Shown here: piece by piece, positions 1 to 64,000 of the stretch
Numbering within the stretch: position 1 is the first letter of the stretch
How the letters are laid out: each line of letters starts with the position of its first letter
The notes under the pieces: model-generated
Told to the model about the DNA's origin: nothing
Databases searched by the model: none
Seen by the model: only the letters and a program-made list of their open reading frames with translations
Assembly (NCBI RefSeq): GCF_023806635.1
Contig: NZ_JAMTDQ010000071.1
Location: forward strand, 17,362 to 81,361
Length of the DNA stretch: 64,000 bases
Source: Accumulibacter sp.
GTDB taxonomy: Bacteria; Pseudomonadota; Gammaproteobacteria; Burkholderiales; Rhodocyclaceae
Direction of reading: 5' to 3'
Made by a program: the position numbers and the translations under genes

Positions 1-1
1 C

Positions 2-2680
2 GAACAGCTCGTCGGCCCCGGCCAGGTCGCTGCGCGGCCGCTGCTGCCTTCGGTGCGCTACCATCCGGCCGCCGGCGAGATCGACCCGGGCGAGCTGCAA
101 CTGCCGTGGCCGGTCGAGGAGAGCGCCGCGCCGGTGGTCGCCGGTCGCCTGGCGCTCGATCTCGGCGCCCAGGTTCCCGGTCGGCTGGTGACGAGCGCCA
201 AGAGCTGGCTGTCGCACGCGGCGGTCGATCGCCTGGCGCCGATCCTGCCCTGGGGCGCCGACGAGACGGTGAGCAGGGTGTCGCCGGTCGCTGCCAGCGC
301 GAGTTACCTGGCGCATGTGCGGGCCGCCTGGCGGCACCGTTTTCCGCAGGCACCGCTGGAGCAGCAGCAGCTCGTCCTGACCGTTCCCGCCTCCTTCGAC
401 GAAGGCGCGCGTGCGCTGACGCTGGCGGCAGCACGGCAGGCCGGGCTGGCCAACCTGCGCCTGCTCGAGGAACCGCAGGCGGCCTTCTACGACTGGCTCT
501 TCCGGCACCAGCAGCGGCTTGCCGACGAACTCGCGGCGACGCGCCTGTTGCTCGTCTGCGACGTCGGTGGCGGCACCACCGACCTGACGCTGATCCAGGT
601 CGCGCTGCGCGACGGCGAGCCGCTGCTGACGCGCATCGGCGTCGGCGACCACCTGATGCTCGGCGGCGACAACATGGACCTCGCCCTCGCCCACCTCGTC
701 GAGTCACGCCTGCCGGCCGGCGAGGTGCGCCTGTCGGCGGCGCGCTTCGCGCAGCTGGCCGCGCGCTGCCGTGTGGCGAAGGAGCAGCTGCTCGCCGCCG
801 AGGCGCCGGATTCGGTTCTCCTGACGCTGCTCGGCAGCGGCTCACGCCTGCTCGGCGGCGCGCGCAGCGTCGAACTGCGGCGCGACGAAGCACGCCAGCT
901 GCTGGTCGACGGCTTCCTGCCCGCGGTGGCGATCGACGAGGCGCTGCAGCAGCGGCGCGCGGCGATCGTCGAGTTCGGCCTGCCCTACCCGGCCGACGCG
1001 GCGATCAGCCGCCATCTCGCCGCCTTCCTCCGGCGGCATGCCGCGGCGGCGCGGCAGGCACTCGGCGACGGCGAGGAGGTGCCGGCGGTGCCGGTTCCCG
1101 ACACGCTGCTGCTGAACGGGGGCGTCTTCCGCGCCGCCGCGCTCGCCGAACGCCTGCAGTCGATCCTCGGCGCCTGGCGCGGCGCACCGCTGCGCGTCCT
1201 GCACAACGCCGATCCCGACGTCGCCGTCGCGCGCGGCGCGGTCGCCTGCGCGCTCGTCGGTCGCGGGCACGGGCGGCGGATCGGTGGCGGCTCGGCGCGC
1301 AGCTACTTCCTCGTCCTCGACGACCGCGACCAGCCGGCGCGTGGCATCTGCCTGCTGCCGCGCGGCAGCGAGGAGGGGCACGAGATCCCGCTGCCCGGGC
1401 GCAGCTTCAGCCTGCGTCTCGGCCAGCCGGTGCGCTTCCATCTCGCGTCGTCGGTCGCCGACACCGCTTACCAGCCCGGCGAGATCAGCGCCCTCGGCGA
1501 CGAGGAGTTCATCCGCCTGCCGCCGATCGCCACCGTCGTCGACGCGCCCGCCGGCAGCCGGCAGCGCGAGGTGCGCGTGCAACTGACGACGGCGATGAGT
1601 GCGGTCGGGACGCTGGAGATCCACTGCGTCAGCAGCGAAGACCCCGCGCGGCGCTGGCTGCTCGAGTTCGAGATGCGCGCTGCCGGCGGCGTCGAGGCAA
1701 CGGCGGCGAGCGGCCTGCCGGCACGCTTCACCGACGCCGTGCAGGCGATCGAGCCCGTCTTCGGCGCCAGCTCGCAGCCGCTCGACAGCAAGGAGGTGCG
1801 GCGACTGCGCGGCCAGCTCGAGCATCTGCTCGGCCGGCGCGAGGACTGGGAAATGCCGTTGCTGCGCGCGCTCTTCGACGCCCTGCTGCAACGCGCCCGG
1901 CGGCGGCGGCGTTCGCCCGAGCACGAGCGGCTGTGGTGCAACCTGGCCGGCTTCTGCCTCCGCCCGGGGCTCGGCGACGCGCTCGACGACTGGCGCAGCG
2001 AGCAGCTTTGCGAACTGCTGCCGCAGGGCATCCAGTATGTCAACGAGAGCCAGAACTGGTCGGAATGGTGGACGCTCTGGCGACGGGCTGCCGGCGGCCT
2101 GCCGGCCACCGCCCAGGAACGCCTGTTCGGCGAGCTGGCGCCCGCCCTGCGCAGCGGACCGGCGAAGGGCAGCGTGCGCGCAGCGGCGGTCGCCGGCAGC
2201 CACGACGACATGTTGCGCCTCGTCGCATCGCTCGAACGACTGCCGGTCGAGCGCAAGGTCGAGACCGGCGACTGGTTGCTCGGGCGGCTGCGCCGCGGCG
2301 TCGAGAAGCCGCTCGGCTGGTGGGCCCTGGGACGTCTCGGCGCGCGCCAGGCGCTGTACGGCAGCGCGCATCAGGTGGTGCCGCCGGAGGTTGCCGGCCG
2401 CTGGCTGGAAGCGCTGCTGGCAAGCGACTGGAAGAAGCTCGATCCAGCCGCCTTCGCCGCGACGCAGATCGCCCGCCTGACCGGCGATCGCGCCCGCGAC
2501 CTGCCGCCGGAACTGCGCCAGAGGGTGCTCGCACGCCTCGTCGCGAGCAATGCCAGCGCCACCTGGAGCGAGCAGCTGACCAGCGTCGCCGAACTCGACC
2601 GGGCCGACGAACGGCGTGCCTTCGGCGAGTCGCTGCCGGCCGGCCTGCGACTGATCCGCGAGGAGCGGAGCGCGGACTGA
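2..2680 (+). CDS. Hsp70-family protein with C-terminal extension (5' truncated by window edge)
   Basis: This is an Hsp70/actin-fold ATPase of the large DnaK-like type, about 890 residues visible. The reading frame is open from base 2, and residues before the GTG at 53 already look like the family ('PLLPSVRYHP'), so the true start lies outside the window. The phosphate-binding motif DVGGGTTDLT follows the 'EEPQAAFYDW' segment, as in Hsp70 nucleotide-binding domains, and 'LLNGGVFRA' matches the second phosphate loop. The C-terminal half (about residue 470 onward) is not a classical substrate-binding domain; it resembles the helical extension seen in proteobacterial Hsp70-like proteins (DUF3731 type). 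These genes often sit behind a second Hsp70-like gene, which cannot be checked here. A chaperone role is family knowledge; the client is unknown. Confidence 0.85.
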   Translation, partial: EQLVGPGQVAARPLLPSVRYHPAAGEIDPGELQLPWPVEESAAPVVAGRLALDLGAQVPGRLVTSAKSWLSHAAVDRLAPILPWGADETVSRVSPVAASASYLAHVRAAWRHRFPQAPLEQQQLVLTVPASFDEGARALTLAAARQAGLANLRLLEEPQAAFYDWLFRHQQRLADELAATRLLLVCDVGGGTTDLTLIQVALRDGEPLLTRIGVGDHLMLGGDNMDLALAHLVESRLPAGEVRLSAARFAQLAARCRVAKEQLLAAEAPDSVLLTLLGSGSRLLGGARSVELRRDEARQLLVDGFLPAVAIDEALQQRRAAIVEFGLPYPADAAISRHLAAFLRRHAAAARQALGDGEEVPAVPVPDTLLLNGGVFRAAALAERLQSILGAWRGAPLRVLHNADPDVAVARGAVACALVGRGHGRRIGGGSARSYFLVLDDRDQPARGICLLPRGSEEGHEIPLPGRSFSLRLGQPVRFHLASSVADTAYQPGEISALGDEEFIRLPPIATVVDAPAGSRQREVRVQLTTAMSAVGTLEIHCVSSEDPARRWLLEFEMRAAGGVEATAASGLPARFTDAVQAIEPVFGASSQPLDSKEVRRLRGQLEHLLGRREDWEMPLLRALFDALLQRARRRRRSPEHERLWCNLAGFCLRPGLGDALDDWRSEQLCELLPQGIQYVNESQNWSEWWTLWRRAAGGLPATAQERLFGELAPALRSGPAKGSVRAAAVAGSHDDMLRLVASLERLPVERKVETGDWLLGRLRRGVEKPLGWWALGRLGARQALYGSAHQVVPPEVAGRWLEALLASDWKKLDPAAFAATQIARLTGDRARDLPPELRQRVLARLVASNASATWSEQLTSVAELDRADERRAFGESLPAGLRLIREERSAD

Positions 2681-2681
2681 G

Positions 2682-2714
2682 GGCGGCGCCGGCCGCTCGC
2701 CGGCCGGCGCCGCC
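2682..2714 (+). terminator. Perfect GC hairpin after the Hsp70-like gene
   Basis: Two perfect 13-base arms (2682-2694 and 2702-2714, GGCGGCGCCGGCC and its complement) enclose a 7-base loop, directly after the stop codon. There is no T-tract, so it may act as a transcript-end stabiliser or pause site rather than as a classical intrinsic terminator. Confidence 0.5.
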
Positions 2715-2824
2715 AGGACCGGCGACAGATCGCCTGCGGCGCGGTATCATCGCCGCTCGCGGACCAGAACCTGGTCCTGGCGGCCGTCCGCCCCGAAGTG
2801 TGTGGCGATTTTCGAGGAGGAGCA

Positions 2825-3043
2825 ATGCACGCGCAACGAGGAAAAGACCGGCGTCAGCAGCATTCCGGGCCGCCGCCCGGCATGGCGGAGCGCCGCTGCG
2901 GCGTCGAACGGCGAACCCTGCATGTGACCCCCGAGTCGATCGCCGAGATCGAGGCGCGGGTCGCCATGTACGCACGCAAACGCGAGGGCCCGGATGCCGG
3001 TGAGGGATCGGGCTGGGACAAGCTGATCGTCCCGCTCGACTAG
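2825..3043 (+). CDS. Small conserved hypothetical protein (72 aa)
   Basis: This short protein is rich in arginine and charged residues in its first half ('GKDRRQQHSG', 'AERRCGVERRT') and ends in the motif GWDKLIVPLD. The ATG at 2825 was chosen over the earlier GTG because it has an excellent ribosome-binding site (GAGGAGG, 5 bases upstream). The stop codon overlaps the recD stop on the other strand, so the two genes converge tail to tail. I do not recognise a named family; the conserved-looking C-terminus and strong RBS argue that it is expressed. Confidence 0.65.
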   Translation: MHAQRGKDRRQQHSGPPPGMAERRCGVERRTLHVTPESIAEIEARVAMYARKREGPDAGEGSGWDKLIVPLD

Positions 3044-5136
3044 TCGGCGTCGACCGGCCGGCTGCGGTTCGCCGCCGGCCCGGTCGCCACTGCCGCACTC
3101 GCCGGCAGCAGGCCACTGGCGCGCAGCACGCGCCGCCGCACCGCTTCCTGCAGCAGCTCGAGACCCGCCGGCGTCGCCAGCGTCAGCCGCGAGCGCGCCC
3201 GCGTGATCGCTGTATACAGCAGTTCGCGCGTCAGGACCGGACTCGCCGTGTCCGGCAGGAGCAGCGCCGCATGCGCGAACTCGGAACCCTGTGCCTTGTG
3301 CACGGTGAGCGCATACGCCGTCTCGACGGCCCGCAGGCGGGTCGGCAACACCCAGCGGATGCCCTGCCCCTCGCCGGCGAGCGGAAAGGCGACGCGCAGG
3401 ATCGACTCGCCGGCGGCGCCGCCCGGCAGCTCGAGGACGATGCCGATGTCGCCGTTCATCAGTCCGAGGCTGTATTCGTTGCGCGTCACCAGCAGCGGCC
3501 GCCCGGCGTACCAGCCCTGTGCCGCCCGGATCAGCCCGGCCGCATGCAGGGCATCGGCGATGCGCTGGTTGAGGCCGGCGACACCCCAGGCGCCGAGCCG
3601 CAGGGCGCACAGCACCTGGAACTCGCCGTGCGCCGCGAGGACTGCCCGCGCCCAGGCGGCGAAGGCTTCGGCAGCGGCCGTGCGTGGCGGCTGTTGCTCG
3701 CGCATCAGCTGCAGGTAGTGCCGGTAACCGCTGCCGGCCGCCGGCGCCTGCCCACCGTCGATGACCAGTTCGCCGAAGGCGTGGGCGTCGTCGCCGGCCA
3801 GCTCACGGAACGCCAAGTCCGGCGGCGGCTGCCGCCACAGCTCGCCCAACCGCTGCCGGTCACCCGCGTTCACCGCCGCCGCCAGCCGGCCGATGCCGCT
3901 CGCCGCCGCGAAGCGATGGCTGTGGCGCAGCATGACGACCGCCTGATCGAGTGCGCCGCCCTGCGGATCGACCAGTTCCGGCGTGATGCGCTCGCCGCTG
4001 ACGGCGCCCAGCCAGTCGCAGGTGGCTGGCAGGTAATGGCCGCCACCGGCACGGCGGCACAGTTCGCCGAACACCGCGCCCGCCTCGACCGAGGCGAGCT
4101 GGTCGCGGTCGCCGAGGAGGACGAGGCGGGCGCCGTCCGGCAGCGCGGCGAACACCGCCGCCATCATCTCGAGGTCGACCATCGATGCCTCGTCGATCAC
4201 CAGCAGGTCGACCGGCAACGGGTTGCCCGCATGGTGAGCAAAGCGCCGCGTGTCGGGACGAGCGCCGAGCAGGCGATGCAGCGTCGCCACCCGCTCGGGA
4301 ATCGCCGCCCGCACGGACTCGGCATCGGCCACCCCGCTGAGCGGCAGCGACGCGCGCGCGCGGGCGATCGCCGCGCTCAGCCGCGCCGCCGCCTTGCCGG
4401 TCGGCGCCGCCAGCCGGATGCGCAGGGGCCGCTGCGCTTGCCCAGCGGCAGCGTCGGCGGCGAACGCGAGCGCCTGCAGCAGGGCGACCAGCCGCAGCAC
4501 GGTCGTCGTCTTGCCGCTGCCCGGCCCGCCGGTGATGATGCTGAAGGCGCTGCCGGCGGCCAGCGCGCAGGCCCGCTTATGCCAGTCGGCGCGCTCGCCC
4601 GCGACGGGCGGAAACAGCGCGGCGAGCGTGGCGCGCATCGCCGCCACCGGCAGCGCGGCGCGCAGTTGCGGCGAGCCGGCCAGCCGCCGCTCGATCGCCG
4701 CCCGCACATCCTGCTCGTACTGCCAGTAGCGACGCAGATACAGCCGCCCGTCGGCGAGCACCAGCGGCGTCGTGCCGCTGCCGCCGGCAACCAGCGCAGG
4801 ATGCGCCAGGGCGTCGAGCCACTCGGCCAGGTGCAGATCGGCGAGCACCTCCTCCGGCCGCAGCGACGGACCCGCTGCGGGCAGCCGCTCGTCGCCGGCC
4901 GGCGGCAGCGACAGCGCCTGACCCGGAGCGGCGAGCGTCGTCGCGAGGTCGAGACAGGCGTGGCCGCGACCGAGCTGGTGGCTTGCCAGTGCGGCGGCGA
5001 GGATCAGCCACGGCGACGCGTCGGGCACCTCGCGCCAGAGGAAGTCAGCGAAAGCGACGTCGAGCGGGCGCAGCCACTGGCGCTCGCGCCACTGCCGCAG
5101 GAGCAGATGCATCTCTGGTCGCGCGGCCATCACCAC
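3040..5136 (-). CDS. recD: Exodeoxyribonuclease V subunit alpha (RecD helicase)
   Basis: RecD is the 5'-3' SF1B motor of the RecBCD helicase-nuclease that processes double-strand breaks. The protein is about 698 residues, longer than the E. coli enzyme (608). Walker A is clear (GGPGSGKTTT, near residue 205), Walker B is 'LLVIDEASMVDL', motif III is 'LLGDRDQLASVEAG', and the C-terminal helicase motifs read 'TVHKAQGSEF' and 'LLYTAITRARSRL'. It lies five bases after the recB stop, so recC-recB-recD form one transcript. A GTG at 5136 and an ATG at 5130 are both possible starts. Confidence 0.95.
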   Translation of the reverse strand: MVMAARPEMHLLLRQWRERQWLRPLDVAFADFLWREVPDASPWLILAAALASHQLGRGHACLDLATTLAAPGQALSLPPAGDERLPAAGPSLRPEEVLADLHLAEWLDALAHPALVAGGSGTTPLVLADGRLYLRRYWQYEQDVRAAIERRLAGSPQLRAALPVAAMRATLAALFPPVAGERADWHKRACALAAGSAFSIITGGPGSGKTTTVLRLVALLQALAFAADAAAGQAQRPLRIRLAAPTGKAAARLSAAIARARASLPLSGVADAESVRAAIPERVATLHRLLGARPDTRRFAHHAGNPLPVDLLVIDEASMVDLEMMAAVFAALPDGARLVLLGDRDQLASVEAGAVFGELCRRAGGGHYLPATCDWLGAVSGERITPELVDPQGGALDQAVVMLRHSHRFAAASGIGRLAAAVNAGDRQRLGELWRQPPPDLAFRELAGDDAHAFGELVIDGGQAPAAGSGYRHYLQLMREQQPPRTAAAEAFAAWARAVLAAHGEFQVLCALRLGAWGVAGLNQRIADALHAAGLIRAAQGWYAGRPLLVTRNEYSLGLMNGDIGIVLELPGGAAGESILRVAFPLAGEGQGIRWVLPTRLRAVETAYALTVHKAQGSEFAHAALLLPDTASPVLTRELLYTAITRARSRLTLATPAGLELLQEAVRRRVLRASGLLPASAAVATGPAANRSRPVDAD

Positions 5137-5141
5137 CGCCG

Positions 5142-8100
5142 TCAGCTCTGCCGCGCCACTTGCCGGCCGGCAAAGAGCGCATCGAGTTCGTCGATCAGTC
5201 GCCGCGGCGGCCGTTCGACGTGCAGGCCGCGGCTGGCCGAGTCGCCGCCACGCAGGAAGACGTACACCGCCGCACCGACGTGACGATCATAGTCGTAGTC
5301 GGGCAGCCGCGCGCGCAACAGGCGGTGCAGCGCAACGAGGTAGAGCACGTACTGCAGGTCGTAGCGGGCGTGCAGGATCGCTTCGCGCAGCGCTGCGGGG
5401 GTGTATGCGGCAGCCGCCGCTCCCAGCCAGTTCGATTTGTAATCCACCACGTAATGGCGCCCCTGATGCTCGAAGACGAGATCGATGAAGCCCTTCAGCA
5501 TGCCGTTGAGCTGGCCGGCCTGCAGCGCCGGCCGTGGCGCGCCGGCAAGGGTGTGGGAGCAGACCAGCTGGTCGACGCGCAGCAGGTCGACCGCGTGCAC
5601 CGGCAGCCAGAACTCCATCTCGGCGCGCGCCACAGCCAGCTCGCACAGCCGCAGCGTCGTCGCCGCTGCCACCTGACCGGCCGGCAACTGCCACGGCCGC
5701 GTCAGGAAGCCCTGCAACCACGCCGAGAGCAGGCCGATCCATTGCTCGCGGCCGCTCGTCCGGCAGCAGCGCGCGACCAGTTCGTGGCGCAGCGGCGCGT
5801 CGCCGGCGACCTGCGCGAAGCCCTCGGCGGCAGTCGCCTCGAGCAGCTCATGCAGGAAGGTTCCGGCTTCGGCACCGCGCGGGAAATCGTGCAGCGAAGC
5901 GCTGCCGAGCGGTGCCGCCGCGGGCGCTGTGCCGACGGGCCGTTCGACCGTCGCCCGCGTCTCGCGCAGGATCTCCTCGGCAGCCGTTTCGGCCGCCGCC
6001 GGCGACGCCGCGGCATCGTCGGCGGCGGCGATGCGCAGCGCGGAGTAGCTGGCGATCCACCAGTGCTCGCGCAACACCCGTGCCGACTCGCGCGCGCTGC
6101 CGAGCTGCCGGCGACTCTCCGGCGTGCGGAAGCGCTCTCCGCTCGCCGCCGCCGCCGGCAGCAGCGCGATGTGCGGACAACCGGCGGCGAGCGCCTGCAG
6201 CCGCAGCGGCAGCTCGTCCGGCGCCAGTTCCTCGCCGCCGCCGAGCAGGTGGCCGAAGGCGCTCTGCTGCAGGCCGGCGAGCGGCGCCACGCCCAACCAG
6301 GTGAGATGCTGCGCCCGCGTCAGCGCGACGTAGAGCTTGCGCAGGTCCTCGGTAAGGCGCTCGCGGTCGGCGCGCTCGACGATCGACGGGTCGCTGCCCA
6401 GCGACACCTGCGGACGACCCTCGCCGTCGTGCCACTTCAGCGGCAAGGGACTTTTCGCCGTGATCGCCCGGTAATTGCAGGCGAAGGGCAGGAAGACGAG
6501 TGGATACTCGAGGCCCTTGGCCTTGTGTACCGTCACCACCTGCAGCAGTTCGGCATCGCTTTCGAGGCGCAACTGCCGCGCGTCGCCGCTGCTGGCTGCC
6601 GCCGGCTGCCGCCGTTGCCCGGCGAGATGGCGCAGCAGCGCCTGCGGGCCATCGAGCAGGGCGCTCGCCTGCTGCAGCAGTTCGGCCAGGTGCAGGAGGT
6701 TGGTCAGGGTGCGCTCACCGCCCGGCGGCGGCTGCGCGCCCGGCGCCGCGCCGGTCACGCGACCGAGCAGGCGGGCGGGCACCGAGAAATCGTGCAGCAG
6801 CCGGCGCAGCATCGGCAAGACACCCTGCCGCAGCCAGCACTCGCGATAATCGCGAAACTGCACGACGCGCGCCTCCCACGCCGTTTCGTCGTGCTGCAGG
6901 GCGTCGAGTTCGTGCCAGCCGAGCGCCAGCGTCGCCGTCGCCAGGGCGCTGCGCAGCAGACGGGGATCATCCGGCTCGGCGACGGCGGCCAGCCAGTGCT
7001 GCAGCTCGAGCGCCTCGTCGCTGTCGAAGACGGAATCGCGATCCGACAGGTAGACGCTGCGCACGCCGCGCTGCAGCAGCGCGCCGCGGATGGCGTCGGC
7101 CTCGCGGCGGTTGTTCACCAGCACCGCCAAGTCCGCCGGACGCAGCGACCGCAGCCCACCGGCGGCGGCGAAGCCGGCGCGACCGGCCTGGCCGAGGTTG
7201 AGCAGGCGGACGATCTCCTCGGCGCAGGCGACGGCCATCAGCGCGAGGTAGTCGGTCTTGCTCAGCCCCTTGTCACCCGCTGCCGGCAGGAAGCAGGCGA
7301 CGAGCGCAGGGAGGCTGGCGCCGTCAACCTGCAAGGCGTCTGCGCGCCCCTGCGCCTGTGCCGCCTCGAAAGGCAGGGGGTTGCCGGCCGCGCTGCGAAA
7401 GCCGAAGGCGCCGCTCCCTTCGCGGCGCTGCTCGGCGAAGGCGAAGCAGTGGTTGGTCGCCGCCACCATCTCCCGGCTGGCGCGAAAGTTCGTCAGCAGC
7501 GTCTGGATGCCGCCGCTGCAGGCGCTCCTGGCGGCGAGGTAGGTGTGGATGTCGGCGCCACGGAAGGCATAGATCGCCTGCTTCGGATCGCCGATCAGGA
7601 TCAGCGCCGCTGGCTCGGAGGCGGGCGCCGGCCGATAGACGGCGTCGAAGATCCGGTACTGCACCGGGTCGGTGTCCTGGAACTCGTCGATCAGCGCCAC
7701 CGGGAACTGCTGCCGGATGGCTGCCGCCAGCCGCTCGCCGCCGTCGCCGTGCAGCGCCGCCGCGAGCCGCGTCAGCAGTTCGTTGAAGCCCATCTGCGCG
7801 CACGCTTCCTGTTCGCCGGCGAAGCGTTCGGCCACCCAGTGCGCGGCGTGGCAAAGCACCTCATCCCGCGCCTGCGGCAGCGCCGCCAGTTCGCTCGCCA
7901 GCCCGGCGATCGCCAGCAACGCCGGGTGCTCCGGCGGCGAACCGGATTTCCAGGCTTCGCGCAGCCCGGCCGGCGTCAGTCGCTGCCAGCCTGTCTTCGT
8001 CAGGTCCGGGCTGCCCATCCCGGCATCCTCATGCCAGGCGCGCAGCGCTTCCAGCCACGGCCGGTAGTAGCGACCCTGCAGCTTGTGGCCGTCGACCAGC

Positions 8101-8897
8101 CGCTGCGCGACCGCCGCGTCGAGCAGATCGTGCAGTTCGCCCACCCAGCTCCGCCACGGCGCCTTGAGTTCGGCCAGGCGTTGCTGCCGCAGCGCGCGCG
8201 CGCGCCCGATGGCGTCCTGCGGCGGCACTGCCGCCGGCAGCAGGGCAACCTCATCGACCAGCCCGGCGACCACCTGCTGCAGCGCCTCGGGACCCGGCCA
8301 CCACTGCCGCAGCTCGCCCGCCGCGGCGGCATCGAGCGGCACGACGAAGCTGCGCCAGTAGTCGCGCACGACTTCCGCCAGCAGCTCCTGCTGGTCGCTC
8401 TCCAGTGTCTGCGCGAACAGGCTGTTGCTGGCAAACGCGTGCTCGCGCAGCATGCGGTGGCACCAGCCGTGGATCGTCGACACCGCCGCATCGTCCATCG
8501 CCTCGGCCGCGAGCTGCAGCGTGCGGGCACAACCCGGCCACTGCTGCGGCGGGTACTCGGCGCGCAGCGCCTGCAACGCGGCGTCGGCAGCATCCCCCGG
8601 ATCGCCGCGGAAACACGCCGCGGCGGTCGCAAGGCGGCGGCGGATGCGGTCGCGCAGTTCCTCGGTCGCCGCTTCGGTAAAGCTGACGACGAGGATCTCG
8701 GCCGGCAGCAGCGGCCGCATGCGATCGCTGCCGTCGCCGTGGCCGAGAACCAGCCGCAGGTAGAGGGCCGCGATGGTGAAGGTCTTGCCGGTGCCGGCGC
8801 TCGCCTCGATCAGCCGCAGGCCGGAAAACGGCAGGCGCAGCGGGTCGAGCACCTGGCGTGGCACGACGGCGTCGTCGCTCGCCACGCTGCCGCTCAC
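5142..8897 (-). CDS. recB: Exodeoxyribonuclease V subunit beta (RecB helicase-nuclease)
   Basis: RecB carries the 3'-5' SF1A (UvrD-like) motor and the only nuclease domain of RecBCD. Walker A is ASAGTGKTFT at residues about 33-42, the DEXX-type motif is 'LIDEFQDTDPVQYRIF', motif III is 'LIGDPKQAIYAFRGAD' and later motifs include 'VTVHKAKGLEYPLV' and 'LYVALTRAQ'. The nuclease active site is visible near residue 1150 as 'YVVDYKSNWLG' (D and K of the D-x-K motif), with 'GFIDLVFEH' before it. At 1251 residues the length fits the family. Its start overlaps the recC stop by four bases, which suggests translational coupling. Confidence 0.96.
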   Translation of the reverse strand: MSGSVASDDAVVPRQVLDPLRLPFSGLRLIEASAGTGKTFTIAALYLRLVLGHGDGSDRMRPLLPAEILVVSFTEAATEELRDRIRRRLATAAACFRGDPGDAADAALQALRAEYPPQQWPGCARTLQLAAEAMDDAAVSTIHGWCHRMLREHAFASNSLFAQTLESDQQELLAEVVRDYWRSFVVPLDAAAAGELRQWWPGPEALQQVVAGLVDEVALLPAAVPPQDAIGRARALRQQRLAELKAPWRSWVGELHDLLDAAVAQRLVDGHKLQGRYYRPWLEALRAWHEDAGMGSPDLTKTGWQRLTPAGLREAWKSGSPPEHPALLAIAGLASELAALPQARDEVLCHAAHWVAERFAGEQEACAQMGFNELLTRLAAALHGDGGERLAAAIRQQFPVALIDEFQDTDPVQYRIFDAVYRPAPASEPAALILIGDPKQAIYAFRGADIHTYLAARSACSGGIQTLLTNFRASREMVAATNHCFAFAEQRREGSGAFGFRSAAGNPLPFEAAQAQGRADALQVDGASLPALVACFLPAAGDKGLSKTDYLALMAVACAEEIVRLLNLGQAGRAGFAAAGGLRSLRPADLAVLVNNRREADAIRGALLQRGVRSVYLSDRDSVFDSDEALELQHWLAAVAEPDDPRLLRSALATATLALGWHELDALQHDETAWEARVVQFRDYRECWLRQGVLPMLRRLLHDFSVPARLLGRVTGAAPGAQPPPGGERTLTNLLHLAELLQQASALLDGPQALLRHLAGQRRQPAAASSGDARQLRLESDAELLQVVTVHKAKGLEYPLVFLPFACNYRAITAKSPLPLKWHDGEGRPQVSLGSDPSIVERADRERLTEDLRKLYVALTRAQHLTWLGVAPLAGLQQSAFGHLLGGGEELAPDELPLRLQALAAGCPHIALLPAAAASGERFRTPESRRQLGSARESARVLREHWWIASYSALRIAAADDAAASPAAAETAAEEILRETRATVERPVGTAPAAAPLGSASLHDFPRGAEAGTFLHELLEATAAEGFAQVAGDAPLRHELVARCCRTSGREQWIGLLSAWLQGFLTRPWQLPAGQVAAATTLRLCELAVARAEMEFWLPVHAVDLLRVDQLVCSHTLAGAPRPALQAGQLNGMLKGFIDLVFEHQGRHYVVDYKSNWLGAAAAAYTPAALREAILHARYDLQYVLYLVALHRLLRARLPDYDYDRHVGAAVYVFLRGGDSASRGLHVERPPRRLIDELDALFAGRQVARQS

Positions 8898-11800
8898 ACC
8901 GCTTCTCCGGTGGCGACGGGCCGGCGGCCGCGGCGCGGCGCGGCCGCCGGCAGCGCCGCGTGCAGCGGCCGCAACAGGCGCTCGGCGAGGACGAAGAACT
9001 CGCCGCCAGCGCTCAGGACCTGGAAGTCCGGATAGACGCGGCGCAGGCAGGGGTCCCGGTCGACCTCGCCCGGCTGCTGCTCGCCGCCGTCGTACACCTT
9101 GCGTGCATCGTCCTCGCGGCCCGAGTGCAGCCAGGCAAAGGCCGCCCGCACCGCCAGCGGCAACGGCCGGCGCATGCCGTCGTGCCAGGCCAGCAGGAAT
9201 TGCCGCAACAGGGCCGCCGCCGCGTCCGGCGGCAACGGGGCGAGTTCGACGTCGCCCTGCTTGCCGAGCAGCAGCGTCGTCAGCGGACCGACCGCGACCT
9301 GCATTGCCAGGTGCCGCAGCCAGTGCCGGACGACGCTGTCGCCACGAACCCGCTGGCCATCCACCAGCTCGCGGCTATCGACGACGACCTGGCCGAGGTT
9401 GTCAGCGCCGTCGTTGCGCACGCCGCCGAGCCAGTCGGCGATCTGCAGCGGCTGGCCGGCGATCGCCACCTCCAGGCAGAGTTCGTGTTCACCGGCCACC
9501 GCCAGCGGCCAGCGCGCGAGGGCCTGCCGATGGCGCGCGAAGAGGTCGTCGAGTGGTGCCAGCAGTTCCTCGCCCAGCACCTCGCCGAAGGCGCCGGCCG
9601 GCAGCGCACCGCGGCGTTCGATGGCGGCGAGCCGGGCACGGCCGGCCGCGCCGATGTCCTCGCCACGCTGCAGCGCGGCAAGCTCGACGGCAATCAGTTC
9701 GTCCTGCAGCTGCCAGCGCGCCAGACCATCGACGACGAAGGGCTCCTGGTCTTCGCCGGCCGGGTCGTCGGCGGCGAAGACGACGCCGAGACGCTGGCGG
9801 AAGAAGGATCGCACCGGATGCGCGAGGAAATCCTCCAGTTCGCGCAGCGACAGCGGCTCGTCACGCGCCGGCGGCGGCAACGGCGCCGCATTGCCGGGCC
9901 GCTGACCGTCCGCCGGCGGCAGCGCGTCGGCCTGCCATTCGCGGGCATAGGTGAACAGGCCGGCAGCGGTCGCCGGCGTCGGGAAATAATCGGCGCTGAA
10001 TGGCTGCAGCCGGTGTTCGACGGTCAGCGCCGCGAGCAGCGCCGTGCCCGCATCGACGCCGCCGGCAGGCGCGCCGTCGCCGGCAGCGGCCAGCCGCCAG
10101 CCGGCGGCGAGATGATCGCGCAACTGGCCGACGAGTACCGACGGCGGTCGCGGACGGTTGTCGTTGATGCTGCGGCCGACCCACGAGATGTGCAGGTGTT
10201 CGCGCGCCGAGAGCACCGCTTCGAGAAAGAGGTAGCGATCGTCCTCGCGCCGCGAGCGGTCGCCGGGGCGGTGATCGCCGGCCATGAGGTCGAAATCGGT
10301 CGCCGTCCGGCTGCGCGGATAGTCGCCGTCGTTCATGCCGAGCAGGCAGACGCGACGAAACGGGATGGCGCGCATCGGCATCAGCGTCGCGAAGGTGATC
10401 GCGCCGGCGAAGAAGCGCTGCGTCAGGCCGCCGCCATCGAGGCTGGCGAGCCAGTGCGCGCCGACCACCGACAGCGGCAGATCCGCGCTCAGCGCGGCGG
10501 CGTCGCACGCTTCCTGCCAGCGCTGCAGTGCGCCCTCGAGCTGCAGCAGGGTGAAGGCGTCGGCAGCGTCGTCGGCGGCGAAGAAATCGGCCAGCAACTG
10601 CCGCAGGCGAACACACCAGGTGGCGGCCGGCGCCACGCTGCGCAGCGTCTGCCAGCACGCCTGCAGACGCTCGATCAGTTGCAGCAGCGGTCCGAGCAAC
10701 GCGGCGTCGATGCCGCCGATCTCGTCGTGCGGCTCGATCCCCCGCCAAGCGCCAGCGCTGGTGCCGACGGCGTAGCCGAGCAGCATGCGGCGGCAGCCGA
10801 ACAGCCAGGTATTCGCCGCCGCCTCCTCCGCCGCCCGCGGCAGGCCGAAGCTCGCGCGGTGCTCGGCGTGCAGGCCCCAGCGGATGCCGGCGCCGCGGAT
10901 CCAGCGATGCAGCAGCGGCAGGTCTTCCTCGCTGATCGCGAAGCGCCGTCGCAGCGCCGGCACCTCGAGCAGGTCGAGCACATCGCTCGCCGCCAGCCGC
11001 GACCGTGGCAGCGCCAGCAGTTTTTCGAGCGCCTGCAGCAGCGGGTCGCATTGCCGCCGCGACTGGTCGACGATGGTGAACGGCAGATGACGCGGATCAT
11101 CGGCGGGCAGCAGGCCGAAGACCGCCTGCACGTGCGCGGCGTAGGCGCCGATGTCGGGCACCATGACGATGATGTCGTGCGGCCGCAGGCTCGGGTCGGC
11201 GTTGCAGGCGGCGAGGAGCTGGTCGTGCAGGATCTCGACCTCGCGCTGCGCGCTGTGCGCGACGTGGAAGCGCAGCGACGAGTCCTGCCGCGGATCGACC
11301 GCCGGCCAGCAGGCGCGGGTCTCGGGCAGCGGCCGCAGGTCGAGGATGTCGTCCTGCAGCTGTTGCAGCAGGCTGGCCGTGCCACAGGTCGCGAACAGCT
11401 CGATGCGCTGTGGGCTCGCCGCCGTCCAGCCGCCGCGCGGCCGCTCTGCCGGCTGCCCGTCGCACTCGTCGAGCAGGTCGATGAAGTCGCGTCCCTGTTT
11501 GCCCCAGGCGGCCAGCAGCGGCTGTGCATGCGCGTGCAGCAGCTCCGGCGGCAGTTCACCGGGCATTCCCGGCCGCCTCGACTGGCGGCCGCTGCTGCGG
11601 CGCAGGAGGTCGCGATCGGCGACGATGTCGGCCCAGTGATGGCGGCACGGGTTGTGCACGCAGATCAGGACCTGCGTCCACCGCGCCAGCACGGCCAGCA
11701 CTTCGAGCGCCTGCTGCGGCAGGCTGGAAATACCGAAGACCAGCACCCGGCCTGGCAATCCGTCCGGCCGTCCGGGCGCGGTCCACTGCCGCGCACGCTC

Positions 11801-12523
11801 GAGGAAGGCGGCATGGACCGCGGCGCGACTGGTCATCGCCGTCGCCGCGGACGCTCCACCGACCACCACGTCAGCTAGGAGCGCGCGCCACAGCGCCGCC
11901 TGCCAGCGCTGCCCGGCCGGCAGCGGCCGGCTGTTGCCGCGCCGGTCGGACAACACGTCGCTGCCCGCTGCCCAGGCGGCGAGCCAGTCGGCCCGATAGA
12001 CCTGATACTGGTCAAAGAGGTCGGCCAGGCGCTCAGCCAGCTGGAAACACTTGCGCTGCTCGTCATCGTGCGCGAGAAAGGCGCGCAGCGGTCCGTACTC
12101 CGGCCGGCTGCCGACCTGCGGCAACAGGCGCAACAGCCGCCAGAGCAGGCGGTCCTTGTCGAAGGGTGAGGATGCGGGCACCGCCTCGCGCCCGAGCAGC
12201 GAGCGATAGGCCTGCCAGAAGAAGCGGGCCGGCAGCGACACCGCGAGCCCGGCCGCGATGCCCAGACCGCCGGCTTCGCCGCCGGCGCCGGCGGCATCGG
12301 CGGCAAGCGCCATCTTCAGCCACTGCGCGATGCCGTTGCTGTGCACCAGGATGAGTTCGTCGTCGAGCGGCGGCAGCGGGTGTCGCTTCATCCAGGCAAC
12401 CACCAGATCGCGCAGGATCTCGGGCTGGTTGCTGTGCACGACGATCAGGCCGGGTTCAGGAAGCGAGGAGGACAGGGTCTTCTCCGGGCAATGGGCAAGT
12501 GGCGCGTCGTGCGGCCGATTCAA
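8894..12523 (-). CDS. recC: Exodeoxyribonuclease V subunit gamma (RecC)
   Basis: RecC is the non-catalytic subunit that splits the DNA strands and recognises Chi. The N-terminus 'LIVVHSNQPEILRDL' matches the start of known RecC proteins, followed by 'ILVHSNGIAQWLKMALA' and 'VLVFGISSLPQQALEVLAVL'; 'HDIIVMVPDIGAYA' and the helicase-like 'RVCLLGMNDGDYPR' segment are typical. At about 1209 residues it is slightly long for the family. The only start that fits is a TTG at 12523, whose first bases overlap the yaaA stop; no strong ribosome-binding site is visible, so reinitiation after yaaA is likely. The start could lie a few codons either side. Confidence 0.93.
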   Translation of the reverse strand: MNRPHDAPLAHCPEKTLSSSLPEPGLIVVHSNQPEILRDLVVAWMKRHPLPPLDDELILVHSNGIAQWLKMALAADAAGAGGEAGGLGIAAGLAVSLPARFFWQAYRSLLGREAVPASSPFDKDRLLWRLLRLLPQVGSRPEYGPLRAFLAHDDEQRKCFQLAERLADLFDQYQVYRADWLAAWAAGSDVLSDRRGNSRPLPAGQRWQAALWRALLADVVVGGASAATAMTSRAAVHAAFLERARQWTAPGRPDGLPGRVLVFGISSLPQQALEVLAVLARWTQVLICVHNPCRHHWADIVADRDLLRRSSGRQSRRPGMPGELPPELLHAHAQPLLAAWGKQGRDFIDLLDECDGQPAERPRGGWTAASPQRIELFATCGTASLLQQLQDDILDLRPLPETRACWPAVDPRQDSSLRFHVAHSAQREVEILHDQLLAACNADPSLRPHDIIVMVPDIGAYAAHVQAVFGLLPADDPRHLPFTIVDQSRRQCDPLLQALEKLLALPRSRLAASDVLDLLEVPALRRRFAISEEDLPLLHRWIRGAGIRWGLHAEHRASFGLPRAAEEAAANTWLFGCRRMLLGYAVGTSAGAWRGIEPHDEIGGIDAALLGPLLQLIERLQACWQTLRSVAPAATWCVRLRQLLADFFAADDAADAFTLLQLEGALQRWQEACDAAALSADLPLSVVGAHWLASLDGGGLTQRFFAGAITFATLMPMRAIPFRRVCLLGMNDGDYPRSRTATDFDLMAGDHRPGDRSRREDDRYLFLEAVLSAREHLHISWVGRSINDNRPRPPSVLVGQLRDHLAAGWRLAAAGDGAPAGGVDAGTALLAALTVEHRLQPFSADYFPTPATAAGLFTYAREWQADALPPADGQRPGNAAPLPPPARDEPLSLRELEDFLAHPVRSFFRQRLGVVFAADDPAGEDQEPFVVDGLARWQLQDELIAVELAALQRGEDIGAAGRARLAAIERRGALPAGAFGEVLGEELLAPLDDLFARHRQALARWPLAVAGEHELCLEVAIAGQPLQIADWLGGVRNDGADNLGQVVVDSRELVDGQRVRGDSVVRHWLRHLAMQVAVGPLTTLLLGKQGDVELAPLPPDAAAALLRQFLLAWHDGMRRPLPLAVRAAFAWLHSGREDDARKVYDGGEQQPGEVDRDPCLRRVYPDFQVLSAGGEFFVLAERLLRPLHAALPAAAPRRGRRPVATGEAV

Positions 12524-13290
12524 CGACGGCGGCGGAACAGCAGGACGCCGGGCGCGGCGCCGGGTCCGGCAAAGGCGTAGCCGTCGCTGTCGAAATCCTC
12601 GAGCGCGGCGACCTCCGACAGCCGGTTGACGATCACGTAACGCGCCATCAGGCCGCGCGCGCGCTTGGCAAAGAAGCTGACGACGCGGAAGCGGCCGCCG
12701 CTCCAGTCCTCGAACACCGGCTGCACGACGGGAACCGACAGCTGCTGCGGCAACAGCGCCCGGAAGTACTCCTCCGACGCCAGGTTGAGCAGGACGCCCG
12801 CCGCCGCCGCACGCACCGCTTCATCGACGGCGGCGGTGATGCGCTCGCCCCAGAACGCGTACAGATCGCGGCCACGCTCGTTGGACAGGCGGCTGCCCAT
12901 CTCCAGCCGGTAGGGCTGCATCAGGTCGAGGGGTCGCAGGACGCCGTACAGGCCCGACAGGATGCGCAGCCTCGCCTGCGCGAATTGCAGGTCGTCGGCG
13001 GACAGCGAAGCGGCGTCGAGCCCGTCGTAGACGTCGCCGTTGAATGCCAGGACGGCCTGCCTGGCATTCGCCGGTGTGAACGGCCGTGCCCATTCGGCAT
13101 AGCGGGTGGCGTTGAGCACCGCCAGCTGGTCGCTGATCTTCATCAGGCTGGCGATCTCCGCCGGCGACAGGCGGCGCAGGCGGTCGACGAGGATCTGCGA
13201 CTGCTCGAGCAGGGCCGGCTGCGAGTATTCGGCAACCGTCGGCGGCGTCCGATAGTCGAGTGTCTTGGCGGGCGAGAGAACGAGGATCAT
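12520..13290 (-). CDS. yaaA: Peroxide stress protein YaaA
   Basis: YaaA (DUF328) limits free iron and protects DNA during hydrogen-peroxide stress. The 256-residue product starts MILVLSPAKTLDY, the family signature, and has 'FNGDVYDGLDA', 'LSGLYGVLRPLDLMQPYRLEM' and 'FFAKRARGLMARYV'. The ATG at 13290 has a GGAGA ribosome-binding site; the open frame upstream of it does not resemble the family. It is the first gene of yaaA-recC-recB-recD. Pairing a peroxide-protection gene with RecBCD makes sense, since both limit oxidative DNA breaks, but a common regulator is not shown. Confidence 0.95.
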   Translation of the reverse strand: MILVLSPAKTLDYRTPPTVAEYSQPALLEQSQILVDRLRRLSPAEIASLMKISDQLAVLNATRYAEWARPFTPANARQAVLAFNGDVYDGLDAASLSADDLQFAQARLRILSGLYGVLRPLDLMQPYRLEMGSRLSNERGRDLYAFWGERITAAVDEAVRAAAAGVLLNLASEEYFRALLPQQLSVPVVQPVFEDWSGGRFRVVSFFAKRARGLMARYVIVNRLSEVAALEDFDSDGYAFAGPGAAPGVLLFRRRR

Positions 13291-13420
13291 CGGCTGTCTC
13301 CGGAAGGTGGCGGGATGACGGTCTGTGCATTCTGCTAATATCGGCGATTGTAATCGACGCCGTGCCGCAGCCGCCGGCGCTGCCCGCCGGCTGCCGCCGG
13401 GATCGGCAGGCGTCGCCGGA

Positions 13421-15484
13421 ATGAGAAGAACGCAGCCGTCCATGGAAGAAATCCTCGACCGTCTTGCCCTGCCGGACAGCGACCTGCCCGCGCTGCTCGC
13501 CGAACTCGTAGCCCGGCTGCGCCCGGATGACGCCCGCGATTCCGAATCGGCGCGGCGCAACCTGCAGGCGCTCTGCCACATCCTGCACACCCGCCAGGAT
13601 CTGCGCCACGCCCTGCGCAACGGCCTGACGACACTGGCGCAGACATACCGCCACGGCGAGCTGTACACCTCGACCGGCATCCTGCCGAACACCGGCTTCG
13701 TCGCCGAAAGCCTGCACCGCATCGGCCACAAGCTCCTGCCCGAGGTGCTCGATCCCGACCTGCTGCGCAGCGTCCTGCGGCGTGCCTTCGACCACCCCGG
13801 AGATCGCCGCTGGGTGGTCGGCGTCGGTGAGCAGGCGTGGGTGGAACTGCTGGCGGCGATCCGCTTCGACGAGGGTGAGCCGGCCGCCAGCGTGCCGCCA
13901 TCGGTCGTCCAGGTTCTCCGCTCGCTGCGCGTGCTGTCGCACTGGATCGCCGCCTGTGGCATGGAGCCCGATCTGTTGCGGCTCGAGCGCTCGCTCGAGA
14001 CACACGAATCGCCGTTCACCGAGCAGGGCCGCGAGATGAGCGCGTACATCGCGGCCTGTGCCGAGAACTGGGGCCGGCCGCCCGCCGCCGACAGCGATGA
14101 TCGCCAGCTGCGGGTGCTCTTCAGCCAGTGCCTGGAGGTGATCGAGAAGGTCCGCCGCACGGCCGCCCGCAACGGCACCAGCATCCGCCTCACCTACCAC
14201 CTGCAGCGGCTGCGGCAACTGCTGCGGCGCTGCGAACAACTGCTCGACATCCTCGCCGCACTGCAGGCCGACCCGCGCGGCGGCGGCGCCTACCCGGCGA
14301 TCGTCACGCTGTTCGTGCAGCTGGTGCGCGAGGAATGCCTGCGCAACAACCTGCCGCGGCACTGGCGCCAGAACACCGAGATCCTCGCCCTGCGGGTGAC
14401 CGAAAACGCCAGCCATCATGGCGAACACTACATCACCGAGACCCGCTCGGAGTACTGGCAGATGTGCCGCTCGGCGATGATCGGCGGCTTCGTCATTGCC
14501 TTCATGGCCTGCCTGAAGATCCTGCTCAGCAAGGCAGAGATGCCGCCCCTGACCGGCGCCATCACCTACTGCCTCGACTACGGCCTCGGCTTCTGCCTGA
14601 TCCACATCCTGCGCGGAACGGTCGCCACCAAGCAGCCGGCGATGACGGCCAACGCCATCGCCGCCAGCATCAGCGAGGCGGGCGGCCGGCTGCGCGACGT
14701 CGAGGAGCTGACCACCCTGATCGCCCGCACCTGTCGCAGCCAGATCGTCGCCATCCTGGGCAACGTCGGCGTCGCGATCCCGCTGGCCGCACTGCTTACG
14801 CTGGCGATCTTCGCCGTCAGCGGCGAGCACTTCACGAGCGAGACCAAGGCGGTGCACCTGCTTGCCGAGCAGAGCCCGATCCACAGCGGCGCGGTCTTCT
14901 ATGCCGCCATCGCCGGCCTCTGGCTGTTCGTCTCCGGGCTGCTCAGCGGGTATTACGACAACTATGCCGCCTACAACAGGATTCCCGAACGCATCCTGCA
15001 GCTCCGCTGGCCGCGCCGCCTGTTCGGCGAGGCACGCATGCAGCGCGTTGCCGCCTACATCGGCGACAACCTCGGCGCACTCGCCGGCAACCTGCTCTTC
15101 GGCTTCCTGCTCGGCGGCACGACGCTGCTCGGGGTGCTGCTCGGCCTGCCGCTCGACATCCGCCACGTCGCCTTCTCTTCGGCCTTCGTCGGCATCGCCT
15201 TCGTCGACCTGGGATACTCACCGGATGCCTCGCTCTTCCTCTGGGCCGTTCTCGGCGTCGCCATGATCGGCGTCATCAACCTGACGGTGAGCTTCGCGCT
15301 GGCGCTGAACGTCGCGCTGCGCGCGCGCCAAGTCGCCGAGTCGGCGTGGCGGAGCCTGGCACGGGCGGTGCTGGCACATCTCGTTCGTCGGCCCGGCGAC
15401 TTCTTCCTGCCGCCGCGAGGACCCGATCTAACGTCCGCTGCGACAGGAAGGAACGCCCTTCGCCGGCAGGACGCGGGCCATTGA
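13421..15484 (+). CDS. Membrane protein of the 'site-specific recombinase Gcr' family
   Basis: This roughly 687-residue protein matches the betaproteobacterial family annotated as 'site-specific recombinase' (Gcr, PF10136): 'LYTSTGILPNTGFVAESLHRIGHKLLPE' aligns with it, and 'ENASHHGEHYITETR' and 'SGLLSGYYDNYAAYNRIPERI' are its hallmarks. The C-terminal half has several hydrophobic membrane segments, and no tyrosine- or serine-recombinase catalytic motif is visible, so I regard the recombinase name as doubtful and the true role as unknown. ATGs at 13421 and 13442 are both possible. It diverges from yaaA, with about 130 bases between the two starts. Confidence 0.8.
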   Translation: MRRTQPSMEEILDRLALPDSDLPALLAELVARLRPDDARDSESARRNLQALCHILHTRQDLRHALRNGLTTLAQTYRHGELYTSTGILPNTGFVAESLHRIGHKLLPEVLDPDLLRSVLRRAFDHPGDRRWVVGVGEQAWVELLAAIRFDEGEPAASVPPSVVQVLRSLRVLSHWIAACGMEPDLLRLERSLETHESPFTEQGREMSAYIAACAENWGRPPAADSDDRQLRVLFSQCLEVIEKVRRTAARNGTSIRLTYHLQRLRQLLRRCEQLLDILAALQADPRGGGAYPAIVTLFVQLVREECLRNNLPRHWRQNTEILALRVTENASHHGEHYITETRSEYWQMCRSAMIGGFVIAFMACLKILLSKAEMPPLTGAITYCLDYGLGFCLIHILRGTVATKQPAMTANAIAASISEAGGRLRDVEELTTLIARTCRSQIVAILGNVGVAIPLAALLTLAIFAVSGEHFTSETKAVHLLAEQSPIHSGAVFYAAIAGLWLFVSGLLSGYYDNYAAYNRIPERILQLRWPRRLFGEARMQRVAAYIGDNLGALAGNLLFGFLLGGTTLLGVLLGLPLDIRHVAFSSAFVGIAFVDLGYSPDASLFLWAVLGVAMIGVINLTVSFALALNVALRARQVAESAWRSLARAVLAHLVRRPGDFFLPPRGPDLTSAATGRNALRRQDAGH

Positions 15485-15615
15485 CCGGCGAAGCATGCAT
15501 TCGCCTTGACCCGGACACGGGATTTTCCTATCCTGCGGCCATGGCCGGGATCCGGCGGATCGTCCGGCCGACCGCACCACCCACTCCTCCCCATCGCACG
15601 ACATGCAAAGGAATC

Positions 15616-16074
15616 ATGATGACTGAAGCCAAGCCCCCCGCCAAGAAGGCATCCGCGACCCGCAAGACCCCCACCCCGGCTGCAGCCGAAGCGCCAGTCA
15701 AGGCCGCGGCAGCACCCGCGGCCGCCGCAGGCGCCACCGAAGCGGTCGCTGCCGAGGCAGTGGCGAAAGCGCCCGCGAGCAGGAAGACGGCCGCGCCGCC
15801 GGCCGAGAAGAAGAGTCCGGCGAAGCCAGCCGCGGCAGCCCCCGCCGCTGCCGCGACAGAGCAGGCGGTCGCCGCCGCGCCCGTCGAGGAGGCCGCCGCG
15901 CCAACACCCGCTGCGCCGGCAGTGACCCCGCCGAGTGCCGAGGAACGCTATCGCATGGTCGAGTCGGCCGCCTATTTCATCGCCGAGAAGGATGGCTTCC
16001 AGGGCTGCGCCACGCATTACTGGACCCTGGCCGAGCGCGAGATCGCCGTCAGCCTCGGCGAAGTCGAGGCTTGA
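15616..16074 (+). CDS. Lys/Ala/Pro-rich protein with C-terminal DUF2934 domain
   Basis: The first ~110 residues are low complexity (Ala, Lys, Pro and Glu; 'PPAKKASATRKTPTP', 'EKKSPAKPAAAAP'), like a histone-H1- or AlgP-type tail and probably disordered. The last ~40 residues form a DUF2934 domain ('RYRMVESAAYFIAEKDGF...HYWTLAEREI'). A ribosome-binding site (AAAGGAA) precedes the ATG pair at 15616/15619. The basic tail suggests binding to nucleic acid or to polyanions such as polyphosphate or granules, but this is inference. The discoidin-like gene follows 48 bases later on the same strand. Confidence 0.75.
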   Translation: MMTEAKPPAKKASATRKTPTPAAAEAPVKAAAAPAAAAGATEAVAAEAVAKAPASRKTAAPPAEKKSPAKPAAAAPAAAATEQAVAAAPVEEAAAPTPAAPAVTPPSAEERYRMVESAAYFIAEKDGFQGCATHYWTLAEREIAVSLGEVEA

Positions 16075-16122
16075 TATGGCACCGTCCAGCCGACCGCCAG
16101 TGACCCTGGACAGGAGCCCTGC

Positions 16123-16596
16123 ATGCGCAAGCGTCTGATCGCCGACCGGCAACCCGAGGCCGCGCAAGCACCGGCCGACTGGCTGCGGCTGGACGAACTC
16201 ACCGAGGTCGAGATCAGCTCCGAGGATGTGGCCCATCCGATCGAGTCGGCGCTGCTCGCCGCCGCCGGCAAGGGCTGGCGCGCCTCGCTTCCCGGCCGCC
16301 AGACCATCCGCCTGATCTTCGCCCAACCACAGCGGCTGCGCCTGATCTCGCTGCGTTTCGTCGAAACTTCCCGCCAGCGCACGCAGGAGTACCTTCTGCG
16401 CTGGTCTGGCGACGGCGGCGCGTCGTTCCACGACATCGTCCGCCAGCAATGGAACTTCGACCCCCGAGAGGCCAGCACACAGACCGAGAATCACCAGGTC
16501 GACCTTGCTGCGGTCGGCGTCCTCGAACTGATCATCACACCCGACATCGCCGACCCGCAGGCGATCGCCTCGCTCGCCGAGATGCGCCTGGCCTGA
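16123..16596 (+). CDS. Conserved hypothetical protein, discoidin/XRCC1-N-like fold
   Basis: This 157-residue protein is soluble with no signal peptide. Its centre ('IRLIFAQPQRLRLISLRFVE', 'YLLRWSGDGGASFHDIVRQQ') and end ('GVLELIITPDIAD...ASLAEMRLA') have the beta-strand pattern of a galactose-binding (F5/8 type C) jelly-roll, where a ligand or partner is bound at one end. I recognise the fold pattern, not a characterised orthologue. A clear AGGAG ribosome-binding site precedes the ATG, and the gene follows the DUF2934 gene closely, so the two are probably co-transcribed. Confidence 0.7.
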   Translation: MRKRLIADRQPEAAQAPADWLRLDELTEVEISSEDVAHPIESALLAAAGKGWRASLPGRQTIRLIFAQPQRLRLISLRFVETSRQRTQEYLLRWSGDGGASFHDIVRQQWNFDPREASTQTENHQVDLAAVGVLELIITPDIADPQAIASLAEMRLA

Positions 16597-16675
16597 GAAC
16601 CTGCCGGGCGGCTGTTGCCGCTGCCCAAGGCCGTGTCATTGCCTCTCCGGCGCCATCGCGATCTGGACCCGCAAA

Positions 16676-16708
16676 CGCGGCGCAGCGGGCCCTGCAGGCC
16701 CCGCCGCG
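16676..16708. terminator. Two-part GC hairpin between convergent genes
   Basis: Arms CGCGGCG (16676-16682) and CGCCGCG (16702-16708) flank an inner GGGCC/GGCCC stem with a 5-base loop and a 4-base bulge. It lies between the discoidin-like gene and dps, which converge here. No T-tract follows on either strand. Confidence 0.35.
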
Positions 16709-16711
16709 CGA

Positions 16712-17209
16712 TCATCCCTCCTCGAGCAGGCTGCGCAGCATCCACGCCGTCTTCTCATGCACCTCGAGTCGCTGCGTCAGGAGATCGGTGGTCGGCTGAT
16801 CGTTGGCCGCGGTCACCACCGGCAGCAGTTCGCGCGCCGTCCGTGCCGTCGCCTCCTGCGCGGCGACGAGATGGCGGATCATCTCCGTTGCCCGTGGAAC
16901 CCCCTCCACCTCGGCGATCGAGGCAATGCGGCTGAACTCGCGATAGGTGCCTGGCGCCGGGTGACCCAGTGCGCGAATCCGCTCGGCGATGACGTCGAGC
17001 GCGGCCCATTGTTCCGTGTACTGCGCCATGAACATCAGGTGCAGTGTGTTGAACATCGGCCCGGTGACGTTCCAGTGGAAGTTGTGCGTCATCAGGTAGA
17101 GGGTATAGCTGTCGGCGAGCAGTGCCGACAGGCCGTGCGCGATCTTCTCGCGATCGTCGGCGCTGATGCCGATGTTGATCGCGGGTGCAGTGGCAGTCAT
17201 CTTTTCCAT
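16712..17209 (-). CDS. dps: Dps-family ferritin (DNA protection during starvation)
   Basis: Dps dodecamers oxidise and store ferrous iron using peroxide and shield DNA. The 165-residue product has the family ferroxidase residues in 'MTHNFHWNVTGPMF' (His) and 'EQWAALDVIAERIRALG' (Asp, Glu), and the closing helix 'QRLEVHEKTAWMLRSLLEE'. The ATG at 17209 was chosen because GAAGGAGGTCG, a near-perfect ribosome-binding site, lies just upstream; an earlier in-frame start would include that site. The gene stands alone on the minus strand. Together with yaaA, bcp and the hemerythrins it fits a lifestyle of alternating oxygen exposure. Confidence 0.93.
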   Translation of the reverse strand: MEKMTATAPAINIGISADDREKIAHGLSALLADSYTLYLMTHNFHWNVTGPMFNTLHLMFMAQYTEQWAALDVIAERIRALGHPAPGTYREFSRIASIAEVEGVPRATEMIRHLVAAQEATARTARELLPVVTAANDQPTTDLLTQRLEVHEKTAWMLRSLLEEG

Positions 17210-17415
17210 GGTACGACCTCCTTCAGTGAACAATCCGGCCAGCAGGATACTGGTCACGAATGCGTCCCGCTGCGGGCCCCCCGACGCGCGAAGCGCTCCC
17301 TCCCTGCCCCGACACCATCATCCTGGGCAGCGACGTATCCGACGCATGACCTGATTCTAGAAACAGACCGACGATGGATCCAATGAATTGTCGAGATGAT
17401 CTCAATTGCCAGGAG

Positions 17416-19524
17416 CTATGGTGAGCGAGGCGCGACTGCCGACCCCCGTGCGCCCTCACCAGGTTTCTGGCGTCGTGTTGCGGGCGCTTCGCCACGCACC
17501 GCGAAGACCGGCGCCACCGCCGGCCACAGACCGCGTTCGCTGGCTTGCGCCCCATCGAAGACCAGCCAGCTCTGGCCGCCGTAATGCGGCAACGGCCTCG
17601 CCAGCGAGCGCAGCGCTGCCGCATCGCGGGCAGCGACCGCCAGCAGCGGACCGCTGTCGACGGTCCACACCCGCGCCGAGCCGCGCGTGGCGTTGCCGCC
17701 CAGGCTCTGCGCCTGCTGCGGCAGACCATTGGCGAGCAGCGCGGCATCGACCTCCGCCGGCGTACCGACGATCATCACCGCTTCGCCCGCCGTCAGCGCC
17801 GGCCGCAGGTCGCCGACGGCGAGCAGCGCCGCAGGCCGCTCGAAGAAACGCCCGACGACCGTCGCGGCAGCCTCGCGGAACGCCGCATCGCCGCCGACGA
17901 CCAGCCAGCGCGGCTGCAGTGCCCCGATCCAGCGACGCAGGATGAGCGGCAGTTCGGCTTCGTGCAGCCGCCGCCAGGTGCGCGCCTGCGGATCGATGCG
18001 GATGCTTGCGGGAGGAAAGTCGAGGTCGAAATCGACCAGACGGCGCTCGCCGGTGAGGTCGACCCAGCGCGTGACGCTGTGCGCGCCGCCGCTGATCTCG
18101 ACCGGCAGTCTGCTCGCCAGCGGCGGGCTCGTCTGGCGCAAGGTCAGGCGCAGGCGATGGCCCGACGCCGAGCGACTGGCGACGGCGTCTTCGACCGAGA
18201 AAGCCGGCAGCTGCCGCGAATCGAGCCACTGCGCGAAGACGCCGCGCAGGTCGCCGCCGGCGGCCCGCTCGAAGGCTCGCCGCAGATCGTCCCAGCTCGC
18301 GTGGCGAAAGCGGTGTGCCTGCCAGAATTCACGCAACCCCTGCGCGAATGCCACTGCTCCGATGCGATCACGCAAGGCCAGGAAGAACATCGCTGCCTTG
18401 CCATAACCGACCGTCGCCTCGGCGCCATGGCGGCGGCTGCGGAAGTCGCGCAGTGCCGGCTGCTCGCTGGCCGGCAATGCGGCCGCGTCGCGCAGCCAGG
18501 CGAGCCGCATCGCGTGCGCTGCTGCCGCTGAACGCTCCTCGGCGTAGGCGTAGTCGGCAAGGAAGGTGGTCAGCCCCTCGCTCCAGTTGCCCATGCGGGC
18601 ATCGACGTAGACGCCGTTGCCCCACCAGTTGTGCAGCACCTCGTGGCCGAGCGAGGTGGCGCGGATGAACGGCAGGCGCAGGACATCGACGCCGAGGTAG
18701 GTCAGCGTCGGCATGCCGAGACCGGTCGGCAGCGGACTGGCAACGATCGAGAAGGCGTCGTAGGGGTAGGCGCCGATGAGTCCGCCGTAGCGCTCGAGGT
18801 AGCGCGCGCTGTCGGCGAGGTAGCCTTCGGCGAGCCCCGGCTCGGCGTCGAGTGCAGGCGGGAAATAGGTCCGCAGGCGCAGCGGCGAGACGCCGGCACG
18901 CGCCAGGAGACGTTCGCGCACACGCCACGGAGCGGCCATCAGGTCGACGCCATCGGTCGGCTGCGCGAACTCGAATTCGGCTTCGTAGCGATCGCCGGCT
19001 GCGCGTGGCAAGCGCTCCACCCGCAGGCTGCCGGGGACGACGGCGCGTTGCTCGCCGGGCACCGACACGCGCACCCGGTAGCTGAACAGCGCCAGCGGCG
19101 GCTGCGGGTACCAGCCGCTGCCCGCGGCGAGGAACGATCCGGCGGCGGCCGCCATCGGCGGCAGGCGCTGCAGGACCTGACGATGGTCGCGCCCCGTCTC
19201 GGTCGCCGGCAGCGTCCCGCCGTAAGCGATGCGCACGCGGTCGACGCCTGCCAGCGCGGCGATTCGCCAGATGCGCGTGCCGTCGCCACGACTGCCGGCG
19301 ATGCTCGCCGCGACGGGCTGGCCAGCCGGCGCCCGCACCGCGCGCACGCTCAACGAATCGTGCAGGGCGAACTGGAAGGTCCGCCCGCCGGGCGGCAGTT
19401 CGGCGACCGCCTCGAGCCGCCGCGTCGCCGGTTCGAGCGTCACCTCCAGATCGAGGTCGGCGGCCGCGCGCGCACCCGGCGCGAGCAGCAGGAGTGCGCC
19501 GACAAGCCACGCCCGCGGCATCAT
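17416..19524 (-). CDS. M1-type (gluzincin) metallopeptidase, exported
   Basis: The 702-residue product starts with a signal peptide (MMPRAWLVGALLLLAPGARA). The zinc site is visible near residue 290: HEVLHNWWGN gives the HExxH motif, and 'NWSEGLTTFLADYAYAE' supplies the downstream glutamate of M1 peptidases. The N-terminal ~200 residues are beta-rich and the C-terminal ~250 are unlike classic aminopeptidase N, so the substrate is unknown. The ATGATG start overlaps the stop of a ChaN-like reading frame; next to this copy, however, the ChaN frame is only a frameshifted fragment (see 19521-19943). An intact ChaN gene lies 6 kb upstream, beyond the inserted segment. Confidence 0.85.
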   Translation of the reverse strand: MMPRAWLVGALLLLAPGARAAADLDLEVTLEPATRRLEAVAELPPGGRTFQFALHDSLSVRAVRAPAGQPVAASIAGSRGDGTRIWRIAALAGVDRVRIAYGGTLPATETGRDHRQVLQRLPPMAAAAGSFLAAGSGWYPQPPLALFSYRVRVSVPGEQRAVVPGSLRVERLPRAAGDRYEAEFEFAQPTDGVDLMAAPWRVRERLLARAGVSPLRLRTYFPPALDAEPGLAEGYLADSARYLERYGGLIGAYPYDAFSIVASPLPTGLGMPTLTYLGVDVLRLPFIRATSLGHEVLHNWWGNGVYVDARMGNWSEGLTTFLADYAYAEERSAAAAHAMRLAWLRDAAALPASEQPALRDFRSRRHGAEATVGYGKAAMFFLALRDRIGAVAFAQGLREFWQAHRFRHASWDDLRRAFERAAGGDLRGVFAQWLDSRQLPAFSVEDAVASRSASGHRLRLTLRQTSPPLASRLPVEISGGAHSVTRWVDLTGERRLVDFDLDFPPASIRIDPQARTWRRLHEAELPLILRRWIGALQPRWLVVGGDAAFREAAATVVGRFFERPAALLAVGDLRPALTAGEAVMIVGTPAEVDAALLANGLPQQAQSLGGNATRGSARVWTVDSGPLLAVAARDAAALRSLARPLPHYGGQSWLVFDGAQASERGLWPAVAPVFAVRGEAPATRRQKPGEGARGSAVAPRSP

Positions 19525-19943
19525 TCCGGCGGCAAGCGGACGACGATGTCGTGCATCCTATCGCCGCGTCCGACGCGCAGCGGCAGCCAGGTTCCGGGCG
19601 CTACCGCCCGCACCGGCGCGATCACGGCCACTGCCTGGCCCGCCGGGCAACCGGCGACCTCGAGCAGCCGGTCGCCCGCCATCAGCCCGCTCTTCCCGGC
19701 CAGGCTGCCGGCGGTGACCGCCTGCACGCGCACACCGGACCTGGCACCGCCGATGTCTCCCACTGCACGCCGAGATCCGGCGGCGGCACTGGCATTGCCG
19801 GCTTCGACGGCAGCACGAAAAAGGCGTCGGCAAGGCCCATCCGTGTCTCGCGACACGCGTCGGCGAACGCCAGCGGCAGCAGCGTGACGACCGGGCCGAC
19901 GCCGAGCGCACGCAACCGATGCGCGACGCCATGACCGTGACGC
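19503..19943. repeat. Left copy of ~441-bp direct repeat
   Basis: It aligns with 25400-25841 over its whole length at roughly 85-90% identity by eye, in the same orientation, with one single-base deletion near 19762. It spans the last ~140 codons of a ChaN/PDZ gene and the first ~7 codons of the M1 peptidase gene. Similarity ends abruptly at 19943, after the shared ATGACCGTGACGC. Confidence 0.9.
19521..19943 (-). pseudogene. Truncated, frameshifted C-terminal fragment of a ChaN-like/PDZ gene
   Basis: Reading on the minus strand, one frame gives 'LRALGVGPVVTLLPLAFADACRE' and 'DAFFVLPSKPAMPVPPPDLGVQ', and a second frame continues with 'VRVQAVTAGSLAGKSGLMAG' and ends 'DIVVRLPPE'. Together they match the C-terminus of the intact gene at 25418-26623, including its PDZ-like domain. 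The frame breaks at a missing base near 19762. The N-terminal two thirds are absent. It has no start and is almost certainly a non-functional relic of a duplication. Confidence 0.85.
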
Positions 19944-20283
19944 CCGTACAGTCGTGGCCTCAATGCCTGCTGGTGCGGAACACGCGCCCTGGTAATGGGC
20001 GCACCCCTTCTCCCCGACCTTCAGAAGGATAAAGGACAAGAAATCCACTGAATCCGGTCGCCAAGCCCGATGGAGGTAAACCAGACTTTCCCACGCGATT
20101 CCCAAGTCTGGTGCATGGCATTCCATGAGCATCAAGGAATCGATTCGCAAGCGGCTGGTGCTCCGACGGACTTTCAGGGGTCGGAACACCGTCCTGGAAG
20201 ACCATGCCGGCGAGCAGATCGCTGGCCCGCCGAGGGGTGCCGGGCACCAGGCGGCGTCGAAACGCCGCCGTGGCGATCCCTTC
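19944..20283. other. Non-coding stretch at the left end of the inserted segment
   Basis: No convincing gene, tRNA or promoter is seen on either strand. A 95-codon minus-strand frame (19960-20247) has no ribosome-binding site and no recognisable sequence. The stretch begins exactly where similarity between the two direct repeats stops. Confidence 0.5.
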
Positions 20284-20847
20284 TCAGCGGCCGGTGCTGC
20301 GTCCAAGCATCGTGCGGACTTCCTGGTTCGCCGGCAGAACGTAGTCGTGGGCGGAGAGGACGGCGTTACTGACCGGCTGGACGATCTTGAGGTTGACGTA
20401 CACGAAGGAGGCGCCGACGGCGTAGCTGCCGAGGACGATGGCCTGCGCCTTGTTGCTGCGGGCGATGTCGCTGATTTCACGGGTGAGGATGAGTTCGCCT
20501 TCGCCGCGGCGCATGTAGATGGAGCCGCGCAGCTTGAGTTCGACCATCTGCCAGCCACGCTGCGAGAAGCGGGCGGAGATCTGCTCGGAGATCATGCGGC
20601 CGAGGGTCGATGACTGTTCGAGGGCGTCGATGTTGACGACGGTGGCGACAATCAGCGGGCCGCCGGCGGCGGTGCCGCCGAATTGTGCCAGGAGGGCGTC
20701 GGCGGCGCGGTAGTTGGTGGCGACGAGTTCGCTGTTCGCGGCCTGGGCGTAGGTGATCTCGGGAACTGCCTGCCGGGCGCCCTCGGTGGCGCAGCCAACG
20801 GCGGCAAGGCTGGCGAGGAGTGCGGCAAGGAGGACGGGCGATCTCAT
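20284..20847 (-). CDS. FlgO-family outer-membrane lipoprotein
   Basis: This 187-residue protein has a lipoprotein signal (LLASLAAVGC, Cys about residue 19). The body fits the FlgO domain (PF17680): 'VATVVNIDALEQSSTLGRMI', 'GWQMVELKLRG', 'LILTREISDIARSNKAQAIV' and 'GSYAVGASFVYVNLKIVQP'. In Vibrio, FlgO is an outer-membrane protein needed for flagellar stability, but stand-alone FlgO-like lipoproteins of unknown role are common in betaproteobacteria, and no flagellar gene is present here. The start overlaps the preceding lipoprotein gene by four bases, so the two are translationally coupled and probably work together in the outer membrane. Confidence 0.8.
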   Translation of the reverse strand: MRSPVLLAALLASLAAVGCATEGARQAVPEITYAQAANSELVATNYRAADALLAQFGGTAAGGPLIVATVVNIDALEQSSTLGRMISEQISARFSQRGWQMVELKLRGSIYMRRGEGELILTREISDIARSNKAQAIVLGSYAVGASFVYVNLKIVQPVSNAVLSAHDYVLPANQEVRTMLGRSTGR

Positions 20848-21623
20848 TGCTCACCTCGAACCGGGACGTTGAAGACCGGCCGCTGCGTGCCTTCTCCCCC
20901 GACGGCGACGTTGAAGAGCGGCGGTGCTTCGGTGTAGAGGCCGGCGTCGCTGTCGGCGGCGTAGTAGACGGCTGCGACGCGGCCGAGGTAGCGCGTGGCG
21001 TCGGCGGCCGAGACGGTGACAACTACCTCGGTCTGCGGCGTCGGGCCGGAGGCGTCTTCGGACTTGGCCCAGCGCCAGGCATCATAGCCACCGAACACGG
21101 CGGCGCCGGCGAGGCCGGCCGCGGCCGGGGTAGCGCTGGCGGCCAGACCATAGACGGCCCAGGCGCCGGCATAGATGGCGGTGGCAGGCACGAACTGGTT
21201 TTGCCGGTAGGGCGAGAAACGCACGGTCTGCACGTCGATGTCGATGGCGATGGCGGCAGCGCCCGGGCTGTGAGCCACGGCGACTTTGTGACTGACGAGC
21301 GCAGTGATGAAGGCGGCGCGGAAGTTCTGCGCGAAGACGGTCTGCTTGGCCGCCGGACGGACATAGACACGCGGGCAGATGGCGCCCGGATCGGCGCAGG
21401 CGACGCCCGGCGCGAGCGACCGCAGGAGTGCCTCGGCGCTTTTCTCGGCGACGATCGCCCAGTGTGCCGCGGCCTGCAGCTTGGGCTGATAGGATTCGGG
21501 GAAGTTGGTTGCCACCGGTGCGGCGCCGTAGGGCGCGGCGCAAGCGAGCAGCGTGCTGCCGGCGATCATGATCGACGCGACCCGTGCGGTCCGCCGTAAG
21601 GTGGTTCTGCGCTGTCCCTCCAT
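20844..21623 (-). CDS. Exported protein (probable lipoprotein) paired with the FlgO-like protein
   Basis: The 259-residue product has a signal ending in a lipobox-like 'TLLACAAPYG'. The mature part contains 'VYVRPAAKQTVFAQNFRAAFITAL' and 'AIDIDVQTVRFSPYRQN', then an alanine-rich hydrophobic stretch ('GAWAVYGLAASATPAAAGLA') that could insert in a membrane, and a beta-rich end ('TEVVVTVSAADATRYLGRVA'). I do not recognise a named family. A GGAGGGAAC ribosome-binding site supports the ATG at 21623. Its stop overlaps the start of the FlgO-like gene. The pair resembles envelope-assembly lipoproteins, but the role is unknown. Confidence 0.7.
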   Translation of the reverse strand: MEGQRRTTLRRTARVASIMIAGSTLLACAAPYGAAPVATNFPESYQPKLQAAAHWAIVAEKSAEALLRSLAPGVACADPGAICPRVYVRPAAKQTVFAQNFRAAFITALVSHKVAVAHSPGAAAIAIDIDVQTVRFSPYRQNQFVPATAIYAGAWAVYGLAASATPAAAGLAGAAVFGGYDAWRWAKSEDASGPTPQTEVVVTVSAADATRYLGRVAAVYYAADSDAGLYTEAPPLFNVAVGGEGTQRPVFNVPVRGEQ

Positions 21624-21975
21624 TGTTCCCTCCGTGTTGGTTGAGATCGACTGGCGGAGTGTAGGACTAATTGCGCTTGGGTGCATCGGGTCACGGGCCA
21701 TCTGGCGCGGAAATCCTGGAAATCGAGAAAATTGCGTCCGACAAGCGCAGGCAGGTCCCGTGACGAACCGCGCGGCGGGCGCACACCCGGGGCGAGCGCA
21801 GTACCGCAGCAGTCGTTCCAGGACTGGGCGGCCAGGGCCTTCGATGCGCAGGCTGGCGTTCAGCGAGAAGCCGTCACCATGCGCCCGTCTTGCCATCGTC
21901 GGGGCTTGCTCCGGCTCAAGCACACCGCGTCGGGTCAACGCGCGCAGTTAGACGGCGGCGGACCCAGGACAGGCG
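21624..21975. other. Intergenic region, no gene recognised
   Basis: This lies between two minus-strand genes. Open frames here have no ribosome-binding site and no family resemblance. It probably holds the promoter of the lipoprotein pair, but I cannot point to a convincing -35/-10. Confidence 0.5.
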
Positions 21976-23136
21976 TCACCCGCTCCCTGCGGCAGCGAAG
22001 TACCTTTCGAGCTCGCGCTGTCCGGCCTGGCCCCGCGCCTCGAAGCCGAGCAGGTCCGCCATCGGCACGCTGCTGACCCGAATCCCGTTTGCGGACGAAG
22101 GGTCCGCCTTGATGACGTACCCGACAGGGGCGCCAGCTTCCCAGACCAGGACGTAGAGCGGGTCGCCGTGCCTTGCGTAGTCGATTCGCACCTTGCGTGC
22201 GAAAAGCCCGGCTGCGCCGTCCCTGCCGTGGATTGCGTTGTGGACCGATGCGTGGCTGCCAACCTTGCGCCACATCGTCTTGGTGTGAATCGCCCGGTAC
22301 AGGATCGGGCCGCCGGTCTGCGGCATGAAGCCCTGGACGTTCCCGGCCACGGGGGCATCTGGCGTCACCCTCGCCGCAACGGCACGTCCGCGCCCCGCTG
22401 CCGGCGAATGCTGCTCCTGTGCCGCGACTGGTCGCGATGCGGCGCCGGGTGCGGCTCCCGGGACCGGGGCAGTGCCCGTGGGCGCTGGCCCGGCAGCGAC
22501 AGCCTGGGTCGTGCGGGCAGCCTTGACGAGCGTCGGAAACCCCGCGTACTCGCTCGCGTGCGACCCCTGGTGATTCGCCATGCCTGGTCGCGTCAGGCAG
22601 CCTTTGGGCGTCGCGTAGCTGTCGATCCGACGCATCGGCGCTTCGTGCCAGCCGATGTTGAACGCCGCGAGCCTCGTGAAGAAGTAAAGGCTGCTGTACG
22701 GCAGGTGATCGTGAATCCACCATGCCATCGCAGTCCACGACCCACCCTTGTCTACGTGATCCACGAGCCACGGAATGACGATGCAGGCCGTCGCCCCGCG
22801 CTTTCCTTGCGCATCGGCATAGTCCCAGATGTGGCCGGCGTAGTTCGACTCGTTGCTGGCGCAGTTGAGCTTGTTCTCGTTGCCGAACTTGTTGACCAGG
22901 GGCGAGCGGTAGGCGGAGCGGATGTGAATGCGTCCGAACGTCGCCTGCAGCGGCTCCAGCAGGTGTTCGCAGAGGAGCTTTCCGACAGCGATCGCCTGCT
23001 CCGGGTGATCCGGCATGTTGCGCAGCCCGTGCCATGCCGCGATCTCGCTGTAGAGGAAGTCACGCATGAAGAAGTTCTGTGACAGGCGGACCCGGCCGAG
23101 ATCCTCGAGTCTGTCGTAGCTGGTGATCGTGCTCAT
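21976..23136 (-). CDS. Peptidase M15A-like protein with extra C-terminal domain
   Basis: The 386-residue product has no signal peptide. Residues ~15-130 follow the M15A (D-Ala-D-Ala carboxypeptidase-fold) pattern: 'LSQNFFMRDFLYSEIAAWHG', 'LCEHLLEPLQATFGRIHIRS', 'SAYRSPLVNKFG' and 'NYAGHIWDYADAQG', where the His and the following Asp would be zinc ligands. A Pro/Ala-rich linker (about 220-260) leads to a ~120-residue C-terminal domain ('GPILYRAIHTKTMWRKVGS', 'VLVWEAGAPVGYVIKADPSS') that I do not recognise. A cell-wall-cleaving or binding role, as in phage-type endolysins, is possible. AGGAAAGG precedes the ATG. Confidence 0.6.
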   Translation of the reverse strand: MSTITSYDRLEDLGRVRLSQNFFMRDFLYSEIAAWHGLRNMPDHPEQAIAVGKLLCEHLLEPLQATFGRIHIRSAYRSPLVNKFGNENKLNCASNESNYAGHIWDYADAQGKRGATACIVIPWLVDHVDKGGSWTAMAWWIHDHLPYSSLYFFTRLAAFNIGWHEAPMRRIDSYATPKGCLTRPGMANHQGSHASEYAGFPTLVKAARTTQAVAAGPAPTGTAPVPGAAPGAASRPVAAQEQHSPAAGRGRAVAARVTPDAPVAGNVQGFMPQTGGPILYRAIHTKTMWRKVGSHASVHNAIHGRDGAAGLFARKVRIDYARHGDPLYVLVWEAGAPVGYVIKADPSSANGIRVSSVPMADLLGFEARGQAGQRELERYFAAAGSG

Positions 23137-23146
23137 TTGCCTTTCC

Positions 23147-23409
23147 TCAAACGAAAGCGATTCGTCTGGTCATGCCGCTCGTCCCCGGCGCCTGGCCGGC
23201 CACCTCTGCCAGGCCATCGGGGTCCGTGTGCAGCTCGATCCCGATACGGTCGGGGAAATGCTGGCCCGGCGCGTCGTACAGCGCGTGCTGGCGGGTCACC
23301 AGGAACAGCCACTCGCCGCGCGCAAGGAAAAAGCCGCTGGCGTTGGTCCGCCCCCCCGCTTCCCGAAAGTGCAGATGCGCGCCGCGGTGAGAAGTATGGT
23401 GTCGATCAC
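23147..23409 (-). pseudogene. Remnant of a trypsin-like peptidase gene, frameshifted in a G-run
   Basis: From a GTG at 23409 one frame reads 'VIDTILLTAARICTFGKRGG' and a second frame continues 'RTNASGFFLARGEWLFLVT' and 'HFPDRIGIELHTDPDGLAEV'. This order resembles the N-terminus of bacterial trypsin-like peptidase-domain proteins ('TNASGFFF...LYLVT.RHV'). The two frames meet at a run of seven G (minus strand; C-run near 23351); eight would restore one frame. The C-terminal two thirds are missing, and the frame runs into the start of the M15-like gene. It is probably a dead gene; a sequencing error in the homopolymer is possible, though the truncation would remain. Confidence 0.45.
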
Positions 23410-23857
23410 CGGATGAGGGAGGGTGGGGTCGTTTGACTCGGTTGTGGTCCTGCCAGCCGCCATTCTGCGTCAAAGTGTGCTCGATCGGTGCCGATTTCAG
23501 CTGATCAGCGTTCCTGGCCGGCCGGACGACTGGTTGACGGTTGACCGACACGCCGGAGAAGGGCCGGTTGGACCGTGTGGAAGCGACTGCCCAGAGGCTC
23601 CAAGAGCTTGCAGACAGAACAGCGCAGCGCGGGGTTGGGTAGCGTTCCGGTTCGGACAAAAGCGAGCAAGACCCGGCAGTGAAAAACGTCTCTGGAGTGT
23701 CGGGAAATTTTACACTTGCCCGAACCCGCGATCCACGCCGCATGCCGAAACCCATACTAGATAAATGGTTACACAAAGTGGTACGCATCTTGCGTGCGAA
23801 TTGGGTGCGCGTATCAAAACATTCCAGCGCGCCAATCACTTTTTCGGGGGAAAAATC
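23410..23857. other. Intergenic region upstream of the PEP-CTERM gene
   Basis: Base composition is visibly lower in GC than the surroundings towards its right end. The only element I can support is the sigma-54-type promoter at 23779-23794. The rest shows no gene. Confidence 0.5.
23779..23794 (+). promoter_or_regulatory. Sigma-54 (RpoN) -24/-12 promoter
   Basis: TGGTACGCATCTTGCG fits the TGGCACG-N4-TTGCW consensus with the invariant GG and GC exactly ten bases apart. It would start transcription near 23805, about 53 bases before the ATG of the PEP-CTERM gene. RpoN control of PEP-CTERM proteins through a PrsK/PrsR-type system is known from related floc-forming betaproteobacteria. Confidence 0.6.
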
Positions 23858-24628
23858 ATGTTGCGCAAGCCATTCAACCTCGCCGGGGCCATTGCCCTTT
23901 TCGGAGCAGTTGGAATTGCTCACGCCGGTGTCGTCGATCCTACCAAGTCGGTGGCGGGGAGCACCCAACTGGAGTTGGCGGAGCAATGGGTACAGTGGGC
24001 GTTCAGCACGGATGCGGCTTCCAACCCGTTGCTGGACACCACCGGGGCGTCCGCGCACGTCAACAATAACGGGCCAGTTTTCTTCGTCGCGGGTAACACC
24101 GGCGGAAGTAGCGCACGCACCTTCACGGTGCCAGCAGGCAAGCCGATCTTCTTTCCCGTCGTTAACGCCTTCGATCTTGAAGTACCAACGGATGGATGCG
24201 ATGTGCAGTGCGCGTTCAACTTCATTCCCGGCGTTGGCGGCGCGACCGGTCTTTATGCAAGGCTTGACGGTCAGGATCTGCTCACCTTCCCCAGCTACCG
24301 GCAGACGAGCACCGCATTCTTCACGGTGGACTTTCCAGCCAGTCTCCGCGACGCTTTCGGCTTTCCTCCCCAGTATGTTGGCCTCCTTGACGCCATTACC
24401 GACGGTTACTGGGTTGCCGTTGAAGGTCTGACTCCCGGCCCGCACACCCTGGAGTTTGGCGGCACCATTCCCGAGTTGGCCCCTGGCTACCAGCCATTCA
24501 CGCTGGCAGTGACCGACACCGTCAATGTTCCAGAGCCGGGGACGCTGGGTCTGCTGCTACTTGGTGCTGTCGCCGCCTGTGGTCGGCGCCGCTCGGCTGC
24601 GACGGATCCCGTCTCCGCCAGAGAATGA
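23858..24628 (+). CDS. PEP-CTERM sorting-domain exported protein
   Basis: The 256-residue product has a signal peptide (GAIALFGAVGIAHA) and a classic PEP-CTERM tail: VPEPGTLGLLLLGAVAACG followed by RRR. Exosortase recognises such tails, and the proteins end up in the extracellular matrix or on the surface of floc-forming bacteria. The body is a beta-rich domain with 'GPVFFVAGNTGGSSARTFTV', 'GKPIFFPVVNAF' and a cysteine pair 'CDVQC', with no catalytic motif seen. The ATG at 23858 follows GGGGGAAAAATC. Codon use is less GC-biased than in neighbours, consistent with acquisition. No exosortase gene is in the window. Confidence 0.9.
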   Translation: MLRKPFNLAGAIALFGAVGIAHAGVVDPTKSVAGSTQLELAEQWVQWAFSTDAASNPLLDTTGASAHVNNNGPVFFVAGNTGGSSARTFTVPAGKPIFFPVVNAFDLEVPTDGCDVQCAFNFIPGVGGATGLYARLDGQDLLTFPSYRQTSTAFFTVDFPASLRDAFGFPPQYVGLLDAITDGYWVAVEGLTPGPHTLEFGGTIPELAPGYQPFTLAVTDTVNVPEPGTLGLLLLGAVAACGRRRSAATDPVSARE

Positions 24629-25399
24629 AAAAACCCGTTCCCGCCTAGGACCTGCTGAGGTACGAGAGGACGCCGGCCAGCGCTATTCCACCATTCCGCG
24701 AAACCGCTCGCCGCGCAGTGCGACGGGCTGGCCACTTTCCGATTCTTCAAGCAGCCCCATGCTCCAGAGGGTCGGCCGCATGTAGCCGCGGTCGGCCCCC
24801 GGAACGAGAATGGGTACGGCAGGTATGGGACCTTGGCCCGTGGTGAAATTCCTGTGATCAGGCTTTCTCCAGGCCAAAGGCAAAGCCCGTTGGGCGAACG
24901 CCGTCCTCACGGCAAGCAGCCAGACGCTGGCCGCACCGCTCGGCGAGCCGCTCTGAAACAGTTCGGTCGCCGTTTGCCCGCTGACAGGGACCATCGCCGA
25001 CGATCCACAGCGTGTTGCGCTCGATCGCGAAGACGCAGCAGCCGCCGCGCCGATCGGCCAGTTCGGTGCAGCGCAGGGGTCTCTGCATTTTGCTGCGCGC
25101 GCCATCATCGGGACGGGCGTCCCGAACACCGCGCCCCGTCATCCAGCGATACCGATCGCCTGCCACGGCGCCTTCGGGCATCAGCCGGAGGCGGGTGTCC
25201 GGTGCCTCGCCGGACGGCGAGTCGATGGGCGTCTGCCGTGGAACTCATGGCTGCCGTGCAGGCTGCCAGCGGTGTCGGCGGCGCCAACCGGTGCCGAGAG
25301 CAGAAGGTTTGCCGCGACGCATCCGGGCAGAATCGAGGGCAAGCCATAAGCCATGCTCACCCCACAACCGGCGTGCATCTACCAGCAGCAATATTCCGG
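24629..25399. other. Degenerate stretch at the right end of the inserted segment
   Basis: No recognised gene. The best candidate is a 107-codon minus-strand frame at 24858-25181 ('RCTELADRRGGCCVFAIERN', 'GDRTVSERLAERCGQRLAAC'); it has uneven composition, no clear ribosome-binding site and no family I can name, so I do not call it. It may be the remains of a gene. The right direct repeat starts at 25400. Confidence 0.5.
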
Positions 25400-25841
25400 C
25401 AAGCCGCGCCCGCGGCATCATTCCGGCGGCAAGCGGACGACGATCTCGAGCGTCGTATCGCCGCGTCCGACGCGCAGCGGCAGCCAGGTGCCGGGCGCGG
25501 CCGCCCGCACCCGCGCGATCACGGCCGCTGCCTGGTCTGCCGGGCGACCGGCGACCTCCAGTAGCCGGTCGCCCGCCATCAGCCCGCTCTTCTCGGCGAG
25601 GCTGCCGGCGGTGACGGCCTGCACGCGCACACCGGAACCGGCGCCGCCGATGTCTTCCAGCTGCACGCCGAGACGAGGCGGCGGCACGGGCAGTGCCGGC
25701 TTCGACGGCAGCACGAAGAGGGCATCGGCGAGGCCCGGCTGCATCTCGCGACACGCGTCGGCGAACGTCAGCGGCAGCAGCGTGGCGACCCGGCCGACAC
25801 CGAGGGCACGCAACTGATGCGGGACGCCATGACCGTGACGC
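25400..25841. repeat. Right copy of ~441-bp direct repeat
   Basis: It is the partner of 19503-19943. It contains the intact 3' end of the ChaN/PDZ gene and, on the other side of its stop, the first codons of an M1 peptidase (MMPRARLAGILLLV), which lose similarity to the intact peptidase after about 14 codons, near 25390. Confidence 0.9.
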
Positions 25842-26623
25842 AGGTGTCCGCTGCCGATGACGCCGACGACCAGCGGCGGCCTCCCATCGCCCTGCCCCGA
25901 CGCCAGGCGTGCGGCCAGCGCTTCGGCCATGGCGCGGTCCCAGTTCAGCTGCGCCTCGACGAAATGGCGGAAATCACGGCTGTCGCGACCGCCCTGGCCA
26001 TGCGCGTGTTCGCCGTAGATGCTGAAAAGGAAGTCGCGATAGGCCTCGCTGGCCGGCGCCGCGTGGCCGACACCTTCGCGTTCGTTCTCCGGAACGGCAT
26101 CCCAGCCCTTGTCGCCGATCGCCCGCGTCAGCCGCGAATCGACGTTGAGCGCCAGCATCGGCAGACGGTTGATGCGCGCGAACTCGAACAGCGGCTGGTA
26201 GAACGCAGCGGGAAAGCCCCAGATCTCCCCCCAGCCGGTCTGCGCCAGCAATGCCGGCGCGCTCAGTTCGCCGGCCACCCAGCGATCGAGCACCGGCTGC
26301 ACACGGCGCGGGAACATCTCGAAGCCGACGACCATCTGCGGCCGCAGCGCGTGCAGCCCGGCAAGCACCTGCGCCTGCCAGCGGTGATGATCCTCGTCAT
26401 CATGCTGCTCGCCGAGGAGGACGACATCGGCCGCCGCGGCGCGCGCCAGCACCTCGTTGGCGGGGGCACTCTCGGCCGTGCCATCGACGATCCGCAGCCA
26501 GCCCGTGGGCACCGTGCAGGCGGCGGGCACTGCTGCCGAGCCGGGCAGCAGCGACACGACCGCGACGGCAACGGCCAGCGCGAGCAATGCAAGCACCGGC
26601 CAGCGGCCTCGCTGACAACGCAT
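25418..26623 (-). CDS. ChaN-family protein with C-terminal PDZ-like domain
   Basis: ChaN-type (DUF399/heme-binding uptake) domains occur in iron-regulated lipoproteins of Gram-negative bacteria. After an N-terminal membrane/signal segment ('WPVLALLALAVAVAVVSLLP') the 401-residue product has the family motifs 'VVLLGEQHDDEDHHRWQAQV', 'VVGFEMFPRRVQPVLDRWV', 'LNVDSRLTRAIGDKGWDAVP' and 'VVGVIGSGHLRHGHGVPHQL'. The last ~85 residues form a PDZ-like domain ('VRVQAVTAGSLAEKSGLMAG...DRLLEVAGRP'). The ATG at 26623, ten bases after the LOV gene stop, was preferred to an earlier frame running into that gene. Its original downstream neighbour, the M1 peptidase, has been displaced by the inserted segment. 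Confidence 0.85.
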   Translation of the reverse strand: MRCQRGRWPVLALLALAVAVAVVSLLPGSAAVPAACTVPTGWLRIVDGTAESAPANEVLARAAAADVVLLGEQHDDEDHHRWQAQVLAGLHALRPQMVVGFEMFPRRVQPVLDRWVAGELSAPALLAQTGWGEIWGFPAAFYQPLFEFARINRLPMLALNVDSRLTRAIGDKGWDAVPENEREGVGHAAPASEAYRDFLFSIYGEHAHGQGGRDSRDFRHFVEAQLNWDRAMAEALAARLASGQGDGRPPLVVGVIGSGHLRHGHGVPHQLRALGVGRVATLLPLTFADACREMQPGLADALFVLPSKPALPVPPPRLGVQLEDIGGAGSGVRVQAVTAGSLAEKSGLMAGDRLLEVAGRPADQAAAVIARVRAAAPGTWLPLRVGRGDTTLEIVVRLPPE

Positions 26624-26633
26624 CGCCGGCGCC

Positions 26634-27065
26634 TCAGCCAAAACGCGGCTGCTCACCGCTGCCGCCGTCAGGCATCGCCGCACCGAGATCGTACTGCACA
26701 CCCAGGTAGTAGATCACCCGGCCCTCGCGATCGCACAGCGGGCGGATCGACAGCCGGTTGAGGAACATGCTGCCGTCGCGGCGATAATTGCGCAGGGTCA
26801 CGACGCAGGCTTCCTGCCTTGCCAGCGCGGCGCGGATCGTCGCCAGCGCCGGCTGCTCGCGATCCTCTCCCTGCAGGAAGCGACAGTTGCGACCAACGAT
26901 CTCCGCCTGCGAGTAGCCCGACATCTCCTCGAACACCTTGTTCGCATAGACGATCGGATTGTCGGGCAGATCGGGGTCGGACAGGGTGATGCCATTGACG
27001 CAGGAATCGAGAATCTGCGTCAGCACCCAAGGGATCAAACCGTCGTCTTTTGCCGTCGTGAACAT
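26634..27065 (-). CDS. Short LOV-domain (PAS) blue-light photoreceptor
   Basis: The 143-residue product is almost entirely one LOV domain. 'PDNPIVYANKVFEEMSGY' and GRNCRFLQG (Cys at residue 61, the flavin-adduct cysteine of LOV proteins) are followed by 'LRNYRRDGSMFLNRLSIRPL' and 'YYLGVQYDL', which contain the Asn and Gln residues that hold FMN in LOV domains. There is no output domain, as in the short LOV proteins of Pseudomonas putida (142 residues). A GGGAGA ribosome-binding site supports the ATG at 27065; the track-length start further upstream would span that site. It lies between an SRPBCC gene and the ChaN-like gene on one probable transcript. Confidence 0.9.
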   Translation of the reverse strand: MFTTAKDDGLIPWVLTQILDSCVNGITLSDPDLPDNPIVYANKVFEEMSGYSQAEIVGRNCRFLQGEDREQPALATIRAALARQEACVVTLRNYRRDGSMFLNRLSIRPLCDREGRVIYYLGVQYDLGAAMPDGGSGEQPRFG

Positions 27066-27115
27066 GGGTATCTCCCGCAAGGCAGCATGGCAGGGCAATG
27101 CACTGGCGCGCAGGG

Positions 27116-27568
27116 CTAGTCCCTGCTGAGCATTTCCTTTTCGAGGAGCAGTTTCAGCGTCTTCACCGTCCGCCGGGCACCGTCCTGCAGCGCGATCCGT
27201 ACCAGCTTCTCGAACGGCCGCAGGCGTGGTTCGAGGGCGGCGATTTCGAAGCTGAAGCGGATCGTCGTCGATGAACTGCAGTCGTCGAACTCGTAGAGCG
27301 ATGAATAGGGGGCCGAAATCCCCTGAAAGCGGACTCGCTTCGGTGCTTCGAGTTCGCTCACCTCGAACACCGATTCGGACTTGTGACCCTGATCGACCCG
27401 CACCTGACGCGCCTGGAAACCCGGCCGCACAGGGCCTGGCGAAAGCGGCTCGAGACGCAGGACTTCCGGCGACCAGCGCGGATAGTTGACGAGGAAATCG
27501 AGCGCGACGAACTGGAAGACGCGGTCGATCTCCTCGAACACCAAGACGTCAGCCGTGGCGCCGATCAT
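27116..27568 (-). CDS. SRPBCC (START/polyketide-cyclase-like) family protein
   Basis: The 150-residue protein has the helix-grip pattern: 'ATADVLVFEEIDRVFQFVAL', a tryptophan-containing 'YPRWSPEVLRLEPL', 'KRVRFQGISAPYSSLYEFDD' and a long C-terminal helix 'RTVKTLKLLLEKEMLSRD'. Such proteins bind hydrophobic ligands in a central cavity; ligand and reaction are not predictable here. It is the first gene of the SRPBCC-LOV-ChaN series, 50 bases before the LOV start. Confidence 0.8.
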   Translation of the reverse strand: MIGATADVLVFEEIDRVFQFVALDFLVNYPRWSPEVLRLEPLSPGPVRPGFQARQVRVDQGHKSESVFEVSELEAPKRVRFQGISAPYSSLYEFDDCSSSTTIRFSFEIAALEPRLRPFEKLVRIALQDGARRTVKTLKLLLEKEMLSRD

Positions 27569-27971
27569 TGCTCAGCCCTTGCCCTCCATGGAGACTGCCC
27601 CGCTCCGTCATGCCGTGTACCGCTCCGGCAGCGGACGGGGCGCCGCCGCTGGCGGCATTTCAGTCCGAACCGGCGGTAGTCTGCTACCCTTCAGATGCAA
27701 AGTAAAGTCATCCGGTCTCGCGCGGTCTCGCCGCCGACAGCGTCGGGGGCTAGTCAGGGGCGATGCCTGTCTGCTACCCTTCGGCCTCAAAGCACACTTG
27801 GAGCACTGGCCTGATGTTTGCTCACCGAGGCACTTCGCTGACTCAGCCGGACCTCCCACCGCGGGGCGGCGGCCTGGGCCAGTCTCCGCCGCTGACGTCA
27901 GCCGGCCGGCGTCGCCGGCGCGACGATGCGCGGTCGGCCGCCAGGGCGGATGCCGCGCGCCGGAGAAGCTG
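27569..27971. promoter_or_regulatory. Divergent upstream region with a 14-bp direct repeat
   Basis: This region separates the minus-strand SRPBCC/LOV operon from the FHA-EAL gene. GTCTGCTACCCTTC occurs twice (27679-27692 and 27769-27782), 90 bases apart, each followed 5 bases later by CAAAG. The arrangement suggests a regulator binding site or a small duplication. CGGTCTCG also repeats near 27714-27731. No protein gene is seen. Confidence 0.4.
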
Positions 27972-29093
27972 GTGAACGGGTGCTGGTTTCTCGAGTCGGT
28001 CAGCGCCTACGGCTCGCGCATCGTCTACAACGTCTCGCACCTGCCATTCGGCATCGGTCGCGATACGGACAACGACCTGGTGGTCGCCGCCGCCGGCCTC
28101 AGCCGGCATCACGCGGTACTCACCGAGGACCTCAGTGGCCGTCTCAGGCTGACCGATCTCGACAGCTTGAACGGCACTTCGGTCAATCGACAGCGAGTCG
28201 AGGGCTCGTGCCTGCTCCAGGAGAACTACATCGTGCACTTCGGCGGCGTCGAGTTCCGCCTGGGCCTGCGCACGGTGGAGCTACCCCGGTTCGACCAGTC
28301 GCTGACGATGCTGGCTCCTGCGGACTCGACCCTGTCCGAACTCTTCGTGACCAATGAGGACGAGTTCCACCAATTGCTCGCCGGCCAGGGCATCAGCGGT
28401 GCGGCGCAAGCGATCGCCGATAGCGGCGATGGAGCGATCGTCGCCTACGAGTTTCTCGGCCGTGCGTACCACCCGCAGTTGCCGGTCGCGCCGCTGCCGC
28501 TGTTCAAGATCGCGCGCAACCTGAATCTCGAGGCCGAACTCAGCCAGGCGTTCCGCAACTTCGCGCTGACGGTGATGGCGCCGCGCCTGGACGGTTTCAC
28601 GCTCTTCGCCAACGTCCATCCCAAGGAGACCTTCAGCGCCGATTTCCTCGCCGCACTGCGGCGGACGCGGCAGCGCCTGCCCCGGCTTGACCTGGTGATC
28701 GAGGTACATGAAAGCGCCGTGACGGACGCGAAGGAACTGGTCGAACTGGCCGCCTGCCTGCGCGACCTCGGTGTGCGCTTCGCCTATGATGACTTCGGCG
28801 CCGGGCAGGCGCGCCTCAACGAACTGGGCGAGGCGCCGGCGCACTTCGTCAAGTTCGACATCGGTCTCGTGCGCAACATCCACCGCGCCAGCGAACGCAA
28901 GCGGCGCGTCGTGGGCGACCTCGTCAAGCTCGTTCTCGACCTCGGCTCGGTGCCGCTCGCCGAGGGGGTCGAGTGCGCCGAATCCGCCGCGACCTGCCAT
29001 GAGATGGGGTTCAGGCTCATCCAGGGCTTCCACGTCGGCAGACCGATCGCGGCGGACGACCTGCCGCCGGCGAGCGTGCCCCCTGACTGCTGA
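27972..29093 (+). CDS. FHA-EAL fusion protein (c-di-GMP phosphodiesterase-like)
   Basis: Residues ~1-95 form an FHA phosphothreonine-binding domain ('FGIGRDTDNDLVV', 'LSRHHAVL', 'LDSLNGTSVNRQRV'). From about residue 155 an EAL domain follows: 'AYEFLGRAYHPQLPVAPL' in the EAL position (Glu kept), 'LFANVHP', 'LDLVIEVHESAV', 'FAYDDFGAGQARL', 'FVKFDIGLVRNI' and 'VPLAEGVECAE'. The metal- and substrate-binding Glu, Asp-Asp and Lys are present, so hydrolysis of c-di-GMP is plausible although the sequence is divergent. The GTG at 27972 has GGAGAAG just upstream; the longer open frame lacks domain similarity. Product about 373 residues. Confidence 0.85.
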   Translation: MNGCWFLESVSAYGSRIVYNVSHLPFGIGRDTDNDLVVAAAGLSRHHAVLTEDLSGRLRLTDLDSLNGTSVNRQRVEGSCLLQENYIVHFGGVEFRLGLRTVELPRFDQSLTMLAPADSTLSELFVTNEDEFHQLLAGQGISGAAQAIADSGDGAIVAYEFLGRAYHPQLPVAPLPLFKIARNLNLEAELSQAFRNFALTVMAPRLDGFTLFANVHPKETFSADFLAALRRTRQRLPRLDLVIEVHESAVTDAKELVELAACLRDLGVRFAYDDFGAGQARLNELGEAPAHFVKFDIGLVRNIHRASERKRRVVGDLVKLVLDLGSVPLAEGVECAESAATCHEMGFRLIQGFHVGRPIAADDLPPASVPPDC

Positions 29094-29261
29094 GATCGTG
29101 GCGGGAGGCTGCCGCTCCCCGATCGGGAGGAAATCGTCGCGCACGGGCGGGCATCCCGGGCGCGGGCCCGACGACACCGACCAGATGAACCGGCGAGCGC
29201 GCAGCGCCGACCCCGTCGGCTTGGTACAATGCCGGATTGACCGTCCTGCAGGCGCCCACAC

Positions 29262-30437
29262 ATGAAACGCTCCCGCTTCTCTTCCCGCAAGCGCATCTCG
29301 ACCGATGCCACCGAATTGAGCCGCCTGGCGATCGGCCTTGCCGAGTCCGGCAGCAAGATGGAAGACCAGTTCTGGCAGGGTCGCCTGGTCGAGCTGGTCA
29401 ACAGGCTGTTCCACGATGGCACGGAGGACGATTTCACGAGTGCGCTCGACCGTCTGTTCGACGCACATCCGATGGCGCACGACGACCTCGCCGACATCAT
29501 CGAAGCGAATGCCGAATCCTGCGTCGTCAGGCACGGCGGGCAGGATTTCGACGTCCTCCTGCTGGCCGCGCCGGTGCTTGCCTGGTCACGCTTCTCGATC
29601 CCGACCGCGGCGATCCCGCGCAGCACGCTGCAGACGCTGAAGGTCCATCTGGGCGCACACGTGCTGGCAGCCGACGCGCGACTGGCTCTGGTCGACTACT
29701 TCTACAGCCCCGACCAGCTGCCGCACACTTTTGTCGACACCTGGCAGATGATGCGCCAGCTCGGCGAGGCGGCGCTGGAAGGCAGCGATCTCAGTGTCGA
29801 TGCGGCAGCGATGCCCGAAACCAATCGCTTCCTGTCCGACACGCGGTACCTGCTCGGCGCCGTGGTGGTGCCGCACCCGTTGCCAATCTTCCACTGGAAC
29901 GAGAGTACGAAGAGCAGCCGCGAGACGGTGCAGAAGGAGTGGCTGCGACAGGGCGGGCCGTGTTTCGAGCCCCTGCTCACCGGCTGCGCCTACCAGCCGC
30001 TGCTGGCCGACGCCTACCATGCGGCCTGCCGGGCTGCCGACACTGCATCCCGCCCCTACTCGCTCGATGCTTCGGTCGCTTTCCTGCAGGGCGCCCTGGG
30101 CCTGTCGCCGGAGAACCTGCGGGCGGTGGTCGGCGCCTTCCACGACCAGCGGCTCGAGGAGTTCCGCGTCGGCTTTGGCCCGCGCGACAGCGACCTGATC
30201 TTCCACGGAGTCGTCTGGCCACTGCTGGGAATCGAGGACGAGAACAGCGACATTGCCGGCGAGATCGAAACCACCCTGCGCAAGGCGGGGGTCAAGGAGG
30301 TTCTGGTACTCGACCAGCAGTTCCCCTACGAGTTCTGCGACGACTGCGGCGCCCCGCTCTACCCGAACGCGGACGGCGAAACGGTGCACGCGGAGATGCC
30401 GGAACAGGACAACACCCCCTCACAGACCCTGCATTGA
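29262..30437 (+). CDS. DUF2863 family protein
   Basis: The 391-residue product starts MKRSRFSSRKRIS, the typical opening of the betaproteobacterial DUF2863 family, and has no signal peptide or membrane segment. Features include 'AESGSKMEDQFWQGRLVELV', 'VLLLAAPVLAWSRFSIP', 'FHWNESTKSSRE' and a C-terminal CxxC in 'YEFCDDCGAPLYPN' that could bind a metal. The function is unknown in the literature I know. It sits 27 bases before bioA on the same strand, a linkage that may simply be regional. Confidence 0.75.
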   Translation: MKRSRFSSRKRISTDATELSRLAIGLAESGSKMEDQFWQGRLVELVNRLFHDGTEDDFTSALDRLFDAHPMAHDDLADIIEANAESCVVRHGGQDFDVLLLAAPVLAWSRFSIPTAAIPRSTLQTLKVHLGAHVLAADARLALVDYFYSPDQLPHTFVDTWQMMRQLGEAALEGSDLSVDAAAMPETNRFLSDTRYLLGAVVVPHPLPIFHWNESTKSSRETVQKEWLRQGGPCFEPLLTGCAYQPLLADAYHAACRAADTASRPYSLDASVAFLQGALGLSPENLRAVVGAFHDQRLEEFRVGFGPRDSDLIFHGVVWPLLGIEDENSDIAGEIETTLRKAGVKEVLVLDQQFPYEFCDDCGAPLYPNADGETVHAEMPEQDNTPSQTLH

Positions 30438-30464
30438 ACAAATGCCGACGGACCCACGACGCCG

Positions 30465-31796
30465 ATGACCAGCAACCGCGAACTGCTCGAGCGCAGCCTG
30501 CGGGCCGTCTGGCACCCGTGCACGCAGATGAAGCACCACGCCGGCACGGCAGCGCTGCCTCTGGTGCCGATCGCCAGAGGCCAGGGCGTCTGGCTGCATG
30601 ACTTCGACGGCCATCGCTATCTCGACGGCATCAGCTCGTGGTGGGTCAACCTGTTCGGGCACTGTCATCCACGGATCAACGCCGCCCTGCGCGCGCAGCT
30701 CGATGAACTGGAGCACGTCATCCTCGCCGGCTTCACGCAGCGACCGGTGGTCGAACTGTCGGAGCGACTGGCGGCGCTGACCGGCGGCAGCCTCGGTCAT
30801 TGCTTCTTCGCTTCCGACGGCGCCTCGGCAACCGAGATCGCCCTCAAGATGTCCTTTCATTCGTGGCAGAACCGCGGTCATGGCGAGAAGCGGGAGTTTC
30901 TCTGCGTGGCTGGCGGTTACCACGGCGAGACCGTCGGCGCGCTCGCAGTGACCGATGTCGCGCTGTTCAGGGATGCCTACGCCGCACTGATTCGCCCGGC
31001 GGGAGTCGTCGATTCGCCTGACGCGCGCCTCGCGGCGAGCGGCGAGAGCGCCGTCGATGTCGCCAGGCGCGCCGCCAGCGCCCTGGAACTTCGTCTCGAG
31101 CGGGAACATCAGCGCATCGCCGCGCTCATCGTCGAGCCACTGATCCAGTGCGCCAGCGGCATGGCGATGCACGATCCGGAGTACCTGCGCCTCGCCCGCG
31201 GCCTCTGCGACCGCTACGGGGTGCACCTGATCTGCGACGAGATCGCTGTCGGCTGTGGTCGCAGCGGCAGCTTCTTCGCGCACGAACAGGCAGCGATCCG
31301 GCCGGACTTCCTTTGCCTGTCGAAGGGCATCTCGGGCGGCTACCTGCCGCTGTCGATCGTCATGACCAGCGATGCGGTCTACGCCGACTTCTACGATGAC
31401 GCGACCAGCCGCGGCTTCCTGCACTCGCACTCCTACACCGGCAACGCGCTCGCCTGCCGTGCGGCACTGGCAACGCTCGACATCTTCGCCGACGAGCAGG
31501 TGATCGAGCGCAACCCGGTTCTTGCCCGGCACCTCGGCGCCTGCCTGCAGCCGCTCGCCGCTCATCCGCACGTGCGCCACCTGCGGCAACGCGGCATGAT
31601 CGCCGCCTTCGACGTCGTCTGCGACGATCCGCTCTTCTCGCGCCGGTTCTACGTCGAGGCATTGGCGCAAGGGATTCTCCTACGGCCGATCGGCAACACG
31701 ATCTACTTCATGCCACCGTACGTCATCAGCCCGGATGAGATCGAGTTCTTGGTCGAGCGCGCGACGGTGGCGCTGGAGGCAGCCCTGCGGCGATGA
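30465..31796 (+). CDS. bioA: Adenosylmethionine-8-amino-7-oxononanoate aminotransferase
   Basis: BioA is a PLP enzyme that converts KAPA to DAPA with S-adenosylmethionine as amino donor. The 443-residue product has 'VWHPCTQMKHH' near the N-terminus, 'YLDGISSWWVNLFGHCHPRI', 'LICDEIAVGCGRSGSFFA' and the PLP lysine in 'LCLSKGISGGYLPLS' (near residue 286). The stop overlaps the bioF start (ATGA). It opens a five-gene biotin operon A-F-H-C-D; bioB is not in the window. Confidence 0.96.
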   Translation: MTSNRELLERSLRAVWHPCTQMKHHAGTAALPLVPIARGQGVWLHDFDGHRYLDGISSWWVNLFGHCHPRINAALRAQLDELEHVILAGFTQRPVVELSERLAALTGGSLGHCFFASDGASATEIALKMSFHSWQNRGHGEKREFLCVAGGYHGETVGALAVTDVALFRDAYAALIRPAGVVDSPDARLAASGESAVDVARRAASALELRLEREHQRIAALIVEPLIQCASGMAMHDPEYLRLARGLCDRYGVHLICDEIAVGCGRSGSFFAHEQAAIRPDFLCLSKGISGGYLPLSIVMTSDAVYADFYDDATSRGFLHSHSYTGNALACRAALATLDIFADEQVIERNPVLARHLGACLQPLAAHPHVRHLRQRGMIAAFDVVCDDPLFSRRFYVEALAQGILLRPIGNTIYFMPPYVISPDEIEFLVERATVALEAALRR

Positions 31797-32953
31797 TCTG
31801 GGACGAACTGCAGGGCGAACTCGACGCACTGCAACGCGCTGGCCTGCAACGAGCCCGACGAATCCTCGACGCGCCCTGCGGTCCGCTGGCGCGGGTCGAC
31901 GGACGTGCGCTGATCAGCTTCTGCAGCAATGACTACCTCGGCCTCGCCAACGATCCGGCGCTGGTCGCCGCGGCATGCGCCGGCGCACGCTCCTGGGGAG
32001 TCGGCAGCGGCGCCTCGCACCTCGTCAGCGGCCACCTCGAACCGCACGCGGTGCTCGAGGAGAGGCTCGCAGCCTTCACCGGCTTCGACCGCGCCCTGCT
32101 CTTCTCCACCGGCTACATGGCCAACCTGGGCATCGTCCCGGCGCTGGTCGGGCGCGGCGATGCGGTGTTCGCCGACCGTCTCAACCATGCGTCGCTGATC
32201 GACGCGGTACAGCTCTCGCGCGCCGACAGCCAGCGCTATCCGCACGCGGATCTGGCGGCGCTCGAACGTCTGCTCGCCGCCAGCACCGCCCGGCGACGCC
32301 TGATCCTCAGCGATGCCGTCTTCAGCATGGACGGCGACCTGGCGCCGCTACCGGGCCTGCTGGCGCTGGCCGAGCGCTACGATGCCTGGCTGGTGCTCGA
32401 TGACGCACATGGCTTTGGTGTCCTCGGCGCACAGGGGCGTGGCAGCATCAGCCACTTCGGGCTGCCGGCAAGCCGCCGGCTGATCTGCATGGGAACCCTC
32501 GGCAAGGCGGCTGGCGCCGCCGGCGCTTTCGTCGCGGCGAACGCGACGGTCATCGAATGGCTCGCCCAGCGTGCCCGCAGTTACATCTTCACCACTGCCG
32601 GCAGCCCGCTGATCGCCTGCGCGCTGGCCACCAGCCTCGATCTGATCGCCGCCGGTGACGCCCGCCGCGCCCATCTCTGGCGACTCGTCGCCCAGTTGCG
32701 CGACGGTCTGGCCGACACCCGCTGGCGCCTGCTGCCGTCGCCGACGGCGATCCAGCCGGTGATCGTCGGCGACAACCACGCAGCCGTCCGGCTCGCTGCC
32801 GCGCTCTACGAGCGTGGCCTCTGGGTGCCGGCGATCAGGCCACCGACGGTGCCGAGCGGAACGGCACGCCTGCGCGTCTCGCTGAGCGCTGCGCACAGTG
32901 AGGCGCAGGTCGCCGGGTTGGTCGACGCACTGCGGGAGCTGGCATGCGCCTGA
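31793..32953 (+). CDS. bioF: 8-amino-7-oxononanoate synthase
   Basis: BioF condenses pimeloyl-ACP (or CoA) with L-alanine to give KAPA and CO2. The 386-residue PLP enzyme has 'FCSNDYLGLANDPAL', 'ALLFSTGYMANLGIVPALVG', 'LVLDDAHGFGVLG' and the PLP lysine in 'MGTLGKAAGAAGAF'. Its start overlaps the bioA stop by four bases and its end overlaps bioH by ten, so translation is coupled along the operon. Confidence 0.96.
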   Translation: MIWDELQGELDALQRAGLQRARRILDAPCGPLARVDGRALISFCSNDYLGLANDPALVAAACAGARSWGVGSGASHLVSGHLEPHAVLEERLAAFTGFDRALLFSTGYMANLGIVPALVGRGDAVFADRLNHASLIDAVQLSRADSQRYPHADLAALERLLAASTARRRLILSDAVFSMDGDLAPLPGLLALAERYDAWLVLDDAHGFGVLGAQGRGSISHFGLPASRRLICMGTLGKAAGAAGAFVAANATVIEWLAQRARSYIFTTAGSPLIACALATSLDLIAAGDARRAHLWRLVAQLRDGLADTRWRLLPSPTAIQPVIVGDNHAAVRLAAALYERGLWVPAIRPPTVPSGTARLRVSLSAAHSEAQVAGLVDALRELACA

Positions 32954-33708
32954 TCGCCGGTGACGGGCCCGACCTCGCACTGATCCACGGCTGGGGACTG
33001 GGCAGTGTGGTCTGGCAGCCCGTGGTCGAACCGCTGGCAGGTTCGTGGCGGCTGCACCTGGTCGACCTGCCCGGCTACGGGCGCACGGCCGACGAGCCGA
33101 CGAGCCTGGCGGCGTGCGCCGAGTCGCTGCTCGCCAGCCTGCCGGCACCGGTGACGCTGTGCGGCTGGTCACTCGGTGGCCTGCTGGCGCTGCGCGCGGC
33201 GCTGCTGGCGCCGCAACAGGTCGGCGGACTGATCCTGATTGGCAGCACGCCATGCTTCGTGCAGCGCCCGGACTGGCCGGCAGCGCAGCCGGCCAGTCTG
33301 CTGGCCGGCTTTGCCGACAGCGTCGGCCAGCGGCCAGCCGAAACCCTGCAACGCTTCGTCGCGCTGCTCTGCCAGGGAGACCGGCAGGCGCGGATGCTGA
33401 CGCGCATGCTGCTCGGCCAGCTCCGCCAGGAGCCTCTACCGTCGCCAGCCGCACTGCAGCGTGGTCTCGACTGGCTGCGCGACACCGACCTGCGGCCGCT
33501 GCTGCCCGGCATCCGCTGTCGCAGCCTGCTCGTGCACGGCGAAGACGATTCCCTCAATCCGCTCGCCGCCGCGAGCTGGCTGGCACAGGCACTGCCCGGA
33601 GGCCGGATCGAGATCTTCCCCGGCACCGGGCATGCGCCCTTTCTCGCCGACCCCGCACGCTGCGTCGAGCTGATCAACCAGTATGGCCATGCCACCCGTG
33701 CTCACTAG
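32944..33708 (+). CDS. bioH: Pimeloyl-ACP methyl ester carboxylesterase
   Basis: BioH removes the methyl group from pimeloyl-ACP methyl ester, ending the synthesis of the pimeloyl chain. The 254-residue alpha/beta hydrolase has 'LIHGWGLGSVVW' (oxyanion region), the nucleophile elbow LCGWSLGGLL (Ser), the Asp in 'LLVHGEDDSLNPL' and the His in 'FPGTGHAPFLADP'. Being in the same operon as bioC, it fits the BioC-BioH route as in E. coli. Confidence 0.93.
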   Translation: MRLIAGDGPDLALIHGWGLGSVVWQPVVEPLAGSWRLHLVDLPGYGRTADEPTSLAACAESLLASLPAPVTLCGWSLGGLLALRAALLAPQQVGGLILIGSTPCFVQRPDWPAAQPASLLAGFADSVGQRPAETLQRFVALLCQGDRQARMLTRMLLGQLRQEPLPSPAALQRGLDWLRDTDLRPLLPGIRCRSLLVHGEDDSLNPLAAASWLAQALPGGRIEIFPGTGHAPFLADPARCVELINQYGHATRAH

Positions 33709-34459
33709 ACAGCGCGTCCGCGAATCCTTCGACCGTGCCGTGGCCTCCTATGACGAGGCGGCGATCGTGCAGCGACAGGTCTGTCAGTTGCTGCTCGACC
33801 AGTTCCGACCCTCGACGAGGCCGGACTCGATCCTCGATGCCGGCTGCGGCACCGGCTACGGAATCGGCCTCCTGCAGCAGCGGTGGCCGGCGGCAGAGAT
33901 CATCGCCATCGACTTCGCGCCGGCGATGCTCGCCGCCGCCCGCCAGCGCACCGATCTGTGCATCGCCGCCGACATCGAGGCCCTGCCCTGCCGGGACGCC
34001 AGTTGCAGCATCTGGTGGTCGAACCTGACCGTACAGTGGTGTGATCCCGTGGCAGTCTGCCAGGAGGCGCACCGGGTCCTGCGTCCACACGGCGACCTGG
34101 CGCTGAGCACGCTCGGGCCGGCGACCTTTGCCGAACTGCGCGAAGCCTTCGCCAGCATCGACCATCACCGCCACACGATCAGCTTCAGCGAACCGGAGGC
34201 GATCGCCGGTGCTCTGCGCCGCGCCGGCTTCGCCGGCGTCCGCCTGCACCGGCAGACCGTCAGCCAGCACTACCCGGATCTCGCGTCACTGTTGCGCGCG
34301 GTCAAGGACATCGGCGCCAACTCGGTCGGTGACGGTGCGCGCAGCGGCATGCTCGGACGGCGCGCCTGGCAACGCGTGCAGGCAGCCTACGAACGACACC
34401 GCTCGAGCGACGGCCTGCCGGCTCGTTACGACGTCATTCTCGCCTACGCCAATAAATGA
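33683..34459 (+). CDS. bioC: Malonyl-ACP O-methyltransferase
   Basis: BioC methylates malonyl-ACP so that fatty-acid synthase can extend it to a pimeloyl chain. The 258-residue class I methyltransferase has motif I 'ILDAGCGTGYGIGLL', 'IIAIDFAPAMLAAARQ' and 'IWWSNLTVQWCDP', and starts with the family-typical 'VRESFDRAVASYDEAAIVQR'. ATGs at 33683 and 33689 are possible; both overlap bioH. The stop overlaps bioD by four bases. Confidence 0.95.
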   Translation: MAMPPVLTRQRVRESFDRAVASYDEAAIVQRQVCQLLLDQFRPSTRPDSILDAGCGTGYGIGLLQQRWPAAEIIAIDFAPAMLAAARQRTDLCIAADIEALPCRDASCSIWWSNLTVQWCDPVAVCQEAHRVLRPHGDLALSTLGPATFAELREAFASIDHHRHTISFSEPEAIAGALRRAGFAGVRLHRQTVSQHYPDLASLLRAVKDIGANSVGDGARSGMLGRRAWQRVQAAYERHRSSDGLPARYDVILAYANK

Positions 34460-35133
34460 AGAACATCCCCCCGGCCTGGTTCATCACCGGCACCGACACC
34501 GAGATCGGCAAGACCTTCGTTGCCTGCGCGCTGCTGCACGCCCTGCGCCGATCTGGCGCGTGTGCGGTGGCGATGAAGCCGATCGCTGCCGGCTGCGACG
34601 AACACGGGATCAACGACGATGTCGAGCGACTGCTCGCGGCGTCCTCGTTCGCGCCGCCGCGGCAACTGGTGAACCCGTACTGCTTCCGCGCCGCGATCGC
34701 GCCGCATATCGCTGCCGCCGAGGAAGGCCGACGCATCGAGCTGCCGCTCATTGCGGCAGCCTTCGCCGAGTTGCGCTCGCTGGCCGACATGGTCCTGGTC
34801 GAGGGCGTTGGCGGCTTCTGCGTTCCGCTCGACGACGCGAGCGACACCGCGGACCTCGCCGCACTGCTCGATCTGCCGCTGATCCTGGTCGTCGGCATGC
34901 GCCTCGGATGCATCAACCATGCCCTGCTGACGGCGCAGGCGATTGCCGCGCGCGGCCTGTCCCTGGCGGGCTGGGTCGCCAACCGGATCGATCCGGAGAT
35001 GTCGCGTTTCACCGAGAATCTGGCAGCGCTGCAGAGCCGGCTGCCAGCACCGCTGCTCGGCGTCGTCGAGCACGGCGCGACCCCGGCCGAGGCGGGACTC
35101 GCGCTACGGATCCCGCAAGCAGCGGGCCCCTGA
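34456..35133 (+). CDS. bioD: ATP-dependent dethiobiotin synthetase
   Basis: BioD closes the ureido ring of dethiobiotin from DAPA, CO2 and ATP. The 225-residue product has the P-loop 'FITGTDTEIGKTFVACALL', 'AMKPIAAGC' with the substrate lysine, and 'VLVEGVGGFCVPLDDASDTA'. It is the last gene of the operon; the stop is followed directly by a strong hairpin shared with the convergent thiolase gene. Confidence 0.95.
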   Translation: MKNIPPAWFITGTDTEIGKTFVACALLHALRRSGACAVAMKPIAAGCDEHGINDDVERLLAASSFAPPRQLVNPYCFRAAIAPHIAAAEEGRRIELPLIAAAFAELRSLADMVLVEGVGGFCVPLDDASDTADLAALLDLPLILVVGMRLGCINHALLTAQAIAARGLSLAGWVANRIDPEMSRFTENLAALQSRLPAPLLGVVEHGATPAEAGLALRIPQAAGP

Positions 35134-35134
35134 G

Positions 35135-35163
35135 AAAAAAAACCGGCCGCGCAGCGGCCGGTT
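35135..35163 (-). terminator. Intrinsic terminator of the thiolase gene (may also serve bioD)
   Basis: Perfect 10-base arms AACCGGCCGC (35141-35150) and GCGGCCGGTT (35154-35163) have a 3-base loop. On the minus strand the stem is followed by eight or more T (A-run 35135-35142), making a textbook Rho-independent terminator for the thiolase gene. On the plus strand the hairpin ends the biotin operon but lacks a T-run. Confidence 0.85.
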
Positions 35164-35184
35164 CCGGTTTCGCGCAAACGACGA

Positions 35185-36366
35185 TCAGGCGCGTTCGAAG
35201 ATCACCGCAATGCCCTGCCCGCCACCGATGCACATGGTGACCAGCGCATAGCGGCCGCCGGTGCGCTGCAGCTCGTGGATCGCCTTGGTGGCGATGAAGG
35301 CGCCCGAACAACCGACCGGATGGCCCAGCGCGATCGCGCCGCCGTTCGGATTGGTCTTCACCGGGTCGAGGCCCAGCCCCTTGTTGACCGCGATCGCCTG
35401 CGCCGCGAAGGCCTCGTTGGCTTCGATGACGTCCATCTGGTCCAGCGACAGGCCCGCCTTCTTGAGGGCCAGCCTGGTCGCCGGAATCGGCCCCTCACCC
35501 ATGATGTCGTTCGGCACACCGGCGACCGCATACGAGACCAGCCGCGCGAGCGGCTTTTGGCCGGCACTGGCGGCAACATCCGCCGCCGCCAGGACGAGGA
35601 AGGCGGCCCCATCATTGATTCCGGAGGCATTGCCAGCAGTGACCGTGCCATCCTTGGCGAAGGCCGGCTTCATCTTGGCCAGCGTCTCGACGGTCGTGCC
35701 GGCCTTGACATGCTCGTCGGTGTCGAACACGACATCGCCCTTGCGTGTCTTGAGGACGATTGGCACGATCTGCGACTTGAAGCGCCCCTCGGCAATGGCG
35801 GCGGCGGCGCGGCGCTGCGACTCGACGGCGAAGGCGTCCTGCTCCTCGCGGCTGATGTTCCACTTCTTCGCCAGGTTCTCGGCGGTGACACCCATGTGGC
35901 CGACACCAAAGGGATCGGTCAGCGTCGCCACCATCATGTCGATCGCCTTGCTGTCGCCCATGCGGGCGCCGGTGCGCATCGCCGGCAGCATGTAGGAGCC
36001 ACGCGACATCACTTCGACGCCACCACCGATACCGTAGTCGGCGTCGCCCAGCATGATGTTCTGGGCCGTCGTCACCACGCCCTGCAAGCCCGAGGCGCAG
36101 AGGCGGTTGACCGCCATCGCCACCGAGTCCATCGCCAGACCGGCCTGGATCGAGGCGACGCGGGCGACGTAAGCGAAGCGCGAGTCGGTCGGAATGCAGT
36201 TGCCGACCGTGACATAGCTGATCTGCTGCGCATCGACACCTGAACGGGCGATCGACTCCTTCATCACGGTACCCGCCAGCTCATGCGGCTCCATGTTGGC
36301 GAGTGAACCACCGAAGGTGCCAATGGCTGAACGGACCGCGCTCAATACGACGACTTCTCTAGTCAT
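35185..36366 (-). CDS. bktB: Acetyl-CoA acyltransferase (beta-ketothiolase, BktB-like)
   Basis: This thiolase joins or splits acyl-CoA and acetyl-CoA and can feed polyhydroxyalkanoate synthesis. The 393-residue product starts MTREVVVLSAVRSAIGTFGG, very close to the BktB/PhaA type. The nucleophilic Cys is in 'NRLCASGLQG' (near residue 89), with 'GHMGVTAENLAKKWNI', 'NPNGGAIALGHPVGCSGA' (His) and 'VTMCIGGGQGIAVIFE' (second Cys). The ribosome-binding site is AGGAGTTTC. It is monocistronic with its own terminator. BktB versus PhaA cannot be decided from sequence alone. Confidence 0.9.
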   Translation of the reverse strand: MTREVVVLSAVRSAIGTFGGSLANMEPHELAGTVMKESIARSGVDAQQISYVTVGNCIPTDSRFAYVARVASIQAGLAMDSVAMAVNRLCASGLQGVVTTAQNIMLGDADYGIGGGVEVMSRGSYMLPAMRTGARMGDSKAIDMMVATLTDPFGVGHMGVTAENLAKKWNISREEQDAFAVESQRRAAAAIAEGRFKSQIVPIVLKTRKGDVVFDTDEHVKAGTTVETLAKMKPAFAKDGTVTAGNASGINDGAAFLVLAAADVAASAGQKPLARLVSYAVAGVPNDIMGEGPIPATRLALKKAGLSLDQMDVIEANEAFAAQAIAVNKGLGLDPVKTNPNGGAIALGHPVGCSGAFIATKAIHELQRTGGRYALVTMCIGGGQGIAVIFERA

Positions 36367-36764
36367 GAAGAAACTCCTGTTAATGTTCGATCAACCCCTA
36401 CCGTAGCGGCAAGGCCCACCAGCAACAACGGCAGCAAGCATAGCAGCAAATCGCGCCAAACCTGAGCCCTGGCGCATTTCATGAAATCCGCATGGGCCTC
36501 GTCGGCGCTGCCGGTCGCCGGCCCTTCGTGGCCGACCGACGCTCGCGCAGCGGTCGCCATGGCGCGCGGAGCGACGCGGCAAGCGGGGGACGCAGGCTGA
36601 TCGGGAATTCCCATTCGGCGCCACAGCCGGCGGCGGCGTCTGCCGGCGCCACGCGGACGCGGACGCGGAACATGAACCCGTTGCACGGGACTGTTGCACG
36701 GGACTTGCGGAACGCCGTCACTTCACGCAACATCTCGCTGCCGTGTCAGGAAGATCGCTCCACA
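36367..36764. other. Intergenic region between divergent genes, with a 13-bp tandem repeat
   Basis: No gene is supported on either strand. GTTGCACGGGACT occurs twice in perfect tandem (36680-36705), just after a GCGGAC triplication (about 36652-36669). These lie 60-110 bases before the next plus-strand start and may mark a regulatory site or simple slippage. Confidence 0.45.
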
Positions 36765-37250
36765 ATGAAACTGTCGTCAGTCTTTTACAAAGCGCCGAAG
36801 GGCCTCGATGAGATCTCCACGCGGGCTCACCACTTGCCGTCGCGCATGCGGGCCATGTTGATCCTGGTCGATGGCCACCGCACCGGCAGTGAGCTGGTTG
36901 CCCTCAGCAGTTCGGTCAGCGAAGGCAGGAAGCAACTGTCGGCCCTGCTCGCCGGCGGCTTCGTCCAGACGCATCCGCCGGCTCGCCGCAGCGTCGCGGC
37001 AGGAAGTGCCCACGGCACCGCGAGCGCAGCGGCTGACGACGACATCAGCCTGGCGCGCAGCTACGCCGCCCGCAGCCTGCGCGAGCTGCTGGGCGATCAG
37101 GCAGCAAGTCTGGTTGCCGAGATCGAACAGGTCCGGACGCGTGAAGAGCTGCAGCAGAATCTCGGCCGCCTGCGGGCCGCGCTGCGGGCGGCGCCGGATC
37201 AGACGCGCGCCAGGCAGTTGCTCGACCAGATCGAGATGGTCCTCGATTGA
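36765..37250 (+). CDS. Hypothetical protein (161 aa)
   Basis: No signal peptide or membrane segment. The N-terminal half ('FYKAPKGLDEISTRAHHLPS', 'MLILVDGHRTGSELVALSS', 'LSALLAGGFVQTHPP') looks like a small helical or winged-helix module, followed by a flexible linker and a helical, probably coiled-coil C-terminus ('AEIEQVRTREELQQNLGRLR'). The ATG at 36765 follows AGGAAGA at a slightly long distance. The family is not recognised; regulatory or structural roles are both possible. Confidence 0.65.
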   Translation: MKLSSVFYKAPKGLDEISTRAHHLPSRMRAMLILVDGHRTGSELVALSSSVSEGRKQLSALLAGGFVQTHPPARRSVAAGSAHGTASAAADDDISLARSYAARSLRELLGDQAASLVAEIEQVRTREELQQNLGRLRAALRAAPDQTRARQLLDQIEMVLD

Positions 37251-37316
37251 CCGTTGCCTGCGCCGACCGGCGGCGACAGGCGCGATGGCGGCCGATTGCT
37301 CCGGCGCAACGAATTG

Positions 37317-37964
37317 CTAAGGCTCGCCGTCAGCCAGCGCGCGGTACAGCGACATGATGATGCCCGCCGTCGCGCCCCAGATGAAGCGACCGCGATAGGG
37401 CATCGCGTAGTAATGCCGCAGCCGGCCACGGTAATGCAGTGAATGCCGCTGGTGGTTGACGGGGTCGAGCAGGAAGGAGAGCGGCACCTCGAACACTTCT
37501 GCCACCTCGTAGGCGTCGAGCTGCAGCTCGAACGGGGGGGTCACCATGGCGACGACCGGGGTGACGCGAAAGCCGGTACTGGTCAGGTACTCGGGCAGAT
37601 AGCCGGCGACATCGACATGTGCCGCTCCCAGGCCGATCTCCTCGGCTGCCTCGCGCAGGGCGGTATGTACCGGCGACGGGTCGGACGACTCGCAACGGCC
37701 GCCCGGGAAGCTGATCTGTCCCGGGTGATCCTTCAGGTGGGCAGTCCGCTGCGTCAAGAGCACTGTCGGCTCTTCATTGCGCTGGACGATCGGAAACAGC
37801 ACAGCGGCGGGCATCAACTCCTCGTCGCCGACGCCGTCCTCGAGGACGATTCGCGTCGCGCACGGCAGCGCATGCAGGACCTGCCGCACGCGATCAAGGT
37901 CGACCATCCGGCGCTCGGGCGGTGGCGAAGCCAGCGCCTGGTCAGCCGGTGACTGCGCATTCAC
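37317..37964 (-). CDS. Nudix hydrolase, CoA pyrophosphatase type
   Basis: The Nudix box is complete: 'GGRCESSDPSPVHTALREAA' followed by 'EEIGLG' fits GX5EX7REUXEEXGU with a short insertion. The upstream 'TAHLKDHPGQISFPGG' motif is the mark of the NudL/CoA-pyrophosphatase group, which splits CoA and its derivatives. The product is about 215 residues from a GTG at 37964 with GAGG upstream; an ATG at 37907 is an alternative. The GTG start overlaps the end of the next upstream short gene by 23 bases, so the two are coupled. Confidence 0.88.
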   Translation of the reverse strand: MNAQSPADQALASPPPERRMVDLDRVRQVLHALPCATRIVLEDGVGDEELMPAAVLFPIVQRNEEPTVLLTQRTAHLKDHPGQISFPGGRCESSDPSPVHTALREAAEEIGLGAAHVDVAGYLPEYLTSTGFRVTPVVAMVTPPFELQLDAYEVAEVFEVPLSFLLDPVNHQRHSLHYRGRLRHYYAMPYRGRFIWGATAGIIMSLYRALADGEP

Positions 37965-38202
37965 CGTCGATCCTCGCATGCGCCACGGCCAGCGCGTCGC
38001 GCAGGCTCTCGTCGGACAGTGCGTTGATCGCACTGGCAGCCAGATCGGCCGCGCGGACCGAAGCCGACGGCAGATCCCGGCTGTCGAGAGAGGCGATCAG
38101 CGCCGCCGTCGCACCGACGACCTGCAGCAGTGCCTGGCGCTCGCGCATCAGGATCTCGATCTCCTGCCCAAGCAGGCTGGCCGTACCATCGCGACGACGC
38201 AT
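37942..38202 (-). CDS. Short helical hypothetical protein (86 aa)
   Basis: It is predicted to be mostly helical ('LLGQEIEILMRERQALLQVV', 'LDSRDLPSASVRAADLAASA') with no membrane segment. It lies between the retropepsin-like protease and the Nudix gene, 12 bases after the former, and overlaps the latter, which supports it as a real gene of a three-gene operon. No family recognised. Confidence 0.6.
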   Translation of the reverse strand: MRRRDGTASLLGQEIEILMRERQALLQVVGATAALIASLDSRDLPSASVRAADLAASAINALSDESLRDALAVAHARIDGECAVTG

Positions 38203-38214
38203 GTCAAGCCTTTC

Positions 38215-38892
38215 CTAGAAGCGCTTCCTGAGGGTCATCGACTGACCGTCGCGCTGCATCTCCATACGGTTGAGGAAACTCATGCCGAGCAGAGCCAGCG
38301 GCATGTCGTGTTGGTGAACCAGTGCGTCGACATTGTTGACGGTGATGTCGCCGACCCGCACGCTGTCGAGCTTGACGCGCACGACCCGCGCGACGCCGTT
38401 CGCCGTCATGACAAACTCCGGCACGCCCTTGCTGGTATCGATGCCGATCCGCCGCGCGTCCCCGGCCCCCAGCCCGACCATCGTCGCGCCGGTGTCGACC
38501 ATGAAGCGGACGGTCGTCCCGTTGATGCTGCCGGTGCTGAGGAAGTGGCCCTGCGCATCGGCCGTCAGCGTCGCCCGGGCGCCAGCCGCGGGTGCTGCCG
38601 GCGCGGCTACGTTCTCGCCGACGCGCAGCCTGCGCCTGCGGCCATCGGACTCGATCGTCGCCGTCTCGCCATCGACCGCCAGTACCGCCACACCCTCGGC
38701 CGTCGTGCTGCCGACAGCAACGATCCTTGGCGCGCCGCCGTTGATCGTCAGCAGCGCCTTGCCGGGGAAGACGCCTGCCAGACCGACATCGGCGGCCTGC
38801 GCCGCGGCGGCGAACAGGCAGAAAGCCGACAGCAGCACACGCCGCCCGATACCCCGAGCGATCCTCGCGAAAAATCCCTGAACGTCGTGCAC
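38215..38892 (-). CDS. Retropepsin-like aspartic protease, TIGR02281 type, exported
   Basis: The 225-residue product has an N-terminal signal or anchor ('RRVLLSAFCLFAAAAQAADV') and a C-terminal clan AA aspartic protease domain with the catalytic 'FMVDTGATMVGLGAGDARRI' motif, 'GDITVNNVDALVHQHDMPLA' and 'LLGMSFLNRMEMQRDG'. The central part ('FPGKALLTINGGAPRIVAVG') is a small beta domain common in this family. Such single-domain proteins dimerise like retropepsins; targets are unknown. A GTG at 38892 just after GGAGG is the best start; the ATG at 38931 is an alternative. Confidence 0.85.
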   Translation of the reverse strand: MHDVQGFFARIARGIGRRVLLSAFCLFAAAAQAADVGLAGVFPGKALLTINGGAPRIVAVGSTTAEGVAVLAVDGETATIESDGRRRRLRVGENVAAPAAPAAGARATLTADAQGHFLSTGSINGTTVRFMVDTGATMVGLGAGDARRIGIDTSKGVPEFVMTANGVARVVRVKLDSVRVGDITVNNVDALVHQHDMPLALLGMSFLNRMEMQRDGQSMTLRKRF

Positions 38893-39018
38893 GCATCCTC
38901 CTTCGTCCGCCTGGCCCCTGCATTTGGCCATCGCCAGGCGGCCGCGCCAAGGCATTTTGCCACATTCGGCAACCGCCGCCGGTCGGCCCGACCTCGTCGT
39001 CGCGCCAGCGTGCGGCGA

Positions 39019-39462
39019 TCAGCGATAGACGAGAACCGGGATCTTCGAATGCGTCAGAACCTTGTTTGTCTCGCTGCCGAGGAGCAGCGCAGTGAAGCCA
39101 CGGCGTCCATGCGATGCCATGAAGATCAGGTCGCAGCCGGACCCGGTTGCCGCGTCGATGATCGCCTGATAGGGAATGTCACTGGTCATCGACAACCTGT
39201 CGACCGGAACGCCGGCGCTCTCGCAGAGTCCGGCAACGAAATCCAGCGTCTCGGTTGCCTGCCGCTCGGCGAGCTCGGCAAACTTCTCGGGCGTCGTCGG
39301 ATCGATCAGGGCGCCTTCGCCGTAGTAGCTGACCGGATACTCCGGCTTGGCGTAGAAGGCGGTGATGCGAGCACCGGCTTCCCTGGCGAAGGAGACCGCG
39401 CGTCGGGCAGTCTCCCTGGAGAGTTCGGAGCCGTCCGTCGGAACGAGGATGTGTTTGAACAT
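39019..39462 (-). CDS. Universal stress protein (UspA family)
   Basis: The 147-residue product begins MFKHILVPTDGSELSRETAR and has the ATP-binding signature 'FMASHGRRGFTALLLGSETN' (G-2x-G-9x-G-S/T type), so it probably binds ATP. GGAGG precedes the ATG. Upstream, a perfect FNR-type site (39519-39532) and a TATATT -10 element (39491-39496) are spaced as in a class II FNR promoter, so it is probably induced when oxygen is low, as anaerobic Usp genes are in pseudomonads. Confidence 0.92.
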   Translation of the reverse strand: MFKHILVPTDGSELSRETARRAVSFAREAGARITAFYAKPEYPVSYYGEGALIDPTTPEKFAELAERQATETLDFVAGLCESAGVPVDRLSMTSDIPYQAIIDAATGSGCDLIFMASHGRRGFTALLLGSETNKVLTHSKIPVLVYR

Positions 39463-39518
39463 GGCGCCACCTCCACTGTTGAGTGATCAGAATATAGGGG
39501 GGAACAGCAGCACCGATC

Positions 39519-39532
39519 TTGATCGAGATCAA
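39519..39532 (-). promoter_or_regulatory. FNR/ANR binding site upstream of the universal stress gene
   Basis: TTGATCGAGATCAA is a perfect TTGAT-N4-ATCAA palindrome. Its centre (39525.5) is about 41.5 bases upstream of the transcription start implied by the TATATT -10 element, the class II activator position. Confidence 0.8.
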
Positions 39533-39693
39533 GCTGCAGGGCAAGCCGCGGCGTCCCGCACCGGCTCCAGCGCGACAGGAATGGCTGCGACATTTTGTCC
39601 TCTCGACGGCGGCTGCGGGCGCCGGCATCATCGTTCGCAGGTTGCCGACGGCAGTTGGCCCTTCGCCGCCGCCGATACGCTCCTGCGATTTCC

Positions 39694-39707
39694 TTGACCC
39701 TGATCAA
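39694..39707 (+). promoter_or_regulatory. FNR/ANR binding site upstream of the hemerythrin gene
   Basis: TTGACCCTGATCAA differs by one base from the FNR consensus. Its centre (39700.5) is about 41.5 bases upstream of the start implied by GACAAT at 39730-39735, so it should activate the hemerythrin-DUF2249-membrane protein operon under low oxygen. Confidence 0.7.
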
Positions 39708-39763
39708 CAGCGCCGCCGTCCGCTGGCAGGACAATCCGGCCAGCGCTTCCACCGAGGTTACCC

Positions 39764-40225
39764 ATGCAGACGATCACCGCTTACCTGTCCGCCGATCATC
39801 GAGCCTGCGACGAACTGCTCGCCGTCGTCGAGCACGCACTGGCCGACGGCCGATGGGAGCCCGCGCAAGCCGCCTTCGAGCGCTTCCGCGATGGCATGCT
39901 GCACCACTTCAGTGCCGAGGAGTCGGTGCTCTTCCCGCTCTTCGAACAGAGCACCGGCATCCACCGCGGGCCGACGCAGGTGATGCGCGCCGAGCACCTG
40001 CAGATGCGGCAACTGCTGGCCGCGGCGGCAGCGGCGCTGGCGGCTCGGGATGCGGATGACTACTCCGGCAACGCCGAGACCCTGCTGATCATGATGCAGC
40101 AGCACAACGTCAAGGAAGAGAACGTCCTCTATCCGATGTGCGACCAGCATCTGGCAGCGCAGTTGCCGCCGCTGCTGGCAGCGCTGCAGCAGGAAATCAC
40201 CGCCGACCGCGAGCTTGCGCCATGA
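39764..40225 (+). CDS. Hemerythrin HHE domain protein
   Basis: The 153-residue four-helix protein has the iron ligands of the HHE family: 'SADHRACDELLAVVEHAL', 'MLHHFSAEESVLFPLFE', 'VMRAEHLQMRQLLAAA' and 'MMQQHNVKEENVLYPMCDQH'. Such proteins bind O2 or NO at a di-iron site or help iron-centre repair. It is first of a four-gene set (hemerythrin, DUF2249, NnrS-like membrane protein, SirB2) with overlapping ends, behind an FNR-type promoter. Confidence 0.9.
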   Translation: MQTITAYLSADHRACDELLAVVEHALADGRWEPAQAAFERFRDGMLHHFSAEESVLFPLFEQSTGIHRGPTQVMRAEHLQMRQLLAAAAAALAARDADDYSGNAETLLIMMQQHNVKEENVLYPMCDQHLAAQLPPLLAALQQEITADRELAP

Positions 40226-40458
40226 CCCGTCGTCGCGCCGACATCGTCATCGACGCCCGCGGCCTCGAGCCTCCGGAGCCGATGCTGCGCACGATGGAGG
40301 CGCTCGATCATCTCGAGCCGAATCGCAAGCTGCTGGTGGTGTTGCCGCGTGAGCCCTTCCCGCTCTACCGGGCGCTCGAGATCAACGGTTTCTCCTGGCA
40401 GACCGAGCACCAGGCCGACGGCACGGTGACGGTCCTGATCGAGCACCGCCGGCAGTAA
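40222..40458 (+). CDS. DUF2249 domain protein
   Basis: The 78-residue product has the DUF2249 pattern: 'VIDARGLEPPEPMLRTMEAL', 'LLVVLPREPFPLYRALEI' and 'GFSWQTE', a small fold related to TusA/SirA sulfur carriers but without the CPxP cysteine. DUF2249 genes commonly sit with hemerythrins and denitrification genes. The start overlaps the hemerythrin stop by four bases and the stop touches the next gene (TAATG), so all three are coupled. Confidence 0.85.
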   Translation: MTRRRADIVIDARGLEPPEPMLRTMEALDHLEPNRKLLVVLPREPFPLYRALEINGFSWQTEHQADGTVTVLIEHRRQ

Positions 40459-41774
40459 TGCAGGCGCTTCTCAGCTTCGACCAGGCACCACCGATCGCGG
40501 CGCCTTTCCGCTTCTTCCTGACGGCACCGGTCTTCGCCCTGCTCGCCGGCCTGCTCATGCTGGCCAGCGGTCCGCAACTCTTCGCCTCGCGCTGGACGCC
40601 GGCAGCGCTGGCGCTGACGCACCTGATCACCGTCGGTTTCATGTTGCAGGTGATGCTCGGTGCGCTGCTACAGATTCTGCCGGTGGTCGCCGGCGCTAAC
40701 ATCGCCCACCCGCTGCGCGTCGCGACCTGGGTACACGCCCTGCTGGTTCCCGGGACGCTGTTGCTGGCGGCCGGCCTGCTGGCCTCCGATCCGCTGACTC
40801 TGCGCCTGGCGGCAATGGTGCTCGCCCTCGGCGTCACGCTCTTCCTCGTCGCGGCCGGCCACGCGCTTTGCGGCGTGCCATCCGGCAACCCGACGATCCT
40901 GGGCCTCAAGCTGGCGTTGCTCGGCCTCGGCGTCAGCAGCGGGCTCGGCGTCATCCTGGCGCTGGCGCTCGACGGATCATCCGAACTGCCGGTCCTGCAA
41001 CTGACGGGCGTCCACCTCGCCTGGGGCCTGGTCGGCTGGAGCACCATTCTGCTGGCAGCCGTCGCCCTGGTCGTGGTGCCGATGTTCCAGCTGACGCCGG
41101 CCTACCCGCAGTGGTTTGCGCGCCGCTTCTTCTGGTCGTTGCTCGTCGTTCTCGCCGGCTGGAGCATCGCCAGCCTCGGCGGCTGGCATTGGCCGGCAAC
41201 GCTTCTGGCGAACGGCATGCTGGCGCTGCTGGCCGCATTCGCCGCCCTGACCCTGCACCTGCAGCGACAAAGCAAACGTGCCCGTTTCGACGCCACGCAG
41301 CACTACTGGCGCCTGGCGATGGTTTCGGCGCTGACCGCCTGCGCGCTCTCGCTCGTTTCCGTCCTCCTGCCGGAAACTGCCGCCGGTCGATCGTTGCCGC
41401 TGCTCTGGGGTGTTCTCGTGCTCCATGGCAGCCTGATTTCGGTCATCAGCGGCATGCTCTACAAGATCGTTCCCTTTCTCGTCTGGCTGCATCTGCAGAA
41501 CGCCGGCGGCGGTCGCATCCTGGCGCCGAACATGCAGCAGGTGATCGACAGGCGGCAGATCGATCGCCAGTTCCATGCCCACCTCGCTGCCTTCGCGCTG
41601 CTGTTGGCAGCAGCGGTGCAGCCCGAATGGTTCACCTATCCGGCGGCAACCGGGGTGCTCCTCACCAGCGGCTGGCTGCTGCGCAACCTGCTGGCGGCGA
41701 CGGCCTTCTACCGCCAGCATCGGCAGCGCATCGCCAGCCTGGCTCGCGCGACGCCTGTGCAGCGCCCCGGGTGA
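40458..41774 (+). CDS. NnrS/haem-copper-oxidase-like multi-span membrane protein
   Basis: The 438-residue protein has about 11-12 hydrophobic segments ('FLTAPVFALLAGLLMLASG', 'THLITVGFMLQVMLGALLQI', 'LHGSLISVISGMLYKIVPFL'). Conserved His residues in 'LALTHLITVGFM', 'TGVHLAWGLVG' and 'LVLHGSLIS' resemble the haem-ligand arrangement of NnrS and cytochrome-oxidase subunit I relatives. NnrS is linked to nitric-oxide tolerance in denitrifiers; that role here is inference from family and neighbours. The ATG overlaps the DUF2249 stop by one base. Confidence 0.7.
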   Translation: MQALLSFDQAPPIAAPFRFFLTAPVFALLAGLLMLASGPQLFASRWTPAALALTHLITVGFMLQVMLGALLQILPVVAGANIAHPLRVATWVHALLVPGTLLLAAGLLASDPLTLRLAAMVLALGVTLFLVAAGHALCGVPSGNPTILGLKLALLGLGVSSGLGVILALALDGSSELPVLQLTGVHLAWGLVGWSTILLAAVALVVVPMFQLTPAYPQWFARRFFWSLLVVLAGWSIASLGGWHWPATLLANGMLALLAAFAALTLHLQRQSKRARFDATQHYWRLAMVSALTACALSLVSVLLPETAAGRSLPLLWGVLVLHGSLISVISGMLYKIVPFLVWLHLQNAGGGRILAPNMQQVIDRRQIDRQFHAHLAAFALLLAAAVQPEWFTYPAATGVLLTSGWLLRNLLAATAFYRQHRQRIASLARATPVQRPG

Positions 41775-42166
41775 TGGACTACCTGATCCTCAAGCACCTG
41801 CATGTCGGTTGCGTCGTCCTCAGCGGCGCCGGTTTCCTGCTGCGCGGCCTGTGGATGCTGGCCGACTCGGCGTGGCTGCGGCGGCGCAGCGTGCGCATCC
41901 TGCCGCACGTCGTCGATACCGTCCTGCTCGGCAGCGCGATCGCGATGACGGTGATCAGCCAGCAGTATCCCTTCGTCAGCGGCTGGCTGACCGCCAAGCT
42001 GGTCGGCTTGCTGCTCTACATCGGCTGCGGCACGATGGCGCTGAAACGGGCGCGCAGCAAGCCGCAACGCGCGACGTTCCTGCTCGCCGCAGTGCTCAGC
42101 TTCGCCTGGATCGTCTCGGTGGCGCTGACGCGCAACCCGCTGGGCTTCTTCGCCGCCCTCGGCTGA
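41774..42166 (+). CDS. SirB2-family membrane protein
   Basis: The 130-residue protein has four hydrophobic helices and the SirB2 pattern: 'LKHLHVGCVVLSGAGFLLRG', 'LPHVVDTVLLGSAIAMTVIS' and 'WLTAKLVGLLLYIGCGTMAL'. The 'KxxH' and 'PHxxDT' histidines are typical of the family, whose biochemical role is not settled. It overlaps the stop of the NnrS-like gene and ends the FNR-linked set; the FNR gene converges 29 bases further on. Confidence 0.85.
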   Translation: MDYLILKHLHVGCVVLSGAGFLLRGLWMLADSAWLRRRSVRILPHVVDTVLLGSAIAMTVISQQYPFVSGWLTAKLVGLLLYIGCGTMALKRARSKPQRATFLLAAVLSFAWIVSVALTRNPLGFFAALG

Positions 42167-42195
42167 ACGCCGCGCGTGCTGGCCAGTGCTGTCGC

Positions 42196-42939
42196 TCAGC
42201 CGCGCTGGTGGGTCATCAGCTTGCGCAGGCCCGTGGTATTGAGGATGCGCACCTTGCGTTGGTGCACGGCGAGCAGTCCATCTTCCTGGAAGCGCGAAAA
42301 GGCGCGGCTGACGGTTTCCAGCTTGAGGCCGAGGTAGCTGCCGATCTCGTCGCGCGACATGCGCAGGTTGAACTCGGCCGGCGAATAGCCGCGTGCCTTG
42401 AAGCGTTGCGAGAGGTTGAGGAGAAAGGCAGCCAGACGTTCCTCGGCGCGCATCGTCCCGAGCAGCATCATGACCCCATGGTCACGCACGATCTCGCGGC
42501 TCATCACCTTGTGGAAATGGTGCTGCAAGGTGTGGATCTGTCGCGAAAGCGCCTCCAGATGCGAGAACGGGATCGCGCAGACCTCGCTGTCCTCGAGGGC
42601 AATCGCATTGCAGGTGTGGATCTCGCTGCTGATGCCGTCGAGGCCGAGTAGTTCGCCGGTCATCTGGAAGCCGGTGACCTGGTCACGCCCATCCTCGATC
42701 AACACGTCGGTCTTGAAGAAACCGCTGCGCACGGCGTAGATCGACTCGAAAGCCTGCCCGGCACGATAGAGATGATCACCCCGTTTCAGGCGCCGGCGTG
42801 TCGAGACGAGTTCGTCGAGGCGACGCAGGTCTTCCGCCGGCAGGCCGATCGGCAGGCACAACTCGCGCAGGTTGCAGTTGGAGCAGGCAGTCTTCACGAC
42901 CTCGAACGTCAGTCTCGCCGTTGCAGCATCGGTGGACAT
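42196..42939 (-). CDS. fnr: FNR/ANR-type oxygen-sensing transcription regulator
   Basis: This Crp/Fnr-family protein (247 residues) has the N-terminal cysteines of a [4Fe-4S] oxygen sensor (CSNCNLRELC) and the fourth Cys in 'EIHTCNAIALEDSEV'. The C-terminal helix-turn-helix 'MSRDEIGSYLGLKLETVSRA' has the Glu-Ser-Arg type recognition residues that read TTGAT half-sites. The ATG at 42939 has AAGGG upstream. It diverges from hemN, with one FNR-like site between them, so it may also control itself. Three candidate sites in this window fit its expected target. Confidence 0.93.
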   Translation of the reverse strand: MSTDAATARLTFEVVKTACSNCNLRELCLPIGLPAEDLRRLDELVSTRRRLKRGDHLYRAGQAFESIYAVRSGFFKTDVLIEDGRDQVTGFQMTGELLGLDGISSEIHTCNAIALEDSEVCAIPFSHLEALSRQIHTLQHHFHKVMSREIVRDHGVMMLLGTMRAEERLAAFLLNLSQRFKARGYSPAEFNLRMSRDEIGSYLGLKLETVSRAFSRFQEDGLLAVHQRKVRILNTTGLRKLMTHQRG

Positions 42940-42969
42940 GTCAGCCCTTCGCTTCACTGATTGCCGTGT

Positions 42970-42983
42970 TTGATCCACGTCAA
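42970..42983 (+). promoter_or_regulatory. FNR/ANR-type site between fnr and hemN
   Basis: TTGATCCACGTCAA has one mismatch to TTGAT-N4-ATCAA. Its centre (42976.5) is 41.5 bases upstream of the start implied by the GATAAT -10 element at 43006-43011, i.e. class II activation of hemN. On the other side its centre lies 37 bases from the fnr start codon, where it could repress fnr. Confidence 0.75.
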
Positions 42984-43038
42984 CCCCGGGTCCGGCGTGC
43001 CGGCCGATAATCCCGCCAACCAACCTTGCACCGGGACG

Positions 43039-44436
43039 ATGAGATCCGTCACTGGCAACCTCGTTTTCGATCCACAGATCATCCGCCGCTTCGACGTCAA
43101 CGGGCCGCGCTACACGTCGTACCCGACCGCGGATCGCTTCGTCGAGGCCTTCGGCGCGGACGCGTCCAGACTCTGGCTCGGCAAGCGCAACATCGGCGCC
43201 ATCAGCCGGCAGTTGTCATTGTACTTCCACATCCCGTTCTGCAACACCATCTGCTACTACTGCGCCTGCAACAAGATCATCACCAAGGACCATGGCCGCT
43301 CAGCCAAATACCTGAAGTACCTCGCCCGCGAACTGGCACTGCAGAGCAGCTGCCTCGAGGGCGGCGACCAGGAGGTGGCGCAGCTGCACTGGGGCGGTGG
43401 CACGCCGACCTTCCTGTCGCACGACGAGATGCGCCAGTTGATGGCCGCGACCCGCAGGCACTTCAGACTGGTCGAGGGTGGCGAGTACTCGATCGAGGTC
43501 GATCCGCGCAAGGTGGACCAGGCGACCGTCGCGCTCCTCGGCGAACTCGGCTTCAATCGCATGAGCGTCGGCGTGCAGGACTTCGATGCCGGCGTGCAGC
43601 AGGCGGTGAATCGGCTGCAGAGCGAGGCGGAAACCCGTGCGGTGATCGACGCGGCGCGCGCCAGCGGCTTCAAGTCGGTCAGCGTCGATCTGATCTACGG
43701 CCTGCCCCGGCAGACCGTCGCCGGCTTTGGCCGCACGCTCGAGCGTGTCATCGATGCCAGCCCGGACCGCGTCTCGATCTACAACTATGCCCATCTGCCG
43801 AGCCTGTTCAAGCCGCAGCGGCGCATCGTCGAGGCCGACATGCCGTCCGCCGACGCCCGTCTGCAGATTCTCGCTCTCGCCATCCAGCAGATGACCGGGG
43901 CGGGTTACGTCTTCATCGGCATGGACCACTTCGCCAAACCGGACGACGAACTCGCGATCGCCCAGCGCCAGGGGCGGCTGCACCGCAACTTCCAGGGCTA
44001 TTCGACGCACTCCGACTGCGACCTGCTGGCCTTCGGCATCTCCTCGATCAGCAAGGTGGGCCCGACCTACTGCCAGAACGTCAAGACGCTCGACGAGTAC
44101 TATGACCTGCTCGACAGCGGCACCCTGCCGGTGTACCGCGGCATCGAACTGAATGCCGACGATCTTCTGCGCCGTTCGATCATCCAGTCGCTGATGTGCC
44201 ACTTCGAGCTGTCGATCGAATCGATCGAGATCGCGCACCTGATCGACTTCCGCAAGTACTTCGCCACCGAACTCGATGAACTGCGCGAGATGGTCGATGC
44301 CGGCCTCCTGCGCGTCGATGACCGCTGGATCACGGTCCTGCCACGCGGTCGCATGCTGGTGCGTGCCATCTCCATGGTCTTCGACCGCTACCTGCGCGCG
44401 GACCGGCAACGGACGCGCTACTCGAAGGTCATCTGA
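43039..44436 (+). CDS. hemN: Oxygen-independent coproporphyrinogen III dehydrogenase
   Basis: HemN is a radical-SAM enzyme that decarboxylates coproporphyrinogen III without oxygen in haem synthesis. The 465-residue product has 'FDVNGPRYTSYPTADRF', the cluster motif 'HIPFCNTICYYCACNKI' (CxxxCxxC, near residue 67), 'LHWGGGTPTFLS' and 'FNRMSVGVQDFDAGVQQAVN', all diagnostic of the true HemN rather than HemW. The promoter carries an FNR-type site, as in many facultative anaerobes. Confidence 0.96.
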   Translation: MRSVTGNLVFDPQIIRRFDVNGPRYTSYPTADRFVEAFGADASRLWLGKRNIGAISRQLSLYFHIPFCNTICYYCACNKIITKDHGRSAKYLKYLARELALQSSCLEGGDQEVAQLHWGGGTPTFLSHDEMRQLMAATRRHFRLVEGGEYSIEVDPRKVDQATVALLGELGFNRMSVGVQDFDAGVQQAVNRLQSEAETRAVIDAARASGFKSVSVDLIYGLPRQTVAGFGRTLERVIDASPDRVSIYNYAHLPSLFKPQRRIVEADMPSADARLQILALAIQQMTGAGYVFIGMDHFAKPDDELAIAQRQGRLHRNFQGYSTHSDCDLLAFGISSISKVGPTYCQNVKTLDEYYDLLDSGTLPVYRGIELNADDLLRRSIIQSLMCHFELSIESIEIAHLIDFRKYFATELDELREMVDAGLLRVDDRWITVLPRGRMLVRAISMVFDRYLRADRQRTRYSKVI

Positions 44437-44512
44437 GCCGGACGGCGACGACCGCTCGGGAGTGAAGGAGTAGAATCGCTGCTCCACTCCCCCAGACTGC
44501 CGTCCGCCCACC

Positions 44513-45193
44513 ATGCCCGAATCGAGTTTCCTCGCCCTGCTGCTCGTCGGACTGCTTGGCGGAACACACTGCATCGGCATGTGCGGCGGCATCGTCGGCG
44601 CCCTGGCAATGGGCGCGCCAGCCCGCTGCAGCCTGCTGCTCGCCTACAACGCGGGGCGCATCCTCAGCTACGCGGCAGCCGGTGCGATCGCCGGTGCACT
44701 CGGCGAGGCAAGCATCGCGCTGGCCGGACAGCTGCCGCTGCGCAGTATCCTCTATCTGCTCGCCAACCTGATGCTGATTGCCCTCGGTCTCTACCTGCTC
44801 GGCGTCAGCAGCGCCCTCGCGTTCACCGAGCGCATCGGCGACAGACTCTGGCGACATCTGCAGCCGCTGACGCGGCGCTACCTGCCCGCGCGCAGCCCGC
44901 TGCAGGCCTTTCCGCTCGGGCTGCTGTGGGGCTGGCTGCCCTGCGGTCTGGTCTACAGTGCTCTGGCAACCGCCCTCAGCAGCGGCTCGGCCGCGCAGGG
45001 AGCCGGACTGATGCTCGCCTTTGGTGCGGGCACGCTGCCCAACCTGCTCCTCGCCGGCCTGCTCGCCGCACGCCTGCGTGCCTACACCAGCCGGCCGGCC
45101 GTGCGCACGGTCGCCGGACTCGTCGTCCTCGGCTTCGGTGTCTGGGGACTGCATGGCCTGCAGCATCTGTGGCACCAGCTCGCTGCCGCCTAG
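44513..45193 (+). CDS. Sulfite exporter TauE/SafE family-like membrane protein (cbb3-oxidase/copper cluster type)
   Basis: The 226-residue product has about six membrane helices and two signature pieces: '[19 protein letters not shown]' and '[20 protein letters not shown]'. These belong to the DsbD-like/TauE group found next to copper ATPases and cbb3-oxidase assembly genes. The paired cysteines (CIGMC, PCG) suggest a thiol or metal-handling role, but the substrate is unknown. It sits directly upstream of copA. Confidence 0.85.
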
Positions 45194-45236
45194 CCATGCC
45201 GGCACGGCGACGACATCCGGGCACGTCGGCGGCGCG

Positions 45237-47708
45237 ATGAGCACCCCGAGCGACAGGCGGCTGCATCTCGACCTGCCGATCAGCGGCATGAGCTGCGCCG
45301 CCTGCTCCAGCCGCATCGAGCGCGTGCTGAACCGGATCCCCGGCGTCCGGGCCAGCGTCAACCTGGCGACCGAGCGCGCCCAGGTGGAGATCGCCGGCGA
45401 CGAAGCGACGGCCGCGCAGGTCGTTGCCGCCATCGACAGGGCCGGCTTCGCGGTGCCGTTGCAGACGCTCGAGCTGGCGATCGGCGGCATGAGCTGCGCC
45501 GCCTGCTCGACGCGGCTGGAGAAGGTGCTCAACCGCCTGCCGGGTGTCGAGGCGGCAGTCAATCTGGCGACAGAGAGGGCGACGATCCGCTACCGTCCGG
45601 GCCTCGCCTCCGCCGTCGGGCTGATCGCGACGATCGAGGCCGCGGGCTTCGTCGGGCGCCTGGCCGATGCGCAGTCACGCGCCGACGAGCGCGCGCGAAG
45701 GATCGCCGGGCAGCGCAGCGAGCTGCTTCGTTTCGTCATCGCCGCTGCCCTCACGCTGCCGCTGGCAGCGCAGATGCTGACCATGTTCGCCGGCGGCCAG
45801 CACGCGCACGCTGATCTGCTGCCGCGCTGGCTGCAGCTGGTTCTCGCGACACCGGTTCAGTTCTGGATCGGCTGGCGCTTCTACGAAGGTGCCTGGAAGT
45901 CCCTCCGCGGCGGTGGCGGCAACATGGACGTGCTGGTCGCGCTCGGTACCTCGATGGCCTACTTCTTCAGCCTCTTCGTCACGCTGTCGGGTGCGCCGGA
46001 CCTGCACGTCTATTTCGAGGCGTCGGCCGCGGTCATCACCCTCGTCCTGCTGGGCAAGCTGCTCGAGGCACGCGCCAAGGCAAAGACCGGCGAAGCGATC
46101 GAGGCGCTCGTCCGCCTGCAACCGCGAACGGCGCGCGTCGAACGCGACGGCCGGCTGATCGAGCTCGATGCCTCCCTGCTGATACCGGGCGATGTGTTCA
46201 TCGTCCGCCCCGGCGAGAGCATCCCGGTCGATGGCGAGGTGATCGACGGATCGTCGAACGTGAACGAGGCGATGCTCACGGGCGAGAGCATGCCGGTAGC
46301 CAAGCATCGCGGCGAACGGGTCTACGCCGCCACAGCCAACGCTGAAGGCATGCTGCGCTGCCGTGCCAGCGGCGTTGGCGAACACACGCTGCTGGCCGGA
46401 ATCATCCGCCTGGTTGCCGCGGCGCAGGGCTCGAAGGCCCCCGTGCAGCGACTGGCCGATCGCATATCGGCGGTCTTCGTGCCCGTCGTCTGCCTGGTCG
46501 CGCTGGGCACCCTGCTCGGCTGGTGGCTCTACGACGGCATCTTCAGCACGGCGCTGATCAATGCCGTCGCCGTGCTCGTCATCGCCTGCCCCTGCGCCCT
46601 CGGACTGGCCACGCCGACCGCCATCATGGTCGGCAGCGGACGCGGCGCCGCGGCCGGCATCCTGATCAGGAACGCCGAGGCGCTCGAGCGGGCCGGTGAG
46701 GTCGATGTCCTCGCTCTGGACAAGACCGGCACGCTGACCCGCGGCGAACCCGAGGTGACCGAGGTCGTTCCCCTGGCCGCTGCTGCGGACGAGGCGCTAC
46801 AACTCGCTGCCGGCCTCGAGCAGGCCTCCGAACACCCACTGGCGCGCGCGATCCTGCGGCGCGCCCAGAGCGCCGGCCTGAACCTGCCGGCTGTCGAGGA
46901 CTTCCGCGCCATTCCCGGGCGCGGCGTCGAGGGCCGCGTTGCCGGCCGCTGGCTGCAGCTCGGGGCGCCCGACGCCTTCGTCGACGCGGCCTCTCCGCGA
47001 GCGGTGATCGAGCGGCTGCAGAGTGCCGGCAAGACCGTCGTCGTCCTCGGCGAACGGCCGGCAGACAGTCGCGCCGCTGCCGGCGGACAGCCGGCGCCGG
47101 CAGCCGTGGCTCTGGCCGTGCTGGCGATTGCCGACCCGTTGCGCGCGAGCTCGCCACAAGCCGTCGGGCGCCTTGCCGCCCTGGGCATGCGGCTGGTGAT
47201 GCTGACCGGCGACCACGCCGTGACCGCGGCGGCGATCGCCCGGGAGAGTGGCATCGACGATTTCCGCGCCGGCATCCTGCCCGGCGACAAGGCGGCTGTG
47301 ATCCGGTCGCTGAAGGAGAATGGCAGCGTCGTGGCGATGGCCGGCGATGGCATCAACGACGCGCCGGCACTGGCGGCGGCCGACGTCAGCTTCGCCATCG
47401 GCGCCGGTTCGGATGCGGCCATTGCGGCGGCGGATGTGACGCTGGTGCACTCCGATCTGAATGGCATTGCCGACGCCATCCTGCTGTCGCGGGCGACGCT
47501 GCGCAAAATCAGGCAGAATCTCTTCTGCGCCTTCGTTTACAATGTGCTCGGGATTCCCTTGGCGGCTCTGGGCATGCTCAACCCGGTGATGGCGGGCGCG
47601 GCGATGGCCCTGAGTTCGGTGTCGGTGGTCTCCAACTCGCTCCTCCTGCGGCGCTGGCACCCGCGCTGCCACACGCCCGGCGGACGGTCCGTGGAGCGCT
47701 TGAGCTGA
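45237..47708 (+). CDS. copA: Copper-exporting P1B-type ATPase
   Basis: The 823-residue product has two N-terminal heavy-metal-associated domains, each with GMSCAAC, then the membrane metal site '[15 protein letters not shown]' (CPC, near residue 450), actuator '[12 protein letters not shown]', phosphorylation site '[10 protein letters not shown]' (Asp near residue 495), 'SEHPLARAI' and hinge '[17 protein letters not shown]'. This is the CopA/CcoI type for Cu(I). The ATG at 45237 starts the first metal domain; the longer open frame upstream overlaps the previous gene out of frame. It may serve copper tolerance or copper delivery to cbb3 oxidase. Confidence 0.94.
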
Positions 47709-47723
47709 CGACTGGAAAGACGG

Positions 47724-47939
47724 ATGGAAAGAATGCTGATTGATGTCTCCGGGATGAGTTGCCAGGGGTGCGTGAAGAGCGTCACCGCTGCCCTGACAGC
47801 AGTGGCCGGCGTCGACAAGGTCGAGGTTTCGCTGCAGTCAGGACAGGCTGCGGTCAGTTGCGACCCGTCGCTCGTCAGCCTTGGCCGGCTGACTGAGGCA
47901 ATCGAGGCAGCAGGTTTCGAGGCCCGGCCGGCGCCCTGA
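47724..47939 (+). CDS. copZ: CopZ-like copper chaperone (HMA domain)
   Basis: The 71-residue product is one ferredoxin-like HMA domain with the GMSCQGC metal site near the N-terminus and 'VDKVEVSLQSGQAAVSCDPS' afterwards. It follows copA by 15 bases on the same strand, the usual copA-copZ arrangement, and would carry Cu(I) to the ATPase. Confidence 0.9.
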   Translation: MERMLIDVSGMSCQGCVKSVTAALTAVAGVDKVEVSLQSGQAAVSCDPSLVSLGRLTEAIEAAGFEARPAP

Positions 47940-48164
47940 GTGGCGGTGAAGCGATCGTCGCCGGCATGCCGGGACGCGAAGACGGGGTCCGCGTTCCTGC
48001 AGGACCGGGCCGGCCCGGTGAATCGAGGTGCGCGCGTGCACGGCGGCGCGCCGCCAGCGGCGCCCCGCCGCAGACTGGCAAAGCGACAGTCCGCTCGCTG
48101 AACGCCCCCGTTTGCCCAGGTTCTCCGTGATTTGGGCAGATCCACACTTCGCCCGAGGAAGAAG

Positions 48165-49271
48165 ATGTCGAGAAAGAAGGAAAGAACCGTCGAACCCCAG
48201 GTTGTTCCCACAGCGGCTGCGGCCGAGCCACTGCGACTGACGCAGTTGTCGCATGGCGGTGGCTGTGGCTGCAAGATCGCCCCCGGAGTACTCGAACGGA
48301 TCCTCTCCCGGGGCGTCCCGGCGGTGGTGCCGCGGCAGCTCCTCGTCGGCATCGAGACCAGCGACGACGCTGCCGTGTACCAGCTCAACGACGAGCAGGC
48401 GGTGATCGCCACGACCGATTTCTTCATGCCGATCGTCGACGACCCGTTCGACTTCGGCCGCATCGCGGCGACGAATGCGCTGTCCGACGTCTACGCCATG
48501 GGTGGAACCCCGCTCCTGGCGCTGGCAGTGGTCGGCATGCCGGTGAACCGCCTGCCGCTGGAAACCATCCAGCGCATCCTCGAAGGCGGTGAGGCGATCT
48601 GCGCGAAAGCCGGCATCCCGATCGCCGGTGGACACACGATCGACTCGGTGGAACCGATCTATGGCCTCGTCGCCATCGGGCTCATCCACCCGCAACACGT
48701 GCAGCGCAACTCCGGCGCGCGCCCCGGTGACAAGCTGATTCTCGGCAAGGGTCTGGGCGTCGGATTCTTCAGCGCTGCGCTGAAGAAGGGCCTCCTGTCA
48801 CCGGCCTGCCATGCGGCGATGATCGCGTCGACGACGCAGCTCAACACGCCCGGCCGCACCCTCGCCTGCCTCGCTGGCGTGCATGCGATGACCGATGTCA
48901 CGGGCTTCGGTCTGCTCGGACACCTGGTCGAGGTGTGCAAGGCATCCAGGCTTTCTGCCGTCATCGACTACGCGGCGATCCCGATCCTGCCGGACGCGGT
49001 CGATTACGCTGCCAAGGGCTGCATCACCGGCGCCTCCGGCCGCAACTGGTCGAGCTATGGCGAGCATGTCGAGCTCGACAGGAAGCTCGGCGAACTCGAA
49101 CGTGCCCTGCTGACCGACCCGCAGACCAGCGGCGGGTTGCTCGTTGCCTGCGCACCCGAGGTCGTCACCGAGGTCCTGTCGGTCTTCCTGCAGGAGGGCT
49201 TCGACCAGGCGACGGTGATTGGTGAGCTCGGCGAAGGCAAGCCGCAGGTCTCGGTCATCAGGAGTCACTGA
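48165..49271 (+). CDS. selD: Selenide, water dikinase
   Basis: SelD makes selenophosphate from selenide and ATP, used for selenocysteine and for selenouridine in tRNA. The 368-residue product has 'SHGGGCGCKIAPG' (Cys34 and Cys36; Cys, not Sec, at the active position), 'TSDDAAVYQLNDEQAVIATT', 'NALSDVYAMGGTPLLALAVV' and 'AGGHTIDSVEPIYGLVAIG'. GAGGAAGAAG precedes the ATG. No selA, selB or mnmH gene is in the window, so its partner use is unknown here. Confidence 0.96.
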   Translation: MSRKKERTVEPQVVPTAAAAEPLRLTQLSHGGGCGCKIAPGVLERILSRGVPAVVPRQLLVGIETSDDAAVYQLNDEQAVIATTDFFMPIVDDPFDFGRIAATNALSDVYAMGGTPLLALAVVGMPVNRLPLETIQRILEGGEAICAKAGIPIAGGHTIDSVEPIYGLVAIGLIHPQHVQRNSGARPGDKLILGKGLGVGFFSAALKKGLLSPACHAAMIASTTQLNTPGRTLACLAGVHAMTDVTGFGLLGHLVEVCKASRLSAVIDYAAIPILPDAVDYAAKGCITGASGRNWSSYGEHVELDRKLGELERALLTDPQTSGGLLVACAPEVVTEVLSVFLQEGFDQATVIGELGEGKPQVSVIRSH

Positions 49272-49311
49272 CGCCAGCGCGCAGCAGGCCGCACGCCGCC
49301 CTCCTGCCCAC

Positions 49312-50562
49312 CTACCCTGGCTCACCGTCGAGCATCAGTGAGACCAGCCCGTCGGCCAGCTTCGGCTCGAACCAGGTCGACTTCGGCGGCATGACCTGCC
49401 CGATGTCGGCGACCGCCATCAGGTCCGCCATCTGCGTTGGATACATGGCGAAGGCGACGGCCATCTCGCCGCTGTCGACCCGCCGCTCGAGCTCGCCCAG
49501 GCCGCGCATGCCGCCGACGAAGTCGATGCGCGTATCGCGACGCAGGTCGCTGATGCCGAGAACCGGCGCGAGAAGCTGCTCGGCGAGAACCGATACGTCC
49601 AGCCGGCGCACCGGGTCGGCCAGCGGTACCAGTTCCGCTCGTACCTGCAGCCGATACCAGCGGCCAGCGAGATACATGCCGCAGACCCCGCCGCACTCAG
49701 GTCGCAGCGGGGCTGCGGCCGGACTGACGCGGTAGCGCTCGCCGACCGCCAGCAGGAAAGCGTCCACGCCGAGGCCGTTCAGATCCCGGACGACCCGGTT
49801 GTAGTCGAGGATCTGCATCTGCCTGGCCGGGAAGATCACCGCCAGGAACGAGTCGGCACCACCCTGGCCAGCCTGACGCCGGCTGGCCGCCACGCGCGAT
49901 GCCGCCGCCGAACGATGATGACCATCAGCGATGTAGAGCGCCGGCATGGCGTCAAAGACCGCGCTGATGCGTGCCATGGCGGCAGCGTCATCGATCAGCC
50001 ACAGCGTGTGCCGGATGCCGTCCGCCGCCGTCAGGTCGGCGAGCGGCGTCTGCCCGGTCGCCCCCGCGAGCAGCTCTTCGGCCTGCGCGTCGTCGGCATG
50101 GGCCAGCAGGACCGGCCCGGTCTGCGCATTCAGCGCCTCGATCTGACGTACCCGGTCATCCTCCTTGTCGGGCCGGGTGAACTCGTGTCTGCGGATGCGG
50201 TTGCCGTCGTAGGCAGCGATCGAAGCGGCGGCCACCAGGCCCGTCTGCACGTGCTCACCCATCACCAGGCGGTAAGCGTAATAGCAGGGTCGCGGGTCGC
50301 GGCACAGAACACCGGCGTCGATGAGTCGGCGGAAGTTCAGTGCCGACCGGATGTACACCTCTGGGGCGTAGTGATCGACATCCGGTGGCAGGTCGATCTC
50401 GGCCTTCGACACATGCAGGAAGGACAGCGGCTTGCCAGCCGCGGCCAGCCGTGCCTCGTCGCTCGACAGGACGTCGTAGGGTGGTGCGGCGACCGCCGCG
50501 GCATCGGCGCTGCGCGGCCGCAAACCGGCAAACGGCCGGATCAGGGATGAATCGGATGTCAA
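49312..50562 (-). CDS. DUF1015 family protein
   Basis: The 416-residue product matches the DUF1015 family: 'IRPFAGLRPRSADAAAVAAP', 'PPYDVLSSDEARLAA', 'FLHVSKAEIDLP', 'YYAYRLVMGEHVQTGLVAAA' and 'YIADGHHRSAAASRVA' with a conserved His-His-Arg. The biochemical role is not firmly known. The best start is a TTG at 50562 with GGGAGA upstream; no ATG lies nearby. It follows glgA on the same strand after 162 bases and may belong to the same transcription unit. Confidence 0.85.
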   Translation of the reverse strand: MTSDSSLIRPFAGLRPRSADAAAVAAPPYDVLSSDEARLAAAGKPLSFLHVSKAEIDLPPDVDHYAPEVYIRSALNFRRLIDAGVLCRDPRPCYYAYRLVMGEHVQTGLVAAASIAAYDGNRIRRHEFTRPDKEDDRVRQIEALNAQTGPVLLAHADDAQAEELLAGATGQTPLADLTAADGIRHTLWLIDDAAAMARISAVFDAMPALYIADGHHRSAAASRVAASRRQAGQGGADSFLAVIFPARQMQILDYNRVVRDLNGLGVDAFLLAVGERYRVSPAAAPLRPECGGVCGMYLAGRWYRLQVRAELVPLADPVRRLDVSVLAEQLLAPVLGISDLRRDTRIDFVGGMRGLGELERRVDSGEMAVAFAMYPTQMADLMAVADIGQVMPPKSTWFEPKLADGLVSLMLDGEPG

Positions 50563-50724
50563 GTGCGTCTCCCGCTCGAGCGAGTTTCTGGAAAGTGTGC
50601 GCCGGCGCAGCGGCGGCGCGTGGCACCTGCCGGCGCTGCGCGGCAGGCCTCTGACGTCGCAGGCGCTCGCCTGCGGCAGCCAGTCCTGCGGACGGAGCCC
50701 AGCCGAGCGGCCCGCCGGGTCACC

Positions 50725-52167
50725 TCAGATGCTTCGGTACAGTGCCTCATAACGCAACGCGGAGTCGGCCCACGAGAAGTCCTGCGCCATCCCGCGCCTC
50801 TGCAGCTGCTGCCACGCCGCGGCATTTCGCATCAGCGTCAGCGCGTCGCCGATCCGCCCGGCAAGGACACGGCTGCTGGCGTCGTCGAAGACGAAGCCGT
50901 TCGCTGTCCCGGCCCGGAGATGCTCGGGTGTTGCGTCGATCACCGTGTCCGCCAGACCGCCAACCCGCCGCACCAGCGGAATGGTACCGTAACGCAGGGC
51001 ATAGAGCTGCGTCAGACCACAAGGTTCAAAGCGTGAGGGAACGAGCAGGATGTCTGCTCCGGCCATGATGCGGTGCGACAGGGCGTCGTCGAAACCGAGA
51101 TAAACCGAAACCGAGGCCGGGTGCGCCCTCGCCGCCGCCCGGAAGGCACTCTCGATCTCGGCTTCTCCGCTACCGATGACCACCAGCTGGCCGCCCGCTG
51201 CGAGGAGATCCGGCAGCGCACCGAGAACCAGATCCATCCCCTTCTGCGAGGTCAGGCGACTGACCACGGCGAGCAGAGGTGCCTTGCTCCTGGGTGTGAA
51301 GCCGAGCTCCGCCTGCAGCCTGAGCTTGCAGATTCTCTTTCCGCGCAGCCTGTCGGCCGTGTAGTTGTGTGCCAACGCGCGGTCACTGCCCGGATCCCAT
51401 ACCGCATAGTCCACACCATTGAGGATTCCCGACAGATTGGCGCCACGGGCGCGCAGCAGCCCGTCGAGGCCCCAGCCGAACTCCGGCGTACAGATCTCGC
51501 GCGCATAGGTCGGGCTGACCGCATTGACGCGCGCGGAATGAAACAGCGCGGCCTTCATGAACGACAGGTGGCCGTGAAACTCGAGCGCGCTCTGATCCGC
51601 ACCGGAGATCATCAACCCCAGGTCGTTGTGATGATCGAGCGGAAACAGGCCACGGAAGGCCAGATTGTGGATCGTGAACACGGTCGCCGTGTTCAGAGCC
51701 GGGCACTGCGCGATGTACGCCGGCGCCAGCCCGGCGTGCCAGTCATGCGCATGCACCACCTCCGGTCGCCACGAAGGGTCGAGCTCGCCCGTGGCGAGGT
51801 GGGCCGCGATCCAGCCGAGCAATGCGAAGCGGCGGTGGTTGTCACGCCAGTCCCGACCGTCCGGACCGAGATACGGGCTGCCGTCGCGCCGATACAGGAA
51901 GGGTGCATCGATGACATACGCCAGTAGCCCGCTGTCCGGCAGCCGGCCGAGGCGCAGCGTCACGACCGCGGCGCCGAAGACCGGACCGAGGCGAATGATC
52001 CGCTTCGCTTCGACGACCCCGCCGAGGATCGCCGGCATTCCCGGCAGCAGGATGCGAACGTCGAGCCCGCGGGCGGCGAGCGCCGCCGGCAGTGCCGCGA
52101 CGACGTCCGCCAGACCGCCGGTCTTGACCAGCGGGTAGATCTCCGCCGCCAGGTGCAGGACGCGCAA
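50725..52167 (-). CDS. glgA: Glycogen (ADP-glucose) synthase
   Basis: GlgA transfers glucose from ADP-glucose to the growing alpha-1,4-glucan. The 480-residue GT5 enzyme has '[20 protein letters not shown]' (ADP-glucose-binding KTGGL), '[15 protein letters not shown]', '[13 protein letters not shown]' and the C-terminal '[20 protein letters not shown]' region. It starts 19 bases after glgC in the order pgi-pgm-glgC-glgA. Confidence 0.96.
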
Positions 52168-52186
52168 GCCCCCTCCTCCAGCCGCG

Positions 52187-53455
52187 TCAGGCCAGTCGCT
52201 CGAGCATCTTGCGCGTCACCAGGGTGACACCGCCGGGGGTGCGCCGGAAGCGGCGGGCATCGTCCTCCGGGTCCTCGCCGATCACCATCCCCCCCGGGAT
52301 GTTGCAACCAGCGTCTACGACGCAGTGGCTGAGACGCGCCCGGGTGCCAACCGTCGTGTCCGGCAGCAGCACCGACAGATTGACGCGAGCGTAGGAATGG
52401 ACGCGACAGCTCGAAAAGAGCAGCGAACGATTGACCTCGCCGGAGACGATCGAGCCGCTGGAAACGGTGGACTCGACTGCGGAACCGCGACGGTCCATAT
52501 GGTTATGGACGAACTTCGCCGGTGGCAACTGCTGCTGGTAGGTCCACACCGGCCAGTTGCGGTCGTAAAGGTTGAGCGACGGCACGGTGGCGGTCAGATC
52601 GACGTTGGCGTCCCAGTAGGCGTCGATGGTACCGACGTCGCGCCAGTAGTTCTCGCGTCGCACGTCGTCCGGCGCAATGACGCAACTGCGAGAGAACGGG
52701 TGCGCGGCGGCAACGCGGTTGGCAACGGCACGCGGAATGATGTCCTTGCCGAAGTCGTGGTTGGAGCCGGGATCGGCGATGTCACGCTCGAGTTCATCAT
52801 AGAGGTACTTGGCGTTGAAGACATAGACGCCCATGCTACACAGGGACAGGTCGGGATTGCCCGGCATCGCCGGTGGATCGGCCGGCTTCTCGACGAACTC
52901 GGTGATCATCCCGCGGTCGTCGACGGCCATGACGCCGAATTCTTTGGCGTCGCGGCGCGGCACCTCGATGCAGGCGATCGTGCACTCGGCACCGCTCTCG
53001 ACATGGTCGACGAGCATCAGCGCGTAGTTCATCTTGTACACGTGGTCACCGGCCAGAACGATCACGTACTCCGGCGCCGGCCGGTAGGTTTCGAGGATGT
53101 CGATGTTCTGGTAAACGGCATCGGCCGTTCCCCGGTACCACGACTCCTCGTCCACACGCTGTTGCGCCGGCAGCAGGTCGACGAACTCGTTGACTTCGCC
53201 ATGCAGGAAGTTCCAGCCCCGCTGCAGGTGGCGCAGCAGGCTGTGCGACTTGTACTGGGTCACCACGCCGATGCGCCGGAACTGCGAGTTGACGCAGTTC
53301 GACAACGCGAAATCGATGATCCGGAACTTGCCTCCGAAATGGACTGCCGGCTTTGCCCGACGATCCGTCAGTTCATGCAGCCGGCTGCCGCGTCCACCGG
53401 CCAGTACCAGGGCGATCGCCCTGCGCGGCAATTGGAATGTCTTCTTGTCAACCAT
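52187..53455 (-). CDS. glgC: Glucose-1-phosphate adenylyltransferase
   Basis: GlgC makes ADP-glucose from glucose-1-phosphate and ATP and is the regulated step of bacterial glycogen synthesis. The 422-residue product has '[20 protein letters not shown]', '[20 protein letters not shown]', '[14 protein letters not shown]' and a C-terminal left-handed beta-helix region ('[20 protein letters not shown]'). The ATG at 53455 was chosen; the extra N-terminal residues of the longer frame are not conserved-looking. Confidence 0.96.
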
Positions 53456-53518
53456 CGTCGTATCCCCAGTTTGACTCGCTTCATCGCATCCGGCCTGAGC
53501 GCCGGATGCCACCCTGCC

Positions 53519-55225
<1,707 letters not shown>

Positions 55226-56860
55226 TCAGCCGATGTGCTGCCGGGTGAACGCGAGCAATGCCTGTGTCGAGGCGTCGAGCGGGGCCGCCAGCTCGGCATT
55301 GCCGATCGCCGGCAGGATGCTGTTGGCCACCGCCTTGCCGAGCTCGACACCCCACTGATCGAATGAGTTGAGCCCCCAGATGACACCCTGGACAAAGACC
55401 TTGTGTTCGTACAGGGCGATCAGCGCGCCGAGCGTCTGCGGATCGAGCCGCGTCAGCAGCAGCGTCGACGAAGGCTGGTTGCCCGGAAACACCTTGTGCG
55501 GCAGCAGCGCCTCGAGCGCTGCCGGGGACATCGTTCCCTCGAGTTCGCTGCGCGCCTCGGCAGCCGTCTTGCCGAAGGCGAGCGCTGCGCTCTGCGCGAA
55601 GCAGTTGGCGAGCAGCGCTTCCTGATGTCCGGGCAGCGGATAGTCGGCGCGCACGGCAGCGATGAAATCGCAGGGGACGAGCCGTCCGCCCTGATGCAGC
55701 AACTGGAAGAAGGCGTGCTGGCCATTGTTGCCCAACTCGCCCCAGACGATCGGGTTCGAGGCGCAGGCCAGCGGCTGCCCATCGCTGCCGACCGCCTTGC
55801 CGTTGCTCTCCATTTCGAGCTGCTGCAGGAAGGACGGGAAATACTTCAGCGATTCGTTGTACGGCAGCACGGCATTGCTCGTCGCGCCGAGGAAGTTGGT
55901 GTTCCAGATGCCGATCAACGCCATCACCACCGGCAGATTGCGCTCGTAGGGCGCGCTGCGGAAATGCTCGTCCATCCGTTCGGCGCCCGCCAGCAGCCCG
56001 GCAAAAGCCTGCGGTCCAATGGCGATCATCAGTGCCAGGCCGACCGCCGACCACAGAGAAAAACGCCCGCCGACCCAATCCCAGAGCGGGAACACGGCAT
56101 CCTCCCTGATCCCGAACTGCACCGCCCGTTCCGGCTTGGCGGTCAAAGCGGCAAAGTGGCAGGACACCGCGGCGGCGTCGCCGAGACCGGCGAGCAGCCA
56201 GTCACGCGCCGTCTGCGCATTGAGCATCGTTTCCTGGGTGGTGAAGGTCTTGCTCGCCACCAGGAACAGCGTCGTGCGCGGATCGAGCGTCTGCAGCAGG
56301 GGCGCCAGCTGGGCGCTGTCGAGGTTCGAAACGTAATGCACATCGAGGCCCGGCTGTGAAACCGAACGCAGGGCGTAGGCGAGCATCTTCGGCCCGAGGT
56401 CGGAGCCGCCAATGCCGATATTGACCACACTGCGGATCGGCAGGCCGGTGAATCCGAGCGCCTTCCCGGAACGGATGTCTTCGGCGAAGCCAGCCATCCG
56501 CTGCCGCGTCGCCAGCACGTCGGGCATCACGTCGAGAGCGGCCGTCGGGAACGGGCTCCGCGAGCGGCGCAAGGCCACGTGCAGTACCGAGCGCCCTTCG
56601 CTGGCGTTGATCTGCTCGCCGCCGAACATGCGCCCGGTCCAATGCTCGAGCTGCGCCTCGCGGGCCAGCCCGGCCAGCAGCGGCAGGCTGGTCGAATCGA
56701 TGCGCTGCTTCGAGAAATCGTAGAGGATTCCGTCGAAGCTCAGCGAGAGGGATGCCACGCGGCCCGGATCGCGCGCAAAGAGTTCCCTGAGATGCAGCGG
56801 CGAAAGCGATTGCCGATGCGCTTCAATAGCCTTCCAGGCGACTGAGTTGGTGATGTTCAT
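55226..56860 (-). CDS. pgi: Glucose-6-phosphate isomerase
   Basis: Pgi interconverts fructose-6-phosphate and glucose-6-phosphate, linking gluconeogenesis to glycogen. The 544-residue product has 'VVNIGIGGSDLGPKMLAYAL', 'LVASKTFTTQETMLNAQTAR', 'FPLWDWVGGRFSLWSAVGL', 'SNGKAVGSDGQPL' and 'VFPGNQPSSTLLLTRLDPQT', all family signatures. It is the first gene of the glycogen-synthesis block. Confidence 0.97.
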   Translation of the reverse strand: MNITNSVAWKAIEAHRQSLSPLHLRELFARDPGRVASLSLSFDGILYDFSKQRIDSTSLPLLAGLAREAQLEHWTGRMFGGEQINASEGRSVLHVALRRSRSPFPTAALDVMPDVLATRQRMAGFAEDIRSGKALGFTGLPIRSVVNIGIGGSDLGPKMLAYALRSVSQPGLDVHYVSNLDSAQLAPLLQTLDPRTTLFLVASKTFTTQETMLNAQTARDWLLAGLGDAAAVSCHFAALTAKPERAVQFGIREDAVFPLWDWVGGRFSLWSAVGLALMIAIGPQAFAGLLAGAERMDEHFRSAPYERNLPVVMALIGIWNTNFLGATSNAVLPYNESLKYFPSFLQQLEMESNGKAVGSDGQPLACASNPIVWGELGNNGQHAFFQLLHQGGRLVPCDFIAAVRADYPLPGHQEALLANCFAQSAALAFGKTAAEARSELEGTMSPAALEALLPHKVFPGNQPSSTLLLTRLDPQTLGALIALYEHKVFVQGVIWGLNSFDQWGVELGKAVANSILPAIGNAELAAPLDASTQALLAFTRQHIG

Positions 56861-57135
56861 GATTGATGGAGGTCATTGATGAATGATCAGGCCGTCTGCA
56901 GACGACCCATGGAAAGAGGTTCCGGATACAATCCAAAGGGATATTCCGTATCGGTTGTCAGCTTGCCAGAATGCGTCGCAGAACGCAAAAAAGAATGGCA
57001 ACCGGCCCGCGCGCAGACCATTTCCGAGTATTTTTCTTGGTTATCTTGCCCCGCTGCCGATCATGTCTGGCAACTCCTCTCGTTGCGTCGATGGCCAGAA
57101 AGACCTGCCCAGTCGAAGCCGACTGACAGGCAGGT

Positions 57136-57573
57136 TCAACTGCTGTCGACCGGTCGCGGACCGTCGCCGGCGTGCGCCCGGAAATTCTTCACGCTGGCTG
57201 CGAAAGGACGGTCCTCGACGGCGATATGGCGCTCGAACCAGTACTCGGCATAGCGCAGGAAGGAATGGACGTCGCGCGCGCCGTTGCGCACTTCGGCGAA
57301 GGCCTTCTGCAGGGCATGCAGGTTGTCACGATGGACGGTTGCGTGCCCGGCGAAGTCAACGCCGACCGCCTTCGCGATACCTTCTTCGCTGGCAAAGTGG
57401 TATTCGAGATAATCGATCAGGCTTGCGAAATCGGCAAAGGAAACGGGTCCGCTGCCGAAACAGCTTAACTTCAACGATTCGATACGGCGAAAGATTTCCT
57501 CGTGTTGTGCATCAATTTCGGGCAGATCGATCAGCAATGCTTCCGGCAGCAGTCCGGAAAGGTTGAGATCCAC
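57136..57573 (-). CDS. Bacteriohemerythrin (hemerythrin-family protein)
   Basis: The 145-residue product has the ligand set of a true hemerythrin domain: 'LPEIDAQHEEIFRRIESL', 'DYLEYHFASEEGIA', 'GHATVHRDNLHALQKAF' and 'YWFERHIAVEDRPF' (His, Glu and Asp iron ligands). It should bind O2 reversibly at a di-iron site. The start is a GTG at 57573 with GGAGAG upstream; the longer form 'MDLNL...' begins at this GTG. TATACT about 45 bases upstream of the start may be a -10 element. It stands downstream of imuB on the same strand. Confidence 0.88.
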   Translation of the reverse strand: MDLNLSGLLPEALLIDLPEIDAQHEEIFRRIESLKLSCFGSGPVSFADFASLIDYLEYHFASEEGIAKAVGVDFAGHATVHRDNLHALQKAFAEVRNGARDVHSFLRYAEYWFERHIAVEDRPFAASVKNFRAHAGDGPRPVDSS

Positions 57574-57662
57574 AGCGAGTCTCTCCTGGAAAACGGTCTG
57601 TTTCGCAAGTTCACACAGTATAAAAAGGGCGCTTGCAGAATTCCAGTAAAATCATCCCGAAT

Positions 57663-59147
57663 TCAGGCGAAGACGCCGTGCAGGAACCAGCCCGACCGGC
57701 AGCGGAAAATCCACAGCCATTCGTCGCACCGGGAGATGGCGACAAAGTAGTCGCGACAGACATCGCCGAGCGCATCCGGCTCCGCCGCATCCCACCAGCC
57801 ACTCTCGATTCGCTCGGGACCGGCAAGCAGGCGCAGGGGACCACCGCACTGCGGCCGGCCAGCCTGCTCGCGCAAAGCCTGTGGCTGTGCCAGCAGGCAC
57901 AGCGGACGCGGGCCAGCAGCCGAATGGCGCAGGGCCGCGGCAAGAAGCAGGCTGGACGGCGATCTCCCTCCGGTCAGCGACGCCGCCGCAACCCGCCGCC
58001 AGGCATTTTCCGGCCGGTGCTCGGCCACAGCCGACAGCGCGTGCACGCCATCGTCGCCAAGGCGTGCCTGCAGCCGTTCGAGCAGCCCCGCCATCGATTC
58101 GCCACCGGCGCCCTCACCACGCTCGGCGAACAGGCTGCGCGAGTGACCGACAAGTGCTGTCGGCGCCTCGGCCCGCAAGCCGATACCCTCGACCGCGGCC
58201 GGCAACTGCAGCCGCTGCAGCCGCTCGCCGAGGACGCGACTGATCCGCTCGGGGTCACGCGTGGCGCCGGCAAGACCCAGGACAAGCACGGTCGGCGGCG
58301 GCCGCCTCGCGCCGCTTTCGTGCCCGAACTCGAAAACGCATTCACTGATCCCACCACCACGCGCAGCCAGCCAGCCGCACAGGGCATCGATCAGACGACG
58401 CGCAGCCCAGCCGAGCGCCGGCGCGTGCTCGACCCGCATCGGCAATTCCAGTCGGTCGGCAAAAAGCTCGGGAAAAATGAAACGTTGACGGGGATCCGGC
58501 AGTTCGCCCAGCGCACGCGCCAGATCGGCCACCAGCCCGGGGCCCAGCCGCCGCGCCAGGCCGGCGCGCGGCCAGCGCAACAGGTCGGCAAGCGAGCGGG
58601 CCCCGAAGCTGGCGAGGCGAGCCTCATCCGCTGCTGCCAGAGCGAGTACCGACAGCGGCAGACTGCCGAGGCGGTGCGGCAGCTCGTCGAGCGTGCGACA
58701 GCACTGGTCGCCATCGCCGATGGCCAGCCACTGTGCGGCCAATGGTGTCGGCGCCAGGGCTGCCCGTGGCAGGTGACCCTGCGCGGTGCAGCCGGCGACG
58801 ACGCCTGCGCACAGATTCGCGGCGCCACCGAACAGGCGCAGCGAGGCCGCCACCTCGAGCAGCAGCATCGACGGCGGCAGGCAGCAGACTTCGGAGGTGA
58901 AACCACCGGCCCAGCAGGCGAGCCGCCTCAGGGCGGCCTGCTCGCGCTCGATGGCGCGCTCGCGAACCGCCAGATCAGGCAGCAATGCGCGTGCCTCGGC
59001 CAGTCGCCTGCCGGCCACGACGCCCGCCGATGCCGCCGCGCGGTCAGCAACGATGACCCGCTCGCGATCGACGATGGCGCTAGGCGATGGCAGTTCGGGG
59101 AAGACTTCGAGCGGCAGGCAGGGCAGATGCAGGGCGAGCCAGAGCAT
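57663..59147 (-). CDS. imuB: ImuB-type Y-family polymerase-like protein
   Basis: ImuB is a catalytically weak or inactive Y-family polymerase relative that works in SOS mutagenesis with ImuA and DnaE2. The 494-residue product starts MLWLALHLPCLPLEVF and has 'ASAGVVAGRRLAEARALLPD' and 'LLLEVAASLRLFGGAANLCA' in the palm/finger region, but the catalytic acidic residues of Pol IV/V are not evident. It overlaps imuA by 68 bases. dnaE2 (imuC), which usually follows, is not next to it; a hemerythrin gene is. Confidence 0.9.
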   Translation of the reverse strand: MLWLALHLPCLPLEVFPELPSPSAIVDRERVIVADRAAASAGVVAGRRLAEARALLPDLAVRERAIEREQAALRRLACWAGGFTSEVCCLPPSMLLLEVAASLRLFGGAANLCAGVVAGCTAQGHLPRAALAPTPLAAQWLAIGDGDQCCRTLDELPHRLGSLPLSVLALAAADEARLASFGARSLADLLRWPRAGLARRLGPGLVADLARALGELPDPRQRFIFPELFADRLELPMRVEHAPALGWAARRLIDALCGWLAARGGGISECVFEFGHESGARRPPPTVLVLGLAGATRDPERISRVLGERLQRLQLPAAVEGIGLRAEAPTALVGHSRSLFAERGEGAGGESMAGLLERLQARLGDDGVHALSAVAEHRPENAWRRVAAASLTGGRSPSSLLLAAALRHSAAGPRPLCLLAQPQALREQAGRPQCGGPLRLLAGPERIESGWWDAAEPDALGDVCRDYFVAISRCDEWLWIFRCRSGWFLHGVFA

Positions 59148-59787
59148 GGCGCAGGCGCAGCGGGCGTTGCACGGCGATCGGCAGTGGCAGCGGCTGCGCG
59201 CTGCCGCGGCGCTTGAGCAGGTGTACGATGAGGTGCTCGCCCTCCCCTTCGAGAGCCAGTCGCAGCGGTGCCGGCGAAGGCTGGCTGGCGCAGGTCGCCG
59301 GACGAAAAACGAAGAGCAGCGACTGACTCACCTCGGCAGCCAGTTGCAGGCGACGCAACGCGGCGGCCTGGACCTCCGGCAGCCAGACGACGATGGCACC
59401 GACGCCATCGGCTGCCAGCGAGCGTTCGCAGGCCCAGGCGGCATCGCGACCGGGAGCGCTGGCAACCAGCAGGCGTGAGAGATCGACTCCCCCGGCCTGC
59501 AATGCCGGGGCATACAGCAGATATGGCGGTGCGATGCAGACCAGCCAGGCCAGTTCGTCACGCGAGAGCCGCGCCAGTGCCGGCAGCAGCAGGCTCAGTT
59601 CGCCGACGCCACGATGCCGCGGCAGGAGTTCGGTCAGACCTCCACGCGGCCAGCCGCCACCGGGCAGTTCGCGGTCGAGATCGGTGAAACCGGTCGGCAC
59701 ACCGGGCAACGCGGCCCTGGCCAGCGCATCGCCCCGCCAGACATCGGGACGCTCGAGGATCTGCGCCAGAGTGGTCGACGACGACAT
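59080..59787 (-). CDS. imuA: ImuA, SOS mutagenesis accessory protein
   Basis: ImuA is a RecA-like accessory protein of SOS mutagenesis. The 235-residue product has 'VPTGFTDLDRELPGGGWPRG' and 'GLTELLPRHRGVGELSLLLP', the usual ImuA N-terminal pattern. The ATG at 59787 is preferred to a TTG two codons earlier. It follows lexA by 31 bases and overlaps imuB, giving lexA-imuA-imuB under one SOS promoter. Confidence 0.9.
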   Translation of the reverse strand: MSSSTTLAQILERPDVWRGDALARAALPGVPTGFTDLDRELPGGGWPRGGLTELLPRHRGVGELSLLLPALARLSRDELAWLVCIAPPYLLYAPALQAGGVDLSRLLVASAPGRDAAWACERSLAADGVGAIVVWLPEVQAAALRRLQLAAEVSQSLLFVFRPATCASQPSPAPLRLALEGEGEHLIVHLLKRRGSAQPLPLPIAVQRPLRLRHALARPASALPAARSLPRTAIA

Positions 59788-59818
59788 GGTCAAGTCCGGT
59801 CGGCAACCGGTGCGCTCA

Positions 59819-60421
59819 TCAGATCGTCTCGCCGCTGCGGATCAACCCGACGGCGATGCCTTCGATGACCAGGGACCGACGCTCGGGATCGACGATGATC
59901 GGCGCGAAATCGGCATTCTCGGCAAGCAGCTCGACGATGCCGTCGCGCCGCCGGAAGCGCTTGACCGTCACCTCTTCATCGAGCCGGGCGACGACGATCT
60001 GGCCGTTGCGTGCCTCGCTGCTGCGGTGTACGGCAAGCAGGTCGCCATCGAGAATGCCGGCATCGATCATCGACAGGCCGCGCACCCGCAGGAGGAAATC
60101 GGCACGCGGCGAGAACAGGCCGGCACCGAGCGTGTAACGGCGCTGCACGTTCTCGACGGCGAGTATCGGGCTACCGGCAGCGACGCTGCCGATCAATGGC
60201 AGGCCGAGTTGTTCGACCAGGCGGATGCCGCGCGCCGAGCCCGGCTCGAGGGTGATCAGCCCCTTTCTGGCAAGCGCCCGCAGATGCTCTTCGGCCGCGT
60301 TGTGCGAGGCGAAGCCAAAGGCCGTGGCAATCTCCGCCCGCGTCGGCGGCGCACCGAAGTTCTCCAGCGCGTTGCGAATGAATTCGAGTATTTCCTGTTG
60401 CCGCGTCGTGATCCTGAGCAT
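59819..60421 (-). CDS. lexA: LexA repressor
   Basis: LexA represses SOS genes and self-cleaves when RecA is activated. The 200-residue product has an N-terminal winged helix ('[20 protein letters not shown]', '[20 protein letters not shown]'), the Ala-Gly cleavage site in '[15 protein letters not shown]', and the catalytic Ser ('[13 protein letters not shown]') and Lys ('EEVTVKRF'). The ATG at 60421 gives the usual 200-residue length. Its promoter carries an SOS box, so it is self-regulated. Confidence 0.97.
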
Positions 60422-60445
60422 GGTCGGCACCCTCTGTTGGCATGA

Positions 60446-60461
60446 CTGTATTTTTGTACAG
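60446..60461 (-). promoter_or_regulatory. LexA SOS box of lexA-imuA-imuB
   Basis: CTGTATTTTTGTACAG fits the CTGT-N8-ACAG operator of gamma- and betaproteobacterial LexA and lies 25-40 bases upstream of the lexA start codon. Confidence 0.85.
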
Positions 60462-60576
60462 TCTGGAGAAAAAAGCAAGCGTGCCGGCAGGAGAGCCAGG
60501 AGAGCGCGGGTGCTTGACCCGCCCTCCCCTTTCTCACCACAATCGCTTCCTTGACTTCCGTTCTCCGAGACCAGCC

Positions 60577-61032
60577 ATGATCGAGCAGCCCGTCGAAGAC
60601 TTCAGCCTGCCCGCCAGCGGCGGCAGGACCTTCAGCCTTTCCGCCTGCCGCGGCAGCACCGTGGTCCTCTATTTCTACCCCAAGGACAGCACTCCCGGCT
60701 GTACCAGCGAGGCGCAGGACTTTCGTGACCTGCATCCGCAGTTCGTCGCCGCCGGCGCGATCATCGCCGGCGTGTCGCGCGACAGCCTCAGATCACACGA
60801 CAATTTCACGGCGAAACAGGAACTGCCTTTCGTCCTCATCAGCGACAGCGACGAGATGCTCTGCAACCGCTTCGCGGTGATCCGGATGAAGTCGATGTAC
60901 GGCAAGCAGGTGCGCGGCATCGAGCGCAGCACCTTCGTCATCGATGGCAACGGCGTCCTGCGGCGTGAGTGGCGCGGTGTCCGGGTGGCCGGGCACGCGC
61001 AGGAAGTCCTCGACTTCGTCAGACAGATCTGA
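60577..61032 (+). CDS. bcp: Thioredoxin-dependent peroxiredoxin (Bcp/PrxQ)
   Basis: PrxQ-type enzymes reduce hydrogen peroxide and organic peroxides. The 151-residue product has '[20 protein letters not shown]' with the peroxidatic Cys near residue 42; the usual second Cys five residues later (TPGCTxEAC) is replaced by Gln-Asp, so it is a 1-Cys form or uses Cys in '[10 protein letters not shown]'. The ATG at 60577 gives the normal length. It diverges from lexA. Confidence 0.9.
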
Positions 61033-61074
61033 AGCGCCCGGCCACCGCTGCGATCACTCTGGAAGGTCCCCGAC

Positions 61075-62499
61075 ATGTCCCGCAGGAACCCCGACGACAG
61101 CAACGCCGTGCCGGCCGCCGCGAGGAAGCTCTTCGTCCTCGACACCAACGTGCTGATGCATGACCCGACCTGCCTGTACCGCTTCCAGGAGCATGACGTG
61201 TTTCTACCGATCATGACCCTCGAGGAACTCGACAACCACAAGAAGGGCCTGTCGGAAATCGCCCGCAATGCACGCCAGGTGACGCGCACCCTGGACGAAG
61301 TCGTCAACAGCACGGCCGCAGCGATCGATCTGGGCATCGCTCTCGACGGCCCTTCGCGCCAGCTGGCGAGTGGCCGGCTCTTCCTGCAGACGGAAGCGAT
61401 CACCGGCGAGTTGCCGGCGGGACTGCCGACGGCGAAGGCCGACAACCAGATCCTGGGCGTCGTCATCCACCTCCAGAACCGCCATCCCGAACGAGCGGTG
61501 ATCCTCGTCTCCAAGGACATCAACATGCGCATCAAGGCGCGTGCACTGGGATTGCAGGCGCAGGACTACTTCAACGACAAGGTGCTCGAAGACACCGACC
61601 TGCTGTACACCGGCATGCGCGAACTGCCCGCCGACTTCTGGGACGAGCACGGCCAGGACATGGTGTCGCGCAGCCGGGACGGGCGAGCGCGGTATCGCAT
61701 CAGCGGTCCGCTGTGCCCGCAGTTCCTGGTCAACCAGTTCCTCTACCAGGACGGCGATCGTCCGCTGCAGGCGATCGTCCGCTCGCTCGCCGGGACGAGC
61801 GCCGAACTCGAGACGCTGATCGACTACAGCCATTCCAAGAACAGCGTCTGGGGAATCACGGCGCGCAATCGCGAGCAGAACTTCGCGCTCAATGCACTGA
61901 TGAACCCGGAAGTGGATTTCGTCACCCTGCTCGGCCAGGCCGGTACCGGCAAGACCCTGCTGACGCTGGCCGCCGGCCTGGCGCAGGTGCTCGACGAAAA
62001 GCGCTACGGCGAGATCATCGTCACCCGCGTGACGGTGCCGGTCGGCGAGGACATCGGTTTCCTTCCGGGCACCGAGGAAGAGAAGATGGGTCCGTGGATG
62101 GGCGCCCTCGAGGACAATCTCGAGGTGCTCAACCGGAGCGACGAGCAGGCCGGCGACTGGGGCCGCGCAGCCACCCGCGACCTGATCCGCCACCGCATCC
62201 GGATCAAGTCGCTCAACTTCATGCGCGGCCGCACCTTCCTCAATCGCTACCTGATCATCGACGAGGCACAGAACCTGACGCCGAAGCAGATGAAGACACT
62301 GATCACCCGCGCCGGCCCCGGGACCAAGGTGATCTGCCTCGGCAACATCGCGCAGATCGATACGCCCTATCTCAGCGAAGGCAGTTCCGGCCTGAGCTAC
62401 GTCGTCGACCGCTTCAAGGGCTGGGAACATGCCGGCCACGTCACCCTGCAGCGCGGCGAGCGCTCTCGTCTCGCCGATTACGCGGGTGAGGTGCTATAA
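61075..62499 (+). CDS. PIN-PhoH domain ATPase (PhoH2/YlaK type)
   Basis: An N-terminal PIN nuclease domain ('KLFVLDTNVLMHDPTCLYRF', 'IMTLEELDNHKKG', 'VILVSKDINMRIKARALG', with its acidic residues) is joined to a PhoH-type ATPase ('VTLLGQAGTGKTLLTLAAGL', 'NRYLIIDEAQNLTPKQMKTL', 'KVICLGNIAQIDTPYL'). PhoH2 proteins are RNA helicase/nucleases. The 474-residue length is typical. It lies 42 bases after bcp on the same strand. Confidence 0.93.
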   Translation: MSRRNPDDSNAVPAAARKLFVLDTNVLMHDPTCLYRFQEHDVFLPIMTLEELDNHKKGLSEIARNARQVTRTLDEVVNSTAAAIDLGIALDGPSRQLASGRLFLQTEAITGELPAGLPTAKADNQILGVVIHLQNRHPERAVILVSKDINMRIKARALGLQAQDYFNDKVLEDTDLLYTGMRELPADFWDEHGQDMVSRSRDGRARYRISGPLCPQFLVNQFLYQDGDRPLQAIVRSLAGTSAELETLIDYSHSKNSVWGITARNREQNFALNALMNPEVDFVTLLGQAGTGKTLLTLAAGLAQVLDEKRYGEIIVTRVTVPVGEDIGFLPGTEEEKMGPWMGALEDNLEVLNRSDEQAGDWGRAATRDLIRHRIRIKSLNFMRGRTFLNRYLIIDEAQNLTPKQMKTLITRAGPGTKVICLGNIAQIDTPYLSEGSSGLSYVVDRFKGWEHAGHVTLQRGERSRLADYAGEVL

Positions 62500-62512
62500 T
62501 CTTCGGCGAATC

Positions 62513-62536
62513 GGGCCGTGTCTCATGACACGGCCC
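62513..62536 (+). terminator. Perfect hairpin after the PIN-PhoH gene
   Basis: Perfect 10-base arms GGGCCGTGTC (62513-62522) and GACACGGCCC (62527-62536) enclose TCAT, 13 bases after the PhoH stop. No T-run follows, so it is a possible attenuator or transcript-end structure between this gene and the transglutaminase-like gene. Confidence 0.45.
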
Positions 62537-62607
62537 AACCGTTTGTGGCCACCGATCGCTGCCTCCGAGCGTTGCCGGCAGTGCTCCAGAGCCTACCGGA
62601 GAACCGA

Positions 62608-63885
62608 TTGAAACGACGCCGTTTCCTTGCCCTTTCTGCACTGATTTCACTGCTGGCCCCGGCGCCGGTACTCGCTGCCAGAAAGAAGGAAAAGAGCAGC
62701 AAACCAAGCAGCAAACCAGCGAGCGAATCGGCCAGCCGCAGCCAGCGCGAGACGAGAGCGGACAACCGCGGGCGTTCGCGCGGCAGACAGAACTACCGCC
62801 CGGTCGCAGAGCAACCGGCGCCCCCCCCGGCGGTCGCGCCCAACTCGCCGGCGACGACCAACGAACAGACCTACAACGCCATTGCGCTGCCGGATGAGCC
62901 ACAGCCGCAGTGGCGGACCTACGACATCACCTCGCTGATCACCCTCAACCACGTCAAGGGCAGGGTGCGCCTCTGGCTGCCGCTGGCACAATACCGTGAC
63001 AACCCCTGGCAACGGGCGCTCGGACATGACTGGCGGGGCAACTTCGACAGCGCTGGCGTCTACCGCGACCCGGTTGCCGACCTGGAAGTCTTCTACGCCG
63101 ACTGGAACGACGGTGCGGCGGCGCCGAAGCTGCAACTGGTCAGCCAGGTGGCCAAACGGGACCGCAACTTCGACATCACCCGCCGCGGCGGCGTCGCCGA
63201 GCGCGGCGAGGTATTGCGCCGCTGCCTGCAGTCGAGCAACCTGATGCCGACCGACGGACTCGTACGGCGCACGGCCGAGACGGCGGTGGGTCGAATCAAG
63301 GATCCGGTTGCCCAGGGCAAGGCAATCTACGACTGGGTGGTCGAGAACACCACTTACGAACCGGTGCCGACCGGCATCGGCCGCGGCGACGTCGAGGCGA
63401 TGCTCGACAGCGGACGGCTGAGCGGCGGCAGCGCCGACATCGCCCTGCTCTTCGTTGCCCTGTGCCGTTCGATCGGCATCCCGGCACGACCGGTCTTCGG
63501 ACTGCGCATCGACGGTTCGCGACTTTTTTCCGGGCTTGGTGCGACCGGCAACCTGCGCACCGGGCAACATTGCCGCGCCGAGTTCTACACCCCGGGCTAC
63601 GGTTGGATCCCGGTCGACCCTGGCGATGTGCGCAAGGCCATCCGCGACGAGAACCTGGGCTACGCCGACCCGAAGCTGGTCGTCCTGCGCAAGCTTCTGT
63701 TCGGCTTCTGGGAGAGGAACTGGCTGGCGCTCAATACCGCCCAGGATGTCCAGCTGCACGGCGCCACCGGCGCCCCCCTGCCCTTCCTGGTGCTACCGCA
63801 GATCGAGGCGGGCGGCCAGCGCTTCGACAGCAGCGACAGCCAGCGCTGCAGCTACACGGTCACCTCCAGCCGCGTCGAGAGCTGA
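62608..63885 (+). CDS. Tat-exported transglutaminase-fold protein, catalytic Cys replaced by Ser
   Basis: The start is a TTG at 62608 with GGAG six bases upstream; it gives a twin-arginine-like signal ('KRRRFLALSALISLLAP'). A basic, Ser/Pro-rich linker follows to about residue 100, then a beta-rich domain and a transglutaminase-like core ('AIYDWVVENTTYEPVPTGIG', 'LFVALCRSIGIPARPVFGLR', 'GQHCRAEFYTPGYGWIPVDP' with the His and Asp of the triad). Relatives have a Cys in 'GGxC(A/V)DI'; here the codon is AGC (Ser) in 'LSGGSADIALL'. It may be inactive or use Ser. Product about 425 residues. Confidence 0.85.
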   Translation: MKRRRFLALSALISLLAPAPVLAARKKEKSSKPSSKPASESASRSQRETRADNRGRSRGRQNYRPVAEQPAPPPAVAPNSPATTNEQTYNAIALPDEPQPQWRTYDITSLITLNHVKGRVRLWLPLAQYRDNPWQRALGHDWRGNFDSAGVYRDPVADLEVFYADWNDGAAAPKLQLVSQVAKRDRNFDITRRGGVAERGEVLRRCLQSSNLMPTDGLVRRTAETAVGRIKDPVAQGKAIYDWVVENTTYEPVPTGIGRGDVEAMLDSGRLSGGSADIALLFVALCRSIGIPARPVFGLRIDGSRLFSGLGATGNLRTGQHCRAEFYTPGYGWIPVDPGDVRKAIRDENLGYADPKLVVLRKLLFGFWERNWLALNTAQDVQLHGATGAPLPFLVLPQIEAGGQRFDSSDSQRCSYTVTSSRVES

Positions 63886-64000
63886 GGCAACGGCGCCCGC
63901 GTCCGGCGCTCAATACGAGCCCGGAACCAGCAAGTGGAACAAGATTGAGCATCGCATGTTCTGCCACATCACCGCGAACTGGCGCGGACGACCGCTAGTC
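63886..64000. other. Window end, no gene recognised
   Basis: No convincing open frame, RNA gene or signal is seen in the last 115 bases. Confidence 0.5.

Follow-up and report, generated by a model that had tools for sequence, protein, structure and literature searches.

How can a ChaN gene and the M1-family peptidase gene behind it both remain whole when 5.4 kb of other DNA lies between them? This question is raised by one locus in the window, i.e. the whole stretch of 64,000 nucleotides of Accumulibacter sp. that was analysed. An earlier note on the same DNA had described two direct repeats bounding a segment, and exact alignment bears this out: copy A (19486-19943, 458 bp) and copy B (25383-25841, 459 bp) are 89% identical with one 1-bp indel, their starts lie 5897 bp apart, and the longest run identical between them is 38 bp. 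Homology is clear over 19499-19943 and 25396-25841, the final ~13 bp toward M1 (25383-25395 in copy B) being decayed or partly due to chance. Given that the copies stay in register over 458 bp and that a search of the genome returned these two copies only, the pair is not a chance resemblance.

The gene order proposed in the same note also stands. Read on the minus strand, the locus comprises the intact ChaN gene (25418..26701), with a haem-binding ChaN domain (Pfam PF04187, 1.3e-62) and a C-terminal PDZ domain (PDZ_2, 2.8e-8), then 13 M1 codons, the segment (19944..25382), the final 141 ChaN codons, and the intact M1 gene (17416..19524; Peptidase_M1 PF01433, 1.5e-8). Copy B thus joins the 3' end of the intact ChaN gene (141 codons) to the first 13 codons of M1, while copy A, on the same strand, is a displaced and frameshifted ChaN tail that continues into M1. 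Both genes are kept whole because about 460 bases of the landing site were doubled by the insertion. No tRNA or tmRNA gene was found within the window, and promoter and terminator patterns showed no excess over shuffles.

That the segment was inserted, as also claimed at first, follows from the comparison with seven close relatives, in which the ChaN-M1 pair is uninterrupted, a single copy of the repeat is present and the segment is absent; the window therefore carries an insertion with a duplicated target. The range 19944-25382 has no match in the 26 relatives' loci compared, which disfavours the tandem duplication followed by deletion that had been put forward as an alternative. These 26 were taken from 109 loci, several genomes being present twice (e.g. 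L004 and L034), and the ten named loci among them (L030-L039) span 12-22 kb. Across 81 genomes searched (own genome included), ChaN was matched in 30, and a second tail beside M1 occurs in the window's genome alone, so that ChaN was rejected as an insertion hot spot. In G019, G021 and G067 the extra ChaN matches fall on different contigs or in another part of the gene, those in G023 are one gene in two pieces, and the apparent interruption of ChaN there (G023/L033) consists of 313 N among 318 bases. Two 26-bp duplications relative to Ca. A. adjunctus (window 44059-44084 and 62851-62876) were likewise set aside as scaffolding artefacts, since they flank N runs in the adjunctus assembly.

The origin of the two copies was addressed with a tree of nine rows, seven of them relatives, in which A and B are sisters, separate from adjunctus (support 95.5/97); the other arrangements gave AU p=0.025 each and KH/SH p=0.05. 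In the same line, when the ancestral state is taken site by site as the majority among three relatives, ten derived changes are shared by A and B, three by A and adjunctus and one by B and adjunctus, with seven private or shared changes lacking a clear state and three sites differing in all three sequences. The 28 private changes of copy A are spread over the three codon positions (7:13:7), a frameshift coming on top, and those of copy B, within the intact ChaN gene, are distributed 1:2:9 (Fisher p=0.006). A second Fisher test gave p=0.0002, although the copy B changes are there pooled with those by which A+B differ from adjunctus, some of which are not adjunctus changes. These patterns indicate that both copies derive from the window's own lineage, the target thus being self-derived, and that the difference of about 10% between them mostly reflects neutral decay of the displaced tail. 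With copies this far apart, the insertion is old. The two resident genes, for their part, remain under constraint, judging from the codon-position distribution of changes in ChaN on the window branch (7:13:24, residues 53-427 only) and in M1 on the window (17:19:39) and adjunctus (12:15:39) branches. The codon-position pattern of a displaced copy is a simple test of imported homology against self-duplication.

The segment itself is a mosaic made up of accessory genes together with IS relics, and its pieces match separate places across the genus. Next to copy A lies an IS91-type relic (19944..20092, minus strand), derived from the upstream region of the element, recognised by matches to IS91-type loci and truncated by the junction. 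It is followed by a FlgO-domain gene (20284..20847, minus strand; PF17680, 3.8e-38), whose differences from the adjunctus C3 homologue are distributed 14:10:46 by codon position, and by its partner (20844..21623, minus strand), lipoprotein-like by eye and with no family match; the pair is found elsewhere in the genus. A second relic (21780..21947, minus strand) corresponds to the middle part of an IS91-type (Y2) transposase, with 75% amino-acid identity to the L141 transposase (2e-20), its family being assigned via a Y2_Tnp match in the homologous locus L140. Then come a 386-aa ORF (21976..23136, minus strand) weakly resembling peptidase M15 or a phage endolysin (PHROG 894, 9.5e-6; 28-30% to a phage 'putative peptidase M15'; no Pfam match) and a trypsin-like peptidase gene fragment (23205..23510, minus strand), which resembles DNA present in many genomes of the genus and whose counterpart in plasmid records is labelled serine protease or trypsin-like peptidase. 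Finally, a PEP-CTERM protein gene (23765..24628, plus strand; PF07589, 7e-6) runs antisense to ChaN. The earlier note had seen no integrase or transposase, and this holds in so far as no intact tyrosine or serine recombinase or integrase was found among the six segment ORFs scanned and Y2 transposase is present as relics only; it fails for the two IS91-type relics. The single match of the genome to the IS91-type Y2 transposase family sits on contig C91. Neither a donor of the segment nor, by searches that included Pfam and PHROG profiles, a restriction-modification gene within it was found.

The segment meets the chromosome at 19943/19944 (J1) and at about 25382/25383 (J2). J1 cuts the first IS91-type relic inside a stretch conserved among IS91-type loci, which may speak against IS91-type transposition with J1 as the element end. 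At J1, the four bases GCGT (19940..19943) are common to IS91-type loci and ChaN. This microhomology is known from the IS sequences of relatives, and four bases in GC-rich DNA are a weak signal.

That the locus arose by insertion with a long, self-derived target duplication is highly probable. As a whole, the best explanation, to which we give a probability of about 0.6, is a one-event insertion after the split from adjunctus, with the ends joined 458 bp apart. Accessory DNA would have entered the ChaN-M1 operon in a single event, with one end joined 13 codons into M1 and the second where 141 codons of ChaN remain. The two joins would fall on different sister copies of the locus, or else the event would leave a single template and return to it 458 bp further upstream. 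Either way the interval between the joins would be copied, so that an undamaged ChaN stands at one flank and an undamaged M1 at the other, and the spare copy A would then decay as a pseudogene. We infer the single event, the illegitimate joining at both ends, and sister copies or a template switch as the cause; for the joining route in particular, two illegitimate joins on sister copies (or a template switch) are favoured at slightly better than even odds. A search for Ku in the genome found none, an argument against classical end joining that would leave template switching or joining independent of Ku; the Ku search was positive in one of 14 control genomes.

A possible though clearly less probable explanation is a single crossover (Campbell integration) of a circle bearing a ChaN-M1 fragment from the same lineage. 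Its product has precisely the observed form, and to this extent the single-crossover reading of the earlier note is sound; crossover as the mechanism does not follow, at least two routes giving the same sequence and copies from a single lineage bearing no markers by which a crossover within the homologous stretch could be placed. IS91-type elements are a group that moves by rolling circle, and their relics lie in the segment. However, formation of the circle needs two illegitimate joins on top of the crossover, the six scanned ORFs hold no plasmid backbone gene, no more than 11% of the segment is covered by a plasmid record (15 listed of 18 matching), and J1 falls within the conserved stretch rather than outside it.

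Improbable is a history in two steps, whereby the segment split M1 and ChaN-tail plus M1 DNA of the same species then restored an intact M1 through a homologous join in M1 and an illegitimate one at the IS relic. The constraint still acting on M1, the J1 microhomology and the ComEC- and DprA-family genes of the genome are in keeping with it. Nevertheless, these two families say little on competence because they match most control genomes (10 and 11 of 14, respectively), and the two-step history requires one extra event, and no strain in which M1 is split is known.

The earlier note had traced the divergence of the repeats to an element from a related lineage that brought its own ChaN-M1 fragment. 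The A/B difference of 9.9% is indeed near that between A and adjunctus (11.5%), but the sister position of A and B contradicts such an origin, and the changes of A at all codon positions, together with the frameshift, are pseudogene-like and unlike a working foreign allele; this origin is thus very unlikely. The same low probability applies to an integrase-type element supplying a replacement gene 3' end, as e14 and phage 21 do in icd: although two further insertions described below both end at the stop codon of one gene, no integrase is encoded in the six scanned ORFs, duplication starts vary within that gene, target genes differ, and the copies are of host-lineage origin in the window and in G025. 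An assembly artefact or strain mixture, which the 119 contigs of the assembly and the scaffold gaps by which adjunctus mimics short duplications might suggest, is hardly credible in view of the 38-bp limit on exact identity, the unrelated sequence joined at both junctions, and copy A having a frameshift and decaying as a pseudogene does.

One-event insertion with target duplication has a counterpart in Helicobacter pylori, where insertion with long target duplication was described by Nobusato et al. 2000 (Gene 259:99-108), as relayed in passages of PMC1643837, PMC3031569, PMC3154945 and PMC4978471; in these, restriction-modification genes are often linked with such insertions, as an association and not a requirement. 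The likeness lies in an insert missing from a related genome and in long direct target copies of variable length. Features of this class seen here are an empty site in relatives, a long duplication and host-derived copies. Compared with the H. pylori cases so relayed, the window insert has no restriction-modification gene found in it and is old, and copy origin and decay are here tested via tree and codon position. In Streptococcus pneumoniae, according to Johnston et al. 2013 (PMC3784515), transformation merodiploids arise by interchromatid integration, a fragment joining two sister copies at different points and leaving a duplication, as proposed here. The main cases there differ in relying on homologous-repeat pairing and in yielding duplications of about 100-900 kb, although one clone with a small duplication of 3,276 bp had no flanking repeats and an unclear mechanism. 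As to IS91/ISCR rolling-circle elements, the window segment holds relics of one, but no intact transposase, and J1 cuts a relic. The locus is thus a case of a rare kind of gene insertion that was already known, and it extends this poorly explained gene mobility, known from H. pylori, to an environmental betaproteobacterium.

Two more such insertions were found in the genus, both at the tail of another gene, in adjunctus C18 and G025 C64. By identical match values, G025 is probably conexus and G027 probably adjunctus. The target duplications of the two insertions (about 207 bp and 280 bp, against 459 bp in the window) lie in one gene, running from positions 392 and 321 of its 597, respectively, to its stop codon. 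The G025 copies, 97% identical and 2.5% apart, are sisters in a tree (99.2/99); the adjunctus pair is too short for tree placement. In the G025 insert lie DNA methylase, PD-(D/E)XK nuclease and AAA genes, recalling the restriction-modification inserts of H. pylori as portrayed in the passages cited above. Transposase relics occur in all three inserts, so that a role for transposition is possible. A fragment in the adjunctus insert looked integrase-like by eye and was rejected, having no Pfam match. Younger cases, such as the G025 pair, would allow a direct test of the mechanism. It might tentatively be suggested, and we consider it doubtful, that a recurrent route without recombinase in the cargo brings mixed accessory cassettes, some with defence genes, harmlessly into Accumulibacter operons, cassette ends joining two sister gene copies a few hundred bases apart so that the target is duplicated and the residents stay whole. 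If so, the spare copy would be a neutral clock dating each insertion, and the PEP-CTERM unit present in two inserts would point to a donor pool shared by them.

A survey for similar repeats over 1,163,853 bases, in stretches of G015, G027 and G000 chosen by contig and including two known cases, returned eight pairs, two of them these known cases and the other six seen as coordinates and open frames only. The PEP-CTERM unit of the window (23672-24806) recurs in the adjunctus C18 insert, where it is placed and oriented alike with respect to the intact gene. The idea that its homologues always lie in such inserts was rejected, five of six further loci having no bracketing direct repeat; the sixth (G001 C54) is bracketed by a 283-bp pair, each copy of which, however, is a complete small ORF.

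Two direct repeats, copy A (19486-19943, 458 bp) and copy B (25383-25841, 459 bp), enclose 5.4 kb and are 89% identical with one 1-bp indel, in agreement with the earlier note, which had described them as about 441 bp long and 85-90% alike. The gene order read in that note also stands: on the minus strand, intact ChaN is followed by 13 codons of M1, the inserted segment, the last 141 codons of ChaN and intact M1, the two family assignments being backed by Pfam. As read from the sequence, the overlap between the ChaN stop and the M1 start is kept in copy A. In addition, the minus-strand frame ending at the old ChaN stop is open over 345 codons (19521-20558), running through copy A, frameshift included, and on into the segment, so that the end of an open reading frame continues to overlap M1. 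The genome comprises 4,474,217 bases in 119 contigs, and the closest relatives of its M1 are found in Candidatus Accumulibacter genomes, Ca. A. adjunctus (hereafter adjunctus) coming first.

Among 26 relatives' loci, chosen from 109 extracted and with several genomes represented twice, none matched anything within 19944-25382. In seven close relatives (G027, taken as adjunctus, G015, G003, G025, G023, G004 and G019), the ChaN-M1 pair is uninterrupted, part of the SRPBCC-LOV-ChaN-M1 operon that the earlier note had proposed to check; the match to ChaN and that to M1 share a single repeat copy, with an overlap of 459 bp in adjunctus. ChaN itself is present in 30 of the 81 genomes searched, a second tail beside M1 being found only in the genome of the window. 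Since the relatives lack the segment and hold one repeat copy, and since the second tail is confined to this genome among those searched, sequence comparison identifies the locus as an insertion with a duplicated target.

An apparent interruption of ChaN in Ca. A. iunctus (L033 9099-9416, contig C31 of G023) proved to be an assembly gap, 313 of its 318 bases being N, and apparent 26-bp duplications in adjunctus (window 44059-44084 and 62851-62876) are scaffolding artefacts flanking runs of N. The PAS/LOV gene and its upstream gene, which adjoin ChaN (26577-27643), are missing in adjunctus. At 16599-16719, where the genome of the window has about 70 to 120 bases, about 7.9 kb are found in adjunctus (2,064 of them N), about 8.3 kb in Ca. 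A. conexus and about 1.7 kb in iunctus.

The segment is a mosaic, parts of which match different places in the genus. It holds a FlgO-domain gene and its partner, a PEP-CTERM gene, a trypsin-like fragment, an ORF with weak likeness to M15 and, at 21780-21947, an IS91-type transposase relic, which corrects the earlier statement that no transposase was visible. At the left end, 19944-20092 corresponds to the region upstream in an IS91-type element, and the left junction (19943/19944) falls within that region at a GCGT which ChaN shares. Third positions account for most of the differences between the FlgO, partner and PEP-CTERM genes and their homologues (for example 14:10:46, 44:32:88 and 32:25:58 by codon position), showing constraint over their history, not necessarily since insertion.

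Regarding the origin of the repeats, copy B differs from adjunctus by 8.1%, copy A from adjunctus by 11.5%, and the copies from each other by 9.9%. With ancestral states set by three outgroup genomes, 10 derived changes are shared by A and B, 3 by A and adjunctus, and 1 by B and adjunctus. The tree groups A with B (support 95.5/97), the two other arrangements receiving p=0.025 in the AU test and p=0.05 in the KH and SH tests. The proposal that the element came from a related lineage is thus not borne out. Besides a frameshift, copy A carries 28 private changes, of which one lies outside ChaN and the others are distributed 7:13:7 by codon position; copy B has 13, again with one outside ChaN and the others 1:2:9. 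The two patterns differ (Fisher p=0.006), which shows that copy A has decayed without constraint. Its 27 changes within ChaN, over about 420 sites (6.4%), match the 9 third-position changes of copy B in about 140 codons, while third-position difference from adjunctus is 16.7% for M1 and 18.1% for ChaN, or roughly 8-9% for each lineage. If a molecular clock is assumed, the insertion would go back about three quarters of the time to the adjunctus split. Changes on the window and adjunctus branches, pre-insertion ones included, show both M1 (17:19:39 and 12:15:39, respectively) and ChaN (7:13:24 and 7:9:22, residues 53-427) to be still under constraint. In a promoter scan, which carries little weight in this genus, no site was detected in the segment.

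Any account must explain how unrelated sequence came to be joined at two target positions 458 bp apart, how a target copy stems from the host lineage, and how nothing was lost. If one fragment joined both sister copies of the locus, a single event would account for all of this, as would a switch of template followed by a return. A route in two steps is also possible. A single crossover of a circular molecule, as first proposed, would require a circle that already held a ChaN-M1 fragment from the same lineage. Ku was not found in this genome; it has the ComEC and DprA families, but so do most control genomes. Passages of PMC3784515 report interchromatid integration in pneumococcal transformation.

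The case has the defining features of 'insertion with long target duplication', a kind whose description drew on two H. pylori genomes (Nobusato et al. 2000, as cited in passages of PMC1643837, PMC3154945, PMC3031569 and PMC4978471); similar flanking repeats are mentioned for Arabidopsis in parts of PMC2869330. Among 19 papers matching this term, none names Accumulibacter in its title, and no such insertion is reported in the 15 listed of 2,203 matches for Accumulibacter with genomic islands or insertion sequences.

Outside the window, the only long DNA match to the PEP-CTERM unit is in contig C18 of adjunctus, a further one of 79 bases being in G013. In C18, the unit sits in a 4.65-kb insert (250 bases N) after a 198-codon SnoaL-like gene, whose last 207 bases or so are repeated on the far side (L144 3092-3297 and 7953-8160); the genome of the window has the empty site. 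This repeat also decays (7:7:5 by codon position), its 206 columns being too few to place it. The PEP-CTERM gene is single-copy in adjunctus and in the genome of the window, and in both it is antisense and near the intact gene, with matching place and orientation. In contig C64 of G025, taken as conexus, the same SnoaL-like gene precedes a 9.1-kb insert and a 280-bp repeat (L217/L218, 9611-19634), whose copies are 97% identical and sisters at 99.2/99. It encodes, in this insert, a DNA methylase, a PD-(D/E)XK nuclease and an AAA protein, besides candidate defence matches, and only here does the restriction-modification association of the H. pylori kind hold. The insert also has, adjoining the intact gene, an ORF of 259 codons in which a transposase domain (DUF772) is recognised, and the C18 insert holds a Transposase_29 fragment; transposase remains thus occur in all three inserts, which weighs against a reading entirely free of transposition.

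When 1.16 Mb from three genomes were surveyed, 8 direct pairs were listed within the limits set. Two of them are the cases of the window and of adjunctus, and the other six, viewed by their coordinates and open frames, are candidates; the form is therefore uncommon in the surveyed DNA. Bracketing repeats are absent at five of six further PEP-CTERM homologue loci. In contig C54 of G001, a 283-bp direct repeat, 91.5% identical, surrounds a PEP-CTERM homologue (L271 4433-4712 and 7402-7684), its copies being small whole ORFs.
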